From: a bacterium
GTDB taxonomy: Bacteria > Bdellovibrionota_G > JALEGL01
NCBI GenBank assembly: GCA_022763185.1
Contig: JALEGL010000014.1
Location: 186,001-250,000, forward strand
Reading direction: 5' to 3'
DNA: 64,000 nt
The notes beneath the pieces are model-generated. The model had not been told where the DNA came from. It made no database searches and saw nothing but the letters and a program-made list of their open reading frames with translations. Below, one piece after another: positions 1-64,000 of the stretch (position 1 is the stretch's first letter; the number at the start of each line of letters is the position of its first letter). A program made the position numbers and the translations under genes.

Positions 1-662
1 AGCATAATATTTTAACCATTGCATGTTTTACGGAAGCCTTGGCTTTTGGCTTGCTTAAAGCCCCAGGTGAGTTGGGTGCTGACATTGTTGTTGGTGAAGG
101 TCAAAGTTTAGGTAACCCATTAAGTTTTGGTGGCCCTTATGTAGGGTTAATGGGCGCTGATGATAAATATGTAAGACAGCTTCCCGGACGTTTGGCTGGA
201 CAAACAGTAGATGCACAAGGAACACCAGGTTATGTTTTAACACTGTCTACCCGTGAACAACATATCAGAAGGCAAAAAGCAACTTCTAATATCTGCACAA
301 ACCATTCACTCTGCGCACTTAGAGCTGCAATCTATATGGGAACATTGGGGCAAAAAGGTATAGAAAGTATAGCGCTTAATAATCATGAAAAAGCAGAATA
401 TTTAAAAAATGAACTCACCCAGTTAAAAGGTTTAGAACTGTTATACCAGGGGCCAAGCTTTAATGAGTTTGCTATAAAGCTTAACTCTATTTCACTAAAG
501 CAGTGGCAGGAAGCTTTTGAAAATAATAACATTGCTAGCGGGGTAGATTTAGCAAGGTTTGACCATAGAAATAAGAACTGTCTTTTGATTAACTGTACTG
601 AAACAAAAACGGATGATGACTTAAAACATTATATTAAAGTGGCAAAAGAGGTGCTAAAATGA
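1..662 (+). CDS. gcvPA: Glycine dehydrogenase (decarboxylating) subunit 1, 3' part
   Basis: C-terminal ~219 residues of the first half of the split P-protein of the glycine cleavage system, the cytoplasmic PLP enzyme that decarboxylates glycine and passes aminomethyl to the H-protein lipoyl arm. The frame is open to the left edge, so the start is outside the window (family length is about 440-450 residues). Typical C-terminal motifs are visible: GEGQSLGNPLSFGGPYVG, PGRLAGQT and the STREQHIRR-x-KATSNICTN segment. The PLP lysine belongs to the partner subunit encoded next. The stop overlaps the gcvPB start by 4 nt (ATGA), so translation is coupled. gcvT and gcvH would be expected just to the left but cannot be seen. 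Confidence 0.95.
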   Translation, partial: HNILTIACFTEALAFGLLKAPGELGADIVVGEGQSLGNPLSFGGPYVGLMGADDKYVRQLPGRLAGQTVDAQGTPGYVLTLSTREQHIRRQKATSNICTNHSLCALRAAIYMGTLGQKGIESIALNNHEKAEYLKNELTQLKGLELLYQGPSFNEFAIKLNSISLKQWQEAFENNNIASGVDLARFDHRNKNCLLINCTETKTDDDLKHYIKVAKEVLK

Positions 663-2167
663 GCGAAAATACACACAATGAGCCATATAAAGTCCAAGAA
701 GAACAGCGGTCTTACAAGTATATTCCAACTCTGCTTGAAAAGTCCATTGTTCACGATACCTCTTTGGAAAACAAAAAGGTACAATCTAAAAATGTAACAT
801 CAATTCCTGAGCAATACATAAGATCAAGTATTGAAGATTTCCCAAATGTATCTGAATTTGAAATCGTGCGCCATTATACGAATTTATCAAAGTTAAACTT
901 TTCTATTGATGAAGGCTTTTATCCTTTGGGCTCTTGCACGATGAAATACAATCCCAAAATCAATGATTGGGCGGCCAACTTGCCAGGCTTTAGAGATATT
1001 CATCCTTATGCAGCAGAAAAAACTGTTCAAGGCGCCTTGGAGTTGATGTATCTTTTGCAAGAAAGTTTAACTCACATATCAGGTTTAAAAGCCTGTAGTT
1101 TACATCCAGCAGCCGGTGCACAAGGTGAATTGGTGGGTGTCAAGATGATTGCAAAATATCATCAGCAGAATAATCAAACACATAAAGATACAGTTTTGGT
1201 TCCAGACTCAGCACATGGTACCAATCCTGCCAGTGCAGCATTATGTGGCTTAAAAGTAAGAGAAATAAAAACTGGGACCAAAGGTTACATTGAGTATGCC
1301 CAGGTTGAAGAAGCCATGGGTGATGATGTTGCGGCTATAATGACAACGGTTCCTAACACCTTAGGGATTTTTGAAAAAGATATCGTAAAAATTTCAAAAC
1401 TCATGCATGATAATGGAGCTTTGGTTTATGGCGATGGTGCTAACCTAAATGCTCTTGTTGGCAAAGCAAGTTTTGGTGCTATGGGGGTTGATGTCATGCA
1501 CATCAATCTGCATAAAACATTTTCAACACCACATGGAGGAGGAGGGCCTGGAGCAGGTCCAGTGGTGGTGTCTGATCGTTTAAAGGATTATTTGCCTTCG
1601 CCTTTTGTCAATAAGAATGATCAAGGAGAGTATCATTTAGATTATTCAACTCCATATTCAGTTGGTCAATACAGAGCATTTTACGGTAATTTTGGTATGT
1701 TGGTTAGAGCACTGTGTTATATCTATGCTTTTGGTCATGAACATTTGGCTAAAATTAGTGAGTACTCGGTACTGAATGCTAACTATATTCGTAAAGCTTT
1801 AGAACCCTATTTTCATTTGCCTTATGAAACAGACACTTTGCATGAAGTTGTATTTTCAGACCAAAAGCAAAGAAAAAAATATGATGTCAATACGATGGAT
1901 ATTGCCAAACGCTTAATGGACTACGGTTATCATCCCCCAACAGTATACTTCCCACTTATTGTTGAAGGTGCATTAATGATGGAGCCCACAGAAAGCGAAT
2001 CAAAGCGAACACTGGATCGTTATATTGAAACTATGATTAAAATTGCGCAAGAGTGTGAAAATGAAGCCCAAACAGTAAAATCAGCCCCCCATAAAACGGG
2101 AATTAAACGTTTGAATGAAACTCAAGCCGCACGTAAACCAGTTTTAACCTGGTCTAAAAAAGACTAA
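659..2167 (+). CDS. gcvPB: Glycine dehydrogenase (decarboxylating) subunit 2
   Basis: Second, PLP-binding subunit of the split glycine decarboxylase; 502 residues, the usual length. The family motif SCTMKYNP is near residue 98, the SAHGTNPASA segment is in the middle, and the PLP lysine lies in NLHKTFSTPHGGGGPG. ATG start, with an AGAGGTG ribosome binding site 6-7 nt upstream inside the end of gcvPA. Forms a heterotetramer with GcvPA in the glycine cleavage complex and feeds one-carbon units to folate, which fits with the purine genes further along. Split P-protein is usual in Firmicutes, Thermotogae and many deltaproteobacterial lineages, whereas most gamma- and alphaproteobacteria carry the fused form. 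Ends head-to-head with the gene on the opposite strand, 29 nt away, without an obvious strong terminator. Confidence 0.97.
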   Translation: MSENTHNEPYKVQEEQRSYKYIPTLLEKSIVHDTSLENKKVQSKNVTSIPEQYIRSSIEDFPNVSEFEIVRHYTNLSKLNFSIDEGFYPLGSCTMKYNPKINDWAANLPGFRDIHPYAAEKTVQGALELMYLLQESLTHISGLKACSLHPAAGAQGELVGVKMIAKYHQQNNQTHKDTVLVPDSAHGTNPASAALCGLKVREIKTGTKGYIEYAQVEEAMGDDVAAIMTTVPNTLGIFEKDIVKISKLMHDNGALVYGDGANLNALVGKASFGAMGVDVMHINLHKTFSTPHGGGGPGAGPVVVSDRLKDYLPSPFVNKNDQGEYHLDYSTPYSVGQYRAFYGNFGMLVRALCYIYAFGHEHLAKISEYSVLNANYIRKALEPYFHLPYETDTLHEVVFSDQKQRKKYDVNTMDIAKRLMDYGYHPPTVYFPLIVEGALMMEPTESESKRTLDRYIETMIKIAQECENEAQTVKSAPHKTGIKRLNETQAARKPVLTWSKKD

Positions 2168-2196
2168 GAGTTGTTTAAAAATGCTTTATTGTTTTT

Positions 2197-3279
2197 TTAA
2201 CTTCTTCTCGCTGTAAAGAGTTGTTTTGCAACCTTGCTCACTTGTGGTGGTACATTTTTGTTTTTAGAAATTTTTTGTAGATCGTTAACATTTAAACTTT
2301 TAAGAAAACTTAAAGCCGTTTTAAAAGGTGTTTTTGGATTGGTGCATAAAGCCAGCTTTAATGCATAAAGCTTTACCCACTGAGGCTTGGTACTGATGAT
2401 ACGTATGACTTCATCGTGAACGCTTTTTAATGAAGCAATGGCAATCACTTCGTTTTCAGTTATTTTTGGACTTTTGACAACAGCAGAAGAAACAATCTTA
2501 TTGCTATCTTTAATTAAGATACTTCTTGCTTCTTTATTGCCTTTAAGCGCCAATTTAATTTTCTGCGCTATATTCATTTTTTGTATGAGCTGATAAACAT
2601 TGCTGTTTTCCTCTTCTTCATCCTGATCACTGATTTTTATATGTGATTGACCTGACTCCTGAATTAACTCATTGGGAATATGAAAAGACATGTTATCTTC
2701 CATGGCTAAAATAAGAGCAATTTCTTGATCCGATAACTCTGAAGTTTCTCCTTCAATAAAAATGCCGTTAATTCGTAAAAATGAAACAGCTTTATCAATT
2801 TCATGACTAGAAACGTGTGGGTTTTTTTTTAACTCTGTGACAATTTTTGGATTTTCTAAGTACTTTTGTTGATTATTAATAATTAAGGACAAGGTTTTAT
2901 TTTGAGCTTTGGCTGCAAGTTCTAAAAATACGGAACTTGGACAATATTGATTAAGTAATATTTTATCAATCAGTGTACTTTGATCCTGATAATGTTGAGA
3001 AAAAAAATCTAATGTTTTTGGATGAATATCTTGTTCGAGAATACTTTCTAAAACAGGTATAGGTATATTCAGAAGCTCTTCTTTTGCCAGTTCAACAATG
3101 CTCGCATCACTGTCGTTGAGAAAATAAGTTAATATCGTACAGAGCTCATTTAGAGGCATGGGTACAGAACCATCAATCAAGGCAATTTTTTTTTCTTTTG
3201 CTGCATCTGCACGCAAATAAGCTTTAATGTTTGGGTCGATTTTTAGTTTATAGGGTGTGCCAGACATAGATATATACAT
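2197..3279 (-). CDS. Hypothetical protein, helical-repeat type
   Basis: 360 residues, no family recognised. No signal peptide or membrane segment is visible. The sequence is rich in Leu, Ile, Lys and Asn and reads as short amphipathic helices: N-terminal phrases such as LAKEELLNIPIPVLESILEQ and C-terminal ones such as LKSLNVNDLQKISKNKNVPP recur with a HEAT-like spacing. An acidic linker (SDQDEEEEN, about residue 215-225) divides an N-terminal from a C-terminal helical half. This is the look of a cytoplasmic alpha-solenoid or DUF2336-like scaffold, but that is inference from composition only. Two in-frame ATGs lie four codons apart and neither has a clear Shine-Dalgarno, so the exact start is open. 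Single gene, convergent with gcvPB and divergent from the cobalamin riboswitch. Confidence 0.7.
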   Translation of the reverse strand: MYISMSGTPYKLKIDPNIKAYLRADAAKEKKIALIDGSVPMPLNELCTILTYFLNDSDASIVELAKEELLNIPIPVLESILEQDIHPKTLDFFSQHYQDQSTLIDKILLNQYCPSSVFLELAAKAQNKTLSLIINNQQKYLENPKIVTELKKNPHVSSHEIDKAVSFLRINGIFIEGETSELSDQEIALILAMEDNMSFHIPNELIQESGQSHIKISDQDEEEENSNVYQLIQKMNIAQKIKLALKGNKEARSILIKDSNKIVSSAVVKSPKITENEVIAIASLKSVHDEVIRIISTKPQWVKLYALKLALCTNPKTPFKTALSFLKSLNVNDLQKISKNKNVPPQVSKVAKQLFTARRS

Positions 3280-3360
3280 TGTACAGGACTTTGTTATTTT
3301 TATCAGTTTATCTGCTTATTTATGCATGGATTTTTCTTGTTAGCTTCTTGCCTTACATAC

Positions 3361-3568
3361 ACAAGGTTTTTTTATAGTTGTCGATGATTTCAGATTGTGG
3401 TAACTCAAAAATCATACGAGGAGCTGTTGCTTAATAGAGAATTTGGTGAAAGTCCAAAGCGATCCCGTCACTGTAAGCATGTTAAACTCTTATCAATAAT
3501 GTCACTGAAGTCTAGTTGATTTTGGGAAGGCGATATAGAGCTTGTGCAAGCCAGGAGACCTACCTTGT
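3361..3568 (+). promoter_or_regulatory. Cobalamin (B12) riboswitch
   Basis: Adenosylcobalamin-type riboswitch in the leader of the following two genes. Directly visible: the TTGGTGAAAGTCCAA segment (3443-3457), the core box CCGTCACTGTAA (3465-3476), GGGAAGGCG (about 3524-3532) and the B12-box GCCAGGAGACC (3550-3560). The outer P1 stem closes as a perfect 7-bp pair, ACAAGGT (3361-3367) with ACCTTGT (3562-3568). In known members ligand binding represses the downstream genes, which are nearly always for B12 uptake or synthesis or for B12-independent isozymes. The gap to the gene start (75 nt) leaves room for a translational expression platform. Nothing else gene-like is visible in the 364-nt gap 3280-3643. 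Confidence 0.95.
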
Positions 3569-3620
3569 ATCATTTCAAAATAGGGTATTACACCTCATTT
3601 TGATGATTAAATTATAAAAA

Positions 3621-3636
3621 CCCTTCGCGGAAAGGA
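3621..3636 (+). promoter_or_regulatory. Candidate RBS-sequestering hairpin of the B12 riboswitch
   Basis: A short hairpin (CCTT at 3622-3625 with AAGG at 3632-3635, loop CGCGGA) covers the AAAGGA ribosome binding site that lies 7 nt before the ATG at 3644. In translational cobalamin riboswitches a hairpin of this kind (L13) kisses loop L5 when ligand is bound and hides the ribosome binding site. The stem has only 4 bp and I could not show a convincing complement in L5, so this is a plausible assignment rather than a demonstrated one. No U-run terminator is present between the aptamer and the start, which favours translational control. Confidence 0.35.
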
Positions 3637-3643
3637 AAAACCA

Positions 3644-4159
3644 ATGTTTCTAAAAAAATTAAACCTAATGGCTATTTTATTTTGCCTCAGTCTTATTGGC
3701 GCGTGTTCGCAAACAGGTGTTGAAGTTATTGAAGGCTCTAACCCTGTATTATTGGACGGAATACAGGTAGGATTGCTGATTGATCCAAGTACTGGATCAG
3801 TCATGATTGATGGTGTAAGTATTGCTGATGATTCTAATATATCGACTGCACTGGATATCCTTTTAAATAGTGGTGTAGATGTTGTGACAGCCGACTTTGG
3901 TCAATTTGGTTTGGGTATTTGCTCTATTGCGGGGGTGGGCCAACCAGAAAACGATTGTTTTGGAGATTCAGAGGGCAGGTACTGGGCATTTTTCTATAAA
4001 GGTCTTGATGATGATGTATGGAGTGCATCACAGATTGGTGCTGGAGAATACCAGGTGAATGATGGAGATTTAATTGCTTTTGTCTGGACTGCTTCTGATA
4101 TGGATTTTAATCCAGTTGTAGTTCCTGATAATGCCTGGATGATTGAAAACTTTTTTTAG
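3644..4159 (+). CDS. DUF4430 (transcobalamin-like) lipoprotein
   Basis: 171 residues. N-terminal lipoprotein signal with lipobox IGAC (Cys21). The mature part matches the DUF4430 fold, which resembles the C-terminal domain of transcobalamin/intrinsic factor: a TALDILLNSGV helix (about residues 63-73), a pair of cysteines around GICSIAGVG...NDC, then YWAFFYKG, and a closing VNDGDLIAFVW strand. Being the first gene behind a cobalamin riboswitch, it is best read as a periplasm- or surface-exposed lipoprotein that binds cobalamin or a cobalamin precursor and helps uptake. Start chosen at the ATG with AAAGGA 7 nt upstream. Spacing to the next gene is only 13 nt, so the two form an operon. Binding itself is inference from domain and regulation; no transporter gene is in the window. 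Confidence 0.85.
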   Translation: MFLKKLNLMAILFCLSLIGACSQTGVEVIEGSNPVLLDGIQVGLLIDPSTGSVMIDGVSIADDSNISTALDILLNSGVDVVTADFGQFGLGICSIAGVGQPENDCFGDSEGRYWAFFYKGLDDDVWSASQIGAGEYQVNDGDLIAFVWTASDMDFNPVVVPDNAWMIENFF

Positions 4160-4172
4160 TGTTTAATCGTTT

Positions 4173-5213
4173 ATGAAAAAAATAGCCCTGAGCTTATGTT
4201 TATCAACGATTTTGGTAACTTGGCTTTTGCGATCCAATGCCAATATCAATAACTTTAGCCCATCTTTCGCTTATGCATCTGATGGGCCTGACAATGAATT
4301 GACTCAAAAAAAGTTTGTCTATGTCCCGGGTCATCAAGATCAAGAGCAGCGAATAACAAAAAGTGGATTTAAAGCACGACAACAAAAGTATAAACCTTTA
4401 AAAAAAACAAAAACACCTAAAAACAGAAAAATATCGGGTAAACAAAAAACAAAACATCTTGTTAATCAACCCCGATCATTCAGTAAGGTTATAAAATTGG
4501 ATGAACTTTATGATGCTAAAGACCCTCTCAAAAAAACTTTACTGGATCAAGCGCATAATCCGCAAAAATACCTATCAAAAACTTCAGCTTTATCAGCAAC
4601 TTCAAGTAAAGAGGAAAGCAAAATTTCAAATAGGCTGTCTGCTTTTGATTTTAAAGTGATAGAGTTTAATCCTGGGTTGAATGCTGAAAATGAGTCTATA
4701 ATGGAGCCGCTTTCATGGCCCTATATTTATGCAGCCGTATCTGGACCACCTGATTTTTCTTTGTATGAGAACAGTAAACAAAAAGAGAAAATACTCAGTC
4801 TAGGTCATCGGGGAAGTATTGTTTTGAAAGTTGTTGGCGGCTATATTTTTGATGGTCAAGGGGATGACTTTAAAATTTTTGAAAACCCTTTTGTCACATC
4901 TGATCAAAATGTTTATGCCGAGACAGCTTTAGTTGCTGTTGCGCAAGAAAATAAGCCAGAAAAGTATATATATTTTAACTGCCAAAGTCATATTCCGCCT
5001 TTTGAAAATTGTGCTGGTGTTCGTCCTGTGTTTTATCATAGTGGAGCTGATCTTAATGAGGTGGGGGGCGATGCTTTTGATCTTGCAGATGTTGGTATAG
5101 ATAGAATTCAGTATATTAAAATAGAAGACACAGGAGATAATGTCGCTTATTTTTTAGGCGATGAGGGCTTTGATTTAGACAGTATGGCCATTATTCATGG
5201 TGAAAAATTTTAG
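4173..5213 (+). CDS. Exported protein of the B12-riboswitch operon
   Basis: 346 residues with an N-terminal hydrophobic export signal (residues 1-24), a very basic linker (about 45-110, many Lys) and a C-terminal globular domain from about residue 155. The domain carries GQGDDFKIFENPF near residue 225 and GGDAFDLADVGIDRIQY near residue 300, both acidic turns that could hold calcium. From memory, secreted 'cell surface' proteins with this kind of motif recur behind B12 riboswitches in other phyla; this is unverified. With the DUF4430 lipoprotein it probably forms a two-component surface or periplasmic B12-handling system. The basic linker could bind LPS or peptidoglycan. Start ATG has no strong ribosome binding site and follows the previous stop by 13 nt, consistent with coupling. 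Confidence 0.75.
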   Translation: MKKIALSLCLSTILVTWLLRSNANINNFSPSFAYASDGPDNELTQKKFVYVPGHQDQEQRITKSGFKARQQKYKPLKKTKTPKNRKISGKQKTKHLVNQPRSFSKVIKLDELYDAKDPLKKTLLDQAHNPQKYLSKTSALSATSSKEESKISNRLSAFDFKVIEFNPGLNAENESIMEPLSWPYIYAAVSGPPDFSLYENSKQKEKILSLGHRGSIVLKVVGGYIFDGQGDDFKIFENPFVTSDQNVYAETALVAVAQENKPEKYIYFNCQSHIPPFENCAGVRPVFYHSGADLNEVGGDAFDLADVGIDRIQYIKIEDTGDNVAYFLGDEGFDLDSMAIIHGEKF

Positions 5214-5232
5214 TTAGATTAGAAATTAATTG

Positions 5233-6015
5233 TTACAAGTCAATGTGTCCAGAGTATATGGGGATGATTTTATTAGAATCGACTTTAAGTAAGAGTGCGC
5301 CGTCATCATTGATACCTTTTGCTTGACCTTGGTAATGATCTTTGCCAGATAAAACAGAAATAGTTTTATTGAATAAATAGTCGTGATGCTTAAATGTGTT
5401 ATGCAGTTGTACAAAACTGTCTTCTAAATGATTGAGGCTGCTATCAAGTTCATGAATTATTTCTCCTAAAAGCTGCCAAGGGTGAATAGCTTCTTTACAA
5501 TAATCTTGTGCAAAAGCAGGCGACAAATTATCCGGGACAGTTTTGTTTATATTGGGTTTTATGTTAATACCAATACCAATAATATAGTGTTGTCTTTGCT
5601 TCACCTGAAATGTTTCACATAAGATACCCGATAATTTTTTATCATCAATATACAAGTCATTGGGCCACTTTATTTTGGTCTTTATAGCGTATACGTTCTC
5701 CAAAGTGTTTCTTAAGATCATACCAGCTAAAAGACTTAGTTTTGCTACTTGCTGAGTAGGGATCTTTAAGCTCTGGGTGTGAGAAAAAAAAAGGTGATGC
5801 CCGGCAAGGGTTTGCCACTGTGAGTGATTCCTGCCTCTTCCTTGTGTTTGTTTGTGTGTAAAAACCGTTGTTTTGTTCGACGTTCCTTTTTGGAGCAAAT
5901 ATTTGGTAGCATCTTGAGTAGAGCTGACCTGATCCAAATAAAAGCATGGATAGGGGGATAGGTCTGAGCTATAAAAAAACTTTGATAAACAAAGTTGAAA
6001 GCTAGAATCATGCAT
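5233..6015 (-). CDS. birA: Biotin--[acetyl-CoA-carboxylase] ligase
   Basis: 260 residues; catalytic biotin protein ligase that makes biotinyl-AMP and attaches biotin to the carboxyl-carrier lysine. Motifs seen: SSTQDATKYLL near the start, the biotinyl-AMP loop GRGRNH (about 65-70; family consensus GRGRxG/R), the KWPNDL stretch, GILCE and a GIGIN motif. There is no N-terminal winged-helix domain, so this is the monofunctional (class I) type and does not repress transcription of bio genes itself. Start ATG overlaps the end of valS by 8 nt, so the gene is the last of an operon running from the response regulator through valS. Confidence 0.93.
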   Translation of the reverse strand: MHDSSFQLCLSKFFYSSDLSPYPCFYLDQVSSTQDATKYLLQKGTSNKTTVFTHKQTQGRGRNHSQWQTLAGHHLFFSHTQSLKIPTQQVAKLSLLAGMILRNTLENVYAIKTKIKWPNDLYIDDKKLSGILCETFQVKQRQHYIIGIGINIKPNINKTVPDNLSPAFAQDYCKEAIHPWQLLGEIIHELDSSLNHLEDSFVQLHNTFKHHDYLFNKTISVLSGKDHYQGQAKGINDDGALLLKVDSNKIIPIYSGHIDL

Positions 6016-8749
6016 CTCTTAACCGGTTTAGTTCTTGCTCCAATTGTTGAATTTGTTGAGAGGCCTCATTTAATCGAGCTTTGTTTTTTTCTAAAACTTC
6101 TTTTGGCGCTTTATCAACAAAGGCCTGATTATTGAGACGCTGCTCCACTGATACTTTTTCTCTTTTTGCTTTTTCTAGGTTTTTTTGCAGGCGCTCTAGC
6201 TCTTTATTGATATCTATGAGCCCTTGCCATGGAATGCTCAAAATTGAGTTGGTGTTGGTTATTTTGATACTAGAATGTGCTTGTTGACTGATTTCAGTGG
6301 GCAGAGGAGAGCTCATAATTTCTTCAACATTGCATAAGTGATGAATATACCTAGAGGACTCTTGAAGGTTATCTTGATGAATTAAGGTCTCAAATTCAGG
6401 GATGTAAATTTTTGCTATATTTTGACTGGGAGGAATTTGGTTTTCCGCTCTAAACTGGCGGATTGCTTCAATAATGTTTTGAGTGGTTTTAAAATCTTGT
6501 ACTTTATGTGAAACATAGTTGTCTTTGATATCAGTGTCTTTTGGATAGCTTTGCCAGCCAATGGCATGATGAACGTCACCTTTAGTCAAAGGCAGTTCTT
6601 GCCAAATTTTATCAGTAATAAATGGTGCAATGGGGTGCAATAGTCTTAGTGCTGTTTCTAAGGCACGCATTAAAATAGCCTGGGTTGAGTCTTGAAGGTC
6701 TGGCTCTTTTAAGTCAGCTTTGGCGACCTCCAAAAACCAGTCACAGTAGTTTTTCCAGATAAAGTTGTAGGTCGCTTGTGCGGCTTCATTAAAACGATAT
6801 TGATCCAAAGCTTCCCTAACATCAATTGTTAAAGTTTTAAGCTCATTGATAACCCAATGTTGGGCAATACTTTGTGGAGCTGTGTTGCTTAATTCTTTAA
6901 TTGAATAAACTTTTTCTTGATCAAGTTGAGATAAAGTGAAACGGGCTGCATTCCATAGTTTAGTCATGAAGTTGCGGTAACCTTCTATCCTTTTTTCAGA
7001 TAAAAGAATGTCTCTTCCTTGTGCTGCAAAAGCGGCAAGAGAAAATCTAAAGGCATCCGTTCCGTATTTTTCCATTAACTCTAAAGGATCAACAACATTG
7101 CCTTTGGATTTAGACATTTTCTTTCCATGTTCGTCTTTGACCAAGGCATGAATATGAATTGTATGAAAAGGGGCTTCCCCCATAAATTTACAACTCATCA
7201 TCATCATCCTTGCAACCCAAAAGAAAATAATATCAAAACCCGTGACCAATACAGAGGTTGGAAAAAACTTTTTTAAATCATCTGTTTTTTCAGGCCAGCC
7301 TAGAGTTGAAAAAGGCCATAGTCCTGAAGAAAACCAAGTATCTAAAACATCGGGGTCTTGCTTTATACTTTTTGACTGACAATGTTGGCATTGGCTAGGG
7401 TCGTCAATGCTTACTGTTTTTTCTGAGCAGTCGTTACAATACCAAACAGGGATTTGATGCCCCCACCATAATTGTCTAGAAATACACCAGTCTTGTATGT
7501 TTTCCATCCAATGTTCATAGGTTTTGGTCCACTGACTGGGAACAAATTGAACTGTTTCATTCTTAACGGCTTCCATAGCTGGTTTTGCTAGAGGTTTGGT
7601 TTTGACAAACCATTGTTCAGAAATTCTGGGTTCAACAACGGCTCCAGAGCGATCACATATACCCACACTGTGTTTATGAGGCTCAGTTTTAATCCATAAG
7701 TCTTTATCTTTTAAAGCTTGAATAATGTTTTTACGAGCAGTAAAGCGTTCTTGAGTATGAAAGTCAGACTCAGGACAGTCAATATGACCACTTTTATCTA
7801 AAATGGTGATGTTATCTAAATTGTGACGTTTACCCATTTCATAATCATTAGGGTCATGGGCAGGCGTTATCTTAACAGCACCTGATCCAAACTTTGGGTC
7901 AACATAATCATCAGCAATAATAGGAATCTGTCGATCAATAAAAGGGTGCTTCACCGTTTTTCCAATTATTTTAGTGTAGCGAGAATCATCTGGATGAACA
8001 GCAATAGCCGTATCTCCTAATATTGTTTCTGGTCGAGTTGTTGCCACAACAATATGCTCAGAGGGATAATCAGAAAGCGGGTATTTGAAATAGACGAGCT
8101 GTCCTTCTACCTCTTCATGGTTAACTTCAAGGTCAGAGATTGCAGACTGCAAAGCTGGACTCCAGTTGACAAGGTAGCTAGAACGATAAATAAGACCTTC
8201 ATTGTATAAGTCTACAAAGACTTTACGTACTGCATGGCTTAAACCTTCATCAAGTGTAAACCGCTCTCTGCTCCAATCGCAGGAAGCTCCTAAACGTTTG
8301 AGTTGATTGATGATTTTATTGCCAGAGTTTTCTTTCCATTGCCAGACCTTTTCAACAAAAGCTTCACGCCCTAAAGCTTGTCTAGTCGTCCCCTCAGCAA
8401 CTAAATTTCTTTCCACTACAGCTTGAGTGGCTATGCCGGCATGATCAGTCCCGGGTAACCATAAGGCCTCATAGCCATCCATACGCTTGTAACGAATAAG
8501 TATGTCTTGCAAAGTATTGTCTAAAGCATGTCCCATATGCAGTACACCCGTTACATTGGGTGGGGGGATGACAATAGTATAAGCCTCTTTGTCACTCTTG
8601 GCATTGGCTTTAAATAGGTTTTGATCTATAGAATCTTGATAAAGTTTTTGCTCAAATGACTCCGGTTGATAGCGTGTATCTAATCTTTGGTTAGCCTGCT
8701 GATTTCCTCGCGGATCATTTTTTCCGCTATGTCTGGTACTACTTCCCAT
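6008..8749 (-). CDS. valS: Valyl-tRNA synthetase
   Basis: 913 residues, class Ia aminoacyl-tRNA synthetase. HIGH motif within PPNVTGVLHMGHALDN, KMSKS motif within KKMSKSKGNVVDP, editing (CP1) domain between them with the TTRPETILGDTA signature, a Cys-x2-Cys pair of zinc knuckles (CNDC...CQHC), and the C-terminal coiled-coil arm (about 830-913) that contacts tRNA. The ATG at the annotated start is the only ATG, GTG or TTG in frame before the conserved region; it gives about 25 extra N-terminal residues and overlaps the upstream receiver gene by 70 nt in another frame, which is unusual. No clear ribosome binding site precedes it, so coupled translation is likely. Confidence 0.97.
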   Translation of the reverse strand: MGSSTRHSGKNDPRGNQQANQRLDTRYQPESFEQKLYQDSIDQNLFKANAKSDKEAYTIVIPPPNVTGVLHMGHALDNTLQDILIRYKRMDGYEALWLPGTDHAGIATQAVVERNLVAEGTTRQALGREAFVEKVWQWKENSGNKIINQLKRLGASCDWSRERFTLDEGLSHAVRKVFVDLYNEGLIYRSSYLVNWSPALQSAISDLEVNHEEVEGQLVYFKYPLSDYPSEHIVVATTRPETILGDTAIAVHPDDSRYTKIIGKTVKHPFIDRQIPIIADDYVDPKFGSGAVKITPAHDPNDYEMGKRHNLDNITILDKSGHIDCPESDFHTQERFTARKNIIQALKDKDLWIKTEPHKHSVGICDRSGAVVEPRISEQWFVKTKPLAKPAMEAVKNETVQFVPSQWTKTYEHWMENIQDWCISRQLWWGHQIPVWYCNDCSEKTVSIDDPSQCQHCQSKSIKQDPDVLDTWFSSGLWPFSTLGWPEKTDDLKKFFPTSVLVTGFDIIFFWVARMMMMSCKFMGEAPFHTIHIHALVKDEHGKKMSKSKGNVVDPLELMEKYGTDAFRFSLAAFAAQGRDILLSEKRIEGYRNFMTKLWNAARFTLSQLDQEKVYSIKELSNTAPQSIAQHWVINELKTLTIDVREALDQYRFNEAAQATYNFIWKNYCDWFLEVAKADLKEPDLQDSTQAILMRALETALRLLHPIAPFITDKIWQELPLTKGDVHHAIGWQSYPKDTDIKDNYVSHKVQDFKTTQNIIEAIRQFRAENQIPPSQNIAKIYIPEFETLIHQDNLQESSRYIHHLCNVEEIMSSPLPTEISQQAHSSIKITNTNSILSIPWQGLIDINKELERLQKNLEKAKREKVSVEQRLNNQAFVDKAPKEVLEKNKARLNEASQQIQQLEQELNRLRDA

Positions 8750-9825
8750 GCTATGCGTTCAATAACGTTTTCAAAGACTTTTGTCACGATAGATTCAATT
8801 TGTTGATCAGAAAGTTCTAGCTTTGCACCCTGACTTTGGTCAGATGTAGCATTGGAAGAAAAAGCTGAATCGTTATCTATGTTTTCAAGATCTGGGTGAT
8901 TGCTGGGATAAACCTCAGTGGTTTGAGCTTGTTGCTCTACAATGTTGGTTTTTATCGGTGCTGCTGTTACTGTAGGTTCGACTTTTTGAGCTTCTGAAGA
9001 TGGAATGCTTGATGGTTGAACATTATGCTCTAAAGTTTCTTCAGCCTGATATGAATCTGCACTGGTCTCAATAACTTCATGATCAAAGTTGATATCAGTG
9101 GATTCAGAGCTAGCATTGTTTTCTGAATCATGTTCTGGGTTGCTCGTGCTTGAGCTAGCTATGGAGTCTAAGTTTGAATTGATGTTGATGCCGGAAAGCT
9201 CTGAGTTATCAAAAGCAAAGTCACTTATTTCAGGTTGTTGACTTGAGTTTACTGAAGTTCCTGAAGTGTTATCTTCCATGATGGTTTTAATGTTAACTTC
9301 TGCATCGGTTAGGGCGCTATCATCAACTGAAGAAAAACCAATGTCATAGCTCGAGTTGGAACTTTTTTGATTTGAATTGTCAGTAGAAGTGTCGTTTTTC
9401 TCTGGGCTGTATTTTGGTGTAAAAAAACTTTCCTCGTCTCGTGTGGGAGGAGAGGATAAATGATTCAGGTAACCGTGAACTTTTTCAGAAACTTCTGAGG
9501 TTTCAAATGGTTTTAAAATAAAATCTTGGGCTCCAATCCTTTCCAAATCACTTTGGTTCAAAGGGTTTTGAGCGCTAGCCAGCATTATAATAGGCGTTTG
9601 GGCATATTGTGATAGACTTTTAAGTTCTTTACACAGTTCTAAGCCATTTTTATCTGGCATACTGACATCAAGAATAAAAAGATCAACATGCTGATGTTGG
9701 CTTTGCTCCCATGCTTCACTGGCTGAAGAAGTGTAAACAACATTGACATCACTGTGAGATAAACTGATATCAATTGACTTTTGAATAATTGTGCTATCAT
9801 CTGCTACAAGAACAGTTTTCATCAT
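8680..9825 (-). CDS. Receiver-domain protein with acidic linker and PopZ-like C-terminus
   Basis: 381 residues in three parts. Residues 3-120 form a CheY-like receiver: D9/D10, phosphoacceptor D53 (ILDVSMP), K105 (LKPF); the usual Thr/Ser after the fourth strand is replaced by Ala83. Residues 125-335 are a low-complexity, Ser/Asn/Glu/Asp-rich, almost Lys/Arg-free, presumably disordered region. Residues 337-381 form amphipathic helices ending in RIAWEVVPDIAEKMIREE. That last part aligns without gaps to what I remember of the PopZ/DUF2497 C-terminal oligomerisation region (W..NLPxIVExxVxxEVxRI), and popZ is typically next to valS in Alphaproteobacteria, as here. No DNA-binding domain. Likely a phosphorylation-controlled polar scaffold or condensate protein; function is inference. 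Start: ATG with GGAG 8 nt upstream. Confidence 0.85.
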   Translation of the reverse strand: MMKTVLVADDSTIIQKSIDISLSHSDVNVVYTSSASEAWEQSQHQHVDLFILDVSMPDKNGLELCKELKSLSQYAQTPIIMLASAQNPLNQSDLERIGAQDFILKPFETSEVSEKVHGYLNHLSSPPTRDEESFFTPKYSPEKNDTSTDNSNQKSSNSSYDIGFSSVDDSALTDAEVNIKTIMEDNTSGTSVNSSQQPEISDFAFDNSELSGININSNLDSIASSSTSNPEHDSENNASSESTDINFDHEVIETSADSYQAEETLEHNVQPSSIPSSEAQKVEPTVTAAPIKTNIVEQQAQTTEVYPSNHPDLENIDNDSAFSSNATSDQSQGAKLELSDQQIESIVTKVFENVIERIAWEVVPDIAEKMIREEISRLTKD

Positions 9826-9857
9826 TGGGTCTCCAGACTTTAAAGTACTACCTATAA

Positions 9858-9886
9858 AGTATGATTTTTAAAGGAAAAAATGTCAA
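9858..9886 (-). promoter_or_regulatory. Putative sigma-70 promoter of the receiver-valS-birA operon
   Basis: On the minus strand a perfect TTGACA (9881-9886) is followed after 17 nt by CATACT (9858-9863), a 4/6 match to the -10 box. The predicted transcript would start near 9851, giving a leader of about 25 nt before the receiver gene ATG, with its GGAG ribosome binding site included. Read by eye only; no computed score. Confidence 0.5.
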
Positions 9887-9926
9887 GCGATAGCACAAAT
9901 TAACAACAAATGATACATACGGGCAT

Positions 9927-10478
9927 ATGCGAATTATCGGAGGAGAATTTAGGGGCAGAAGGTTGAAAGGTCCAGGCGCAAAGAATACTTTTACTCGGCC
10001 CATGTTAGATAGAGTAAGAGAGTCTTTATTCAACATTTTAGGCCATAGGGTGGTGAATTTAAATGTAATTGATTTGTGTTCGGGCACAGGGTCTCTTGGC
10101 TTGGAGGCTTTGAGTAGGGGAGCCAATTCATGTGTGTTTGTTGAAAAGAGCAGTCAAAACATTAAAACTATTTCACATAATATTAAAACACTTGAAGTTG
10201 AAGAAAAAACCAAAATCATAAAAGGCGAACTGCCTAAAGTACTCAAGCTAGTAAGTTTACAATTTGACTTGGTTCTTTTTGATCCACCCTTTGCATTGGA
10301 TCTTGCGCAAGAAACTGTTCCTAAGCTGATTGAGTTAAACTTGTTAAACTCTGGCGCTATTGTTGTGATTGAGCGAAGTAAATTAAGTAAAGACTTGGTT
10401 TTTTCACAACTAAGTCTTGAAAGTAAAAGAATAATAGGCGATAGTGTGCTTTGGATATTTAATTATGACAAAAACTAA
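9927..10478 (+). CDS. rsmD: 16S rRNA (guanine966-N2)-methyltransferase RsmD
   Basis: 183 residues, SAM-dependent methyltransferase that modifies G966 of 16S rRNA during 30S assembly. Starts with the family hallmark MRIIGGEFRGRRL, then RPMLDRVRESLFNIL, the SAM-binding loop DLCSGTGSLGLEALSRGA (about 50-67) and the catalytic DPPF motif (LVLFDPPF). Length is normal. First gene of a rsmD-coaD-aminotransferase operon with overlapping ends; rsmD-coaD pairing is conserved across many bacteria. Confidence 0.96.
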   Translation: MRIIGGEFRGRRLKGPGAKNTFTRPMLDRVRESLFNILGHRVVNLNVIDLCSGTGSLGLEALSRGANSCVFVEKSSQNIKTISHNIKTLEVEEKTKIIKGELPKVLKLVSLQFDLVLFDPPFALDLAQETVPKLIELNLLNSGAIVVIERSKLSKDLVFSQLSLESKRIIGDSVLWIFNYDKN

Positions 10479-10971
10479 ACCAAATAGTGTTGTTTATCCT
10501 GGGTTTTTTGACCCCATTACCTTGGGGCATTTAAATATCATAGAAAGAGCCTCGCAAATTTATGAGCAAGTGATTGTTGCTATAGCAGCAGACTCTCCAA
10601 AAAAATCTTTGATTACTATTGAAGACCGTATGCGTCTTGTCCAAGATGCTTGTTCAAAATTTGATAATGTTGCGGTGGAGATGTTTAATGGTCTATTGAT
10701 GCGCTATGTAAAATCAAAGCCAAGTCACGTTATTTTAAGAGGTATAAGGACAGTGTCTGACTTTGAGTATGAATTTCAAATGTCCCTGGCCAATAAAAAG
10801 TTAGAGAGCAGTATAGAAACAGTGTTTATGATGACAGATGCAAAATATTCTTTTTTAAGCTCTACATTAATTAAGGAAATTGCCCGTCTTAATGGAAACA
10901 TCAGTGAAATGGTTCCTGAGCAGGTAGAAAAAAAAATGAAAGAAATATTTGGTTATGAACTCACTTGTTAA
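10465..10971 (+). CDS. coaD: Phosphopantetheine adenylyltransferase
   Basis: 168 residues; transfers AMP from ATP to 4'-phosphopantetheine, the penultimate step of coenzyme A synthesis. The TxGH nucleotide-binding motif is in DPITLGHLNII, and the C-terminal ISSTxxR-like motif is FLSSTLIKEI. An upstream in-frame GTG would add seven residues, but the ATG chosen here gives the normal family N-terminus (VVYPGFFDP) and a 14-nt overlap with rsmD. Cytoplasmic hexamer in characterised members. Confidence 0.96.
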   Translation: MTKTKPNSVVYPGFFDPITLGHLNIIERASQIYEQVIVAIAADSPKKSLITIEDRMRLVQDACSKFDNVAVEMFNGLLMRYVKSKPSHVILRGIRTVSDFEYEFQMSLANKKLESSIETVFMMTDAKYSFLSSTLIKEIARLNGNISEMVPEQVEKKMKEIFGYELTC

Positions 10972-12127
10972 AAATTTAAAAGCATCCGCAACATTGGCAC
11001 TTAACCAAAAAGCAAAAGATCTTATGGCTGAAGGTAAAGCTGTTATTAATTTGACTACGGGCGAGCCAGATTTTAAAACCTCAGATAGAATTCAAAAAGC
11101 TGCAATTGATGCAATAAAGTCTGGTAAACATTTTTATACTGCTTCAAGTGGCATTATAGAACTTAGAGAAGCTATTGCACAAACGAGCTCTGATTTTTAT
11201 AAGCAAAGCTATGAAAAAGAAAACGTTGTCGTTACCAATGGTGGTAAACAGGCACTATTCAATACTTTATTTTCAATACTGGAACCTGATGATGAAGTGC
11301 TGATATTGAAGCCCTATTGGGTGTCTTATCCGGAAATGGTTAAGTTGTGTAGAGGGATTCCTGTATTTGTAGATAGTCAGTTTGAAAATGGCTTTATGTC
11401 TAAGATTGATGATTTGCGTCAATCCATCACTGCAAAAACTAAAGCATTGATTATCAATAGTCCCTGTAACCCGACCAGTCAGATAATGTCTCAAGAATGG
11501 ATAGATGAGTGTTTGGGTGTTTTAAGCCAAAATGCACCGCAAGCCTTTGTCTTAACAGATGATATCTATGGAAAATTAATTTTAGAACAGCAAAACTATT
11601 ACTCAGCAGCGATGAGTCATCAGTTTAATTCTGAGAAAATGGTGGTTATTAACGGGCTTTCTAAAACATATTCCATGACAGGTTGGAGAGTGGGCTGGGC
11701 ATTGGCCAATCCCAAAATTATATCGGCAATGACAAAAATTCAATCACAAACAACAGCCAATATAAGTGCTATTTCGCAGTGGGCTGCTCTAGAGGCAGTG
11801 ACAGGAAGTCAAAGTGATGTAAACGTTATGCGAGAAACATTTATTCAGAGAAGAGATGAATGTTTAAAAATCATAGATACAATTCCAAAGTGCAAAGTTA
11901 TAAAACCTCAAGGAGGTTTTTACTTCTTTTTTGATGTTAGAGAAGCCATGAAAGCGATGAATGTGGAGTCAGACATTGAAATGAGTCAATTGCTGTTGGA
12001 TAAACATTTACTTGCTTTGGTTCCAGGCAGTGCGTTTGGTAAGAACGGATTTTTAAGAATGAGCTTTGCAGCCAATATGAGTCACTTAACGGAAGGCTTA
12101 AAAAGACTAAAAAAAGCATTTAGCTAG
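10955..12127 (+). CDS. Class I aminotransferase, aspartate aminotransferase type
   Basis: 390 residues, PLP-dependent fold type I transaminase. Substrate-binding and cofactor motifs: TGEPDF near residue 32, NSPCNPT, DDIYGKL, and the PLP lysine in SKTYSMTGWRVGW (about residue 235). Closest in style to the thermophile/Gram-positive AspC (subgroup I-beta/gamma), which often also acts on prephenate or broad amino acids, so the exact substrate is open. The ATG used here lies two codons after an in-frame TTG; it overlaps coaD by 17 nt. Convergent with the next gene, whose stop overlaps by 8 nt. Confidence 0.9.
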   Translation: MNSLVKNLKASATLALNQKAKDLMAEGKAVINLTTGEPDFKTSDRIQKAAIDAIKSGKHFYTASSGIIELREAIAQTSSDFYKQSYEKENVVVTNGGKQALFNTLFSILEPDDEVLILKPYWVSYPEMVKLCRGIPVFVDSQFENGFMSKIDDLRQSITAKTKALIINSPCNPTSQIMSQEWIDECLGVLSQNAPQAFVLTDDIYGKLILEQQNYYSAAMSHQFNSEKMVVINGLSKTYSMTGWRVGWALANPKIISAMTKIQSQTTANISAISQWAALEAVTGSQSDVNVMRETFIQRRDECLKIIDTIPKCKVIKPQGGFYFFFDVREAMKAMNVESDIEMSQLLLDKHLLALVPGSAFGKNGFLRMSFAANMSHLTEGLKRLKKAFS

Positions 12128-14021
12128 TGCTCTTTTTGAGTAACCATTGGTAAGCTTGTTGGTACTGTTCAGGGTTAGAGATAAATTTTTCTTGAAAACT
12201 TTGTAGAAAGACAAGTGCTTCTTGTGAAGAGCTGTTGTTTAAAATACCTTGCGTTAAAAGCAAGTAGGTATTCAGACTAGGGTTCATATTTAAAATTTGA
12301 TCAATGGTATTTTTGGGAAGCAGGTTGCATTGAACATAATAGTAAACCAATGTCTCAAGGCCAAAGTTTGGTTTAGGGAGAAATAGTGGTTTTTCTGTGT
12401 TTAAAATAAAAGGGGATTGAAAATTTTTTTCTGGATATGGACATGCTTGTTGGCTTAAAGGAAATTGATAAAAATCTTCTAAAATATTAATCGCACTTGA
12501 TAGGTCTTTTTGTCGGAAAAATTGTTTACTCCATTGAACTAAAGTGTAGGTGCAAATCGTTTGCTCAATGGCACTGTAATCATGGTTTAATTTTTTTTGA
12601 CAGTACTGGAGTAATTTTTGTTTTTCGTCATTGAAGTAGCTTGAACTTAAAAATAAGTCGTTATTATCTAGGGTGTCTTTTTCTTCAAAAATTTTACTTG
12701 TGTATTTACTTTTGAAGCGCTTGATGTATTTTTTTTGAAACCAATTGTTCTTTGCAAGCTCTGCAGGTAGAGTCCAATGATCAGGTTTTATATTTTCAAC
12801 GTATTGAGCATACCAATAATTAAAAACCCAATGATCACTGGTGAGTATTGAAACTGAATTATAGGGCGTTTTTTTCAAAAACTGAGTAAGGATTTTCCCT
12901 GCTTGACTGCCATTGGTTTGAAGTGCACGGGTAAAATAGACACTATGATATGCAATTAAAGTCAATGCAAGGATAGACGTGTAGTGTTTCTTCCATGTAG
13001 GAAATAAATTTTGACTTTGTATAAGTAAATGCCACGAGAATATAATAATTGAAAAACAAAAAATAAGTATATAGCCATGGGTATCTGGATTTTCAAAAGT
13101 ATAAGGTACGATAAACCAAGGAAGCATATTAACCAAAACAAAAAATAATAAAAGAAGTGTTTTTTTTGAATTTAATTGGCTAAAGTTGATAAAAACCAAA
13201 GAAGGTAAAACAAAAAGAATGTACGGCAAAATAATTTTTAATAATTCGCCAAAGTTGGCAAAGTTGTATTGAATGCTTTTTATAGAAAAAGATCGGGCAT
13301 AAGTTTTAGCTAAAATAAAATATAAAAAATCTGAAAAACTTTCTATTGGCATCATGCTTACTTGTAAATTTGTTTGTGCTCTTATGGCTAAGTAAGCATT
13401 GCAAGAGAACCCAATAAAGAAAAATAGATTTAACCAGGCAGCTTTTTTAAGTTGTAAAAATGAGTTTTTCTCATAGGTCTTAATTAGAATATGCAAGCAG
13501 TATAGTGCAAGTAAAAGAGTTTGAAAAAAAGCCATGAGCGTATGAACACAAAAAGCCAAGCCACAGGTAAAAGCAGCGAGGTATAGGTAAGGAAAAAAAT
13601 CTTTTTTCATGAATTGATAAATACAAAAAATATTCAGAAGTGCTAAAGCCAGAATCAAGGTGTAGAGCTCTATTCGGGTTATTTGAACGGCCAAAGAAGG
13701 AATGGTTAACAAACTTAGATAAATTAGACTTTTCTGAAGTTTTGAAAGGTTTGTGCTATCCGTAATGATTCTAAAAGCCAAGTAAACACTGCTTATACCT
13801 AACAGGCATGACAACAAAGCACTTCTAAAAGCAATGCTACCAAACATAAAAATATTACAAAATGCATGATTCAATAATATATAAAAGGGTTGTCCAGGAG
13901 GGTGTGTTAAACCAAGGGTAAATGAGCCAGCAATAAGCTCAGCTGAATCATACCATCCTGGATACAAACCAATAAACAAGAGACAATACAAAAAAGAAAT
14001 GCCCAACAATACTCGAGTCAT
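12120..14021 (-). CDS. DUF2723-family (GT117-like) membrane protein
   Basis: 633 residues, about 11-12 membrane segments in the first two thirds and a soluble C-terminal part. The N-terminal loop holds the DUF2723 signature: YPGWYDSAELIAGS followed by LGLTHPPGQPFYILL. Asp/Glu in that first periplasmic loop is the expected catalytic acid of the GT-C fold (protein O-mannosyltransferase-like). Family members are thought to transfer a sugar from a polyprenyl carrier to proteins or polymers outside the inner membrane. The C-terminal ~250 residues look tetratricopeptide-like (helical, many Gln/Leu). Start overlaps the upstream HD-GYP gene by 4 nt (ATGA), so they are co-translated. Acceptor and donor unknown. 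Confidence 0.85.
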   Translation of the reverse strand: MTRVLLGISFLYCLLFIGLYPGWYDSAELIAGSFTLGLTHPPGQPFYILLNHAFCNIFMFGSIAFRSALLSCLLGISSVYLAFRIITDSTNLSKLQKSLIYLSLLTIPSLAVQITRIELYTLILALALLNIFCIYQFMKKDFFPYLYLAAFTCGLAFCVHTLMAFFQTLLLALYCLHILIKTYEKNSFLQLKKAAWLNLFFFIGFSCNAYLAIRAQTNLQVSMMPIESFSDFLYFILAKTYARSFSIKSIQYNFANFGELLKIILPYILFVLPSLVFINFSQLNSKKTLLLLFFVLVNMLPWFIVPYTFENPDTHGYILIFCFSIIIFSWHLLIQSQNLFPTWKKHYTSILALTLIAYHSVYFTRALQTNGSQAGKILTQFLKKTPYNSVSILTSDHWVFNYWYAQYVENIKPDHWTLPAELAKNNWFQKKYIKRFKSKYTSKIFEEKDTLDNNDLFLSSSYFNDEKQKLLQYCQKKLNHDYSAIEQTICTYTLVQWSKQFFRQKDLSSAINILEDFYQFPLSQQACPYPEKNFQSPFILNTEKPLFLPKPNFGLETLVYYYVQCNLLPKNTIDQILNMNPSLNTYLLLTQGILNNSSSQEALVFLQSFQEKFISNPEQYQQAYQWLLKKSTS

Positions 14022-15526
14022 GATTGTGTTGCCTTATAGATGTTTTTTTGAATAAAAAGATTCACTAAATCCATCTCTATTTTTTGCTTAGCGGCTTCTT
14101 GCTTTAAAATATTTAGGGCGTCATTAACAGGAAGAGCCTTTTTATACGGTCTATCAAGCGAAACTAGTGCATCAAATATATCCGTTACAGTCATAATACG
14201 CGATTCAATAGGTATTTGGTTGCCTTTTAATCCTCTGGGATAACCCGATCCATCAATTTTTTCATGATGACCAAAAGCAATTTCTGGAACTTTTTCAAAC
14301 GTTCGAGTCCACGGGATTCTTTGTAAAAACATAAATGAGTTGGTGACATGTTCTTGGATTTGTTCACGCTCTAATTTTGTCAAAGTTCCACTCTCTATTT
14401 TTAAACGTTGGAATTGGTCTTGGTTAATTACGTCACGTGTCGTATTGGCTTTTTGTTTAATTTGTTCTAAAAGTTTTTCAATCTTTTCCAGTTGTGCTTT
14501 TTCAATTTCTTTAGGTTGGTTTGCTTGGTTTAATAGTTGTTTTAACTCAATGATCTCATTTTTCATATGTAAAACATCAAGATCAAATTGAGCAAACAAA
14601 GTAATATCGGCTTTGCCATACTTTTGTAAGTGTTCAATTTTGAGTTGGGCGTAGTAAAGATTTAACTCATTGAGAATAAGGTCAAGTTCATTAAAAATTG
14701 CTGGGAGCTCATGCGGATAAAGTTTGTTTGCTTTAGATAAGATGTGTTCACGTACACCAATTTTTCCAAAGTCATGCAAAAGTGCAGCAAACTCAATTTG
14801 TCTAAATTGAGAGTGATCAAACTTGATATTTCTAAACTGACCATGATCTATGTCGTTAACTTCTTGACTTAAGTTTAGGGTTAGTTTTGCAACTCTTTCT
14901 GAGTGGCCAGATGTTGTAGGGTCTCTTGATTCAATGGCCGTCACAGAAGCTCGAATAAACCCTTCAAATAGATTTTTTATATCTTCGTTGCTTTTGGCGC
15001 TAACAATCGAAACAGCTGCTTGGTTGGCCAAACTTTTTAAAATAAACTCATCTCTTTGATTGAACGCGATAATATCTTTTTGAGGAGAGAGTTTATTGAA
15101 AAACTGCAAAACACCAATAAGCTTGTCTTCATGGTCTACAAGCGGGGCTGAAAGCAGAGATATACTTTGAGGACTTCCTTGATTATCATAACGTGGATGA
15201 AAATTAAAAGGTAAATCAGACTCAAGCGCGGTCACATTTTCAATATTTAATAAGCACTTATGGCTCGCAACATAACCAGCCAAGCTATGATTGTCTATGG
15301 GGAAAGTTAATTGAGCTTGTTTTTGTTGTAGAGAAAAGTAAACTAACTTTTTTGAAGAGATGGGACTAGAAGAATCAACATAAAAAAATGAAGCTTTTTG
15401 GCAGCGCAAAATATCTTTTCCTTTTTCTAAGATAATATGCAAAAGATCAGAAAGGTTTTTCTGAGTTCCTAGGGCAACACCAATGGTGAGTAGGTCATGG
15501 AAATCTTTTTCACTTAGTTGAGTCAT
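14018..15526 (-). CDS. GAF domain / HD-GYP cyclic-di-GMP phosphodiesterase
   Basis: 502 residues. N-terminal GAF sensor (about 15-175; contains SLAGYVASHK and LIGVLQFFNK), then an HD-GYP domain: GHSERVAKLTL, the HD pair in ALLHDFGKIG, and the second half with GHHEKIDGSGYPRG and DIFDALVSLDRPYK. The GYP signature and metal ligands are all present, so it should hydrolyse c-di-GMP. About 130 residues of predicted helix, partly coiled coil (QLLNQANQ...IEKLLEQIKQ), are inserted between the two metal-binding halves. Start moved from an upstream TTG to this ATG, which has GAAGA 7-9 nt before it and starts at the natural GAF boundary. First gene of an operon with the DUF2723 protein. Confidence 0.93.
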   Translation of the reverse strand: MTQLSEKDFHDLLTIGVALGTQKNLSDLLHIILEKGKDILRCQKASFFYVDSSSPISSKKLVYFSLQQKQAQLTFPIDNHSLAGYVASHKCLLNIENVTALESDLPFNFHPRYDNQGSPQSISLLSAPLVDHEDKLIGVLQFFNKLSPQKDIIAFNQRDEFILKSLANQAAVSIVSAKSNEDIKNLFEGFIRASVTAIESRDPTTSGHSERVAKLTLNLSQEVNDIDHGQFRNIKFDHSQFRQIEFAALLHDFGKIGVREHILSKANKLYPHELPAIFNELDLILNELNLYYAQLKIEHLQKYGKADITLFAQFDLDVLHMKNEIIELKQLLNQANQPKEIEKAQLEKIEKLLEQIKQKANTTRDVINQDQFQRLKIESGTLTKLEREQIQEHVTNSFMFLQRIPWTRTFEKVPEIAFGHHEKIDGSGYPRGLKGNQIPIESRIMTVTDIFDALVSLDRPYKKALPVNDALNILKQEAAKQKIEMDLVNLFIQKNIYKATQS

Positions 15527-15619
15527 TAAATTTTCTTCATTGTTGGCATTGATGATATAGGAGCACCTATAATTGTCAAACAATATGCGGCAAAATACTG
15601 TATAGAAAGATGAATATTT

Positions 15620-18010
15620 ATGGATAAAGTTGTTGAAAACCTAGGTTCTTTTTATTTGGGTAAAAAATACGATACCCAGCAGCAAAAAATACTAAAAGAC
15701 ATTACATACTACGATGCAAAAGACTTGTGCACACATGCTGTGTGTTTAGGCATGACCGGGAGTGGAAAAACCGGTTTGTGTATAAGCATGCTGGAAGAAG
15801 CTATTATGGATCAGATTCCTGTGATTGCCATTGATCCAAAAGGTGATATTGCCAATTTAATGATGTTGAGTCCAAGTTTTAAAGACAAAGACTTCATCCA
15901 ATGGGTAGACCCAAGTAAGGCTGCCGTTAAAGGTGTTTCTATTGAAAGTTTTGCCAAAAAAGAAGCTAAAAAATGGCAAGAAGGAACAACTGCTTGGCAC
16001 CAGAAAACCAGCCGTTTACAAGCCTTAAAGTCTGCCTCTGACATCAACATTTATACTCCCGGCAGTGAAATGGGGCTTCAGATTTCAATGCTTAAGTCTT
16101 TGAATAAACCACAAACTCAATCAATCACTGAAATTAATCAGCATGCGGAACATTTGGTAGAAGGAATTTTGACATTGATGGGAGAGAAGGTGGAGCCTCA
16201 AAGCCCAAAATTTGTTTACTTAACAAGTACGCTTGTTCACTTATGGAATGAGCAAAATCAAGTGACATTACCAACGCTAATCAGAGAGATTCAGAATCCA
16301 AGTCAGAGTAAAATAGGCGTCATGGACATTGATCAGTTTATGAATGAAAAGCAACGCTTAAGTTTAGCTATGAAGTTAAATGCTTTGGTGGCCTCTCCTT
16401 CTTTTTCACTATGGAGTCAGGGTGAAAGCTTGGATATTCAAAAGTTATTATGGAATGAAAAAGCCAAACCAAAAGTTAATATTTTTTCAATTGCGCACCT
16501 AAGTGATGAAGAGCGCATGTTTTTTGTTAGCAATTTGTTAGAGGAAATTATTTTTTGGATGCGTAAGCAATCGGGTACATCAAGTTTAAGAGCGCTACTT
16601 TATATGGATGAAATTTTTGGCTTTTTGCCACCTGTTGAGAATCCACCATCTAAAAAAGCTTTTTTAACTCTGTTAAAGCAGGCTAGAGCCTATGGCTTAG
16701 GCTTGGTTTTAGCGTCACAAAATCCAGCTGATTTAGATTATAAAGCTTTGTCTAATATAGGCACATGGTTTTTGGGGCGTTTGCAGACCAAGCAAGATCA
16801 AAATAAGGTTCTTGAGGGCTTGCAAACACTATCTCAAACTTCTAATGCTATGACCCAAGAAGACTATCAGTCTATTCTAGGCAAGTTACCCAGTCGGGTA
16901 TTTATTATGAAAAATATTCATGAACAAGAAAGTTGTATTTTTCATAGCCGTTGGGCTATGTCTTATTTAAAAGGGCCTGTCACTTTAGAAGAAGTTAGTG
17001 CCTTAATGCATACAAAAAAGAAAAAGCAACAGACCAAGTCTATTAAAAATACTTTAGATGTCGCAGTGTCAAAAAACAATGTGGTTTCTGAACAACCATA
17101 TCTAAAAGGTTTAAAACAGTATTATGCTGTCAGTGATCAAGTTTTGGTAGATGAAACAATTCAATATATCCCAGCAGTTTTAGCCAAAGCTGAGGCCATG
17201 TACCAAAATAATACGTATCAAGTTGCAGCAGAAAAAACATTCAATTTGCTTTGGTCGGATGGAAATTCTGATATTCAGATATTAAACGAAGATGCTTTAA
17301 ATATAGAATCTGAGCCGGAAGTTGAACATTATTCTTTTTTAGAAATCCCAAAAAATATAAGCAATGAAAAAAAACGTAAAACACTTTTGAACAAATTTAA
17401 GCAGACGGTTTATAAATCTGCGCCAATGCTTGTTTATAAAGATACGCAAACAAAGCTGATTTCTAAACAAGATGAAACAGAAGTTGCTTTTTTAGCAAGG
17501 CTTGAACATGTTTACAAAGAGAAACGGGATCAAGCCTTAGATGATATCAAAGAGAAGTATTTAAAAAAAATACAATCATTAGAAGCTAAAAAAGTAAAAG
17601 CAATACAAAAAATAGATAAAGAGCATGCTCAGTATGATCAGAGTAAACTGTCAACAGCAATTTCTCTAGGGACAACTGTCATTGGTGCTTTACTTGGAAG
17701 AAAAGTTACGCGGGGAAGTGTGGGTAAGCTAGGAACAACATTAAGAAGAGCTTCTAGAATGCAAAAGGAAAAAGGTGATGTTGTCTTGGCCAAAGAAGAT
17801 GTAAAAAAATATGATGAAGACTTAAAGCAACTTAATGCAGATATGAAAAAAGATCTAGAACAGCTTAAGCAAGAATATCAAAATATAGAATATGATTTAA
17901 AACAAATTATAGTGCGTGCCAACAAAAGTAATATTGCGGTTGATGAGGTTGAATTGTTATGGCTCCCCAGTTTAAAAGGAAAATTGCTGGTAGATCTTAC
18001 ACAAGCTTAA
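15620..18010 (+). CDS. HerA/DUF853-like ATPase with C-terminal coiled coil
   Basis: 796 residues. Walker A GMTGSGKTG at residues 44-52, a DPKGDIANL segment typical of HerA/VirB4-type pumps at about 77, Walker B in YMDEIFGF (about 330) and an arginine-finger region after LGRLQTKQDQ. The C-terminal third is a separate module: helical, with two charged coiled coils (about 635-680 and 715-770) around a glycine-rich hydrophobic hairpin (TTVIGALLGRK) that might insert in a membrane or form an assembly contact. HerA works with the nuclease NurA in archaea; no nurA lies beside it. Role (DNA processing, defence or protein/DNA translocation) is unresolved. Monocistronic, divergent from the HD-GYP gene. 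Confidence 0.88.
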   Translation: MDKVVENLGSFYLGKKYDTQQQKILKDITYYDAKDLCTHAVCLGMTGSGKTGLCISMLEEAIMDQIPVIAIDPKGDIANLMMLSPSFKDKDFIQWVDPSKAAVKGVSIESFAKKEAKKWQEGTTAWHQKTSRLQALKSASDINIYTPGSEMGLQISMLKSLNKPQTQSITEINQHAEHLVEGILTLMGEKVEPQSPKFVYLTSTLVHLWNEQNQVTLPTLIREIQNPSQSKIGVMDIDQFMNEKQRLSLAMKLNALVASPSFSLWSQGESLDIQKLLWNEKAKPKVNIFSIAHLSDEERMFFVSNLLEEIIFWMRKQSGTSSLRALLYMDEIFGFLPPVENPPSKKAFLTLLKQARAYGLGLVLASQNPADLDYKALSNIGTWFLGRLQTKQDQNKVLEGLQTLSQTSNAMTQEDYQSILGKLPSRVFIMKNIHEQESCIFHSRWAMSYLKGPVTLEEVSALMHTKKKKQQTKSIKNTLDVAVSKNNVVSEQPYLKGLKQYYAVSDQVLVDETIQYIPAVLAKAEAMYQNNTYQVAAEKTFNLLWSDGNSDIQILNEDALNIESEPEVEHYSFLEIPKNISNEKKRKTLLNKFKQTVYKSAPMLVYKDTQTKLISKQDETEVAFLARLEHVYKEKRDQALDDIKEKYLKKIQSLEAKKVKAIQKIDKEHAQYDQSKLSTAISLGTTVIGALLGRKVTRGSVGKLGTTLRRASRMQKEKGDVVLAKEDVKKYDEDLKQLNADMKKDLEQLKQEYQNIEYDLKQIIVRANKSNIAVDEVELLWLPSLKGKLLVDLTQA

Positions 18011-18034
18011 GAATTATACATTTAAATTAAGCGC

Positions 18035-18664
18035 TTAAGATTTCTTAGGGACATGAGTTCTATAAATATAGTCCCATAGTGGAGAAGATACACCGTACAA
18101 CTTATCTTTGTATTTGTAGTGATGAAGATTATGGTTTTTCCATAAAACTTTTAAAAAGTTTCTTGGGGTTGGAAAGATATGAACTGAGTAATGCACAGCC
18201 AAGTATGTGGCATAGCCAAAAAGAAAACCTGCTGCCAAAGGGTGGGCTTGTTTGGGTGCCATAAACTCAAATATTGAGACAATCAAGTAGGCAATTATAA
18301 TGCTTAGCCATGGCGGTAATGCCAGGCGCATTTTATCTTTAGGATAGTCGTGATGAATGCCATGAACGATATAAGCAATTTTTTTTGTCCATTCAAAGTT
18401 GCCAACAGCATGATAAACAAAACGATGAACATTATATTCAACAAAAGTAAATATAAATAAACCTAAACCAAACATTCCAAGTTTGTTTAAACCAGACAAG
18501 ACTCTAGAAGCATCTGAAAAGAACAATAGAAAAATACTGGAGCCGTAAAATATAGCCAGGGGTATGGCTATGTGGGTTCGGGTTAAAAAGTTCAAAAAAG
18601 GATTTTTGAATATATCGGGTGAAACATTGTTGTTGCTTTTAAAATTTACATCTTTCTGAATCAT
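18035..18664 (-). CDS. Fatty acid hydroxylase superfamily membrane protein
   Basis: 209 residues, four membrane segments and the di-iron histidine clusters of the sterol desaturase/fatty acid hydroxylase family: HRFVYH (about 90), HGIHH (about 111), a lone HYSVH pair (about 160) and HNLHHYKY (about 183). It resembles the fatty acid 2-hydroxylase branch (FA2H/Scs7-like), which hydroxylates the alpha carbon of acyl chains, often for sphingolipids or ornithine lipids. The substrate cannot be told from sequence. Start moved from a TTG to the in-frame ATG two codons downstream. Monocistronic; convergent with the HerA-like gene. Confidence 0.85.
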   Translation of the reverse strand: MIQKDVNFKSNNNVSPDIFKNPFLNFLTRTHIAIPLAIFYGSSIFLLFFSDASRVLSGLNKLGMFGLGLFIFTFVEYNVHRFVYHAVGNFEWTKKIAYIVHGIHHDYPKDKMRLALPPWLSIIIAYLIVSIFEFMAPKQAHPLAAGFLFGYATYLAVHYSVHIFPTPRNFLKVLWKNHNLHHYKYKDKLYGVSSPLWDYIYRTHVPKKS

Positions 18665-18738
18665 GATCAAATTTATGTAACATAAAACCTTTGATCAATT
18701 CAATGTCTTGCGGGTTAAGAAGTAATAAGTAATAAGTT

Positions 18739-19104
18739 TTATAGGCTTAGCAGCTCTATCCAGTCTTGTTCTTTAAAGCCAACCAAGCCTTTGCCATCTT
18801 CTTTTAAGAGGAAAGGGCGTTTAATCAAGAGCCCATTTTGCGTCAGTTCATTGATAATGTCATTTTTGCTAAAACCAGCAATTTTTTCTTTGTAGTTGTT
18901 TTGTCGATAGACTTGGCCAGAAGTGTTGAAAAGTTTTTTCTCTGCTTCTGGATAATTGAGCATCATGGCTTTCAGCTCTTTTTTAGTGGGCGCCTTTTCT
19001 CTTAAATCAATAAGCGTATAATCTATTTTGTGCTGATCAAGAAACTTAAGCGCTTTTTTACAGCTTGTACAGTTAGGGTGCCAATATAGTTTTAAGTTTT
19101 GCAT
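18739..19104 (-). CDS. ArsC/Spx-family (YffB-like) thioredoxin-fold protein
   Basis: 121 residues, glutaredoxin-like ArsC/Spx family. Begins LKLYWHPNCTSCKKALKFL: a CxxC pair (CTSC), unlike arsenate reductases proper, which keep only the first Cys with the HxCxTxR pattern. IDYTLIDLREKAP and LLIKRPFLL are family hallmarks. Possible roles are a thiol reductase or an Spx-like regulator; I cannot choose. Two ATGs lie two codons apart: the GGAG motif sits only 3 nt from the first but 9 nt from the second, so the second was chosen. Confidence 0.85.
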   Translation of the reverse strand: MQNLKLYWHPNCTSCKKALKFLDQHKIDYTLIDLREKAPTKKELKAMMLNYPEAEKKLFNTSGQVYRQNNYKEKIAGFSKNDIINELTQNGLLIKRPFLLKEDGKGLVGFKEQDWIELLSL

Positions 19105-19131
19105 ATACATTACTCCACATTCAGGCTAGGG

Positions 19132-19857
19132 TTAATTTTTGTTAGCATCGGCATAAGCGAAGACTTGTTTTAAAGCCTCGGTTGTTCTTAGTGTTGGGTT
19201 TTCTCTGATTTTTTTTTCTTCTTGAGCAAGTGATAAAAATAAACCATCAATGGCTTTTTCGGTCACATATGCAGTTAGATTGGTTTGCACAGGTTCAACA
19301 GTGGGGATTTTGTTATAGCTACTCATAACTGTTTTCCAATATTGGTTAGCGTTTACAGCATCCAGTTTGTTTTTAATAATTGGTGAAAAACTATGTTTAA
19401 GCTGTGACAGTGTTTTTTCTTTAAAATAGCGGGTTGCTGCATTTTCAGAGCCAAGGACAATAGTGCGCACATCTTTAAAAGTCATTTGTCTGATCGCATT
19501 TAAAAAGATTGGTTTTGCTTGGTTTGCTGCGGCTTCGGCAGCTTGATTAAGAGACAGTATCGTTTTATCAACCAAGGTGTTCATGCCTAATGATCGTAAA
19601 GTATTTTCAACTTTACGGGCTTCGTTTGGAAAAGTTATTTTAAACAGTTCATCCTTGTAATAACCATTCTTCTTAGACAGTTTTTCAGAGCTGTTAGCGG
19701 TTGCAATAGATAAGGCTTGTTGTAAAGCTGTTGACATCTGCTCTTCACTCAGTGGAGCGCCTGTGACAGATGCCCCTGCTTGTTTTAGGAATTCAGAGGT
19801 CTCTGCACAGTTTAGTAGGGTTATAGAGCATAACAGTAAAAGTGTGTTTCTAAACAT
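19132..19857 (-). CDS. DUF4197 lipoprotein
   Basis: 241 residues. Lipobox LLNC (Cys17) after a short hydrophobic signal. Mature protein is helical and matches the DUF4197 pattern: ALSIATANSSEKLSKKNGYY, then the LRSLGMNTLVDK and NQAAEAAANQAKPIFLNAI stretches, then AATRYFKEKT and YVTEKAIDGLFLSLA near the C-terminus. Family function is unknown; members are periplasmic lipoproteins of Gram-negative bacteria. Stands 21 nt upstream of the ArsC-like gene on the same strand, so the two may be co-transcribed. Confidence 0.9.
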   Translation of the reverse strand: MFRNTLLLLCSITLLNCAETSEFLKQAGASVTGAPLSEEQMSTALQQALSIATANSSEKLSKKNGYYKDELFKITFPNEARKVENTLRSLGMNTLVDKTILSLNQAAEAAANQAKPIFLNAIRQMTFKDVRTIVLGSENAATRYFKEKTLSQLKHSFSPIIKNKLDAVNANQYWKTVMSSYNKIPTVEPVQTNLTAYVTEKAIDGLFLSLAQEEKKIRENPTLRTTEALKQVFAYADANKN

Positions 19858-19916
19858 GTGCTAAACATTAGTCTAGAAAGTTTAAAAACACAACTTCAAC
19901 CCTTAATAAGAGAAAT

Positions 19917-21497
19917 TTATGGTGTGAAGTAGGTGGGTGCTCCTGGACCTACGGGTAAACCAAAGACAAAAACCCAAACATAAAATAATATACTCCAGGC
20001 TAACATAAACAATATAGAGTAAGGGAGCATGGTGCTGATAATGGTTCCCACACCGGTTCTTTTATCGAAGCGATACGCAAACGCTAAGATGAGACCAAAA
20101 TATGACATCATTGGGGTGATAATGTTGGTGCTGGAATCACCAATTCTGTAAGCAGCTTGTATGACTTCTGGACTAAAGCCTAAAAGCATTAGCATGGGAA
20201 CAAAGATGGGCGCTGTAGCTGCCCATTGAGCAGAAGCACTTCCTAAACTTAAGTTAACCAGAGCACACACAATGATGAATGGGAAAAAGATAAGTCCACC
20301 TTGTAACCCCAGTTCCTGCATCCATTGAGCGCCCTTGACTGCAAAAATTAAGCCCAAGTTGGTCCATTTAAAACAATTGATGAATTGAGCAGCAGCAAAA
20401 ACAATAACAATATAAAGCCCCATAGTACTCATAGATTTTGCCATAGAGTTAATGACATCTTTATCTGATTTAAAGGCGCCAGTGATTTTTCCATACACAA
20501 CCCCAGGGATTAAAAAGAAAACAAAGATACTGCTCACAATACCTCTCAAAAAAGGCGATCTTAAAATAGCTCCTGTTTCAGGGTCACGTAAAATAGCATT
20601 TTCTGGAATAACACAAAGTAGTAAAATAACAGAAAGCAGCAAGGTTGATATAAATGCCCATTTCATACCTTTGATTTCTAAAGGTGTTGTCTTTTTTAAA
20701 AGTTCCTCTTCGTTTTGATCATTTTCATCGGCATATTTTTCATCATAGTTTCCGAGTTTGGGTTCAACAATTTTTTCAGTGACCCAAGTACCAATGGCTG
20801 CAATAATAAAAGTGCTGGCCATCATGAAATACCAATTAACAGCGGCGTGGACAGTATATTCAGGAGCGATAAGCCTGGCCGCTTCTTGAGTGATGCCGGC
20901 CAAGAGAGGGTCTAGTGTTCCTATCAATAAGTTGGCACTATAACCGCCAGAAACCCCTGCAAAAGTCGCCGCCATACCTGCCAGGGGGTGTCTACCAATA
21001 GACTTAAAAATATAACCACCCAGAGGAATTAAAACCACATAACCAAGTTCTGAAGCCGTGTTAGAAAGAATACCTGCAAAAACTAAATTAAATGTAACCA
21101 AGCTTCTGGGTGCTTTTAAAATAAAACTTCTTACAGCGGTTCTGATTAACCCTGAGCCTTCTGCTACACCCACACCCAACAGGGCAACCAATACAGTTCC
21201 CAAGGGGGCAAAGTTGGTAAAGTTTTTAACCAAGTTTTGGTAGAGCCAGCGGATACCTTCAGCACTGAGTAAACTTACGGCTTTAATGACGCCATCGGCA
21301 CTTCGACCTTTTGCGCCAACAGGCCTTGGGTCAATAACTTCTAAACCCATCCACTCGGCTAAACCACTTAATAAAATGATAGCCAAAGTAAAGTATGCAA
21401 ACAGGGTAACGGGGTGAGGTAAGAGATTACCTGCCCATTCAACAAAATTAAGAAAACGTGAAAAAAAATTGGGTTTGGATTGAGTTTTTGCCGACAT
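19917..21497 (-). CDS. AbgT-family transporter
   Basis: 526 residues, about 11-13 membrane segments. AbgT family (E. coli AbgT imports p-aminobenzoyl-glutamate; some members export sulfonamides). Typical start WAGNLLPHPVTLFAYF, the VALLGVGVAEGSGLI region and re-entrant-loop motifs such as SSTNIITPMMSYF and the SASAQWAATAPIFVPM stretch. A charged cytoplasmic loop (DEKYADENDQNEEELL) lies in the middle. Substrate might be a folate breakdown product or a dipeptide. ATG with an AGGAG ribosome binding site 8 nt upstream. Monocistronic, divergent from the radical SAM gene. Confidence 0.93.
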   Translation of the reverse strand: MSAKTQSKPNFFSRFLNFVEWAGNLLPHPVTLFAYFTLAIILLSGLAEWMGLEVIDPRPVGAKGRSADGVIKAVSLLSAEGIRWLYQNLVKNFTNFAPLGTVLVALLGVGVAEGSGLIRTAVRSFILKAPRSLVTFNLVFAGILSNTASELGYVVLIPLGGYIFKSIGRHPLAGMAATFAGVSGGYSANLLIGTLDPLLAGITQEAARLIAPEYTVHAAVNWYFMMASTFIIAAIGTWVTEKIVEPKLGNYDEKYADENDQNEEELLKKTTPLEIKGMKWAFISTLLLSVILLLCVIPENAILRDPETGAILRSPFLRGIVSSIFVFFLIPGVVYGKITGAFKSDKDVINSMAKSMSTMGLYIVIVFAAAQFINCFKWTNLGLIFAVKGAQWMQELGLQGGLIFFPFIIVCALVNLSLGSASAQWAATAPIFVPMLMLLGFSPEVIQAAYRIGDSSTNIITPMMSYFGLILAFAYRFDKRTGVGTIISTMLPYSILFMLAWSILFYVWVFVFGLPVGPGAPTYFTP

Positions 21498-21635
21498 ATC
21501 ATCTCCTTGTTTAATGCCTAATTAAGTGAGCTTCATAACATATTCAGGTTTAATTTTTCTCTCTATATACAGCATAAAGAAAAAAATTAAATGATTATCT
21601 TGTATTAGAGCCATAAGTTATGAGATGCTATTGGC

Positions 21636-23123
21636 ATGTCTGATGTTTTAGTGATCAACCAACCCTTTGTTAAAGATTTTTGTAGAACGCAGCGCTGGGC
21701 AGCAAAAACCAGAGGTAGAGTGCTTAGAGCACCCGATTGGCTAGCTTATGCTACGGCTGTTTTAGAAAAAGAAAACGTAGATGTTAAGCTGTATGATTTT
21801 CCTGCCAGAGAATGGGGAAGAAAAGAATTTAGAGAGTTGATTGCAGAGCAACAGCCTCAATATGTGGTTTTAGATTCAACCACACCATCTATTGAATCAG
21901 ATATTGGCTGTGCCAAAGAAGTGAAGGAAATGGCACCGCATGCAAAAGTTATTATGGTGGGACCTCATGCTTCTTCTTGCTCAGACGAGACACTTAAAAA
22001 CGCCAATGGCGCTGTGGACGCTATTGCTGTGGGTGAGTACGATTATACGGTTAGAGATTTAGTGACCCGAGACCCACATTGGAAAGAGGTGCAGGGAGCC
22101 GTTCTGTGGAATGGTGGAGATATCGTCAAAAATGAAGATAGACCTCTGATAGAACCCATTGATGAGTTACCTTATCCAGCCTGGCATCAGTTGGATTTAT
22201 TAAAGTATTTTGATGGTACAAAACTTCACCCTTATGTTGATATTTTTTCTGGCAGAGGCTGCCCCCATAAATGTACATTTTGTTTGTGGCCGCAAGTAAT
22301 GCATGGCCACAAGTTACGTTTGCGTGATCCAAAATGTGTTGTTGATGAAATGGAATGGGTCATCTCTATCTGTCCTGAGGTTGTACAAGGAGGAGAATTT
22401 TTCTTTGAAGATGATACCTTTACTTTGCATAAACCCACGGCTTTAGGCATTTGTGAAGAGATCTTATCTCGGGGTTTAAAAGTTACGTTCTCTGTTAATG
22501 CAAGAGTAGATACGGCCGATTTACACATGATGGAAATGTTAAAAAAAGCAGGGTGTAGAGAGTTATTGGTTGGTTTTGAGTCGGGCAATCAACAAGTATT
22601 GGATAACATTAAAAAACGTGCAACTGTAGAGCAAGCAAAAGTATTTATGGATCGGACCAAGCAAGCTGGCTTAGATGTGCATGGAACCTTTGTTATGGGT
22701 TTACCGGGTGAGACCAAGGACAGCATGAAAGAAACCGTTGAATTTGCCAATGGTTTAGGCCTGCATACATTACAGTTTTCTGCTGCAATGCCGTTTCCAG
22801 GCACTAAGTATTTTGAATATGCTGAAGAAAAAGGCTATCTCAATACCAAGGATTGGTCTAAATGGCTTGATCCAGAAGGTGAACAAACCGGAGTGGTGAG
22901 CTATCCAGGTTTAAGCAAAGATGAAGTTGAAGCAGGCGTTAATGAGGGCCTAAAACGGTTTTATTTTCGACCCAGCTACATTTTGAAGTTTGCGCTTAAA
23001 AACATGCACTTTAAAGATTTTTTACGCAAGGTTAGAGGGTTTAAGCATTTTGCTGGTTATTTGATTGAAAATAATCGCTGGGTAAAAAAGCTGTTTAAAA
23101 AGTCATCAAATAAAACAGTGTAG
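21636..23123 (+). CDS. Radical SAM protein with N-terminal B12-binding-like domain
   Basis: 495 residues. N-terminal Rossmann-like domain (about 1-145) of the cobalamin-binding type (VVLDSTTPSIESDI, IMVGPHAS, AIAVGEYDYTV), though the DxHxxG lower ligand motif is absent, as in many class B enzymes. Radical SAM core from about 195 with C209-x3-C213-x2-C216 (GRGCPHKCTFC), followed by the ELLVGFESGN and GTFVMGLPGET motifs. Class B radical SAM enzymes methylate or rearrange unactivated carbons; relatives include hopanoid and anaerobic Mg-cyclase enzymes. It precedes two glycosyltransferase genes on the same strand with a 71-nt gap, so a lipid or glycan substrate is plausible. Reaction not determinable here. 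Confidence 0.85.
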   Translation: MSDVLVINQPFVKDFCRTQRWAAKTRGRVLRAPDWLAYATAVLEKENVDVKLYDFPAREWGRKEFRELIAEQQPQYVVLDSTTPSIESDIGCAKEVKEMAPHAKVIMVGPHASSCSDETLKNANGAVDAIAVGEYDYTVRDLVTRDPHWKEVQGAVLWNGGDIVKNEDRPLIEPIDELPYPAWHQLDLLKYFDGTKLHPYVDIFSGRGCPHKCTFCLWPQVMHGHKLRLRDPKCVVDEMEWVISICPEVVQGGEFFFEDDTFTLHKPTALGICEEILSRGLKVTFSVNARVDTADLHMMEMLKKAGCRELLVGFESGNQQVLDNIKKRATVEQAKVFMDRTKQAGLDVHGTFVMGLPGETKDSMKETVEFANGLGLHTLQFSAAMPFPGTKYFEYAEEKGYLNTKDWSKWLDPEGEQTGVVSYPGLSKDEVEAGVNEGLKRFYFRPSYILKFALKNMHFKDFLRKVRGFKHFAGYLIENNRWVKKLFKKSSNKTV

Positions 23124-23194
23124 GGTGTATATCGGTCAGGCCTCGGCAGAAAATATTTAAATATGAGGCAAACTTTATATAGACCCAATGATGG

Positions 23195-24193
23195 ATGATG
23201 CCAAAGAATGATAAAATCTTAAGCGTTGTTGTTGTTGCATACAATGAAGAAGAGCATATCGCTCAATGCATCGACTCTATACTTCAACAAATCACGTCTT
23301 ATGCTTACCATGTCATTGTTGTAGATGATGGATCAACGGACCAAACTGCTGATATCTTGAATAGTTATCAAGACTTAATTCAAATTATTCACACCAAAAA
23401 CCAAGGTCCTAGCCATGCCCGCAATCTTGCAATACAATCTACACAAAGTCCGTGGCTTGCTTTTTTTGATGCGGATGCTGTTCTAGACGAGCATTGTATT
23501 GAAACTTTGTTGGTTCAAGCTCTAACACTTACAAAAGACAATACACGTTCTTTTTCTGTAGGAGGAAAACAAAGTGTTAGCCCTAAGGCACAAAACTGTG
23601 AAAAAAATACAGCTCAGTTTTTACAAAGCTTAAGCTTTGCATCAGACTATTTGCATGAGGCAGAAGACCTTCAAAGAGTAAATCATGTCCCAAGTTGTAA
23701 CGTTATTTATTCGACCAAGAGTCTCCAAGCGGTCAGAGGTTTTGATGAAAGACTGTGGCCCTGTGAAGATCTTGACTTGGATATTCGATTAACAAAAGTG
23801 TTGGATCATCAGGTTTTTTATTGTCCAAAAGCCAATATTTTTCATAGGCGTCCCAAGACCTACTGGAGTTTATTAAGAATGTTTTATCGGTATGGTTTTG
23901 GCCATGGTTTATTGGTCAAAAAGCATGGGTTATGTCAAAAGATACATGCGTTACCTATATTAAGCTTAATCTTGATTATGTTATTGGGGATTTGCATGTT
24001 TCAGTCTTTTTGCAGCAGTTTGCTTATCGTTTTAGGAATTTGTTTATTTAATTTTATATTTTGGCTTTTAATAAGAAAACAGTTAAAAGAAGCCGTGTTG
24101 TTTTCATGTTTGTTAATGATGTGTATACCCGTTTGGAACTTTGGTTTTGCAAGCGCAATGTTTGCCAACAAAACTCGTTTTGCCCATGATTAA
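23195..24193 (+). CDS. Family 2 glycosyltransferase with C-terminal membrane segments
   Basis: 332 residues. GT-A fold: LSVVVVAYNEEEHIAQCI, VVDDGSTDQT and the DxD-like FFDADAVLD; acceptor-side region with WPCEDLDLDIR (ED motif). The C-terminal 90 residues form three hydrophobic helices, so it is anchored on the inner membrane with a cytoplasmic catalytic domain. Adds a sugar from a nucleotide- or polyprenyl-linked donor to an unknown acceptor. Two consecutive ATG codons at the start. Ends 8 nt inside the next gene. Confidence 0.88.
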   Translation: MMPKNDKILSVVVVAYNEEEHIAQCIDSILQQITSYAYHVIVVDDGSTDQTADILNSYQDLIQIIHTKNQGPSHARNLAIQSTQSPWLAFFDADAVLDEHCIETLLVQALTLTKDNTRSFSVGGKQSVSPKAQNCEKNTAQFLQSLSFASDYLHEAEDLQRVNHVPSCNVIYSTKSLQAVRGFDERLWPCEDLDLDIRLTKVLDHQVFYCPKANIFHRRPKTYWSLLRMFYRYGFGHGLLVKKHGLCQKIHALPILSLILIMLLGICMFQSFCSSLLIVLGICLFNFIFWLLIRKQLKEAVLFSCLLMMCIPVWNFGFASAMFANKTRFAHD

Positions 24194-25409
24194 TTTATCA
24201 CTCATAATCCCAGCTTATAATGAAGGCTCACATATTTTTGAAGTTTTAGATCAGGCAGCACACAGAATTTCAAGCTATCAGCAGAAGAATCCACAATTTA
24301 AAGGTGAGCTTATTGTGGTTAACGATGGTTCTTTTGACCAGACTCAGGAAGAGATTGATAAATTTAGCAAAGTTCATTTGGATAAATATAAGCAGCTTAG
24401 CTTTCACTGCGTCAGTTACAAAAAAAATCAAGGTTATGGAGCGGCACTCAAGCACGGTTTTGCTGCAGCAAAAGGTGAATATTTATCTTTTATGGATGGA
24501 GATAGAACTATTGATGCGCAAACGGTTTTGGGATTGTATGAACAGCTGAAGTCTAATCCCGATAAACACATGGCTACAGGGCAGCGTTTTTCAAGCAAAT
24601 CCAGTAAAATGCCCAAAGTGAGAAAATTGGGTAATGTTATATTTGCTCAGTTATTGAGCTTTTTGTCCGGTAAAAGAATCACAGATACGGCTAGCGGGGT
24701 TAGGGTTTTTGACCGTGAAGCTTTAAATAAAATGTTACCTCTGCCAAATGGACTCCATTTCACTCCAGCGATGTCGAGTAAAGCCGTACATGAAGATATA
24801 GAAGTTTTAGAGGTGCCGATCGATTATTATGATCGAGAGGGAAAATCAAAGTTAAGTGTCGTCAAAGATGGATGGCGTTTTTTTCATGTTATTGTCAGTA
24901 TTGTGATGATGTACAACCCTTTTAAAATATTGTTTTTAGTGGGTATGGGCTTAATCATTATTGGACTAGTTTTTATGATGCCTTTAATCCGGTCTTTTTA
25001 TCAACATGAAGCCATTTTGTTCAGTGATTATATTTACCGGTCTTTGGGGGCTTTTTCATTAATAGTCATGGGAACACAAGCGATTCTCTTGGGTGTTCTA
25101 GCGCGATTTATTGTTTCTACATTTTTCAAACGCTATGAAAAAGATTGGCTGATACAAAAACTTAATCAGTATCTGCGTGTTTATGAAAATATGATTGCCT
25201 ATGGTTCAGTCATTTTATTAATAGGGGCTAGCATTTTAACGGCATTTTTTATTCGCTATCTAGCAATAGGGGGGTTACATACGCACTGGGTTGTTATCTT
25301 GTTATCTTCTGGTTTTATGATAGTGGGGGGACAAATGATCACCAGTGGGATCTTAATGAATGTTTTAAAAGATATTAAACAGGCACTGAAAGAGGGAGAT
25401 GCATTTTGA
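24186..25409 (+). CDS. Family 2 glycosyltransferase, polyprenyl-phosphate sugar synthase type
   Basis: 407 residues. DPM1/GtrB/ArnC-like: LSLIIPAYNEGSHI, VVNDGSFDQT, KKNQGYGAALKHGFAAAKGE and MDGDRTIDA (DxD); then DTASGVRVFDREAL and a C-terminal membrane domain of four helices. Such enzymes load a sugar on undecaprenyl phosphate for flipping, or act directly on a lipid. An upstream TTG would extend it by 15 residues, but the ATG starts exactly at the conserved strand and overlaps the previous gene by 8 nt. Its stop overlaps the purC start by 4 nt. Confidence 0.88.
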   Translation: MINLSLIIPAYNEGSHIFEVLDQAAHRISSYQQKNPQFKGELIVVNDGSFDQTQEEIDKFSKVHLDKYKQLSFHCVSYKKNQGYGAALKHGFAAAKGEYLSFMDGDRTIDAQTVLGLYEQLKSNPDKHMATGQRFSSKSSKMPKVRKLGNVIFAQLLSFLSGKRITDTASGVRVFDREALNKMLPLPNGLHFTPAMSSKAVHEDIEVLEVPIDYYDREGKSKLSVVKDGWRFFHVIVSIVMMYNPFKILFLVGMGLIIIGLVFMMPLIRSFYQHEAILFSDYIYRSLGAFSLIVMGTQAILLGVLARFIVSTFFKRYEKDWLIQKLNQYLRVYENMIAYGSVILLIGASILTAFFIRYLAIGGLHTHWVVILLSSGFMIVGGQMITSGILMNVLKDIKQALKEGDAF

Positions 25410-26110
25410 ATCAAGCACCATTGTATCAGGGTAAAGCAAAACAAATATGGTCACACAGTGAAGGGCTCTACACGATGCGTTTTACCGATTGCGCAACTGC
25501 ATTCAATGCCAAGAAAAAAGCAGATATCGCAGGTAAAGGTATTTTAAACCGGGATATTTGCTATACAATCTATCAATATCTTGAGGAGCAAGGAATTGCT
25601 ACGCATTTGGTAGAAGTTTCAGGCGAAAGTGATTTGATTGTTAAACAATTAAAGATGATCCCTGTAGAAGTCATTGTGAGAAATATTTCTGCGGGAAGTT
25701 TATGTAAACGTCTGGGGATTAAGCCTGATCAAGAAATAAAGCCGCCCATTATGGAATTAAATTTAAAAAGTGATCCCTTAGATGATCCCTTAATCAATGA
25801 AGATCATATTACTTGGATGAAATTAGCCAGTCCAGAGCAAATTCAAGAAATGAAAGCCATCAGCAGTAAAATCAATGAAGCCTTGCAAGCAATGTTTTTA
25901 AAGTGTGATATTCTGCTAGCAGATTTTAAGGTAGAGTTTGGTGTTGATGCTAACGGTAAGATCGTGTTGGGTGATGAAATAACCCCTGATGGATGTCGTT
26001 TGTGGGACAAAAATAGTAAAAAAATTCTTGATAAAGATGTTTTTAGACGTGATTTAGGCAGTTTAACAGAAGCATATGAAGAGGTTTATAGGAGGCTAAG
26101 CAGCATATGA
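25406..26110 (+). CDS. purC: SAICAR synthetase
   Basis: 234 residues; ligates aspartate to CAIR in de novo purine synthesis. Motifs YQGKAKQIW, FNAKKKADIAGKG, VRNISAGSLCKRLGI, KVEFGVDANG and DEITPDGCRLWD are canonical. Starts with TTG: the codon overlaps the stop of the glycosyltransferase gene as TTGA, and GGGAG lies 7-9 nt upstream; no ATG or GTG fits the conserved N-terminus. So the purine genes are translationally linked to the glycosyltransferase gene. The purS start overlaps by 4 nt (ATGA). Confidence 0.96.
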   Translation: MNQAPLYQGKAKQIWSHSEGLYTMRFTDCATAFNAKKKADIAGKGILNRDICYTIYQYLEEQGIATHLVEVSGESDLIVKQLKMIPVEVIVRNISAGSLCKRLGIKPDQEIKPPIMELNLKSDPLDDPLINEDHITWMKLASPEQIQEMKAISSKINEALQAMFLKCDILLADFKVEFGVDANGKIVLGDEITPDGCRLWDKNSKKILDKDVFRRDLGSLTEAYEEVYRRLSSI

Positions 26111-26340
26111 GTTATAAAACCAAAGTTAAAATAATGTTAAAACCCGAAGTGCTTGATCCACAAGGACAGGCCATTAAAAAAAGCTTGTTAAGATCAGGAT
26201 ATGAGCAAATTAATGATGTTAGAGTTGGGAAAAGTATAGAGCTTGTTTTTGATGAAAAGCCCAGCGATGAAGAGTTAAAAAAACTAAGTGAAACAATCTT
26301 AAGCAACCCAGTCATAGAGGTTTGCAGCTATGAGTCTTAA
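26107..26340 (+). CDS. purS: FGAM synthetase, PurS subunit
   Basis: 77 residues, the small dimeric subunit that bridges PurL and PurQ in the three-part formylglycinamidine ribonucleotide synthetase. Matches the family in length and pattern: [28 protein letters not shown] and [12 protein letters not shown]. Coupled to purC by ATGA and overlapping purL by 11 nt. The usual third subunit gene purQ normally sits between purS and purL, but is missing here. Confidence 0.95.
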
Positions 26341-28528
26341 GCAAGAAGCTTTTAATCAAGGTCTTAATGAGGAAGAATACAATAAAATTCTTTCTATTTT
26401 AGAAAGAGAGCCAAACTCTGTTGAATTGAGTATATTTGCTGTAATGTGGAGTGAACACTGCAGTTACAAAAGCTCTAGAGTTCACCTAAAAAAATTACCC
26501 ACTAAAAGTGATCGAGTTGTACAAGGCCCAGGTGAAAATGCAGGTGTCATTGATATTGATGATGGGGACTATTTAGCTTTTAAAATTGAAAGTCATAATC
26601 ATCCTTCATACATAGAACCGTTTCAAGGAGCAGCCACAGGTGTTGGGGGGATTTTAAGAGATATTTTTGCCATGGGAGCAAGGCCTGTTGCGGTTTTAGA
26701 TTCATTGCATTTTGGTGAGTTATCACACCCCAAAACACCGATGTTAATGAAAGGCGTTGTTGGGGGTATCTCCCATTATGGTAATTGCATGGGGATTCCA
26801 AATTTAGGTGGCGAGACTCGTTTTGCTAAATGTTACAATGGTAATATTTTAGTGAATGCCATGGCCATGGGATTGGTCTCTGAAGAAACCATACAAAAAG
26901 GTATTGCTCAAGGAGCCGGAAGAGTTGTAATTTATTTAGGTGCTCCAACAGGCTCAGATGGTGTGCATGGAGCAACCATGGCATCTGAAGAGTTTAACGA
27001 AGACTCCGAAGCAAAATTACCTACAGTACAAGTGGGAGATCCTTTCTACCAAAAAATACTCATGGAAGCCTGTATGGAAATGGTAGAACAAAAGCTTTTG
27101 TTTGGGATTCAGGATATGGGAGCTGCAGGTATCACTTGTTCTACGTTTGAAATGAGTGCTAAAGGCAACAGTGGAATGGATATCGATTTGGATAAAATTC
27201 CACGCAGACAAGCCAATATGACACCATTTGAGTTGTTTTTATCGGAGTCTCAGGAAAGAATGTTACTCGTGGTAGATCCAGAAAAAGTAGAGCAAGTCTT
27301 GGCTATAGCCAAAAAGTGGAACATTGATTGTGCTGAAGTCGGTGTGGTCAAAGATGAACCTCATGTAACAGCCTATTTTAAAGGAGAAAAGGTCGTAGAT
27401 TTGCCAGTGATGCCGATTACTGAAGAGGCTCCATTGTATCATCGTCCTTATACTCAACCAGAATTAGGGCAAGGCACTTTGACCCAAGAGCAGGTGTTTA
27501 AGCTTTTGGGAGAAAATATTGAAGCAGCCCTGAGTAAAGTCTTATCGTGCAATACAGCAGGTTTAAAAAACAATATTTTCGACCAATACGATTCCACCGT
27601 GCGATCTGATACTGTTATGGGGCCAGGTTATGAAGCAGGCGTATTAAGAATAAAAGGAAAAGATAAAAAAATCGCAGTTACGGTTGATAGTAAGGCAGCC
27701 TTATGTCAAAGCAACCCAAAGCTGGGTATCATGCATACAGTGGCTGAATCAGTATTGAATTTGGCATGTGTTGGCGCAAAGGCTATTGGCATAACCAATT
27801 GTCTTAATTTTGGTAACCCAGAGGAAGAAAAGATCATGGGACAGTTTGTGCAAACCATAGAAGGTTTGAGTGAAGCAGCCCAATTTTTTGAAACACCCGT
27901 TACGGGTGGAAACGTTAGTTTTTACAATCAAACCCAAGAAGTTAATATTTACCCTACACCAAGCATTGGCATGATAGGCCTTATTGAACATCAGGAAGTT
28001 TCGGTTACCAATTGTTTTAGCCATGAAGGAGATGTTATTTATTTACTTGACCATGATGATGAATTGCATACTTATTACAACAGTATGCTGACAGAAGACG
28101 TCTTGCAACAGCCTAACTTAGAATGTCCCCCCATTAACTTAGAAGCAGTTAAAAATCTTCAACAAGCCTTAATTGATTTAAATAGCCAAAATCTTCTGCA
28201 TACTGCCAAAGATTTGTCTGATGGTGGATTGTGGTTAGCTCTTGTTGAGGCTTGTGTACACAAGTTTAATCCAATAGGGGCCCATATTGAAATTAACAGT
28301 GAGAGTGAAGCCCATCTATTGCAAGCTCTGCTCTTAGAAAAGCCTGGAAGAGCTCTTGTTGCATTTAAGCCTGAACATCAAGTAAAAGTTGATGCCTGTT
28401 TGGTTAAAAATAAAATTCAATTTTCTCAACTTGGAATAACAGGTGGCAATGTTATTGAATTAAATCAAGGACAATACAGGCAAACTATTGCTGAGGTGAA
28501 ACAACAAATGTCAAGGCATTGGCTGTAG
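26330..28528 (+). CDS. purL: FGAM synthetase, PurL subunit (small type)
   Basis: 732 residues, the PurS-dependent small form: two AIRS/PurM-like repeats, no glutaminase domain. Seen: [23 protein letters not shown], the ATP-binding [14 protein letters not shown] segment, GGGILRD-type loops ([16 protein letters not shown]), [13 protein letters not shown], and in the second half [14 protein letters not shown] and [11 protein letters not shown]. Uses ATP and ammonia from a glutaminase subunit to turn FGAR into FGAM. Start ATG has AGAGG 9 nt before it. The next gene, purF, follows after 12 nt. Confidence 0.97.
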
Positions 28529-28540
28529 GGGTACAAAAAT

Positions 28541-29890
28541 ATGTGTGGAATTTTTGGCGTTCATAATCATGATGAAGCATCCAATATGGTTTATTTGGGG
28601 CTTTATGCTCTTCAACATCGAGGGCAAGAGGGTGCAGGTATTATATCTACAGATGGACAAGAACTCTATAGAATTAGAAAGCAAAAGCTTGTAGCGGATG
28701 CTTTTAATGAACACTCATTTGAATTTTTAAAAGGTGATAGTGCAATTGGACATGTAAGGTACTCAACCACAGGCGGTAATATTCAAAGAAACCTTCAACC
28801 TTTTGTAGCCAGTCTTGAAGAGGGAGAAGTTTCTGTTGCTCACAATGGTAACTTAACTAACTTTGATCAGATCAAAGCCTCTCTTGCCAAAGAAGGGGCA
28901 ATTTTTCACTCTACCATGGATACTGAAGCCATATTGCATTTGATAGCTCGTCAAGATAAGTCTTTAGCTTTAGAAGATAAAATTGCTGAATCTTTAAAAT
29001 TACTCAAAGGTGCTTTTTCACTTTTATTTTTGAGTAAACATCAGTTGATTGCAGCTAGAGATCCTTGGGGCTTAAGACCTTTGTGTATGGGAAAAACCAA
29101 AGACGGTAAGTGGTTGTTTTCTTCTGAGACCTGTGCTTTTGATTTATTGGAGGCCGAGTATATACGTGATGTTAAACCTGGAGAGCTTGTTGTTGTTGAC
29201 AACAATAGTAAGGATAAGGAGCCACGTTCAATTCAGTACAGTAAAGCGACACCAGCAAAATGTATTTTTGAACATGTTTACTTTTCAAGACCGGACTCTA
29301 AAGTATTTAGCAAGGATGTCTACAGCTCACGTAAAAACTTGGGAAGGATTTTAGCGCAAGAAACCAAAGATTTAAAGGCTGATTTGGTCATGGCGGTACC
29401 GGATTCAGGCGTTTTGGCGGCTATGGGCTATGCTGAAGAAAGTAAATTGCCTTTTGAAATGGGGATGATCAGAAATCATTATGTTGGGAGAACGTTTATT
29501 GAACCCAAGCAGTCTATTCGTGGTTTTGGTGTAAAAGTAAAACTCAATCCAGTCAAAGATATATTGGCAGGTAAACGCATTGTTGTGATTGATGATTCCA
29601 TTGTGAGAGGAACCACAAGTAAAAAAATTATTAAAATGCTAAAAGCCGCTGGTGCTAGCCATGTTTCTCTGCTTATCAGCTCTCCGCCATTTGTCAGTCC
29701 TTGTTATTACGGTATTGATACGCCAAAAAAAGAAGATTTAATTGCTTCTCAGATGAATGTTAAAGAACTTAAAGATTATATTGACGCGGATACACTTCAC
29801 TTTTTAAGCATAGAAGGTATGTATAAAGCCATGGAGGCAACAAAAGATGAGTTCTGTGACGCATGCTTCACAGAAAATTATCCAGTCTAA
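28541..29890 (+). CDS. purF: Amidophosphoribosyltransferase
   Basis: 449 residues; first committed enzyme of purine synthesis, making phosphoribosylamine from PRPP and glutamine. Cys2 becomes the N-terminal nucleophile of the Ntn glutaminase domain after Met removal (MCGIFGVHNHDEA). GHVRYSTTG and HNGNLTN complete that domain; the PRPP loop is RIVVIDDSIVRGTT. Four cysteines match the [4Fe-4S] ligands of the Bacillus-type enzyme: KCIFEHVYF, SPCYYGIDTP and a C-terminal CDAC pair, so an oxygen-sensitive cluster is expected. Last gene of the purC-S-L-F run. Behind the stop lies only a weak inverted repeat (ATATCT/AGATAT, within about 29891-29920), and I see no strong terminator before the convergent gene 77 nt away. 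Confidence 0.96.
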   Translation: MCGIFGVHNHDEASNMVYLGLYALQHRGQEGAGIISTDGQELYRIRKQKLVADAFNEHSFEFLKGDSAIGHVRYSTTGGNIQRNLQPFVASLEEGEVSVAHNGNLTNFDQIKASLAKEGAIFHSTMDTEAILHLIARQDKSLALEDKIAESLKLLKGAFSLLFLSKHQLIAARDPWGLRPLCMGKTKDGKWLFSSETCAFDLLEAEYIRDVKPGELVVVDNNSKDKEPRSIQYSKATPAKCIFEHVYFSRPDSKVFSKDVYSSRKNLGRILAQETKDLKADLVMAVPDSGVLAAMGYAEESKLPFEMGMIRNHYVGRTFIEPKQSIRGFGVKVKLNPVKDILAGKRIVVIDDSIVRGTTSKKIIKMLKAAGASHVSLLISSPPFVSPCYYGIDTPKKEDLIASQMNVKELKDYIDADTLHFLSIEGMYKAMEATKDEFCDACFTENYPV

Positions 29891-29967
29891 GATATCTTTA
29901 TTATGATAGAGATATTTTAAGACCAATTAAAGAGTAATAAATTTATCTACTATTTAAATTTGTTCAA

Positions 29968-30924
29968 TTATTGTTGCTCAGGGGTTTTATTGGCGTTTTT
30001 TTCCTGTTCTATAACTTTATTGATATCAACCTCATCATCATTAAGAACTTCTTCATCATTGAGATCTTCAACTTCAGGAAAACCATATTTAGCGTTTTGA
30101 CTTGAAGGAATCTCGGTGATTTGCTCAGACTTTTCAGGTTGTTCTACAGCTAGAGGTTTTTGAAAACCTTTTAAAAAGGGTAATGTAAGGCTTCTGTTGT
30201 AGTGAGCAAAAAGTAACGCGCACACGGCCAAAAAGATTGAAGCCAGCCATACAATGGATTTATCAACAGACGTTTCAGGTGGGTCTTCAGGATAGTCAGC
30301 TAATGAGTCCTGCGTTATGACAGTTTCTGGGTCATAAAAATTACCCGTCACTTCTTCAAGACCAAAATTTAATGCAGACTGTTCAGCGGTGTTAGGAGAG
30401 TCAGGCAATTTATGAATTTCTTGCTCAATCATGGAATCTTTGTGCCATAATTCTTCTACCAAATTGTTCGATTCAGCATCTGCGGTGGCTAAGGGTTCTA
30501 AAGCATCTTCTGAGTTAGGGATATGGTGCTGAATTAATGAATTCGTGGGGTCATCTGAATCAGGCTCATTTGACGAGTCTTCAATTTTTTTATGTTCAGC
30601 TGAATCATTTGAAACCGGATAAACAGCTTGTTCATCTTTTATAGCAGGGTAGCTTAAAGCTTCAATGGCTTCACTGAGTATTTTTTCTGTTGTTTTCTCT
30701 CCAGGAATAGGGGGAGGAGAAGAACCTTGATATTCACCATCACGACTAGCAATTTTTTCAATAATGGGAGGTTTGATGTCATCTCGAGAAGGTTTGAGAT
30801 AAAAAAACGCATAGCATTTTGGACATGTTATTTTGGCTCCAGCCTGGCCAAGGTCTTCATGAGAAATACCATACATACTTCCACAGCGACCACATTCAAA
30901 TGTTAAGGGTTTAGAAATAGACAC
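29968..30924 (-). CDS. MJ0042-type zinc-ribbon single-pass membrane protein
   Basis: 318 residues. N-terminal zinc ribbon CGRCGSMYGI...CPKC (about residues 11-37), the MJ0042 type, typical of Myxococcota/Desulfobacterota and planctomycete proteins such as gliding-associated AgmX. Then an acidic Ser/Glu/Asp-rich disordered stretch (about 45-225), one membrane helix (WLASIFLAVCALLFAH, about 229-245) and a C-terminal acidic tail (NDEEVLNDDEVDIN). No catalytic motif. Probably cytoplasmic N-terminus, periplasmic tail. Starts with GTG: GAGG lies 7 nt upstream, and the ATG seen nearby is out of frame. Monocistronic. Confidence 0.8.
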   Translation of the reverse strand: MSISKPLTFECGRCGSMYGISHEDLGQAGAKITCPKCYAFFYLKPSRDDIKPPIIEKIASRDGEYQGSSPPPIPGEKTTEKILSEAIEALSYPAIKDEQAVYPVSNDSAEHKKIEDSSNEPDSDDPTNSLIQHHIPNSEDALEPLATADAESNNLVEELWHKDSMIEQEIHKLPDSPNTAEQSALNFGLEEVTGNFYDPETVITQDSLADYPEDPPETSVDKSIVWLASIFLAVCALLFAHYNRSLTLPFLKGFQKPLAVEQPEKSEQITEIPSSQNAKYGFPEVEDLNDEEVLNDDEVDINKVIEQEKNANKTPEQQ

Positions 30925-31116
30925 GCATTAACCTCAAAAATATTAACCTGCTTACTTTATAGACATTGATAAAATACTGCCTGTTTTAAGCTGCATGGGT
31001 AAAACAAAACTTAAGATACAAAATATAAATTTGCACCTCTCCAATAGTATAAACTTAAATAGATAAAGATCAAAGATATAATTTTTACATTTTAAAATAC
31101 GGAGAGTGTTTAAATG

Positions 31117-31977
31117 TTAAGGCATTCTTGAAAAATTAGGCTTTTGCTGGGATTTTGTGAACCGTTGGTTGCCTTTAATGAGGTCAATGGCTTTATTACG
31201 TTCGTATTGTAATGAGTTACGAAAAGCTTGTTCAAAAACATCATCTTGATTGATCATCGGTAGCATAGTATTTGTTTTTTGATCAATTGAGTTTCTGAGT
31301 AAAAATGATAATTGCCCATTTTCTTGCGCATTTTTTATCATTAAGGCTTCTTTGGGTAGCACCATTAGACTTATTGTTGTGTAGTTCTGGTTAGAGCTAC
31401 TGTTATTCGTATAATTTCCAAGGCCTAAAACAGTAACATTTTGCAAGAGTGTGTAGGTTGAGGGAGTTTGGTTTTTTGGTAGTATAGCTGTATGAATAAG
31501 ATCAATATGGTCACCTTTTTGAATGCGAAACCCCATTGAATCAATTGAACTAATAGCTAAGGCAATGAGACGATGGCCGGGTTCAATTTGATCAGAAGGT
31601 AGTTGATGGAGGGAATCAAGGTTTAAAAATGACCATAATATCAGCTCATTTTTTGCTAAGCTTTTATTGAGCCTTGTACCAATAATTTGATTTAAATCTG
31701 TAGCAGTAAGGGTACCTGAAGGTAAGTATTTTAATGATAGTTCAGTAATATCAATATCATCCTCATCAATGATATCTCCTTTAAAGAGAGATTTATTTAC
31801 AATTAATACTTCTGCAGTTTGCATGGATAACTGAAGCTTGGTCTTATAGTGATTGATCTTTTTTATAACCAAAGATGTTGTTAAGCTTGCCAAAATAATA
31901 GGAATATACCAACTCTTTAAAAAAATAGAGAATGTTGGAGTTAAGATGTTTTTCATAGGTTTTTTAAAAAAATTCAT
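31117..31977 (-). CDS. cpaB: Flp pilus assembly protein CpaB/RcpC
   Basis: 286 residues. One N-terminal membrane helix (about 22-42), then a SAF domain (VLIVNKSLFKGDIIDEDDI, about 57-75) and the RcpC-like domain (GHRLIALAIS, FRIQKGDHIDLI, the NVTVLGLG stretch). CpaB is a periplasmic/outer-membrane-associated part of the Tad secretion system that polymerises Flp pili. Last gene of a minus-strand run of tad-like genes; start overlaps the previous gene by 14 nt. The secretin (CpaC) and ATPase (CpaF/TadA) genes are not in the window. Confidence 0.85.
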   Translation of the reverse strand: MNFFKKPMKNILTPTFSIFLKSWYIPIILASLTTSLVIKKINHYKTKLQLSMQTAEVLIVNKSLFKGDIIDEDDIDITELSLKYLPSGTLTATDLNQIIGTRLNKSLAKNELILWSFLNLDSLHQLPSDQIEPGHRLIALAISSIDSMGFRIQKGDHIDLIHTAILPKNQTPSTYTLLQNVTVLGLGNYTNNSSSNQNYTTISLMVLPKEALMIKNAQENGQLSFLLRNSIDQKTNTMLPMINQDDVFEQAFRNSLQYERNKAIDLIKGNQRFTKSQQKPNFSRMP

Positions 31978-32602
31978 GTGAACACCCTATACTTGGCAAG
32001 TGTTTAATTATTGGTATGGAAAAAGGTAATTTGACGCCCATCATGGTTTGTTGCAGGAGATCAATACCCAGTAAGGGTAGTGCTGTTTCTGTAAAACCCA
32101 CATGGCACATGCCTTGTGTCCATAAACTGTGTTTTAAAAGTAAACGTTGGCTGCTTTTTCTCCGCTCATGGTCAGGGAATAGTATAGAATCTTGAAGGTC
32201 AATATGTGCTTTACTTTTTGAATTAATATATTCATGGAGCTTAACTAAAAAATCATAATTTTTTTTATTAGAAGATAGACTCAAATGGTAAGGACGATTT
32301 TTTTGTTGAAATAATTTAAAAGGCAAAGGTGTATTATCAAACCAATTCTTATTTAGAAGCGTGGTTTTACGGTTTTTAAGTTGTAAATGCCAAGGCCCTT
32401 GATGATCAAGGTGGTGTTTATAGCTGGTGAATGATTTTTTATTCCATTGAGATAGACCTGCTTGCCATAAGTGCTGATTGAGTTTTTGCTGTTCATTTAA
32501 GTAGGCGTAGCATAGTGCGAAGCCCCAAAGCAAAATAAACAAAATAGGTAAAATTAATATTAAATCAATATTGCCTTTAATATTGTCTTTAGTATTTCTC
32601 AT
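31964..32602 (-). CDS. TadE/TadG-like membrane-anchored protein
   Basis: 212 residues. N-terminal membrane helix (IDLILILPILFILLWGFALCYAY) preceded by a basic segment, as in TadE/TadG-type pseudopilins, then a soluble lysine-rich periplasmic part with few recognisable motifs. An upstream ATG would add nine residues, but this ATG overlaps the preceding stop as ATGA, which decides the start. Position between a TadG-like gene and cpaB supports a Tad role. Function beyond that is unknown. Confidence 0.65.
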   Translation of the reverse strand: MRNTKDNIKGNIDLILILPILFILLWGFALCYAYLNEQQKLNQHLWQAGLSQWNKKSFTSYKHHLDHQGPWHLQLKNRKTTLLNKNWFDNTPLPFKLFQQKNRPYHLSLSSNKKNYDFLVKLHEYINSKSKAHIDLQDSILFPDHERRKSSQRLLLKHSLWTQGMCHVGFTETALPLLGIDLLQQTMMGVKLPFSIPIIKHLPSIGCSHEFF

Positions 32603-33705
32603 GGTTTTTCTTTTGAATGTATGGCGCATAAATGAATATCAAACTCAGACTTAAATATATTGTCTCCTTCCATGCAGGCTATTGCGCTGGATTTTAGTAA
32701 TGTGTCCCGGTTTAATGATTGAGAAAGACTTTTTAAGGATTGATCAGTAAGATATTTATGCAATTGTTTAGCCTCAACTTTAATGTTTAAGCCTTTTTTA
32801 AAGTAATCATGATCTAAAATATAAAATGGAGGAACATTGATTTTAGTATTGAGTTTGTCACCCAAGTAATGAATAAACTTTTTAAAAGTTTCACATGATT
32901 TTATTTTTGCATAATTAAAATTTAAATATTGTTGGCTTGAGCTTGAATAAATTTTTTCAGGAATAATGTCTATGCTACGTATGGATGGATAATGCTTAAC
33001 TGTATGAGCACCGTTTTTTAAATTTTTATAAACAACATTTAAACTTATGGATTGCTTTGATCTGTATGCTAGCAATTTTGAATTTAAAATATGCAAGCGA
33101 TGTTCTTTTTTTGTATGACAACGTTTAAAATTGTTGTTCTGATACAGGGGGTTGTTTTTTTCTAATGTTCTTTTATTGTCTCTTATTATAGGGAGTTTAT
33201 ACATATATTTTTTTGGGCTTAATGTATAAAGAGTCTTTTTTTTAAGGGTACTGCTAGCATTGCGTAAAGTTAAATCTTGATAGGGTGCTTGCTCTGCCCA
33301 AGCTTTAATATGATCCTGTTGTTTAGCGTAATAAGCCATCAGTTGATTGGCTTGATTAAAAAAAGTGGGTGCTTTTTTTTCAAGTTTGGCCCAATAACGG
33401 GTGCAAGGACTTTTAAGTAATGTTGCTAGAGCACATGCTCTAAGCAACATCAAAGCGGAAGCAACCATGTATGCTCTTGTAGCGGTAATTTCTATCCCCT
33501 TGTTGTACATGGCAATAGCATTGAGAGCATCCATTGGATAACTTGCGTAATGCAAAGCCAAGGCATCTGTTTGTGTTTGTAGACGGATTTTTTTGTTGCC
33601 CAAATGGTTATTGTTTATATTGACCCATAAATACAATACAATGGGACTCAATATAATAAGGAATACTAGCAATACCGAGCCTTTGTTGTAATGATAAACT
33701 CTCAC
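32599..33705 (-). CDS. TadG-like pilus-assembly protein
   Basis: 368 residues. A hydrophobic N-terminal helix (GSVLLVFLIILSPIVLYLWV) directly after a short basic stretch is followed by RLQTQTDALALHYASYPMDALNAIA, a pattern like the 'Tad domain' proteins (TadG, pilus assembly). The rest is periplasmic, Lys/Asn/Tyr rich, with six or more cysteines (LRACALATLLKSPC and others) that could form disulfides. Starts with GTG, overlapping the upstream stop by 4 nt (GTGA). Part of the tad-like operon. Confidence 0.65.
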   Translation of the reverse strand: MRVYHYNKGSVLLVFLIILSPIVLYLWVNINNNHLGNKKIRLQTQTDALALHYASYPMDALNAIAMYNKGIEITATRAYMVASALMLLRACALATLLKSPCTRYWAKLEKKAPTFFNQANQLMAYYAKQQDHIKAWAEQAPYQDLTLRNASSTLKKKTLYTLSPKKYMYKLPIIRDNKRTLEKNNPLYQNNNFKRCHTKKEHRLHILNSKLLAYRSKQSISLNVVYKNLKNGAHTVKHYPSIRSIDIIPEKIYSSSSQQYLNFNYAKIKSCETFKKFIHYLGDKLNTKINVPPFYILDHDYFKKGLNIKVEAKQLHKYLTDQSLKSLSQSLNRDTLLKSSAIACMEGDNIFKSEFDIHLCAIHSKEKP

Positions 33706-34052
33706 TGTTTCTTCCCTAGGTAAAACAAGTAATTATCTATTGTTGTTTTTTTTAAGTCTGAGTAAGATTGCTTATCATTGAACAAAGATTCTTGATGTTT
33801 AGTTTTGATCTTGAGTTCAGTTATAGAATGATTTTCGGTCAGTAGGGTAGACTCAAAAGTGTATGGTTTTTGACAGGTTTTATGACTGTACTGCTGAAGC
33901 GTGTTTAAATAATCTTGATTTAAATAGTGCGAACGTAAGGCAAAAAGCCCGGCTTGTTTAATAAACAGTTGATCCTTGCCATACTCTGCCAAATGAATAA
34001 ACGAAAAAATAAAAGTAATAAGTACCGTAAAACTAAAAAGAAAGGATGTCAT
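33702..34052 (-). CDS. TadE-like minor pseudopilin
   Basis: 116 residues, with an N-terminal hydrophobic helix (FLFSFTVLITFIFSFIHLAEY) and a small soluble domain with one Cys (KTCQKPY). The helix is at the very start, without a long leader, so any prepilin-peptidase processing would have to cut near the N-terminus; no clear G-x4-E site is seen. Assigned to the Tad system from size, membrane helix and position. First strongly supported gene of the run; 33 nt downstream of a possible tiny gene. Confidence that the ORF is real is high, lower for function. Confidence 0.6.
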   Translation of the reverse strand: MTSFLFSFTVLITFIFSFIHLAEYGKDQLFIKQAGLFALRSHYLNQDYLNTLQQYSHKTCQKPYTFESTLLTENHSITELKIKTKHQESLFNDKQSYSDLKKTTIDNYLFYLGKKQ

Positions 34053-34085
34053 GCACAGTTAAAGTGCATATAAAATGCCAAAAAG

Positions 34086-34265
34086 TTAATGCTGAGTATT
34101 GGTTTCTAGAGACATGTAGTTGATTTTTGGTTTTTGAGAAACAGATGTTTGTAGCTCTCGTATGAGTTCAATTTTTTGACAATAATCAATTTGCTTGCGG
34201 TCCTGTAAGCATGTTTTAATCAATGGGCAGGTCATATTGGAGCATTTTTTATTGTTTGACATCAT
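34086..34265 (-). CDS. Possible small cysteine-rich protein (59 aa)
   Basis: Intact 59-codon frame with two consecutive ATG codons at the start and TAA stop. Four cysteines are spaced C8-x4-C13-x5-C19-x9-C29 and followed by a helical IELIRELQ, then a polar tail. Spacing suggests a zinc or iron-sulfur knot rather than chance. It lies 33 nt upstream of the TadE-like gene on the same strand, so it would be the first gene of that operon. No clear ribosome binding site. No family recognised; could be noise. Confidence 0.4.
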   Translation of the reverse strand: MMSNNKKCSNMTCPLIKTCLQDRKQIDYCQKIELIRELQTSVSQKPKINYMSLETNTQH

Positions 34266-34453
34266 GTTGTATTGAATTAGCTAAAGTTGTGCCAAATAAA
34301 ATTAAGTAAAATCAAGTAGATAGATCTGGCCTCGTTTGTCTTAGTGTGTCATTTTTGTTCTTTGAGTGTCTTTTATGTCGCATTGGCTTGGGATAAGGTC
34401 CGTCTTACTCAGATTTTTGGACATTGGTGCTAAATGCTTGTAAACAATAAGGA
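34266..34453. other. Divergent intergenic region tad-like operon / surE
   Basis: 188 nt separating the minus-strand tad-like genes from plus-strand surE. It must hold the promoters of both. I see no tRNA or riboswitch core and no strong -35/-10 pair. A weak inverted repeat (GTCC...GGAC, about 34399-34422) is present. An AAGGA directly abuts the surE ATG, which is closer than normal. Confidence 0.4.
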
Positions 34454-35212
34454 ATGAAAATATTGATTTCGAATGATGATGGAATTTACGCTCCTGGGAT
34501 TGCTAAACTAGAAGAAGCCATGCAAGAAATAGGAGATGTGGTTGTGGTAGCTCCTAACAGTGAGCAAAGTGGAGCGGCGCACTCATTAACCTTACATCGA
34601 CCCTTGCGTATAACGCAACATAGTCAAAATCGTTATTCAGTGGATGGAACACCCACTGACTGTGTTTATCTGGCTATGTTAGAGATTTTTAAAGATGATC
34701 ATCCTGATATAATTGTATCCGGTATCAATCATGGAGCTAATTTGGGCAATGATATTACTTATTCCGGCACTGTATCTGCAGCATTGGAAGGTGTTTTATT
34801 GGGAATTCCATCCATTGCATTTTCCTTGGTCTATCAAAGAGATGAAGTTTTAAACTTCACTCAAGCTCAAAGGGCTGCAAAAAAAATTGTAAAAATGTTA
34901 GATCAATATCCTTTGCCCAAGCATACCTTGTACAATGTTAACATTCCCAATGTGCAACATAACAATGATTTAGACATAGAGTTTACATATCAGGGCAACA
35001 AACAATATGAAAGTGCCACCATAGAAAAAATAGATCCAAGAGGAAAAAAGTATTATTGGATAGGTGGAGATATTTTAGAGTTTGATAAAGACCCTGGCTC
35101 TGACTCTAATGCAATAAGGGAAGGCAAGATATCCATTTCTCCTATTCGTATTGATATGACCAACCACGACTATTTAAAAACCTTACAAGAAAGTTATGCA
35201 AAATCTGACTAA
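34454..35212 (+). CDS. surE: 5'/3'-nucleotidase SurE
   Basis: 252 residues; divalent-metal phosphatase acting on nucleoside mono- and polyphosphates. Hallmarks: MKILISNDDGIYAPG (metal-binding DD), PNSEQSGAAHSLTL, VDGTPTDCVYL and SGINHGANLGNDITYSGTV. Normal length. First of a surE-pcm-lipoprotein run in the order found in many proteobacteria (surE-pcm-nlpD-rpoS). The next start lies inside its last codons (17-nt overlap). Confidence 0.97.
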   Translation: MKILISNDDGIYAPGIAKLEEAMQEIGDVVVVAPNSEQSGAAHSLTLHRPLRITQHSQNRYSVDGTPTDCVYLAMLEIFKDDHPDIIVSGINHGANLGNDITYSGTVSAALEGVLLGIPSIAFSLVYQRDEVLNFTQAQRAAKKIVKMLDQYPLPKHTLYNVNIPNVQHNNDLDIEFTYQGNKQYESATIEKIDPRGKKYYWIGGDILEFDKDPGSDSNAIREGKISISPIRIDMTNHDYLKTLQESYAKSD

Positions 35213-35843
35213 ACCGCATTTTAAAGCTGGTAAAATGCTAGAGCAATGGGTGTTGCCCAAAGGAATTAGCAATAAAGATGTTATCCAAGCAATGGCATCC
35301 ATTCCCAGGCATCATTTTGTGCCAGAGGCATTTTCTTTGCATGCATACGGTGAAAAGGCACTGCCTATAGGGCATGATCAAACTATATCACAGCCTTATA
35401 TTGTGGCGTTAATGACTCAAGCCATGTTGGATACACTTGGCCATACCCCCAAAAAGGTTTTAGAAATTGGCACGGGATCGGGGTACCAAGCTGCAGTTTT
35501 AGATCGCTTGGGCATATCTGTGTTTTCAATTGAAAGAATACAGGCTTTGGCCAGTGTCGCTAAAAAAAGATTAGAAGCTCTAGGCTTTCATAAAGTTTTG
35601 GTTAAAACCGGTAATGGAAGTTTGGGATGGAGTGAGTTTGCACCTTATGAGGCCATCATGATAACTGCAGCCATCAAAAAAATTCCACAAAGATTATTTG
35701 AGCAGCTGGCAGATAGAGCTGTTCTGGTAGCGCCAGTGAATGAAGGAAAAGAAGAACACTCTCTTTATGTATATTTAAAAGAGAACAATAAAATTAAAAA
35801 ACGTTTTCTAGGTTCATGCAAATTCGTTCCATTTATTATATAG
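35196..35843 (+). CDS. pcm: Protein-L-isoaspartate O-methyltransferase
   Basis: 215 residues, repairs isoaspartyl residues in aged proteins using SAM. Motifs: IPRHHFVPEAF, the substrate-loop GHDQTISQPYIVALM, the SAM loop VLEIGTGSGYQAAVL, and FSIERI. C-terminal domain ends in a shortened fashion with KNNKIKKRFLGSCKFVPFI, matching the family pattern. ATG lies in the end of surE; the ATG of the downstream LysM protein overlaps its end by 28 nt. Confidence 0.96.
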   Translation: MQNLTKPHFKAGKMLEQWVLPKGISNKDVIQAMASIPRHHFVPEAFSLHAYGEKALPIGHDQTISQPYIVALMTQAMLDTLGHTPKKVLEIGTGSGYQAAVLDRLGISVFSIERIQALASVAKKRLEALGFHKVLVKTGNGSLGWSEFAPYEAIMITAAIKKIPQRLFEQLADRAVLVAPVNEGKEEHSLYVYLKENNKIKKRFLGSCKFVPFII

Positions 35844-36532
35844 TTTTTTCTTTACTATGTTTAAGTTGCCACAACAAAGGTGGCGTCATTCATACGGTTG
35901 AAAGAGGCGAAACAGCCTATAGGATTGCACACACGTATCAAGTTCAGTTAAAAGAAATAAAAAAAGCCAATCCCCGTTTGCAGATGAGTCGAATTTATCC
36001 GGGACAAAAAATTTTAATACCTGGAGCTAAACAAAATAAAGAGGTTCAAAAATTTATTGAACAAAGTATGGAAAAGCAGCGTTATGCTCAATCCAAAAAA
36101 GTAAACAAAGAAAAAAAATCACGCAGGCTCAGTAAAAGTTATAGTCAAAAAAATTCAAAAAAAAGGTTCAAATTTAAATGGCCTTATCAAGGTCAAGTGA
36201 CAGCAAAGTATGGAAAAAAAAATGGTAAGATGCACAACGGTATAGATATACAAACCCCTCCCGGAAAAACCTTAAAGGCTGCAGAAAAAGGACAGATTGT
36301 TTATGCGAGCTCTTCATTAGAAGGGTATGAAAAAATGATTATCATTCAGCATGGACAAGCTGTATTTACGGTCTATGCTTACTTGGGTGAATTTTTGGTC
36401 ACCAAAGGCGATAAAGTCAATAAAGGACAAGCCATAGCAAAGACTAAAAAAATTAAACCTTCATTTTATCACTTTGAAATTCGCATGCAAAAAACAGCAC
36501 TTGACCCAGAAAAACATTTAGCTGTTAATTAA
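35816..36532 (+). CDS. LysM / M23 (NlpD-like) lipoprotein
   Basis: 238 residues. Lipoprotein signal with Cys18 (LCLSC), a LysM peptidoglycan-binding domain (24-69: HTVERGETAYRIAHTY, IYPGQKILIPG), a basic linker, and a LytM/M23 domain (about 121-232). The first metal ligands H140 and D144 (HNGID) and H219 are there, but the His of the YxHL motif is Tyr189 (VYAYLG) and the first His of HxH is Phe217 (FYHFE). Hydrolase activity is therefore doubtful; the NlpD/EnvC model, activating amidases during division, fits better. Gene order surE-pcm-nlpD supports this. Convergent with rmuC (15-nt overlap). Confidence 0.85.
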   Translation: MQIRSIYYIVFSLLCLSCHNKGGVIHTVERGETAYRIAHTYQVQLKEIKKANPRLQMSRIYPGQKILIPGAKQNKEVQKFIEQSMEKQRYAQSKKVNKEKKSRRLSKSYSQKNSKKRFKFKWPYQGQVTAKYGKKNGKMHNGIDIQTPPGKTLKAAEKGQIVYASSSLEGYEKMIIIQHGQAVFTVYAYLGEFLVTKGDKVNKGQAIAKTKKIKPSFYHFEIRMQKTALDPEKHLAVN

Positions 36533-37624
36533 AGGTTTCTCTTCTGCATTAGAGCTTAAGGGCATACTTTCCATAAACTCTATTTTATTTTGCGATTGTT
36601 TGAGCTTTTTATAGGTTTTGTCATAGGCGGACCCTGCATGATTTAAATGTTTGCCTAGTTTATCCAATTCAATTTCTAATTGATCGATATCAAGTTTAAA
36701 CTTATTGATATAAGAGAGTATTTCTTGGGCTCTTTCTTCAATTTGTAATCCTCGTAAACCTAATAATATAGCTTGCAAGTAAGCATATAAGCTATTGGGT
36801 GAGACAGGGATTACTTTTTTTTGTAAAGCAATGTTAAGTAAAGTTTGTCCACTGCTATCTGTGTACTCTTTTAAAAAAGCTTCATAGTAAATTTGCTCGG
36901 CAGGTAGAAACATAAGTGCAAAGTCTAAAGTATTTTCATCTGGACGGATGTACTTTTGGCTAATTTTATCGATATGGTTTTTAATATCACGAACAAATTG
37001 TTTAAGGTGAACGTCCTTTTCTTTTTCAGTGACATCTTCAACATGCATCTTTTGAAAGTTTTCCAAAGGAAACTTAGCGTCCATGGGCACAATTTTTTTA
37101 TTGGCCAGGTAAATCACTGAGTCTACAATATCACCCGAGGCAAAACGATATTGCATTTTAAAGTGGGCTGTGGGGAGCAAGTGACTTAAAATTTCTTCCA
37201 AACCTTTTTCACCCAAGTGACCACGAAATTTAGGTGATCTAAATAACTGCTGAAGCTTTGAGACCTCTTCGCCTACTGAAGCAATACTTTTTCCTGTTTC
37301 TTCAATGCGGCCCATTTTTTCTTTAAGATCTCCAAATACAGAAGCATTTTTTTCTAAATGCGAACTCACACTATCATAGCTTTTTTGTAAAACAGACGAG
37401 GTGTGATGCATATGCGAGTCCACTTTGTTTTCTAGGCGGTGGTAAATGTCTTGAACTTTTTGAGTTGTGGTATCCCTGTTTTCATTAATTTGTCTGGATA
37501 AATAATCAAGCTGACTTCCTAGATGCTGTAAGCTGTTTTTTTGGCTATAAATTAAAAATATCAAGACAACACTGCCAATTCCCAAAACAAGTAAGGCTGT
37601 CATTAATATTTGCGTCAAACTCAT
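36518..37624 (-). CDS. rmuC: DNA recombination protein RmuC
   Basis: 368 residues. N-terminal membrane helix (ILMTALLVLGIGSVVLIFLIY), coiled coil (about 30-125), then the RmuC nuclease-like domain with FRGHLGEKGLEEIL, YRFASGDIVDSVIYL, and VPMDAKFPLENF (PD-(D/E)xK-type acidic residues), ending in another coiled coil. RmuC limits DNA inversions at short repeats in E. coli. Probably membrane-tethered. Overlaps the end of the LysM lipoprotein gene by 15 nt, tail to tail. Single gene. Confidence 0.92.
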   Translation of the reverse strand: MSLTQILMTALLVLGIGSVVLIFLIYSQKNSLQHLGSQLDYLSRQINENRDTTTQKVQDIYHRLENKVDSHMHHTSSVLQKSYDSVSSHLEKNASVFGDLKEKMGRIEETGKSIASVGEEVSKLQQLFRSPKFRGHLGEKGLEEILSHLLPTAHFKMQYRFASGDIVDSVIYLANKKIVPMDAKFPLENFQKMHVEDVTEKEKDVHLKQFVRDIKNHIDKISQKYIRPDENTLDFALMFLPAEQIYYEAFLKEYTDSSGQTLLNIALQKKVIPVSPNSLYAYLQAILLGLRGLQIEERAQEILSYINKFKLDIDQLEIELDKLGKHLNHAGSAYDKTYKKLKQSQNKIEFMESMPLSSNAEEKPLINS

Positions 37625-37686
37625 AAGCTGATCCTAGGCTTGATTGCTATAATAATCAAGTTAAGAGTTTGACACAGCTTCAATCT

Positions 37687-38067
37687 TTATTCAATGGCAC
37701 CATTGGTAAAGTCAGACATGTCATGGCGTTTGTACTGGCTTTTGCTTACTTTTGGGTCTCTTATTCTGGAAGGGTTACCTTTGCCTTGAATGCCCATGGT
37801 TATTTTGGCAAACCCGGTTCTTAAAGACCCGCCCAAAGTCCTTACAATGGCAATCGACCCAACAGCAACCAGAGCAACAATAATGAGGTACTCTGTCATT
37901 CCCTGACCAGAAATAGTTTTCTTTTTATTTTGAATAAGCTTTGAATCAACAAGCTTAAGTTTTGGTTTTATGGTGGGCTTTTTAAATTTTAAAAAATACT
38001 CAGTTAAATACATGGGCTGCATGCTTTCATTGGGTTTTGGGGTGTAAATTTGATACTTGCGGTTCAT
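37687..38067 (-). CDS. Flp-like pilin with long N-terminal leader
   Basis: 126 residues. Contains a Flp-type prepilin site SGQG-MTEYLIIVALVAVGSIA (about residues 53-72): cleavage after a Gly, Glu at +5 and Tyr at +6, then a hydrophobic helix. The leader before it is unusually long (about 50 residues, KPKLKLVDSK...) and basic. An ATG 14 codons upstream exists, but this ATG has a near-perfect AAAGGAG 7 nt before it and was chosen. Overlaps the preceding gene by 41 nt. Structural or minor pilin of the Tad system. Confidence 0.7.
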   Translation of the reverse strand: MNRKYQIYTPKPNESMQPMYLTEYFLKFKKPTIKPKLKLVDSKLIQNKKKTISGQGMTEYLIIVALVAVGSIAIVRTLGGSLRTGFAKITMGIQGKGNPSRIRDPKVSKSQYKRHDMSDFTNGAIE

Positions 38068-38272
38068 TGTAAACTCCTTTGGTTTGATTGAATGGTTCAC
38101 CTTCATCATCGATAGGCTGACTTAAATAAGCTTCAACTTGCGATTGTCGTGCCATAAGACTTTGATTCATTTTTTTTGGGAGATCAAAAAAGAGTATAAG
38201 CGAGCTTACTATAATCCATGCAATAACAATATACTCGATCAAGGCCTGTCCTTTTGATTTAAAATGTTTCAT
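38027..38272 (-). CDS. Flp-like small pilin or TadE-like protein
   Basis: 81 residues. Very short basic leader, then the prepilin peptidase site KGQALIEYIVIAW (Glu at +5, Tyr at +6 after Gly) and a hydrophobic helix, as in Flp/TadE pseudopilins. The C-terminal tail is short, acidic and polar. Start chosen at the ATG just before the basic leader rather than an upstream TTG; ribosome binding site weak. Overlaps the next pilin gene by 41 nt, so the two are co-expressed. Confidence 0.65.
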   Translation of the reverse strand: MKHFKSKGQALIEYIVIAWIIVSSLILFFDLPKKMNQSLMARQSQVEAYLSQPIDDEGEPFNQTKGVYNEPQVSNLHPKTQ

Positions 38273-38430
38273 GAGCCATGGCTTTTGCAAAAACAATGCA
38301 AAAAAATTTGTCTTTGCAGTATGAGCTACGATGGCTTTTTCTTATTATTAGCTTGGATAGCGTTTGGTTTTCGTACTTAAGGGTATGAAAAATAGTTGGT
38401 AAAAAATGGTCATGCTGTTAGATAGATTGT

Positions 38431-38724
38431 GTGAAAGATAAAAAATATTTTGATCAACATGTTTTTGTGTGTACCAATCAAAGACCCGATGACTCTGCCA
38501 AAGGCTGTTGTTATAGCAAAGGGGCAGAAAACATTCTTTTACGTCTAAAACAAGAAGTTAAAAAACTAAAAACAGATAAAAAAATAAGGATCAACAAAGC
38601 CGGTTGCTTGGGACGATGTTCAGAGGGCATTGCTGTGGTTGTGTATCCAGATATGCAGTGGTTTTTAAATGTGCAAGACAGTGATGTTGAAAATATTGTT
38701 CTGTGTTTAAAGAATAATCTATAA
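38431..38724 (+). CDS. Thioredoxin-like [2Fe-2S] ferredoxin
   Basis: 97 residues, thioredoxin-fold [2Fe-2S] protein. Ligand cysteines match the family: HVFVCTNQR (first), KGCCYSKGAE (second), and INKAGCLGRCSEG (third and fourth, C-x3-C). Length equals the free-standing family members found in deltaproteobacteria and cyanobacteria. Electron-transfer partner unknown. Starts with GTG. Divergent from the pilin genes. Confidence 0.9.
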   Translation: MKDKKYFDQHVFVCTNQRPDDSAKGCCYSKGAENILLRLKQEVKKLKTDKKIRINKAGCLGRCSEGIAVVVYPDMQWFLNVQDSDVENIVLCLKNNL

Positions 38725-38861
38725 AAATACAGGCATATTTTTGTTGTGATTGAATAAAAATTTAAAGATTTAAGTAGGTTTAACAGCATTTGACCTGACT
38801 GATTATGCGCTTGCGTTAGGAGAACTTCCTATGCTACAAACACGTGATTAAAGGCTTTTTT

Positions 38862-40154
38862 ATGTTTTCTAGAGTTAAATATAAGCAATTTTTTATGCTT
38901 TGCATGTTTGCATGTCTCATCTTAGGGTTATCTTGTAAAACCCAGGTTTCTACAACGGAAAAAGCCTATAGAGTAACGTCTTCTTCTGAGAGCAAAAATA
39001 AAGTGTCAGGTAGTTATTCTCATTCAAGCCATAAACAACATGTTTTTTATGAACCTCCACCTAAAGTTATCGAGCAGGGAAACCCTAAGCATCAAACGAG
39101 AAATAAAAAAGAAAAAAATACATCGAGAAGTATGAATTCAGCAGATGAACAGAAAAATATTATTGAGGAGGCTGTTCCCATTCTTGATCAAGAAGAAATT
39201 GTTGTTGATGGTGAAAATGAGTTGTTACCAGAGATTGATAGTCAGCTGGCTGATGAGCAAGATGCTTTGCTACAAGCAAAAATAGACTATGAAAATGCAA
39301 TAAATCGTAGCAATCAACAATGGTTTGTTTTTCAGACGGATTTAGGCAATTTTGACCAGTTAGAACCCAGTTCTAAAACAGCGTCATATAGGGAAAATTA
39401 TCAAGTAAAAGAGGATGCGCAGTGTACAGGCACCAGAGCCAATAAAACATTTAACGACTGTGATGTTTTTTCTATTCAGTATACAGAAATTAGTGATCAA
39501 AAGGCATACATCAATCGTTGGGATAAAAGAAACTTTCCCATCAAAATTGCTTTACATGAACAAGCTCCAGATTGGGTTATGACTGAAACAAAAAAAGTAA
39601 CTGATCGATACAATGAGTTGTTTTTAGAATTAAATATTATTGAAGAAGGTGAGCAAGTTTTTGAATTTTTACCCAATAAAACATCAGAGTTTACTTATGG
39701 TGATGGTATAATTTCAGTGGCGTTTATGACATCTAGTGATGTTACAGAAGATGATGCTTTGGGAATAACATGGATAAAGTCAAATCCATCGACAGGTGAA
39801 ATTGGTGATGCAGATATTTTAATGCAGCTCGATCCTATCATGAACCATTATTATGATAATCTAAATGTACCCATTACTATAGTTTATCAATTTGCTTTTG
39901 GGCATGAATTAGCGCATGCTCTGGGTTTTGGCCATAATAATATTATATTCAAAGACTCTCAAGAAGATTATCGTACTTTGATGATTGGAAGAACTGTATC
40001 AGACCTTCTTCCTATTGATCAGTGGTTTTCAGATGAATATCCCTTTGATTATGATCGAATGTTGATTAGGTATACCTATGATGATGCCTTTGTATTTGAA
40101 GAACATGCTTTTCATCCTGGTGGGGAAGCCAAGTACAAATTGATTAGAAAATAA
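38862..40154 (+). CDS. Matrixin-type zinc metalloprotease lipoprotein
   Basis: 430 residues. Lipobox LGLSC (Cys25); a disordered basic and acidic region to about residue 150; then a metzincin catalytic domain with the zinc motif HELAHALGFGH (HExxHxxGxxH) preceded by QFAFG. INRWDKRNFPIKIAL and DILMQLDP lead up to it, as in M10/matrixin folds. A cell-surface or periplasmic peptidase. Start moved from an upstream GTG to the ATG that has AAAGG 7 nt before it. Convergent with lysA (5 nt apart). Natural substrate unknown; it could act in predation, surface remodelling or toxin processing. Confidence 0.8.
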   Translation: MFSRVKYKQFFMLCMFACLILGLSCKTQVSTTEKAYRVTSSSESKNKVSGSYSHSSHKQHVFYEPPPKVIEQGNPKHQTRNKKEKNTSRSMNSADEQKNIIEEAVPILDQEEIVVDGENELLPEIDSQLADEQDALLQAKIDYENAINRSNQQWFVFQTDLGNFDQLEPSSKTASYRENYQVKEDAQCTGTRANKTFNDCDVFSIQYTEISDQKAYINRWDKRNFPIKIALHEQAPDWVMTETKKVTDRYNELFLELNIIEEGEQVFEFLPNKTSEFTYGDGIISVAFMTSSDVTEDDALGITWIKSNPSTGEIGDADILMQLDPIMNHYYDNLNVPITIVYQFAFGHELAHALGFGHNNIIFKDSQEDYRTLMIGRTVSDLLPIDQWFSDEYPFDYDRMLIRYTYDDAFVFEEHAFHPGGEAKYKLIRK

Positions 40155-40159
40155 AAATA

Positions 40160-41365
40160 TCATTCTTTCCAGCCCATGTTACTCCAGATTTGATCAAAGT
40201 TGAGAGTTTGTCTGCATACGGATATTTCATTGTCTTTTGTTAACATAGCCTCAGCTGCATAGGGCCTAAAGTTATATAAAGAACTCATGCTGCTGCCATA
40301 ACCTCCGCTGGACAAAATAGCGAGGTAGTCACCTTCTTGAGACTTGGGAAAACTTAAGTCAGGGTTAAAAACATCTCCAGACTCACAGAGGTAACCTTCT
40401 ATTTTTGTAGACACACAGTTTTCATGTGGGCGGCTTAAATTGATAATTTCGTGATAAGACTGATAAAAAGCGGGTCTGATGAGATGGTTAAAACCCGTAT
40501 CAAGAATTAAGCATTGCTGATAGGCAAGTTCCTTTACAACATTGACCTTACAAATCAAAGCGGTGGATTCTGCCACTAAAAACTTTCCAGGTTCAAAGCG
40601 GATGTCTAAATGGCTCAGTTTATACTCAGATAACTTCTGTTGTAAAACCTTGGCAAAACTGTCAAGGTCAATTTGTTTTTGTTGCCGTTGGTGTCTTACA
40701 CCAAAGCCACCTCCAAGATCAACAAACTTTAAGTCATTTAAGCTTTGAGCAAGAGAAAACATGGGTGTTAAGGCTTTTTCAAAAATATCACTTTGATACA
40801 AGCCTGAACCCAAATGCATGTGTAGACCAATGACCTTAAGCTGGCTTTCTTTACATAATTTCAATGCTTGTTTTAAATCTTTTTGAGCTATTCCAAACTT
40901 TGCATCTTCTCCTGCGGTAATAACTTTTTTGTTTTCTCCTTCACCCATGCCTGGGTTAATTCTTAGTGAAATGTCACTGTTGGGATACAGTTTAGCATAA
41001 GTAGATAGTTCACTGAGCGAGCCTAAGTTGAGTAAGACGCCTTCATCTTTTACCGTTTGCAACTCATGTTTATCACTGGCACAGCCAGTAAAGACAATGT
41101 GTGAATGATCAAAGCCCAACTTTTTAGCCAGCTTGATTTCAAAAGGAGAGACCGTATCAATACCGTCGATGCCTTCTTTTTTTAACAATGAAATAATAAA
41201 GGGATTGTAATTGGCTTTGATGGCATAATAAAATTGTGTTGACGGTGAAAATGCAGCTTTGAGTTGTTGGACTCTCTGACTAAGGTTTTTTTCTTCTGTT
41301 AGAAACGTGGGAGAAGAGAACTGTTGATAACAGTGTTTTGCATGCTCTAAGCTAGGAATAAACAT
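40160..41365 (-). CDS. lysA: Diaminopimelate decarboxylase
   Basis: 401 residues, fold type III PLP enzyme that makes lysine from meso-diaminopimelate. PLP lysine in YYAIKANYNP (about 48); FVDLGGGFGVRH, FEPGKFLVAES and the C-terminal LCESGDVF (the CESGD motif expected in LysA) and GGYGSSM are present. The related carboxynorspermidine and arginine decarboxylases lack this combination, so LysA is preferred. Starts with ATG; 57 nt downstream of the TonB-like gene on the same strand. Confidence 0.9.
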   Translation of the reverse strand: MFIPSLEHAKHCYQQFSSPTFLTEEKNLSQRVQQLKAAFSPSTQFYYAIKANYNPFIISLLKKEGIDGIDTVSPFEIKLAKKLGFDHSHIVFTGCASDKHELQTVKDEGVLLNLGSLSELSTYAKLYPNSDISLRINPGMGEGENKKVITAGEDAKFGIAQKDLKQALKLCKESQLKVIGLHMHLGSGLYQSDIFEKALTPMFSLAQSLNDLKFVDLGGGFGVRHQRQQKQIDLDSFAKVLQQKLSEYKLSHLDIRFEPGKFLVAESTALICKVNVVKELAYQQCLILDTGFNHLIRPAFYQSYHEIINLSRPHENCVSTKIEGYLCESGDVFNPDLSFPKSQEGDYLAILSSGGYGSSMSSLYNFRPYAAEAMLTKDNEISVCRQTLNFDQIWSNMGWKE

Positions 41366-41422
41366 AAGTGCTTACCATATAGTGAATGTGGCAGAAAGTT
41401 CAAGCTTATATCCAAACAGGCT

Positions 41423-42229
41423 TTAATATTTTGAAACGATAAAGCTCCAACTTGGAATATACAGCTGCTGATTTTGATCAAGCAACTGAGCAGGTGGGTT
41501 TAAAAAAGGCGCTGCTTTTTGTACAGAACGAACAGCTTCTTGATCTAAAGAGCTATTTCCTGAGGAGTCTACAATTTTAACCGCGATCAAGTGGCCATTT
41601 TGATCCATGCGTATACTTAGTTTTGTATTGTAAAACTTACCATTGAGGTTGTACCTAAAAACAATAGGCCTTGGTGACCATACATTTTCTAACTGTCTTT
41701 TCATCCGTATAAAAAATGAAGCATATTTAAATTTTTGAGCGTTGAGCAGGGTTTCATTGCCAAGCTCCAGTTCTGGAAGATAATTTTGCGGAGCGTTCAT
41801 GGCACTTTGCTGATTACGAATATCATTCAGGATATACTCTGGAGAAAGAGAAAAGTTATAGTTCTTTTTTTCAGACTGTTCTTGGCTTTTTTCCTGAGAG
41901 CTTTTTGCGTTGCGTTGCGTACTGCGCTGGCGCGTTTCTTTCTCTGTATATGTGTTTCTATCACTCAGATATTGGCTGTCTTTATTAGGCTTTAGAGTTT
42001 CTGGTTGCAGTAAGTCAACAATTTGTTGGGGTAAGTTTTCTTTTTCTACCAGCTCCACTTTTTCAGATAAAGGTATGCTTTTTGGGCTTTGGATAAGATT
42101 AGTGGCTGTGTAAGCAAATAATAATATGAACAATAAATGTAAAACAATAGACGCCACAATAGCCTGTAGGGCTTTATTGTTTTTAAGCGTGGGGGGTCCC
42201 CCAATTTGTTTTAAAATTCCTTGTTCCAA
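41423..42229 (-). CDS. TonB-family energy-transducer protein
   Basis: 268 residues. Membrane helix near the N-terminus (ALQAIVASIVLHLLFILLFAY), a charged Gln/Lys/Ser linker (about 60-130, instead of the classic Pro-rich one), then a TonB C-terminal domain: KLSIRMDQNGHLIAVKIVDS, SLDQEAVRSVQKAAPF and a PPAQLLD tail. TonB transmits proton-motive force from ExbBD to outer membrane receptors. No ExbB/ExbD genes or receptors are nearby. Starts with TTG; no upstream ATG, GTG or TTG fits in frame. Divergent from the queuosine precursor transporter (27-nt gap). Confidence 0.8.
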   Translation of the reverse strand: MEQGILKQIGGPPTLKNNKALQAIVASIVLHLLFILLFAYTATNLIQSPKSIPLSEKVELVEKENLPQQIVDLLQPETLKPNKDSQYLSDRNTYTEKETRQRSTQRNAKSSQEKSQEQSEKKNYNFSLSPEYILNDIRNQQSAMNAPQNYLPELELGNETLLNAQKFKYASFFIRMKRQLENVWSPRPIVFRYNLNGKFYNTKLSIRMDQNGHLIAVKIVDSSGNSSLDQEAVRSVQKAAPFLNPPAQLLDQNQQLYIPSWSFIVSKY

Positions 42230-42256
42230 AGCTAAACTTAATGATACACCATCGGC

Positions 42257-43033
42257 ATGAATTATTCACATATCTTGTTGGATCGCTCAAAAAGACTTTT
42301 GTTGATCTTGGGTGGTTTTTTTATCTGCAATACGCTTGTAGCTGAGTTTGTGGGTGTCAAAATCTTTTCCTTTGAAGATAGTGTCGGAATTCCTAGATTT
42401 AACTGGCGTTTGTTGTCTGAAACGGGGACTTTATCGTTTTCAGCGGGCACTATTTTGTGGCCGGTTGTTTTTATCATGACGGATATCATCAACGAATATT
42501 ATGGTAAAAAAGCCGTGCGATTTTTGTCCTATTTAACTGTAGGGTTAATCTTATATGCTTTTATCATGGTGTCTTGGGCAATCAACCTTGCCCCAGCTGA
42601 ATGGTGGCAAAATATTTTTGCTGAAAAGGGTATTGATATGCAAGAGTCTTTTGCAGTGGTTTTTGGGCAGAGCAATAGAATTATTATTGCCTCAATGATT
42701 GCTTTCATTGTTGGGCAGTTGTTGGATGCAACCATATTTAAGAAAATTAGAGCCATGCTGGGAGAAAAAATGATTTGGCTCAGAGCTACAGCCTCTACAG
42801 CAGTTTCACAACTGGTGGATAGTTTTTTAATTTTATATATTGCTTTTGTTTTAGGGCCACAGCAATGGCCTCACAGCTTGTTTATGGCGGTAGGAACTGT
42901 GAACTATATTTATAAAATGTGCGCGGCTGTTGCATTGATCCCACTATTGTATGTGGTTCGATATGCAATAGAAAAGTACCTTGGCCAAGAATTGGCTGAT
43001 AAATTAAAGTTGGATGCTGAGTATAGTCAATAA
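42257..43033 (+). CDS. Queuosine precursor transporter (YhhQ/VUT family)
   Basis: 258 residues, about six membrane helices. Family hallmarks: FFICNTLVAEFVGVKIF, then FIMTDIINEYYGKKAVR, the SMIAFIVGQLLDATIF helix and a TASTAVSQLVDSFLIL stretch. E. coli YhhQ imports queuosine precursors preQ0/preQ1 for tRNA modification, and this protein should do the same. ATG start. Forms an operon with polX (next gene 20 nt downstream). Confidence 0.9.
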   Translation: MNYSHILLDRSKRLLLILGGFFICNTLVAEFVGVKIFSFEDSVGIPRFNWRLLSETGTLSFSAGTILWPVVFIMTDIINEYYGKKAVRFLSYLTVGLILYAFIMVSWAINLAPAEWWQNIFAEKGIDMQESFAVVFGQSNRIIIASMIAFIVGQLLDATIFKKIRAMLGEKMIWLRATASTAVSQLVDSFLILYIAFVLGPQQWPHSLFMAVGTVNYIYKMCAAVALIPLLYVVRYAIEKYLGQELADKLKLDAEYSQ

Positions 43034-43053
43034 AACCAGAGGTTTTGTCTGCA

Positions 43054-44760
43054 ATGTCTGAAAAGAAACAAAAAAGAACAGTTGACTACATTGTTGATCA
43101 GCTTAAACAGACTGTCTTTTTTTTAAAACTCGATGGCGCCAATGTTTTTAAAGTAAGAGCCTATGAAAAAGCCATTACTATTATTGATGAGCTAGGAGAT
43201 GAGTTTTTTCCTTATCTTGAGCAGGAGAATTACACGGATATTGATGGAATTGGTAAAGGCTTGAGCCAGGATATTGTGGAGTTAAGCTCTGGCAATAGGA
43301 GTCAGGTGTTACTGGATTTATTAAAAAAGTATCCTGAAAGTTTATACCAATTAAAAAAAGTTAAAGGTTTGGGCAGTAAAAAAATATTAAAATTGTATTC
43401 AGAGTTGAATGTGACCAGTATAGCTGATTTAGAATATGCTTGTTATGAAGGGCAATTAAGCAAGCTTGAAGGCTTTGGTGAAAAAACTCAAATAAAACTA
43501 TCTGAGCAGTTAAGCTTTTTAAAAAGTATCAATAACCAATACAGCTATGCTTTTTTACTTGAAAAAGCACAAGAGCTCCAACAAGAGCTTAAGAGTTTAG
43601 ACGAAGTTGAAGACATCAAAATAACGGGTGATCTTAGGCGCTGTGTAGAAGTTGCATCATGCATTGAATTGCTGATTGTTACAGAAAATAAACAATTGGC
43701 TAGGCTTATCAAGCAAAACCCAAGGCTGTTGGATGTTTATGAGAATGAAGGCGTGCTTGAGCTGACCTATCAAGATATTCCAGTCAAACTCTATACAAGT
43801 TCAAAAAAAATGGCGGCCAATCAATTGTTTATAAGCACGGGCTCAAAGGCTTATCTTGAAAAGGTTCACTCAAACCACTTAAAAATACTAGAACAAGAAC
43901 ATGGCAGTGAAGAAGCGCTATTTAAAGCCATGAATCAGTCTTACTGTCCACCAGAGTTGAGAGAGAGTAAAGAAGAATACAAAGCTGAACAGGCTCCTCA
44001 GAGGTCAAAAGATTTAATTAAGGACAGTGATATTCAAGGTGTATTTCATATGCACAGTACTTATAGCGATGGTAAAAACAGCTTAGAAGACATGGTTCAA
44101 CAGTCTATAGAGTTAGGCTATCATTACATTGGCATTTCTGAGCATAGCCAAACAGCTTTTTATGCGCAGGGTTTAAGTTTGGATACGATTGAGCAGCAAG
44201 CTCAAGAAATTAAAGAGTTGAGGGAAAAGTACCCACAGATTATAATTTTACATGGAATTGAGTCTGATATTTTGCCCGATGGTCAACTGGATTATCCAGA
44301 CACTGTATTGTCTCAGCTGGATTTTGTTATTGCTTCAGTTCATGCTTCAATGAATCAAAGTGAAGACGTCATGACACAACGATGTTTAAAAGCTTTAGCC
44401 AATCCTTATTGTACCATGCTAGGTCATCCCACGGGAAGAGTCTTGCTTGGAAGGGACAGCTTTAAAATTAATTTAGAGGCCATTTTTAAAAAAGCTGGTG
44501 AGTTGGGTAAATTTATTGAGATCAATGCCAATCCTAAACGTTTGGATTTAGATTGGCGTTATTTGCCTTTAGCCATGAAGTATAACGTTAAGTTTATGAT
44601 CAACCCGGATGCGCATAGCATTGAAGGCTTAAATCACACCTCTTATGGGATTAATGTAGCTAGAAAAGGTGGCTTGAGTAAGGCAGATGTAATCAACACT
44701 TTACCTGTTGAACAACTAAAATCCCTGCTTAATATGGGATCACTCAAACATGCGGGCTAA
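43054..44760 (+). CDS. polX: PolX (DNA polymerase X / PHP) with degenerate polymerase site
   Basis: 568 residues, the standard bacterial PolX layout: helix-hairpin-helix domains (DGIGKGLSQDI, KGLGSKKI, EGFGEKTQ), a polymerase X region, and a C-terminal PHP phosphoesterase/3'-5' exonuclease. PHP metal ligands look complete: HMHSTYSDG, GISEHS, LHGIES, ASVHAS, GHPTGR and NPDAH. In the polymerase domain the catalytic GDID motif is replaced by SCIE (residues 202-205 in EVASCIELLI), so both first catalytic Asps are lost. Polymerase activity is thus unlikely; nuclease activity is plausible. Start moved to this ATG (AGAGG 11 nt upstream); an earlier TTG is 2 nt from that site. Overlaps nth by 11 nt. 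Confidence 0.9.
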   Translation: MSEKKQKRTVDYIVDQLKQTVFFLKLDGANVFKVRAYEKAITIIDELGDEFFPYLEQENYTDIDGIGKGLSQDIVELSSGNRSQVLLDLLKKYPESLYQLKKVKGLGSKKILKLYSELNVTSIADLEYACYEGQLSKLEGFGEKTQIKLSEQLSFLKSINNQYSYAFLLEKAQELQQELKSLDEVEDIKITGDLRRCVEVASCIELLIVTENKQLARLIKQNPRLLDVYENEGVLELTYQDIPVKLYTSSKKMAANQLFISTGSKAYLEKVHSNHLKILEQEHGSEEALFKAMNQSYCPPELRESKEEYKAEQAPQRSKDLIKDSDIQGVFHMHSTYSDGKNSLEDMVQQSIELGYHYIGISEHSQTAFYAQGLSLDTIEQQAQEIKELREKYPQIIILHGIESDILPDGQLDYPDTVLSQLDFVIASVHASMNQSEDVMTQRCLKALANPYCTMLGHPTGRVLLGRDSFKINLEAIFKKAGELGKFIEINANPKRLDLDWRYLPLAMKYNVKFMINPDAHSIEGLNHTSYGINVARKGGLSKADVINTLPVEQLKSLLNMGSLKHAG

Positions 44761-45379
44761 GCATAAAAAAATATTAGAGCAACTGGACAAGCTTTATCCA
44801 GATCCTAAGTGTGAACTTGATCATGAGGGGCCTTTTCAATTGTTGATTGCCACCATTCTTTCTGCTCAGTGTACCGATGTTAGAGTAAACAAAGTGACGC
44901 CTAAATTGTTTAAAGCCTATCCTGATGCTTTTGCTATGGCACAAGCGCCTATTGAAAGTATAGAAGACCTGATTAGAACAACTGGATTTTTTCGCAATAA
45001 AGCCAAGTCTATTTTAGAAACCTCTCAAATTTTAGTTGAACAATATCAAGGCAAGGTTCCTAAAACCATGCAAGAACTTATCAAACTAAAAGGAGTGGGT
45101 CGAAAAACAGCCAATGTCATTTTGGGTAATGCTTTTGGTATCAATGAAGGTGTGGTTGTTGACACGCATGTGGGACGACTAAGTCGACGCTTTGGCTTTA
45201 CTCAAGAAAAAGATCCCGTAAAAGTTGAACAAGACTTAATGAAGTTGGTTCCACAAAAAGATTGGACCATTTTTTCACATTGGCTGATCTTACATGGACG
45301 ACGCGTGTGCAAATCTCAAAGACCATTATGTAATGACTGTGAGTTAGCGCCGCTGTGTCCCAGCGCCAATATAGCCTAA
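44750..45379 (+). CDS. nth: Endonuclease III
   Basis: 209 residues, bifunctional DNA glycosylase/AP lyase for oxidised pyrimidines. HhH region with catalytic Lys (LKGVGRKTANVIL), catalytic Asp in VVDTHVGRLSRR, and the C-terminal [4Fe-4S] loop C-x6-C-x2-C-x5-C (VCKSQRPLCNDCELAPLC). Family length. ATG overlaps the end of polX by 11 nt, linking it to a DNA-repair operon that began with the YhhQ gene. Confidence 0.97.
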   Translation: MRAKHKKILEQLDKLYPDPKCELDHEGPFQLLIATILSAQCTDVRVNKVTPKLFKAYPDAFAMAQAPIESIEDLIRTTGFFRNKAKSILETSQILVEQYQGKVPKTMQELIKLKGVGRKTANVILGNAFGINEGVVVDTHVGRLSRRFGFTQEKDPVKVEQDLMKLVPQKDWTIFSHWLILHGRRVCKSQRPLCNDCELAPLCPSANIA

Positions 45380-45395
45380 AATTTTCAAAGGGTAT

Positions 45396-45418
45396 CAAAA
45401 GGTACGGCCTACCTTTTG
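45396..45418. terminator. Likely bidirectional intrinsic terminator
   Basis: Perfect 9-bp inverted repeat CAAAAGGTA / TACCTTTTG with a 5-nt loop (CGGCC), between the convergent nth and zinc-binding dehydrogenase genes. A-runs and T-runs at the stem ends allow termination in both directions, although the T-run is only four long. Assigned by eye from position and symmetry; no free energy was computed. Confidence 0.5.
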
Positions 45419-45479
45419 TGTGGCAGAGTATTTGCAAATCAAGGCTAGAAAATCAATTGTATGAATATACTTCAGATAC

Positions 45480-46523
45480 TTATTGAGGGATGGCTAAAAC
45501 TATCTTTCCAAAGCTTTGACGGTTTTCCATTTTATCTTGGGCTTTAGCAGCTTCCTTGAGAGGAAAAACTGAGTCAATGATAGGTTTGAGATGTCCATCA
45601 AGAAACAATTGATACACATCCTGCATTTCTTGCCAGGTGCCCATGGTAGATCCAAGAACTTGAACTTGCCTGTAAAAAATATGTCTCAAATCAGTTTTTG
45701 GATCAAAGCCGGCAGTTGCACCACAACTGATGATTTTTCCGCCATTGCGTGCAGACTTTAATAGGGGAACCCATTGCTCACCGCCAACGTGATCAATGAT
45801 AACATCAACGCCTTGTTTGTTGGTCAAAGATCGAATTTCTTTATCAATGGCGACTTGTGTGTAGTCAATGCATGCATCAACATGAAGCAGGTCTTTGGCT
45901 TTTTGCCGTTTTTCTTCCGTACTGGCCGTTGTATACACCGTACATTCATGATGTTTAGCAATTTGAATGGCTGCACAGCTAACCCCTGAGCCGGCGCCCA
46001 TCACAAGAACTTTTTGTTTGGGTTTGAGTTTGGCTTTACCCATTAACATACTCCAAGCAGTCAGGTAGGTCAGGGCAAATGCAGCGGCTGAGTGAAAGTC
46101 TGTATTTTGCGGTATGGGGAGGAGGTTTTGTTCAGGTACACAGGCGTACTGAGCGTAGGTTCCATTATTTTCTCTACCAAAAAGATGATACTGATGGCAT
46201 AGGTTTTCTTGTTGGTTTTGGCAACGTTGGCAGTGACCACAGGGCATCCCGGGATTGATTAAGACACGATCGCCTTTATTGAATTTTGCTGAGTTTGAAC
46301 CATTCTCTATGACAATCCCCGCTCCATCTGAACCTGGAATATGGGGGAGAGGGCTTTTCATGCCGGGCAAGCCACGTCTAAAATGCAAATCCAAGTGATT
46401 GAGTGAAGCTGCTTTGAGTTGAATTAAAACCTCGCCTTGCTTAGGGGAAGGCTTGTCAACGGATACATAATTTAAAACATCACTTTGACCGAGTTCATTG
46501 TATTGTATGGCGTACATGTTCAT
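45480..46523 (-). CDS. Zinc-binding alcohol dehydrogenase/quinone oxidoreductase-like protein
   Basis: 347 residues of the medium-chain dehydrogenase/reductase superfamily. GroES-like domain with HIPGSDGAGIVIENG, the structural-zinc cysteine loop CGHCQRCQNQQENLC, then the NADP-binding Rossmann fold with VLVMGAGSGVSCAAIQIA and VDVIIDHVGG. The catalytic-zinc ligands are partly replaced (NHLDLHFRRG in place of the Cys/His of ADH), as in many quinone-oxidoreductase-like members. Substrate unknown. Two ATGs two codons apart at the start. Same strand as the next SDR gene (42 nt), so the two could form an operon. Confidence 0.85.
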   Translation of the reverse strand: MNMYAIQYNELGQSDVLNYVSVDKPSPKQGEVLIQLKAASLNHLDLHFRRGLPGMKSPLPHIPGSDGAGIVIENGSNSAKFNKGDRVLINPGMPCGHCQRCQNQQENLCHQYHLFGRENNGTYAQYACVPEQNLLPIPQNTDFHSAAAFALTYLTAWSMLMGKAKLKPKQKVLVMGAGSGVSCAAIQIAKHHECTVYTTASTEEKRQKAKDLLHVDACIDYTQVAIDKEIRSLTNKQGVDVIIDHVGGEQWVPLLKSARNGGKIISCGATAGFDPKTDLRHIFYRQVQVLGSTMGTWQEMQDVYQLFLDGHLKPIIDSVFPLKEAAKAQDKMENRQSFGKIVLAIPQ

Positions 46524-46565
46524 TTCATAAATGAAATTGTTTTAAAAATCATCTTATTAAAAAAG

Positions 46566-47330
46566 TTATTTGATTTCTCCACTCCGATCAAGCATATGCG
46601 CATTGGCTTGTTGACTGGGCATGATGATCATTTGATCAATGTTGACATGCTTTGGCCTGTTAAGAACAAAAGAAACGGCGTCGGCAATATCAATAGCTTG
46701 TAGCGGGCTGAGGTCTTTATAAGTTTCTTGTGCAACCTGTTGATCACCTTTATGTCTGACATAGCTAAACTCAGTATTGGCTAGGCCTGGATCAATGGAA
46801 CACACTTTGATGTTGTCTTTGAGTAGTTCTTGTCTGAGTGATTGGCTCAGAGCTTTAACAGCAAATTTTGATGCGCAGTATCCGGCGCCTTTTGGGTAAG
46901 CTTCGTGTCCAGCAATAGAACCAATATTAATAATTTGTGAGAACTTTTTTTCTTTTAACAAGGGGATGAAGGCTTTACACATTCTAAAGATGCCAAGTAC
47001 ATTGGTATTGAGCATGGTTGTAATATCGTTTTCTTCTGAATCAACTAAATTGTCCTTGCCCAAAGCTAAGCCGGCATTATTTATTAGAGCATCAATCTGA
47101 AGATTAAGTTTAGTAACAAAACTTTTAAAGGTATTAACGCTTTGCGTATCTTGAACGTCCAAGGTGTGGATATGACAGCGGTCTTGGTCATCTAAAGTGC
47201 TTTGCAATTGCTTTAAATTTTCAATACGGCGAGCACCTAAAATTATAGTATGACCTTCATGGTAAAGTTTTTTTGCAGTTTCAAAGCCAAAGCCACTGGA
47301 GCTGCCAGTAATAATTACGTTTTTTTGCAT
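46566..47330 (-). CDS. Short-chain dehydrogenase/reductase (YdfG-like)
   Basis: 254 residues, classical SDR. Cofactor loop TGSSSGFGFETAKKL, NNAG, catalytic Ser in INIGSIAG and Tyr/Lys in YCASK; SIDPGLANTEFS follows. The Ala-Arg-Arg after the second strand (LGARRIENL) predicts NADP preference. Closest in pattern to 3-hydroxy acid/serine dehydrogenases of the YdfG group. Probably precedes the zinc-binding dehydrogenase in one transcript. Start is the first ATG before the conserved loop. Confidence 0.88.
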   Translation of the reverse strand: MQKNVIITGSSSGFGFETAKKLYHEGHTIILGARRIENLKQLQSTLDDQDRCHIHTLDVQDTQSVNTFKSFVTKLNLQIDALINNAGLALGKDNLVDSEENDITTMLNTNVLGIFRMCKAFIPLLKEKKFSQIINIGSIAGHEAYPKGAGYCASKFAVKALSQSLRQELLKDNIKVCSIDPGLANTEFSYVRHKGDQQVAQETYKDLSPLQAIDIADAVSFVLNRPKHVNIDQMIIMPSQQANAHMLDRSGEIK

Positions 47331-47439
47331 ATAAAATAAAAAACAGAAGCCTTGTAAAAAGGCAAGAATTCAAAGCAAGCTATATAAAAAACTGTATAAT
47401 AATTCTTGAAAAAATAGTGATGCAGTGTATTACATTATA

Positions 47440-49125
47440 ATGATGCGTAAGGGGTTCATTCAAAGTTTAGTTTATATTGGCTTAAGCATGCTTTTAAACG
47501 CTTGTGGTTTACAAGTGCAACAAGAGATTTTTAGTCAAAGTGTGGAAAGTAGCCAAAACGCTTTTAAAGTCCATGTTAATGGCCTTGGCTTGGGTGAAGC
47601 GGTCTACTTAAGATACAAACTCAATATAGAAGGCTTTGATGACAACCTGGTCTATGACTTTCCCTATGATGGGGAAGACTTTAGTCAAAGTGATTTTTCA
47701 ATTGTTAGTTCTCCCTGCTTAAAACAATGTGATTTAAGCTACACTCCATCTTCTTTTGCAAATGTTTTACCTGAACTGTATATCGACTGTGAGCAAAAAA
47801 ACTGGCAATCAATTCATGGTGATACACATGACTTTATCAGTGTTCCAAATAGCATTGCATTTAAACCTTCTTTAGATCTTAATGATAATGGAGAAATGGC
47901 GGTTTTATGGAGAGAAGCAACAGGCAGTTCATCAGCAGTATATGCGCACAATAAAAGTATACTTGGATGGCAAGATCTTAATCAACAGCATTTGATTAGC
48001 CCCCCAGACCTTCCTTCACAAGCAGTTAAGGTGGCTAATAATAATAATGGTAAGACTTTATCTGTATGGCAAGGTCTAAATAATGGAATTTATAGAATTT
48101 ATTATAGTTGGTACTTAGCCAATCAAACCTGGCAAAACGTCAACGATACGCATATTCTTAGTCCAGCCAATAATCATGCATTTAATCCAACGCTAGCGAT
48201 TAACGATCATGATGAAGCTCTGGTAGCCTGGACACAAACAAATTTAAATGGCATCAATCAGGTTTATTTTGCAGAGTATGTTAACGGACAATGGTTGCAC
48301 CCTGCATCCATTGATGACAGTGATTACACACTGAGTACTCCAGATACCTATGCAACAGATGTTCAAGTTCAACTTAACAATGATGGTCATGCCATGGTTT
48401 CATGGCGCCAAATTAACCACTTGGGTGAGTGGCAAGTCTTTATTGCCCAAAGATTAAATGGCCAGTGGCTTAAACCCATCAATTCTGCAGATCATGTTAG
48501 TCCTGTTGGGTCACATGTGACTGGACAGCCAGCCATAGCCATGAATACTAATGGTGATGTTATTCTTGCCTGGAGTCAGATTAATTTTAGCAACAATGCA
48601 GATAGAATTTTTTATGCGTTTCGCAAAAATAATATTTGGCAATTTCCACTCAATATTAATGAATATATTGCAGGAGGAGAGGGGATTGTATCTGGCAAGC
48701 CCAGCGTAAGTATTAACGATATGGGTGAAATTTACATTGCATGGTCACAGATGCATGAAAACAGCTTTAACATTTATCTTGCTTATAAAGATGAGCTTGA
48801 AAATTGGACATATCCATTGTCACCTGTTGAATATATTGACCAGGCTACAGATATGGAGTCATCTTATCATGTTCAAGTAAAAGTTAATCAAGAAGGAAGA
48901 GCCCTACTGGCATGGAGCAGTTACTTTGGTGCCATTTCAAACGTATATGTGCAAGGTTTTTTTAAGAAACAACAACAGGGTTCATATACCCAATTGAGTT
49001 TTATAGAGAATTCATCAGCTGAAAACGTGCTGCTGGATTTTAATGACCAGTGCCAAGCTGTTGTCGCTTGGACGCAGAAAGATACAAACCTTGATCGACA
49101 AGTGCATATCAAAGAAATGTTTTAA
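47440..49125 (+). CDS. Lipoprotein with repeated beta-propeller-like modules
   Basis: 561 residues. Lipobox LLNAC; after about 110 residues of N-terminal domain come repeats of about 60-65 residues, each with a turn like NDNGEMAVLW, NDHDEALVAW, NNDGHAMVSW, NTNGDVILAW or NDMGEIYIAW and a following aromatic strand (QVYFAEYVNGQW, QVFIAQRLNGQW). Seven such units can be counted, the number for a beta propeller. Possible cell-surface binding or sugar-related protein; none of the repeats holds a recognisable catalytic motif. Preferred start is one of two adjacent ATGs, since the earlier GTG lacks a ribosome binding site. Confidence 0.75.
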   Translation: MMRKGFIQSLVYIGLSMLLNACGLQVQQEIFSQSVESSQNAFKVHVNGLGLGEAVYLRYKLNIEGFDDNLVYDFPYDGEDFSQSDFSIVSSPCLKQCDLSYTPSSFANVLPELYIDCEQKNWQSIHGDTHDFISVPNSIAFKPSLDLNDNGEMAVLWREATGSSSAVYAHNKSILGWQDLNQQHLISPPDLPSQAVKVANNNNGKTLSVWQGLNNGIYRIYYSWYLANQTWQNVNDTHILSPANNHAFNPTLAINDHDEALVAWTQTNLNGINQVYFAEYVNGQWLHPASIDDSDYTLSTPDTYATDVQVQLNNDGHAMVSWRQINHLGEWQVFIAQRLNGQWLKPINSADHVSPVGSHVTGQPAIAMNTNGDVILAWSQINFSNNADRIFYAFRKNNIWQFPLNINEYIAGGEGIVSGKPSVSINDMGEIYIAWSQMHENSFNIYLAYKDELENWTYPLSPVEYIDQATDMESSYHVQVKVNQEGRALLAWSSYFGAISNVYVQGFFKKQQQGSYTQLSFIENSSAENVLLDFNDQCQAVVAWTQKDTNLDRQVHIKEMF

Positions 49126-49192
49126 ATTGTTATCAGCTAATAAAAAGACTGTAGGAATATAAATTTAAGGAAATTTTACGCACATGAATAAA

Positions 49193-49224
49193 GCCTAAAA
49201 AAGACGGTTCAATCTTTTTTAGGC
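49193..49224. terminator. Perfect 12-bp inverted repeat, probable bidirectional terminator
   Basis: GCCTAAAAAAGA (49193-49204) and TCTTTTTTAGGC (49213-49224) are exact inverse complements with an 8-nt loop. Between two convergent genes, this is where a shared terminator is expected: A6 upstream and T6 downstream would serve both strands. But the T-run is inside the stem and the distal stem end is GC-rich, so the shape is not a textbook terminator. Confidence 0.5.
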
Positions 49225-49278
49225 CAGGTATCGAGATGCAATGAAGCTTGTCTTACAACTCTGTTAATACAAGATTAT

Positions 49279-50343
49279 CTATTGTTGTAAAACAACTTTA
49301 AAGTTTTTTGATTGATTGCCTTTTTGTAAAACTATAAAAAAGACTCCGTTGTTTTGTTGATAAGAACCAAGATTATACTCTTCTTTTATTTCATCAGATC
49401 CTTCTGCATGTAATAAACGTTTCCCTTCTTGCGTATAAATAGAAATAGAATCATAGGCTGAAGCATAATTTATTTTGATGAGGTCAGCAGTGGGGTTGGG
49501 GTATACAAAAAAACTATCTAAATAAATAGCATCAAATCCAATAGCAACAGTTTTTGAGTGAGAAAAAGTTTCCCCATCCACATCAACTTGTTTTAAACGG
49601 TATAAATTTGATCCCTGTGTAGGGAAAGGATCAATAAATGTATAGTTGATAGGCTGAGAACTGTTACCATTAGCAGCTTTAGAATCAATAAAGGCTATAT
49701 CTTTGTAAGTTCTATCTACTGATGAAAACTTTTGCACGTAAAAACCGGAATTATTGATTTCTGTTATTGTTTCCCAACTGAGTAAAACATGCTGGTCATT
49801 GTTTGTCAGTTGTGCAGTAAACTCGCCTAATTCAATAGGGAGAGGGGTATTTGGAGCACCACAGCTGGCATTAAGGTTTTCTACCCATTCATTTGTTCCA
49901 TTGTTGTTGGTGTATTGCAGGCTTAGCAAAGGATTTGTGCTTTCATTACCGGCATTGTATGACGCTACTTCACTGCTGTCAGTTTCTGAAATTTCACCAT
50001 TGATAGACACCCAACAATCTTCACTATTAGAACACATTAAAATATCTACAAAAACAGGATCATTCAACCAAAAGCCATAATTTAAGTCGTTGGTTCCTTG
50101 AATACTAATAGACAGGGTATCATTGGCCGCAATGTTATAATTTGTTTGATCCGTGGTGCACGTTGGACAGACTTGACCTGTAGAGTTATAGGTAATCACT
50201 TTAAAATTCCATGCTTGGCTATCTAAGTTTAGTACCTCTAAGCAAACGCTGTTGCCTTGATGATTAATTTCTACAATTTTTAAATTTTGCGCCCATAGGA
50301 TACCAGTGAACAATAGTGTAAAGGATAAAAATATTTTTTTCAT
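49279..50343 (-). CDS. Secreted protein with type IX secretion (Por) C-terminal sorting domain
   Basis: 354 residues. Sec signal (MKKIFLSFTLLFTGILWA), an N-terminal domain with four or more Cys (TGQVCPTC, CSNSEDC), a fibronectin-like segment (LPIELGEFTAQL, VLLSWETITEINNSGFYVQK, YRLKQVDVDGE) and a C-terminal sorting domain of the type A sort: FFVYPNPTADLIKI, SISIYTQEGKRLL and YNLGSYQQNNGVFFIVLQ. This whole arrangement is characteristic of Bacteroidota. The start was moved from a TTG to the ATG at the signal peptide. It lies in a photolyase cluster and its closest partners (PorU, PorV) are not seen. Gene transfer is the likely origin. Confidence 0.85.
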   Translation of the reverse strand: MKKIFLSFTLLFTGILWAQNLKIVEINHQGNSVCLEVLNLDSQAWNFKVITYNSTGQVCPTCTTDQTNYNIAANDTLSISIQGTNDLNYGFWLNDPVFVDILMCSNSEDCWVSINGEISETDSSEVASYNAGNESTNPLLSLQYTNNNGTNEWVENLNASCGAPNTPLPIELGEFTAQLTNNDQHVLLSWETITEINNSGFYVQKFSSVDRTYKDIAFIDSKAANGNSSQPINYTFIDPFPTQGSNLYRLKQVDVDGETFSHSKTVAIGFDAIYLDSFFVYPNPTADLIKINYASAYDSISIYTQEGKRLLHAEGSDEIKEEYNLGSYQQNNGVFFIVLQKGNQSKNFKVVLQQ

Positions 50344-50365
50344 GTTTGCATCATTATGAGATAAA

Positions 50366-50794
50366 TCAAGCAAAGTCAATAAATGATAAAATCAATACAA
50401 TAGATTTTAATGTCCATAAAAAAGTTCTGATCCAATTGCCCCTGACCAGTGAATGAATTATGTCACGATCAAAATGCTCAGCCAATCGTCCATGCAAGGG
50501 GATTTGAAATATTGCTGTTGATAACCAAATCCCAATGAGCATGACAAGATTCAATAAAAAAAAATGGTATTGAATAAAAAGCCACATTGCAGAAAAAACT
50601 TCAATCAGCATGATTGGACCTACAACAAAACTGGTTAACCACTGATGTTTTTTGGCATAGTGTGGAAAGCAGCTTGGTTCAATCAATGCAAAAAGAGGGT
50701 AGTGAACAACTTGGACAAACCAAATGAGACCTGTCATAAAAAGCGAACAAAAAAGTTGAATATAAAAAAGTTCTGTTAAGGTGAGGTTAAGCAT
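50366..50794 (-). CDS. Hypothetical four-helix membrane protein
   Basis: 142 residues, four hydrophobic helices. Motif-like features: WFVQVVHYPLFALI, HQWLTSFVVGPIMLIEVFSA and IFQIPLHGRLAEHFD. No charged active site. Proteins of this kind are commonly found next to photolyase genes, which suggests a connection to light or oxidative stress but not a function. Strong ribosome binding site (AAGGAG, 8 nt spacing) inside the end of phr; overlaps phr by 8 nt. Likely co-transcribed with phr and htpX. Confidence 0.8.
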   Translation of the reverse strand: MLNLTLTELFYIQLFCSLFMTGLIWFVQVVHYPLFALIEPSCFPHYAKKHQWLTSFVVGPIMLIEVFSAMWLFIQYHFFLLNLVMLIGIWLSTAIFQIPLHGRLAEHFDRDIIHSLVRGNWIRTFLWTLKSIVLILSFIDFA

Positions 50795-52289
50795 TGGAAA
50801 TCTCCTTGTAGAGTTTAAGGGCTTTTTCTCTTTGTGTTTTGTGGTCTACAATGGGTTTTATGTATTGCTCGGCAATTTTGTTTTCATTGTGTAATAGTTT
50901 TGCATCCAGCTGTTCAAGTTGTGGAAGATATTGCTTGATGTAGTGGCCATCAGCATCAAATTTTTTAGACTGAGACCAGGGATTAAAAATTCTGAAATAG
51001 GGTTGCGCATCACAGCCTGTAGATGCTGACCATTGCCAGCCACCATTGTTGGGGGCTAAGTCTCCATCCAATAATTTTTCCATAAAATATTGTTCTCCCC
51101 AGCGCCAATCAATCAACAAGTCTTTGCATAAAAAAGAAGCTACAATCATTCTACACCGGTTGTGCATCCAGCCAGTAGTATTGAGTTGTTTCATGGCAGC
51201 GTCAACAATAGGAAATCCGGTTTCTCCATTTTTCCAGGCTTCAAACCATTTTTCATTGTTATCCCAATTGAGTTGATTGTACTCTGGTTTAAATGCTTCT
51301 TTTTCTACACGAGGGTGATGGTACAAGATGTGATAATAGAATTCGCGCCAAATGAGCTCATTAAAAAAAGCATCTTTTTGGCTTTTATTTTTAGGGTCAA
51401 AAGCTTTGAGTTTTAGATAAGCAATGATTTGCGCAATATTAAGAGAACCGTTTTTTAAGAAAAAAGAAAATTGGGAGGTTCCGTCAATTGAAGGAATATC
51501 TCTGTGATCTTTATAGCGGTTAATTTTTTCTGCGAAGGTTTCTAAACAAGCATAAGCAGCTAAAGAACCTGCTTCGGGAATTTCAACGTTGATCTTTTTT
51601 TTGTTGGATTCATCATAATCACTCAAACTATCATTGAGTTTGAGTTTATTGTAAGTCAGGTCTTGCCAGCTTAAGCAGAATATTTTTTTGGCTTTATTGT
51701 TTTTTAATGCATCTAAATAATCAAAAGTCTTATCTTGATTTTTAATACGCTGTTGTATGCAATCATTATTAAATACATTGAGCCACTGTCTAGAAAACGG
51801 TGTAAAGACTTGATAGTACTCATCATCCGTCCCTTTTTTGGTCACTTCATGAGGTTCAATTAAAAGGTGATCATTGCATGAAAACTGTGAAATATCCCAG
51901 TCATCTAAAAGTTTTATAATTGATTGATCTCTCTCAATTGCAAAGGGTTCATAGTCTTTGTTCCAGGTAAATAAAGTGGGTAGATGAATGTTTCTATCTT
52001 TAAATTGACAAAATAATTTTTCAAAAGATGTGTGCGGGCCTTCATCTAAAAAAAGTAAATCACTGCCAGCCTGTTGTAGTTCGTCTTTTAATGCTTTTAA
52101 GCTTTCTATAAAAAACTGAAAGCGATTGACTGAAAAATCATCACGACTTAAAAATTTTTTATCAAAACAAAATAAACCAACAACACGGCCATCATTTTTT
52201 TTCCAGTTTTCTTGCAAGGCTGGATTGCCGGCTACTCTAAGGTCTCGTCTAAACCAGTGGATACCATAGTTTTGGGTTGTTTTAGACAT
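50787..52289 (-). CDS. phr: Deoxyribodipyrimidine photolyase (class I)
   Basis: 500 residues; splits cyclobutane pyrimidine dimers in blue light. N-terminal antenna-binding domain (HWFRRDLRVAGNPAL) and C-terminal FAD-binding domain with NELIWREFYYHILYHHP, GFPIVDAAMKQLNTTGWMHN, NNGGWQWSASTG and FNPWSQSKKFD. Class I CPD photolyase or a close cryptochrome relative; the conserved FAD-contact residues and WMHNRCRM segment favour photolyase. ATG start, overlapping the htpX stop by one base (TAATG). Confidence 0.95.
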   Translation of the reverse strand: MSKTTQNYGIHWFRRDLRVAGNPALQENWKKNDGRVVGLFCFDKKFLSRDDFSVNRFQFFIESLKALKDELQQAGSDLLFLDEGPHTSFEKLFCQFKDRNIHLPTLFTWNKDYEPFAIERDQSIIKLLDDWDISQFSCNDHLLIEPHEVTKKGTDDEYYQVFTPFSRQWLNVFNNDCIQQRIKNQDKTFDYLDALKNNKAKKIFCLSWQDLTYNKLKLNDSLSDYDESNKKKINVEIPEAGSLAAYACLETFAEKINRYKDHRDIPSIDGTSQFSFFLKNGSLNIAQIIAYLKLKAFDPKNKSQKDAFFNELIWREFYYHILYHHPRVEKEAFKPEYNQLNWDNNEKWFEAWKNGETGFPIVDAAMKQLNTTGWMHNRCRMIVASFLCKDLLIDWRWGEQYFMEKLLDGDLAPNNGGWQWSASTGCDAQPYFRIFNPWSQSKKFDADGHYIKQYLPQLEQLDAKLLHNENKIAEQYIKPIVDHKTQREKALKLYKEISNA

Positions 52290-53158
52290 TATCCATTCAT
52301 CAAACTTGGATTTTGGGCCATGGCCTCAAGTCTTTTGATGCGCTCTTGGGTGACAGGGTGAGTTCTAAATAAGTTTTGTAAGCCTTTTAAATGACTTAGA
52401 GGATTTATAATAAACATATGAGCCGTTTCTGGGCTGGCATCCATAGGATAGTGTTGGGCACCCATTTCTAATTTTTGTAAAGCTCTGGCAAGATACAGTG
52501 GGTTACCACAAATTTTAGCCCCACCTTTATCGGCACCAAACTCTCTTGATCTAGAAATAGCCATTTGAATAAGCATGGCCGCAAGAGGAGCAAAAATCAT
52601 GGCGGCAATGAAGGCTATTGGATTGGAATTGTCATCATCTCCACCTCTACCACCACCCAATAAAGCCCCCCATCTGGCGATGCTTGCTAAGATAGAAATT
52701 GCCCCAGCAAAGGTGGCTGCAACGGTTTGAATTAAGATGTCTCTGTTGGCAATGTGCGCCAATTCATGGCCAATGACACCGGACAGTTCATCATGGTCTA
52801 GTAAGTTTAAAATACCCGTTGTAACAGCAACTGCCGCATGGTCTGGGTTTCTTCCAGTTGCAAAAGCATTGGGAGTGGGGTTTTGAATGATATACACTTT
52901 AGGCATGGGGATGTTGGCATTCATGGTGAGACCGCGCACCATGCTGTATAATTCTGGCGCAGAGCTTTCATCCACCTCTTTGGCACGATACATTTTTAAA
53001 ACCATTTTATCTGAAAACCAATAAGAAAAGAAATTGCTGCCAGCAGCAAAAACCAAGCCCAAGATCATTCCTTGCTGTCCACCCAATACTTTACCTAGGT
53101 AAGCAAAAACAATGACCAATAAAATCATTAAAAGAGTCGTTTTAAACGTATTTTGCAT
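52289..53158 (-). CDS. htpX: Zinc metalloprotease HtpX
   Basis: 289 residues, inner-membrane M48 protease for misfolded membrane proteins. Two N-terminal membrane segments ([36 protein letters not shown]), catalytic HELAH in [14 protein letters not shown], two further hydrophobic segments and the glutamate ligand in [23 protein letters not shown] is typical. Start moved from TTG to the internal ATG, matching the family. Downstream phr begins at its last base. Confidence 0.95.
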
Positions 53159-53196
53159 GCTGGAAATATAGCGCAAATGAGACGATTGTCTAGCTA

Positions 53197-54231
53197 TTAT
53201 AACTCCAGTTTATAACTCTCTCCAACAGCCAAAGTCATAAATGGAGACAGTGTTTTGTAGGCTAAACTCGCTTCAATTAAATCATCTTTAGGTTGATGTA
53301 GGGCCTCATCAGATAAAATGTACGTTCCCCAGTGAATTGCAACTGAGCGTTTTGACTTTAAATCAATATGAGCTTGCAAAGCTTGTTTAGGACTCATGTG
53401 ATGCTGAGCCATCAGCCATTGCGGTTGATAAGCGCCTATGGGCAATGCGGCCATGTCCACAGACCCTAGTTTTTGCTGTATGGTTTTAAAGTGATTTGAG
53501 TAACCACTATCACCGGCAAAATAAAAATTAAAATTTTCTGATTGAATGAACCAAGAGCCCCATAGGCGCTCATTTTTATCTAACAAACCACGTTTGCACC
53601 AATGTTGAGCAGGCGTCAAATAAAAACTCAGCTGGTCATTGGCAATGTGTTCCCACCAATCGAGTTCGTAAACAGGGTTGGCAATTTCATGTTTTTTGAA
53701 CAATGCTCTATAGGCCAAGGGGCTTAAAATTTGTAGATGAGGATTAAGGGCAGCAATTTTTTTGATGCTTTTTATATCCAGATGGTCATAGTGATCATGG
53801 GAGATGATAATGTAATCTATGCTGGGTAAACTTTCTATACGGATGGGTAGTGGAACCTGTCGCTTGGGACCTATAAATCTAAAGGGTGATACCCGCTGAG
53901 AAAAAACAGGATCAAATAAGATATTAAAGCCTTTGATTTGTAAAAGGATTGAGGAATGTCCCAACCAAGTGAGTTGTACTTCTGAGCTGTTGTTGAGTTT
54001 AAGTGTGTTGGTTGAGATGGTGTGAAACTCAGTTTGTTGCTGGCTTTTCGCTTTGTTTCTTGAGAACAGCCAAGTGAAAACTTTTTTTGTTGAAGGTGTT
54101 TTGTTTGCAGCGTCATCTATGTTTTTAAAACCATCAACAGTATGATGTTTTTTTTGCGAATCAAAGTAAGGATTGATAGAGTGGCAAGCATTAAGTAAAA
54201 CGATGCATATTATAAAAAAATAACGAATCAT
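53197..54231 (-). CDS. Metallo-beta-lactamase-fold lipoprotein, NAPE-PLD/UlaG-like
   Basis: 344 residues. Lipobox LLNAC; the MBL fold starts with [15 protein letters not shown], the metal motif is SHDHYDHLD (HxHxDH), and [11 protein letters not shown] and IHWGTY supply the further ligands. The pattern ([26 protein letters not shown]) is that of N-acyl-phosphatidylethanolamine phospholipase D-like bacterial proteins. Bacterial substrate is uncertain; outer-membrane or periplasmic location follows from the lipobox. Single gene, divergent from the Ni-SOD gene. Confidence 0.88.
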
Positions 54232-54276
54232 GAGCGGGTATAGAAGCCGTTCATATCATTTCAAAAAGGGAATACA

Positions 54277-54750
54277 ATGAAAAAAATATTAGTCACCATG
54301 TTTTTTGTTTTAGGTTTAATGAGTGCTTTTTCTGAACTTGAAGCACATTGCCAGGTGCCGTGTGGCATTTATGATGATCATGCACGCATTCATTTAATGC
54401 AAGAACATGTACAAACCATTCAAAAAGCAAGAAAAATGATTTTAGAGTTACAAGCTGAAAAAAATTCCAGCAAACGTAACTACAATCAAATTGTACGTTG
54501 GGTTATGACCAAAGAGAAACATGCAACAGACATTCAAAACATAGCCAATGAATATTTTTTGGTTCAAAGAATCAAACTGGATTGGCCAGAAAAAAAGCGT
54601 AACACATTTTTAAACCAATTGCATAAGATATTGGTTTATGCCATGAAGTGCAAACAGTCTTTAAACGAAGCCGACTACTCTAAGCTAAACCAGGCAGTTA
54701 ATGCTTTTGAACAAAGTTATATTGGCAATAATGAAAAGCATAAAAAATAA
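54277..54750 (+). CDS. sodN: Nickel superoxide dismutase precursor
   Basis: 157 residues. The nickel hook HCQVPCGIYD begins at residue 24: His24, Cys25 and Cys29 correspond to His1, Cys2 and Cys6 of mature NiSOD. The preceding 23 residues (MKKILVTMFFVLGLMSAF..) look like a Sec signal peptide, with LEA before the His; its removal would expose the essential His N-terminus. No sodX-type protease gene is adjacent. The rest is the four-helix bundle expected for the family. AAGGG ribosome binding site 6 nt upstream. Detoxifies superoxide, likely in the periplasm. Overlaps the PIG-L gene. Confidence 0.92.
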   Translation: MKKILVTMFFVLGLMSAFSELEAHCQVPCGIYDDHARIHLMQEHVQTIQKARKMILELQAEKNSSKRNYNQIVRWVMTKEKHATDIQNIANEYFLVQRIKLDWPEKKRNTFLNQLHKILVYAMKCKQSLNEADYSKLNQAVNAFEQSYIGNNEKHKK

Positions 54751-55585
54751 AAATGTCACGCTTCAAGGTGAAACTTTAAGTTATGACCTCCCTCAAAGGG
54801 GAGAGAACATAAGCCATTTGGCAATTGGCGCGCATCCAGATGACGTTGAGATTTTTGCCTATAACGCAATAGAGGCTTGTTACCAAAGCAAGGAAAAAAA
54901 CTTCGCCGCTATTATTTGCACCAATGGTTCTGGAGCGCCAAAGTATGGTGAATATAAAAATAAAAGTAAAGATGAAATCATTCAAATCAGGAAAATGGAG
55001 CAGCAAAAAGCAGCACAACTGGGTCAGTACAGTGGCTTGATTCATTTTAATCATGAAAGTGAGGTTGTAAAAAACAAAAGTGATATCCTGCTTAATGATT
55101 TAAAATTACTTTTAGATTATTTTAAGCCCAATTATATTTTTACCCATAATCCATTTGATGCGCATGCAACCCATCGCTATACACTTCTAGCATGTTTAAA
55201 AGCATTAAAAGCCATAGATCATCAAGCATGGTTAAAAGGGTTTTTTGCATGCGAAGTTTGGGGAAGTCTTGATTGGTTACCTTCGCAGTTCAAATATGTT
55301 CTGGGAGAAAACAATTCGGAAGAATTGCAAAAACAACTTTTGAACTGTTTTTACTCACAGAATGTGGGTAGTCAAAAGCGTTATGATCTGGGAACAGTGG
55401 GACGAAAACAAGGCAATGCCACTTTTTTTGAATCAGACCAAGGCAATCGCTATACGCATCAAAGCTATGCAATAGACCTTTTACCAGTATTGAATGATTC
55501 TCAACATAGCCTTGTTGAGTATTGTCAACAAATTGTTTTGGCCTTTCAGGCATCGGTAGATAAAAATTTAATTGACCTGCAATGA
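54731..55585 (+). CDS. PIG-L family zinc deacetylase
   Basis: 284 residues. N-terminal metal motif GAHPDDVEIFA and the second metal/acid motif FTHNPFDAHATHRYT (His, Asp, His). PIG-L/LmbE enzymes remove acetyl from GlcNAc moieties in lipids, mycothiol/bacillithiol precursors or diacetylchitobiose. The gene is tied to nagB by a 4-nt overlap, so a substrate such as GlcNAc or GlcNAc-6-phosphate is suggested. An upstream ATG ten codons earlier would overlap sodN by 50 nt; this ATG gives a 20-nt overlap and was preferred. No signal peptide, so cytoplasmic. Confidence 0.88.
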   Translation: MKSIKNKNVTLQGETLSYDLPQRGENISHLAIGAHPDDVEIFAYNAIEACYQSKEKNFAAIICTNGSGAPKYGEYKNKSKDEIIQIRKMEQQKAAQLGQYSGLIHFNHESEVVKNKSDILLNDLKLLLDYFKPNYIFTHNPFDAHATHRYTLLACLKALKAIDHQAWLKGFFACEVWGSLDWLPSQFKYVLGENNSEELQKQLLNCFYSQNVGSQKRYDLGTVGRKQGNATFFESDQGNRYTHQSYAIDLLPVLNDSQHSLVEYCQQIVLAFQASVDKNLIDLQ

Positions 55586-56325
55586 ATATGTTAAAAAACG
55601 TAAAAACTTTTTCAACTGAAGACAAAGCAACACTTACGGCGGCGCAGGATATTTTGATGTGGCAAAGTCAGCATAAAAATAAATCAGTGAATATTGTTTT
55701 GGCAACGGGAAGAACACCTATTAAACTTTATCAACGGCTTGTACAGATGTATCAAACTCAACTTGAACTTGTGAGTAAAAGTTTTTTTTTAAATCTAGAT
55801 GAGTATATCGGCTATGCTCCAACAAATACGTATTCATTTGCCAGTTTTTTAAACCATCATATTGTTGACCCCTTAGCTCTGAAAGAAGATCAGTATCATT
55901 TTTGGAATGGCATTCATCCTGATATGCAAGCTCAAATTTATGAAAAAGAACAGTTGATTCAGAGCAGAGGAGGGTTGGATTTAGTGATTTTGGGTTTAGG
56001 TAAAAATGGTCATATAGCATTCAATGAACCTGGGACAGCATTTGAGAGCTCTTGTCACATCGTAGAGTTAAGTCAGGATACTTTAGAATCAAATAAAGAA
56101 CTCTTGGACCCAAACCTCCCGCAACCAACACAGGCCATAACAATGGGGATAGCAACTATTTTATCAGCTAAAAAAATTATTGTGCTTGCCTTTGGTTCTG
56201 AAAAAGCGCAAGCAGTCAAACAGATATTTTTTAATAAACCATCCAAACTCTGGCCGGCATCAGTTTTACAAACACATCATAACTGTCATTTTTATTTTGA
56301 TGAAACCATAGCAAGAGAACTATAG
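55582..56325 (+). CDS. nagB: Glucosamine-6-phosphate deaminase
   Basis: 247 residues; converts glucosamine-6-phosphate to fructose-6-phosphate and ammonia. LATGRTPIKLYQ (phosphate loop), FFLNLDEYIG (catalytic Asp), LVILGLGKNGHIAFNEPG (catalytic His and Glu). Family length, allosteric region short. Start ATGA overlaps the deacetylase stop. In this pair the deacetylase may supply the amino sugar, standing in for NagA. Confidence 0.95.
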   Translation: MNMLKNVKTFSTEDKATLTAAQDILMWQSQHKNKSVNIVLATGRTPIKLYQRLVQMYQTQLELVSKSFFLNLDEYIGYAPTNTYSFASFLNHHIVDPLALKEDQYHFWNGIHPDMQAQIYEKEQLIQSRGGLDLVILGLGKNGHIAFNEPGTAFESSCHIVELSQDTLESNKELLDPNLPQPTQAITMGIATILSAKKIIVLAFGSEKAQAVKQIFFNKPSKLWPASVLQTHHNCHFYFDETIAREL

Positions 56326-56383
56326 GCGTTGTGAAAAAACTATCCTTGATGGATAACTATAAATAGGAAATACTTTTTTAATT

Positions 56384-57331
56384 ATGAATAATAAAACTTG
56401 GCAAAAATGTTTGGTTACTGGCGGAGCTGGCTTTATAGGATCTCATTTGGTTGATGCTTTGCTCCAGCAAGAAAAAGATGTTTATGTTTTAGACAATTTG
56501 AGCACGGGCAAAAGAGAAAACATAAGTCAGATCAAAGACAATCGTTTTTATCAAGGCTGCATCAGCAATGAAAAATTGCTCAAAGACTTGTTACAAAAAG
56601 TAGATGTTGTTTTCCATTTGGCTGCATGTGTTTCAGTTCAAGAATCTGTCAGTAATCCTGTTAAAGTTAATGCTATGAATGCACAAGCAACCTTAAAGCT
56701 CTTTGAGCTTTGCAGAGAAGTTAATCCCGAGATTAAAATTGTTCAAGCCTCATCATCTGCAGTCTACGGGGATCATGATGCATCAAACTTGCATGAACAG
56801 TTAACATTCAATTGTAAGAGCATGTATGCATTGAGTAAAGCTCAACAAGAACAGTTTGCAGAGTTGTATTTAGACAGTTATGGAGTCAGGAGTGTGTCTT
56901 TGCGGTTTTTTAATGTTTTTGGTCCTAGGCAAAGCATAGATTCACAATATGCTGCCGTAATTCCTAATTTTTTTAAAGCTGCTATTGAAGGAAATCAGCC
57001 TGTAATTTATGGTGATGGCAGTCAAACTCGAGACTTTGTTTTTGTAAAAGATGTGGTTGCAGCCAATATTGCAGCAGCAAATGCTGAAGCAAATGGCGTT
57101 TTTAATGTGGGAGCGGGTCATGCTCTATCTATTTTGCAACTTTGGCAAGATATTGCGAGTTTCATAGAGGGGGCAAAAGAGCCGCTTTTCAAAGATTCAC
57201 GGCAAGGGGATGTAAAACATTCTGTGGCCAATGTTGAAAAAGCTAAAAAACAGTTGTCATGGCAGGCACAGACTGATTTATACCAAAATTTGCAAGAGAC
57301 TTTTGCTTGGTACCAGCAACATCTTGCATGA
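56384..57331 (+). CDS. NAD-dependent sugar epimerase (GalE/WbpP-like)
   Basis: 315 residues, extended SDR. TGGAGFIGSHLVDALL, DNLSTGKREN, SSSAVYGDH and catalytic YALSK; LRFFNVFGPRQ and YGDGSQTRDFVFVKD complete the pattern of UDP-hexose 4-epimerases (UDP-Glc, UDP-GlcNAc or UDP-GlcA). The lineup with ugd immediately downstream supports a role in UDP-sugar supply for surface polysaccharide. ATG with AGGAA-like ribosome binding site at about 10 nt. Operon with the next three genes probable. Confidence 0.9.
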   Translation: MNNKTWQKCLVTGGAGFIGSHLVDALLQQEKDVYVLDNLSTGKRENISQIKDNRFYQGCISNEKLLKDLLQKVDVVFHLAACVSVQESVSNPVKVNAMNAQATLKLFELCREVNPEIKIVQASSSAVYGDHDASNLHEQLTFNCKSMYALSKAQQEQFAELYLDSYGVRSVSLRFFNVFGPRQSIDSQYAAVIPNFFKAAIEGNQPVIYGDGSQTRDFVFVKDVVAANIAAANAEANGVFNVGAGHALSILQLWQDIASFIEGAKEPLFKDSRQGDVKHSVANVEKAKKQLSWQAQTDLYQNLQETFAWYQQHLA

Positions 57332-57389
57332 TTTTCTTTAGCAAGTGATATTTCTGGATATTTATAGCAAGTCTGTTTATAAAGGCTCT

Positions 57390-58685
57390 ATGAAAATAGC
57401 AGTCGTTGGTACAGGGTATGTTGGTTTGGTTACAGGAACATGTTTTGCTGAAACAGGCAATCATGTGACTTGCTTGGATTTGGATGAGTCAAAAATTGAA
57501 CAGCTTAAACAGGCTAAAGTTCCATTTTTTGAACCTGGTCTGGAGACCTTGGTTGCAAAAAATAGTAAACAAGAAAAATTAATGTTTACAACCAATCCTG
57601 ACCAAGCCTTTGCGGATGCACAAATAGCTTTGATATGTGTGGGAACGCCTTCAGCTGCAGATGGTTCAGCCAACTTAGAATATGTTTATGCGGCCGCTAG
57701 AGATATTGCAAAGCATGCACCACAAGACTTGATTCTAATTACCAAAAGCACTGTCCCTGTTGGAACCGGTGATGAAATAGAAAAAATAGTTAGAGAAGAG
57801 GGGCGAGAAGACATAGTAGTGGTGTCCAATCCTGAGTTTTTAAGGGAAGGTTCGGCTGTGCAAGATTGCATGTATCCGGATAGAGTGGTTATTGGAACAG
57901 AAGATAGTAAAGCAAAAGAAACTTTGACCAAGTTGTATGAGAGTTTTGTGAGGTCTGGAAACCCTATTCTGACCATGAAACGTCGCTCTGCTGAAATGGC
58001 CAAATACGGAGCCAACTCTTTATTGGCCTGTAGAATATCGTTTATCAATGAGATGTCGCGCATTTGTGAAAAAATTGGTGCAGATATTCAAGATGTGCGA
58101 GTGGCCATGGGAACGGATAATCGTATTGGAATGCAATATTTGTATCCCAGCATTGGCTTTGGCGGCTCTTGTTTTCCTAAAGATGTAAGAGCCTTGGAGT
58201 TTTTGGCCAAAGACAATGGCATGCAACCAGATCTTTTAACGGCAACATTGCAAGCCAATGAAAAACAAAAAGATAATTATGTGAATAAAATTGTTGGACA
58301 TTTTTCTGGAGAAGAAAATATCAAAGGTAAGAAAATAGCCATATGGGGTGTAGCTTTTAAAGCAAAAACCGACGATATTAGAGAATCTCCATCTTTGCAT
58401 GTCATGGATAAACTTATTGCTCTTGGAGCGGATGTCCATAGCTATGATCCAGAGGCCAATACCAATACCAAAGAAAACTATGGTTCGCAGGTTTCTGTGC
58501 ATGAAGATATGTATTCTGCTGTAGAAGGAGCCGACGCGCTTTGTGTATTAACCGAGTGGAATGAGTTTAGGAGCCCGGACTTTTCAAGAATAGCATCAAC
58601 GATGAAGTCATCCACACTGTTTGACGGTAGAAATTTGTATGATGCAAAGCAACTGAGTGGTTTTAAGTATTATCGTATTGGATAA
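57390..58685 (+). CDS. ugd: UDP-glucose 6-dehydrogenase
   Basis: 431 residues; oxidises UDP-glucose twice to UDP-glucuronate. MKIAVVGTGYVGLVTG (NAD loop), ITKSTVPVGTG, NPEFLREGSAV, catalytic Cys in GFGGSCFPKD, and AIWGVAFKAKTDDIRESP. Start moved to the ATG with AAAGG close upstream (family N-terminus); the earlier in-frame start would add 15 unrelated residues. Supplies glucuronate or its derivatives for capsule or O-antigen. Confidence 0.96.
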   Translation: MKIAVVGTGYVGLVTGTCFAETGNHVTCLDLDESKIEQLKQAKVPFFEPGLETLVAKNSKQEKLMFTTNPDQAFADAQIALICVGTPSAADGSANLEYVYAAARDIAKHAPQDLILITKSTVPVGTGDEIEKIVREEGREDIVVVSNPEFLREGSAVQDCMYPDRVVIGTEDSKAKETLTKLYESFVRSGNPILTMKRRSAEMAKYGANSLLACRISFINEMSRICEKIGADIQDVRVAMGTDNRIGMQYLYPSIGFGGSCFPKDVRALEFLAKDNGMQPDLLTATLQANEKQKDNYVNKIVGHFSGEENIKGKKIAIWGVAFKAKTDDIRESPSLHVMDKLIALGADVHSYDPEANTNTKENYGSQVSVHEDMYSAVEGADALCVLTEWNEFRSPDFSRIASTMKSSTLFDGRNLYDAKQLSGFKYYRIG

Positions 58686-58718
58686 AACTTAACGCCTTTT
58701 TTGCTTAAGGCTGCTAAC

Positions 58719-59951
58719 ATGAAAAAAAAAATATTTTTTATCAGTTCCTATTTTTATCCAGAAAGGGGAGCCGGTGCAGTCAGAGCTTTTGAGTTCGTTA
58801 AAGTATGGTGTAAAAAGTACAGCCTTGATGTGTTTACCAATGTTCCCAACTACCCCTTTGGAATTCCATACAAAGGTTACAGCTTAAAATTTCCTAAGAC
58901 TACAGATAAACATAGTTTTGAGTTTACAGTTCATCGAGTTTTTACCATGCTTGCGGAAAACAGCGGTTTTGTTAAGCGTTCACTTAGCTATGTTCTTTTT
59001 TGCTTCTCAACTTTTTTTAATATTTTGTTGTTTAAAAAGAAGCCAGATGCAGTTGTGGCTACTTCTCCACAATTGCTCACAGCTCTTTCCGGGTTACTTG
59101 TAGCTAAGTTTTACAGACTTCCCTTTATCCTTGATATCAGAGATTTATGGCCGGAAGCCATTATTGAATCAGGTGTATCCATCAACAGAGTGATTTTAAA
59201 AGTCCTGCGTTTTTTAAGCCTAAGCGCTTATAACAATGCAGCAATCATTAGCGTCACCACCCACACGCAAAAGCAAAAAATAGTTACGTCTTACCAAATT
59301 GATTCTCAAAAAATTGAGGTCATGGCCAACGGATACAATGCGCAAATGTTTAAGCCAATTAATCCAAAAGATGAAAAAATTTTAGAGTTCAAATCAATGT
59401 TTGGAAAAAATGATCGAACTCTAGGCTATATTGGCAACTTAGCATTCTATTATGATTTTGATGTTTTTTTTGATCTGGCAAAAGATTTTCAAGATATAGA
59501 TTTTATTATTATGGGTGAGGGGAAGCAAAAGCAAAGCCTTGAATTGAAAATTAAAAAAGCCAATTTGGTCAATCTCAAACTATTGAACTCAATTGACTAT
59601 GAAGAGGTTCCTTATGCAATGAATGCTTTGGATATGGGCTTGGTTAAACATAAAAAAAATATGAATATCACGCAAAGTATGCGTCCAGTTAAGCTGTTTG
59701 AATACACAGCTTGTCAAACACCTTGCTTGTATTATGGCAGCGGTGAGGGAGAGAAATTAATGCAAGAGCTGGGTTTATCCGCATTGGCCTTGAGTTTAGA
59801 TCAGCCCTATGAGCAATTAAAAACAAAGATAAAAGACCATGATTTTGAGAAAATATTCACTTGCAATGCTGAAGTTTTGATGTCTTATTCCAGAGAAGCC
59901 ATTGCGCTAAGTTTTCAAAAAAATATAATTGATAAGGTGCTAGAGAAATGA
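58719..59951 (+). CDS. Family 4 glycosyltransferase (WbuB-like)
   Basis: 410 residues, GT-B fold retaining enzyme. N-terminal SSYFYPERGAGAVRA and FDI-type FTNVPNYPFG, then the DLWPEAIIESG acceptor stretch typical of WbuB, and the donor domain with TLGYIGNLAFYYDF and VKLFEYTACQTPCLY. Transfers a sugar (FucNAc-like in WbuB) to a lipid-linked acceptor on the cytoplasmic side. ATG with AAGG 8 nt upstream was preferred to an upstream TTG. Next gene overlaps by 4 nt. Confidence 0.9.
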   Translation: MKKKIFFISSYFYPERGAGAVRAFEFVKVWCKKYSLDVFTNVPNYPFGIPYKGYSLKFPKTTDKHSFEFTVHRVFTMLAENSGFVKRSLSYVLFCFSTFFNILLFKKKPDAVVATSPQLLTALSGLLVAKFYRLPFILDIRDLWPEAIIESGVSINRVILKVLRFLSLSAYNNAAIISVTTHTQKQKIVTSYQIDSQKIEVMANGYNAQMFKPINPKDEKILEFKSMFGKNDRTLGYIGNLAFYYDFDVFFDLAKDFQDIDFIIMGEGKQKQSLELKIKKANLVNLKLLNSIDYEEVPYAMNALDMGLVKHKKNMNITQSMRPVKLFEYTACQTPCLYYGSGEGEKLMQELGLSALALSLDQPYEQLKTKIKDHDFEKIFTCNAEVLMSYSREAIALSFQKNIIDKVLEK

Positions 59952-60931
59952 AAAAAAATGTTTTGATGATTGGTGGCAGTGGTTTTATTGGCAAACATTT
60001 TTCTATGGAGTTAAAGGATTGTCATATTCATATTGCCGACCTTGAAAAACCTGACTCTGATCAAAAGCATAGTATATACAGCTTTTTGGATATCAGAGAT
60101 AAAAATCAGGTTGAGAGTTTTTTTAAAAAGTATCAACGGTTTGATGATGTGATTCTTTTAGCTGCAGAACATAAAGACTTTGGCGTGGAGCCAGAAGCAT
60201 ATTATAAAACCAATGTTGAAGGCACTCAAAACGTTTTAAATGCTTTAAAGGATGAATCGATTAAAACGTTCACGTTTTTTTCTTCGGTTGCTGTATACGG
60301 CAATGCAGAACAAGCTAAGTCTGAAGATGATGAAAAACATCCTACCAATGATTATGGAAAGTCCAAGTGGCAGGCAGAGCAAGCCATTATAGATTGGAAA
60401 AAACAAAGTAAAATAAAGACGGTTATTGTCAGACCGGCAGTTGTCTATGGTGAAAAAAATGTTGCCAACATGTACAAGCTGATTCATCAAATCAAAAAAA
60501 ATAAATTTTTTTATGTTGGAGAAATGAGTAATATCAAGTCGATTTGCTATGTGAAAAACTTGGTGTCGGCATGCATTTATGCATTAAGAGATCTAAACAA
60601 TGATATGTTTATTTTTAATTATGCCGATGATAAACAATTGAGCTCTAGGGAAATATCTCGTACCATCGCTTTGAAGCTTAATAAAAATCCCATAACCTTG
60701 CCATATCCTTTAGTTTACCTCCTTGCCATTCCTTTTGATGTGTTAACATATTTTACGGGCAAAGATTTTGGTGTTTCAACACAAAGAGTAAAAAAACTAT
60801 GTACTCAGACATATTTTAAAGCCCAAAAAATAAAAGAACAGGGTTTTAAAGCCTCTATTGATAATGAAAAAGCTATTGGTTTAATGGTGTCTTGGATTAA
60901 CAAAACTTCTAACTCAAGCAATGGACATTAA
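59948..60931 (+). CDS. NAD-dependent epimerase/dehydratase
   Basis: 327 residues, extended SDR. GGSGFIGKHF, VILLAAEHKDFG, SSVAVYGNA and YGKSKWQAE (catalytic Tyr-Lys); VIVRPAVVYGEKNVANM. Similar enzymes following WbuB-type genes reduce or epimerise UDP- or TDP-linked deoxysugars. ATGA overlap with the preceding transferase supports coordinated action on the same sugar. Convergent with the minus-strand glycosyltransferase gene. Exact reaction not determinable. Confidence 0.85.
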   Translation: MKKNVLMIGGSGFIGKHFSMELKDCHIHIADLEKPDSDQKHSIYSFLDIRDKNQVESFFKKYQRFDDVILLAAEHKDFGVEPEAYYKTNVEGTQNVLNALKDESIKTFTFFSSVAVYGNAEQAKSEDDEKHPTNDYGKSKWQAEQAIIDWKKQSKIKTVIVRPAVVYGEKNVANMYKLIHQIKKNKFFYVGEMSNIKSICYVKNLVSACIYALRDLNNDMFIFNYADDKQLSSREISRTIALKLNKNPITLPYPLVYLLAIPFDVLTYFTGKDFGVSTQRVKKLCTQTYFKAQKIKEQGFKASIDNEKAIGLMVSWINKTSNSSNGH

Positions 60932-60976
60932 AGTTTTAGTAAGAGTTCTTGCGTGAAATTCAAGCGTTTATTTATT

Positions 60977-62119
60977 TTAGAGAAGTTCTTTAGGAGCATC
61001 AAAGGCTCTTTTTTTAGGAAAGGCCTCAAGGTATAAGTTTTTTTCTGAAAATCTATGATATGTTTTATAGCTAATGTAATAACACTCTCTTAAAGTGTTT
61101 CTTGTGTAGCTTCCTTTTAAGTTGGTGTTCTTGAATATTCCTTTTTTACTTAATGAGTCAGAGGCAGAACGGGCATAGTATAAAACTTCATCAATCTTTT
61201 TTATACAAAGCCCTATGCATTGAGCTCTTTCAAAAAACTCGCTGTCCGCGCAAGATCGAACCAAGTCAAAATATCCTAAACGATCTTTTAATACAGTTGC
61301 ATTTATAAAAAATGTGATCAAGCCTTTACGATAAGGGCTTCCTAGCCATGTAGCTTCAATTTCTCCTTGGTTATTAAACCTGATATAGTCAGAAAAAACA
61401 GCATCAATATCCATATTGCTCTTTATTGCATCTAAGGATGTTGCAATTCGATCGGGTCTTGATATATCGTCCGAATCATGGAATGTGATGTACTGTCCTG
61501 TACTCTGGGTTATCCCGTAATTTCTGCAGTAATAGCTTCCACGATTTTGTTCAAGTCTATAATAATGTATCCTACTGTCTGTTTCTGATATGTTTTGAAC
61601 AATGGATTTCGTATTATCTGTTGAGCAATCATCAACAACAATGACTTCAATATTTTTATGGTTCTGTGTTTGAATTGAGGCAATGGCCTGGGCAATTGTT
61701 TTTTCTGCATTGTATACGGGTAGAATAACAGACACGGTTTCCAAGTGTGAGCTGGTATGATTAGTTTTTAAATTATAAAGTGAACCATTGGAATGGAACT
61801 CGATGCATGTGTTTTCATTTTTATATGCATTGGTAAATGAAAGCAATTGAATAGGGTTTTTGGTGAACAACTCTTTAAATGGATTTTGAGTAGAATAAGT
61901 TTTGCCTAATATGGCGAGCATGTTTTTATCAAAACCAGAATCATTGAAGTATTTATTCTTTGGCGATATGTAATGGCAAGAATCTTTTGGCTTGCAATAA
62001 AGTCTACATGCATAGAGCAACTGAAAAACTATTTTTAAGGGTCTTATAGCTTGCAAGCTTTTAATATAATAAAATGTTTGTAGTTGCCATTGATAGAAGA
62101 TTTTTTTTATCGTTGACAT
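60977..62119 (-). CDS. Family 2 glycosyltransferase
   Basis: 380 residues. A 120-residue N-terminal region (basic, many Tyr, YYIKSLQAIRPLKIVFQLL) precedes a GT-A domain: VSVILPVYNAEKTIAQAI, VVDDCSTDNTKS, FHDSDDISRPDR (DxD) and SCADSEFFERAQ (acceptor/ED motif). ATG start, 14 nt from the ABC ATP-binding gene on the same strand, so it belongs to the export operon. Adds a sugar to the exported polysaccharide repeat or its terminus. Confidence 0.88.
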   Translation of the reverse strand: MSTIKKIFYQWQLQTFYYIKSLQAIRPLKIVFQLLYACRLYCKPKDSCHYISPKNKYFNDSGFDKNMLAILGKTYSTQNPFKELFTKNPIQLLSFTNAYKNENTCIEFHSNGSLYNLKTNHTSSHLETVSVILPVYNAEKTIAQAIASIQTQNHKNIEVIVVDDCSTDNTKSIVQNISETDSRIHYYRLEQNRGSYYCRNYGITQSTGQYITFHDSDDISRPDRIATSLDAIKSNMDIDAVFSDYIRFNNQGEIEATWLGSPYRKGLITFFINATVLKDRLGYFDLVRSCADSEFFERAQCIGLCIKKIDEVLYYARSASDSLSKKGIFKNTNLKGSYTRNTLRECYYISYKTYHRFSEKNLYLEAFPKKRAFDAPKELL

Positions 62120-62133
62120 AAATGAGCGTATTC

Positions 62134-62871
62134 TTAGCTGGATTGTTCATACTGTTCAATAACGTCTTTAGGGTCGCCAAAAGCCTTACTGACGCCTTTT
62201 TCAATCCATAAAACTTTGTTGCATAAATTTAAAATTGTATCACGGTTATGAGATGTGATGATAGCTGTTGAGTCTGTGTGTTGAATTTTTTCTTTTAAAG
62301 CAGCAGTTGATTTTTTCTTAAAGTCACGGTCACCTACACCCAAAACTTCATCAACAAGTAGAATATCAGGTGTAAGCATGAGAGCTGTTGAAAAACCCAA
62401 CCTTGATTGCATTCCTGATGAGTAGGTTTCAACTGGATCATCAATAAAGTTTTCTAGTTCGGAAAATTCTATGATTTTATCCATCGAAGCAATGATTTTC
62501 TTTCGTTCTATTCCAAGAGCTAAACCTAAAAGCATAATGTTTTTTCTGCCACTTAGGTTTTTCATGATCCCTGTATTAATGGTTAAAAGCATTGCTTTAT
62601 TATTATAAGTATTAACTGTTCCTTTATCCGATGAAATAACGTCTCCAATAAGAAGCAGTGTTGTGCTTTTGCCTGCACCATTGTTGCCAACAATGCCAAG
62701 AACATCACCTTTGTTAATTTCAAAGCTTACATCTTTAATAGCCCAGTGACCTTTAGGACTATTAAAAATATTTTTTATAAAGTTTTTGCGATGTTTTTTA
62801 TAAAAAACACCAACATGGTCAAAAGTCACTGCTGGAGTCGTTGTTTTTTTATTAGAGGGCAATTTTTGCAT
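62134..62871 (-). CDS. ABC transporter ATP-binding protein, polysaccharide export (Wzt/TagH-like)
   Basis: 245 residues. Walker A GNNGAGKST, ABC signature YSSGMQSRLGFS, Walker B ILLVDEVLGVGD, and H-loop TSHNRD. N-terminal FDHVGVFYKKHRKNF is typical of LPS/teichoic exporters. The C-terminal carbohydrate-binding domain of Wzt is absent, so the protein resembles the short KpsT/TagH type. Overlaps the permease gene by 20 nt. Provides energy for export of an undecaprenyl-linked glycan through the inner membrane. Confidence 0.93.
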   Translation of the reverse strand: MQKLPSNKKTTTPAVTFDHVGVFYKKHRKNFIKNIFNSPKGHWAIKDVSFEINKGDVLGIVGNNGAGKSTTLLLIGDVISSDKGTVNTYNNKAMLLTINTGIMKNLSGRKNIMLLGLALGIERKKIIASMDKIIEFSELENFIDDPVETYSSGMQSRLGFSTALMLTPDILLVDEVLGVGDRDFKKKSTAALKEKIQHTDSTAIITSHNRDTILNLCNKVLWIEKGVSKAFGDPKDVIEQYEQSS

Positions 62872-63610
62872 ATTTTTTATCCAGTTTTTTTATGATACTA
62901 TAACCTGCTACATAAAATATAAGTCCGCTCGACAGTAAAAGTGTTATGGTATAGAGCGTAGGAGGTGTACCCTTCATGATAAGATCACGAAATGCTTGAA
63001 TGCTTAAAGCCAAAGGATTTAGGTTAACAATAAAGTCATATTTTTCTGGTACTCTAGATAAGTCAAAAATCACACCGGAAGGGTAAAAGCCAAGTCTAAT
63101 AAACAGGCCTACAATTATTTTTAAATCAACAAAATAGGGCAAGACAGATGACAAAAGCGTTGATAAACCCAGTGAAAAAATAAATTGAGAAAAGATTAAG
63201 ATTGGCAAGTATAAAATATTTTTAAACACAGGATAGCCAGATAAGCCATAAACTATAACAATTAATGAAAGGATAATTAGAAATTTTACAGCATAAAAAA
63301 CACATTCAATCCACGGAAAAATAATTTTGGGTAAGTTGATTTTTTTATATAAACTTTTAGCCGCATACAAGCTGCTGGTACCAGAAGAAACAGAAGATCC
63401 AAACCATTTCCAGGTTACTATGCCAATAAATAAAAAGTAGATGTAGTCGTCTTCGCCACGATTTAATATAAGCTTAAAAACCAAGTAATATATCGTCACC
63501 AACATTGCAGGCTCAAGAACCCACCATAAATAACCAATATAGTGGTGAATAACCTCATCTTCTAATTTAGCTCTAACGTTGAACAGTATCAAGTCTTTTA
63601 GCTTTGACAT
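62852..63610 (-). CDS. ABC-2 permease, polysaccharide export (Wzm/KpsM-like)
   Basis: 252 residues, six membrane helices. Short cytoplasmic start (LKDLILFNVRAKLEDEVIH), then YLWWVLEPAMLVTIYYLVF, FIGIVTWKWFGSSVSSGTSSL and the NLNPLALSIQAFRDLI loop close to the end, as in ABC-2 O-antigen/capsule permeases. ATG start. Partner of the ATP-binding protein that follows with overlap. Confidence 0.93.
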   Translation of the reverse strand: MSKLKDLILFNVRAKLEDEVIHHYIGYLWWVLEPAMLVTIYYLVFKLILNRGEDDYIYFLFIGIVTWKWFGSSVSSGTSSLYAAKSLYKKINLPKIIFPWIECVFYAVKFLIILSLIVIVYGLSGYPVFKNILYLPILIFSQFIFSLGLSTLLSSVLPYFVDLKIIVGLFIRLGFYPSGVIFDLSRVPEKYDFIVNLNPLALSIQAFRDLIMKGTPPTLYTITLLLSSGLIFYVAGYSIIKKLDKKYAKIAL

Positions 63611-63672
63611 AAATCACCATCTATACTAGTTTTTTCAATTGATCAACTCAAGTAGCTGAACTCAATAGAAAC

Positions 63673-64000
63673 CTAATTTTTAACATATACATTCTTAATA
63701 TCTGTATAATAGCTTAGCTTATTAAAAGCTAGATTTTTGCTAACCAATGCAGTCTGATTTGAGTGAAATAGCTGTTTTTCACTGACGTTCCATGTATGTA
63801 TAGATTTTTTATGGCGTACGGCGCAGCAGTTGAAAATACTGGTCGAAAAAGGTTGAATGCCAAGTTTTAAGAACTTTTTAATAAAGTCAGAGTCTGTTCC
63901 TTTGGTTAGACCTTCTGAAAACTGACCAACTTCAAGCCATTTTTTGTAGCTGAATGCTAAAGTACAACCTGACACGTGAAAGGTAAAATTGTATGGCTTT
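63673..64000 (-). CDS. Glycosyltransferase family 2, C-terminal fragment at window edge
   Basis: 109 residues visible; the frame is open to the right edge, so the start lies outside. VSGCTLAFSYKKWLEVGQFSE and TKGTDSDFIKKFLKLGI (the ED/D-D acceptor region of GT-A enzymes) are the C-terminal half of a family 2 transferase, and the segment RHKKSIHTW follows. An internal GTG is not the true start. 62 nt upstream of the ABC permease gene on the same strand, hence part of the same polysaccharide locus. Confidence 0.75.
   Translation of the reverse strand, partial: KPYNFTFHVSGCTLAFSYKKWLEVGQFSEGLTKGTDSDFIKKFLKLGIQPFSTSIFNCCAVRHKKSIHTWNVSEKQLFHSNQTALVSKNLAFNKLSYYTDIKNVYVKN

Follow-up and report, generated by a model that had tools for sequence, protein, structure and literature searches.

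A likely orphan type IX secretion cargo gene of the Bacteroidota kind in a genome from outside the Bacteroidota

How does a gene whose product resembles cargo of the Bacteroidota type IX secretion system (T9SS) come to stand in the genome of a bacterium from another phylum, and does that genome hold the machinery that could read the signal at its C-terminus? Two answers had been put forward from the nucleotide sequence and its open reading frames (hereafter the sequence-only reading): either the gene was acquired from Bacteroidota, or the organism itself carries a type IX system. The window, i.e. the whole stretch of DNA analysed, measures 64,000 nucleotides and corresponds to C14:186001-250000 of a host genome (G000) of 2.25 Mb, which is distributed over 15 contigs, is 97% complete and has an estimated contamination of 0%. 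The collection used contains only five genomes of the host phylum (the host and G001 to G004), so that the host is not one of the Bacteroidota.

The features of the gene and of its surroundings are collected in Table 1. A 366-aa frame opening on a TTG start is less likely, since it overlaps the upstream gene. The lack of a Shine-Dalgarno motif in front of the cargo gene is uninformative as a signal, because only about one quarter of the host genes show such a motif at their first ATG. As for the terminator-like stem-loop, one was found in the 2 kb scanned, where one is expected by chance. Concerning marks of mobile elements, no tRNA was found in the 64,000-nt window, and only short, chance-like repeats were seen at the gene.

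Table 1. Positions, in window coordinates, of the cargo-like gene, the parts of its product and the neighbouring features
Feature	Position	Strand	Description
T9SS type A cargo-like CDS	49279..50343	(-)	354 aa; ATG start at 50343, TAG stop at 49279-49281; from the ORF list
Predicted Sec signal peptide	50290..50343	(-)	residues 1-18, MKKIFLSFTLLFTGILWA followed by Q; own heuristic and inspection by eye
N-terminal region, no family match	49864..50289	(-)	residues 19-160; beta-rich prediction of very low confidence
Fibronectin-like module	49528..49863	(-)	residues 161-272; homology and structure model
Type A Por (T9SS) C-terminal sorting domain	49285..49506	(-)	residues 280-353; full-length TIGR04183 match
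Terminator-like stem-loop with T tail	49192..49225	(-)	54 bases past the cargo stop codon
Upstream membrane-protein gene	50366..50794	(-)	stop 22 bases before the cargo ATG; native to the lineage by its G003 homologue

In the cargo-like protein, the heuristic predictor places the cleavage site after residue 18, between Ala and Gln. Glutamine after the signal peptide was considered as a mark of Bacteroidota and is not diagnostic, given that the host itself has Gln in 57 of its 192 predicted cases. With this predictor, applied to the host only, no residue follows predicted signal peptidase I sites more often than Gln, which makes up 4.7% of residues overall; in a phylum that is not Bacteroidota, this bias goes some way towards the Bacteroidetes Q-rule. 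Residues 19-160 gave no Pfam, NCBIfam or local phmmer match, and their pLDDT is about 30 in the full-length model, a poor one made without an alignment; a binding or structural role for this region is a plain guess. The module that follows was modelled with fair to high confidence (pLDDT 77-93 over most of its length).

The C-terminus had been read as a type A Por sorting domain, and the curated family models bear this out at the same coordinates and on the same strand: TIGR04183 scores 30.6 bits against a cut-off of 23, with the model covered over its full length (1-72), and PF18962 scores 28.8 bits against a cut-off of 27. The domain lies at the extreme end of the 354-residue protein, which is the only one in the 2.25 Mb host genome to match TIGR04183 at E <= 1e-3. 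The hallmarks of such tails are kept (YPNP, xxGxxL, NGVFF and a C-terminal K-V-V-L), and the P-N-P, the two G and the K are invariant in an alignment with four Bacteroidota-type tails. By sequence, the best solved relative is chain 8glj_D, the Por sorting domain of a cargo (phmmer, E 0.0015). The tail was modelled as beta strands with a pLDDT of 47-79, and Foldseek, with a low-confidence model as query, aligned it to 8gl8_D with a probability of 1.00, a TM-score of 0.54 of the target and an E-value of 0.038.

The fibronectin-like segment in front of the tail had been described as being of the usual Bacteroidota type. Its 'LPIELGEF...WETITEINN' stretch is also present in a Chitinophagaceae protein (L022) and in L023, from another T9SS-bearing genome, WETITEINN being identical, and by sequence comparison this likeness is well beyond chance. 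The module is 44-48% identical to that of L022, and the closest named genome relative of the protein is from Chitinophagaceae (44% over residues 168-291). Its plasmid-borne relatives are from Bacteroidota only (Hymenobacter, Aureispira, Flammeovirga and Bernardetia). Two weak matches lie in unannotated records of uncultured phages, and among viral contigs none of 65 pattern matches is a relative. In the module tree, the host protein falls within a group of 13 rows (support 96/94), the other rows of which belong to named Bacteroidota or to genomes with a SprA match; within this group it stands beside Chitinophagaceae, although the support for this pair is weak (87/42). Rooted at the midpoint and built on a short module, the tree supports kinship to Bacteroidota-type cargo and leaves the donor unfixed. 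Outside this group falls a distant fibronectin-like module, 22% identical, which the same-order genome G001 bears on a C25 peptidase devoid of Por tail. The Bacteroidota affinity of the segment is upheld by its relatives and by the tree, but given this distant version such a module does not by itself point to Bacteroidota.

The other answer, that the organism carries a type IX system, is disfavoured by the search for its components. Neither SprA (TIGR04189) nor PorV (NF033710) was matched in the host and its phylum relatives G001 to G004, and PorU (NF033707) was not matched in the host, whereas in the three T9SS control genomes (G011, G048 and G058) SprA and PorU score over their cut-offs and PorV matches strongly. 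Profiles of SprA, PorU and PorV were also built from these three controls and run one by one over the host stretches, which cover the genome except for 72 kb reading N (G000:C6:168001-240000). The home-made SprA and PorU profiles found nothing in these stretches, and the matches of the PorV profile are FadL porins; the one PorV-like host protein scanned scores 129 bits with PF03349 and 50.7 bits with the PorV/PorQ family, whose cut-off is 90. The GldL model TIGR03513 gave one match below cut-off in the host, but it matched none of the T9SS control genomes. Because of the 72 kb of C6 that read N, the absence of SprA, PorV and PorU is strong but not complete. In the host phylum, G001 and G004 match the PorU model below cut-off only, through C25 peptidase domains. 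These gingipain-family peptidases (L161:3-6062 in G001 and L163:4222-7521 in G004) have C-termini made of a Cys, a hydrophobic stretch and an Arg.

When the host stretches were searched with a profile of tails, a second cargo protein, of 533 aa, came to light on another contig (G000:C3:85656-87257, i.e. L075:5656-7257). Its tail is of type B, with 41.7 bits for TIGR04131 (cut-off 35) and 53.4 bits for the CHU_C family PF13585 (cut-off 27), and its plasmid relatives are all from Bacteroidota. The codon usage of this gene is ordinary for the host. Lipoprotein-like genes flank it; cytochrome oxidase genes lie to one side and dxs to the other, and inspection of the adjoining ORFs brought no PorP/SprF-like gene to notice. 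The host thus bears tails of both types without a detectable translocon, and the type B cargo on C3 shows that the type A case is not a single accident of assembly. Two cargo genes, with two tail types and no detectable translocon, are what is new here and the least expected part of the case.

Foreign codon usage does not serve as proof of transfer, since in its codons the cargo gene is closer to the host than most of the host's own genes are: of the 868 host genes of 250-500 aa, 96% have a greater codon distance to the genome mean. When the gene was compared with seven small sets from other genomes, the host again gave the better fit, G011 coming nearest at 0.027 bits per codon behind. The codon comparison that the sequence-only reading had proposed thus reveals no contrast, the usage being entirely native. 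This makes contamination unlikely and implies that the transfer is old or that the donor was of similar composition; without a foreign sign in the codons, the case for transfer rests on homology alone. The gene is located in the middle of its contig, 235 kb into the 367 kb of C14, with flanking genes about 25 and 155 bases away. The upstream membrane-protein gene has a 41% identical homologue in the same-order genome G003, where it is followed by another gene and not by the cargo.

The survey took in 385 genomes from many groups, with SprA matched in 150 and TIGR04183 in 162 (E <= 1e-3). A Por tail without SprA match was found in 23 of the 235 SprA-negative genomes, an upper figure since some bins are incomplete and some matches weak. 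One of these 23, G066, consists of a single contig with an estimated completeness of 100% and has one strong tail (E 3e-9). Conversely, 11 survey genomes have a SprA match but no type A tail. Closer to the host, three proteins of G003 (L048, L049 and L050) match TIGR04183 weakly, with 27.4, 25.3 and 22.8 bits, respectively.

As a whole, the cargo gene is most likely an acquired orphan, i.e. a T9SS type A cargo gene obtained by horizontal transfer of a Bacteroidota-type secreted-protein gene; the family matches, the nearest relatives and the module tree all support the acquisition from Bacteroidota that had been suggested. Against it count the codons devoid of foreign sign, the N-reading 72 kb that could hide machinery, the GldL model that matched no control, the three weak tails of G003 and the weak sister pair in the tree. 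A working type IX system, divergent or partly hidden, that would read the tails of both types is very unlikely. Even though two sorting-domain types with conserved hallmark residues are found in one genome, 72 kb are masked and the GldL model for the motor matched no control, the curated SprA, PorV and PorU profiles were empty in the host and positive in the three T9SS genomes, SprA and PorV were also unmatched in the four relatives, and SprA-positive survey genomes usually have many tails (commonly at least 14), whereas the host has one of type A. It is highly improbable that both tails are read by a translocon that has escaped recognition and has no sequence kinship with SprA, in which case Por tails in SprA-less genomes would be live signals for a second export route. 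Secretion by another host route, such as type II, with the tail as a bystander or re-used as an anchor, is unlikely: the C25 peptidases of G001 and G004 end like MYXO-CTERM proteins, so that surface proteins of the phylum may use other routes, but the cargo-like protein shows no direct sign of a type II signal, and a simple pattern scan of the host gave no convincing MYXO-CTERM-like protein.

Vertical inheritance is distinctly unlikely too. According to this explanation, Por-tail-like beta-sandwiches would be old, machine-independent end domains of the order, and the three weak matches in G003, itself without SprA, PorV or PorU match, do make it possible that such tails have long occurred in the order in a looser form; the native codon usage and the distant fibronectin-like module of G001 are also in line with it. 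On the other hand, the G003 proteins differ in architecture (two are, by eye, beta-helix-like repeat proteins), two of the three fall below the TIGR04183 cut-off when scored whole, no tail was found in G001, G002 and G004, and the module tree groups the cargo with Bacteroidota cargo and not with G001. As for a binning or assembly artefact, in which the contig took in a fragment from the genome of a co-occurring Bacteroidota member, the 15 contigs of the assembly and the Bacteroidota relatives of the gene could suggest it. It is extremely unlikely in view of the mid-contig position, the close flanking genes, the lineage-native upstream neighbour, the codon usage and the second cargo, which lies in a host context on another contig, so that the suspicion of contamination raised for 49.1-50.4 kb, in a genome with none estimated, receives little support.

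For an acquired orphan, the transferred gene would have taken on, or already had, the host codon usage. Its product would be exported by Sec with removal of the signal peptide, and would then stay in the periplasm with its tail uncut, or leave only by vesicles or lysis. Such a periplasmic fate is to be expected because, in Porphyromonas, cargo with a damaged tail accumulates in the periplasm (PMC11285876). The Por tail may serve merely as a stable immunoglobulin-like end domain, since there would be neither a translocon to recognise it nor a PorU to remove it.

Automatic annotation labels any protein with a Por tail as T9SS cargo. Both tail types in a host without detected translocon, together with the 23 of 235 survey genomes, indicate that the tail alone is no proof of a T9SS and that cargo genes can travel without their machine. 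Should it be true that tails are read in such hosts, this would point to an unknown export route. Since similar orphans occur elsewhere, the present case is to be seen as a curiosity rather than as a new system.

Among known systems, the closest counterparts are the T9SS type A cargo proteins (TIGR04183/PF18962), for instance the Chitinophagaceae protein on JAGOUF010000084.1, with which the host protein shares an Ala-Gln end of the signal peptide, the WETITEINN module and the C-terminal type A tail; it differs from Bacteroidota cargo in that its host has no SprA, PorV or PorU match, and hence no known reader of the tail. The C3 protein resembles T9SS type B cargo by passing the cut-offs of both TIGR04131 and PF13585, and is a separate gene, on another contig and outside the window. 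The C25 peptidases of G001 and G004 belong to the same phylum, and that of G001 has the distantly similar module, but they carry a MYXO-CTERM-like end in place of the Por tail. Finally, in Poribacteria, TIGR04183 tails were reported in 2014 while no Por structural genes were found (PMC3909097); Poribacteria have many tails, mostly on repeat proteins such as WD40, whereas the present host has a single cargo of each type, A and B.
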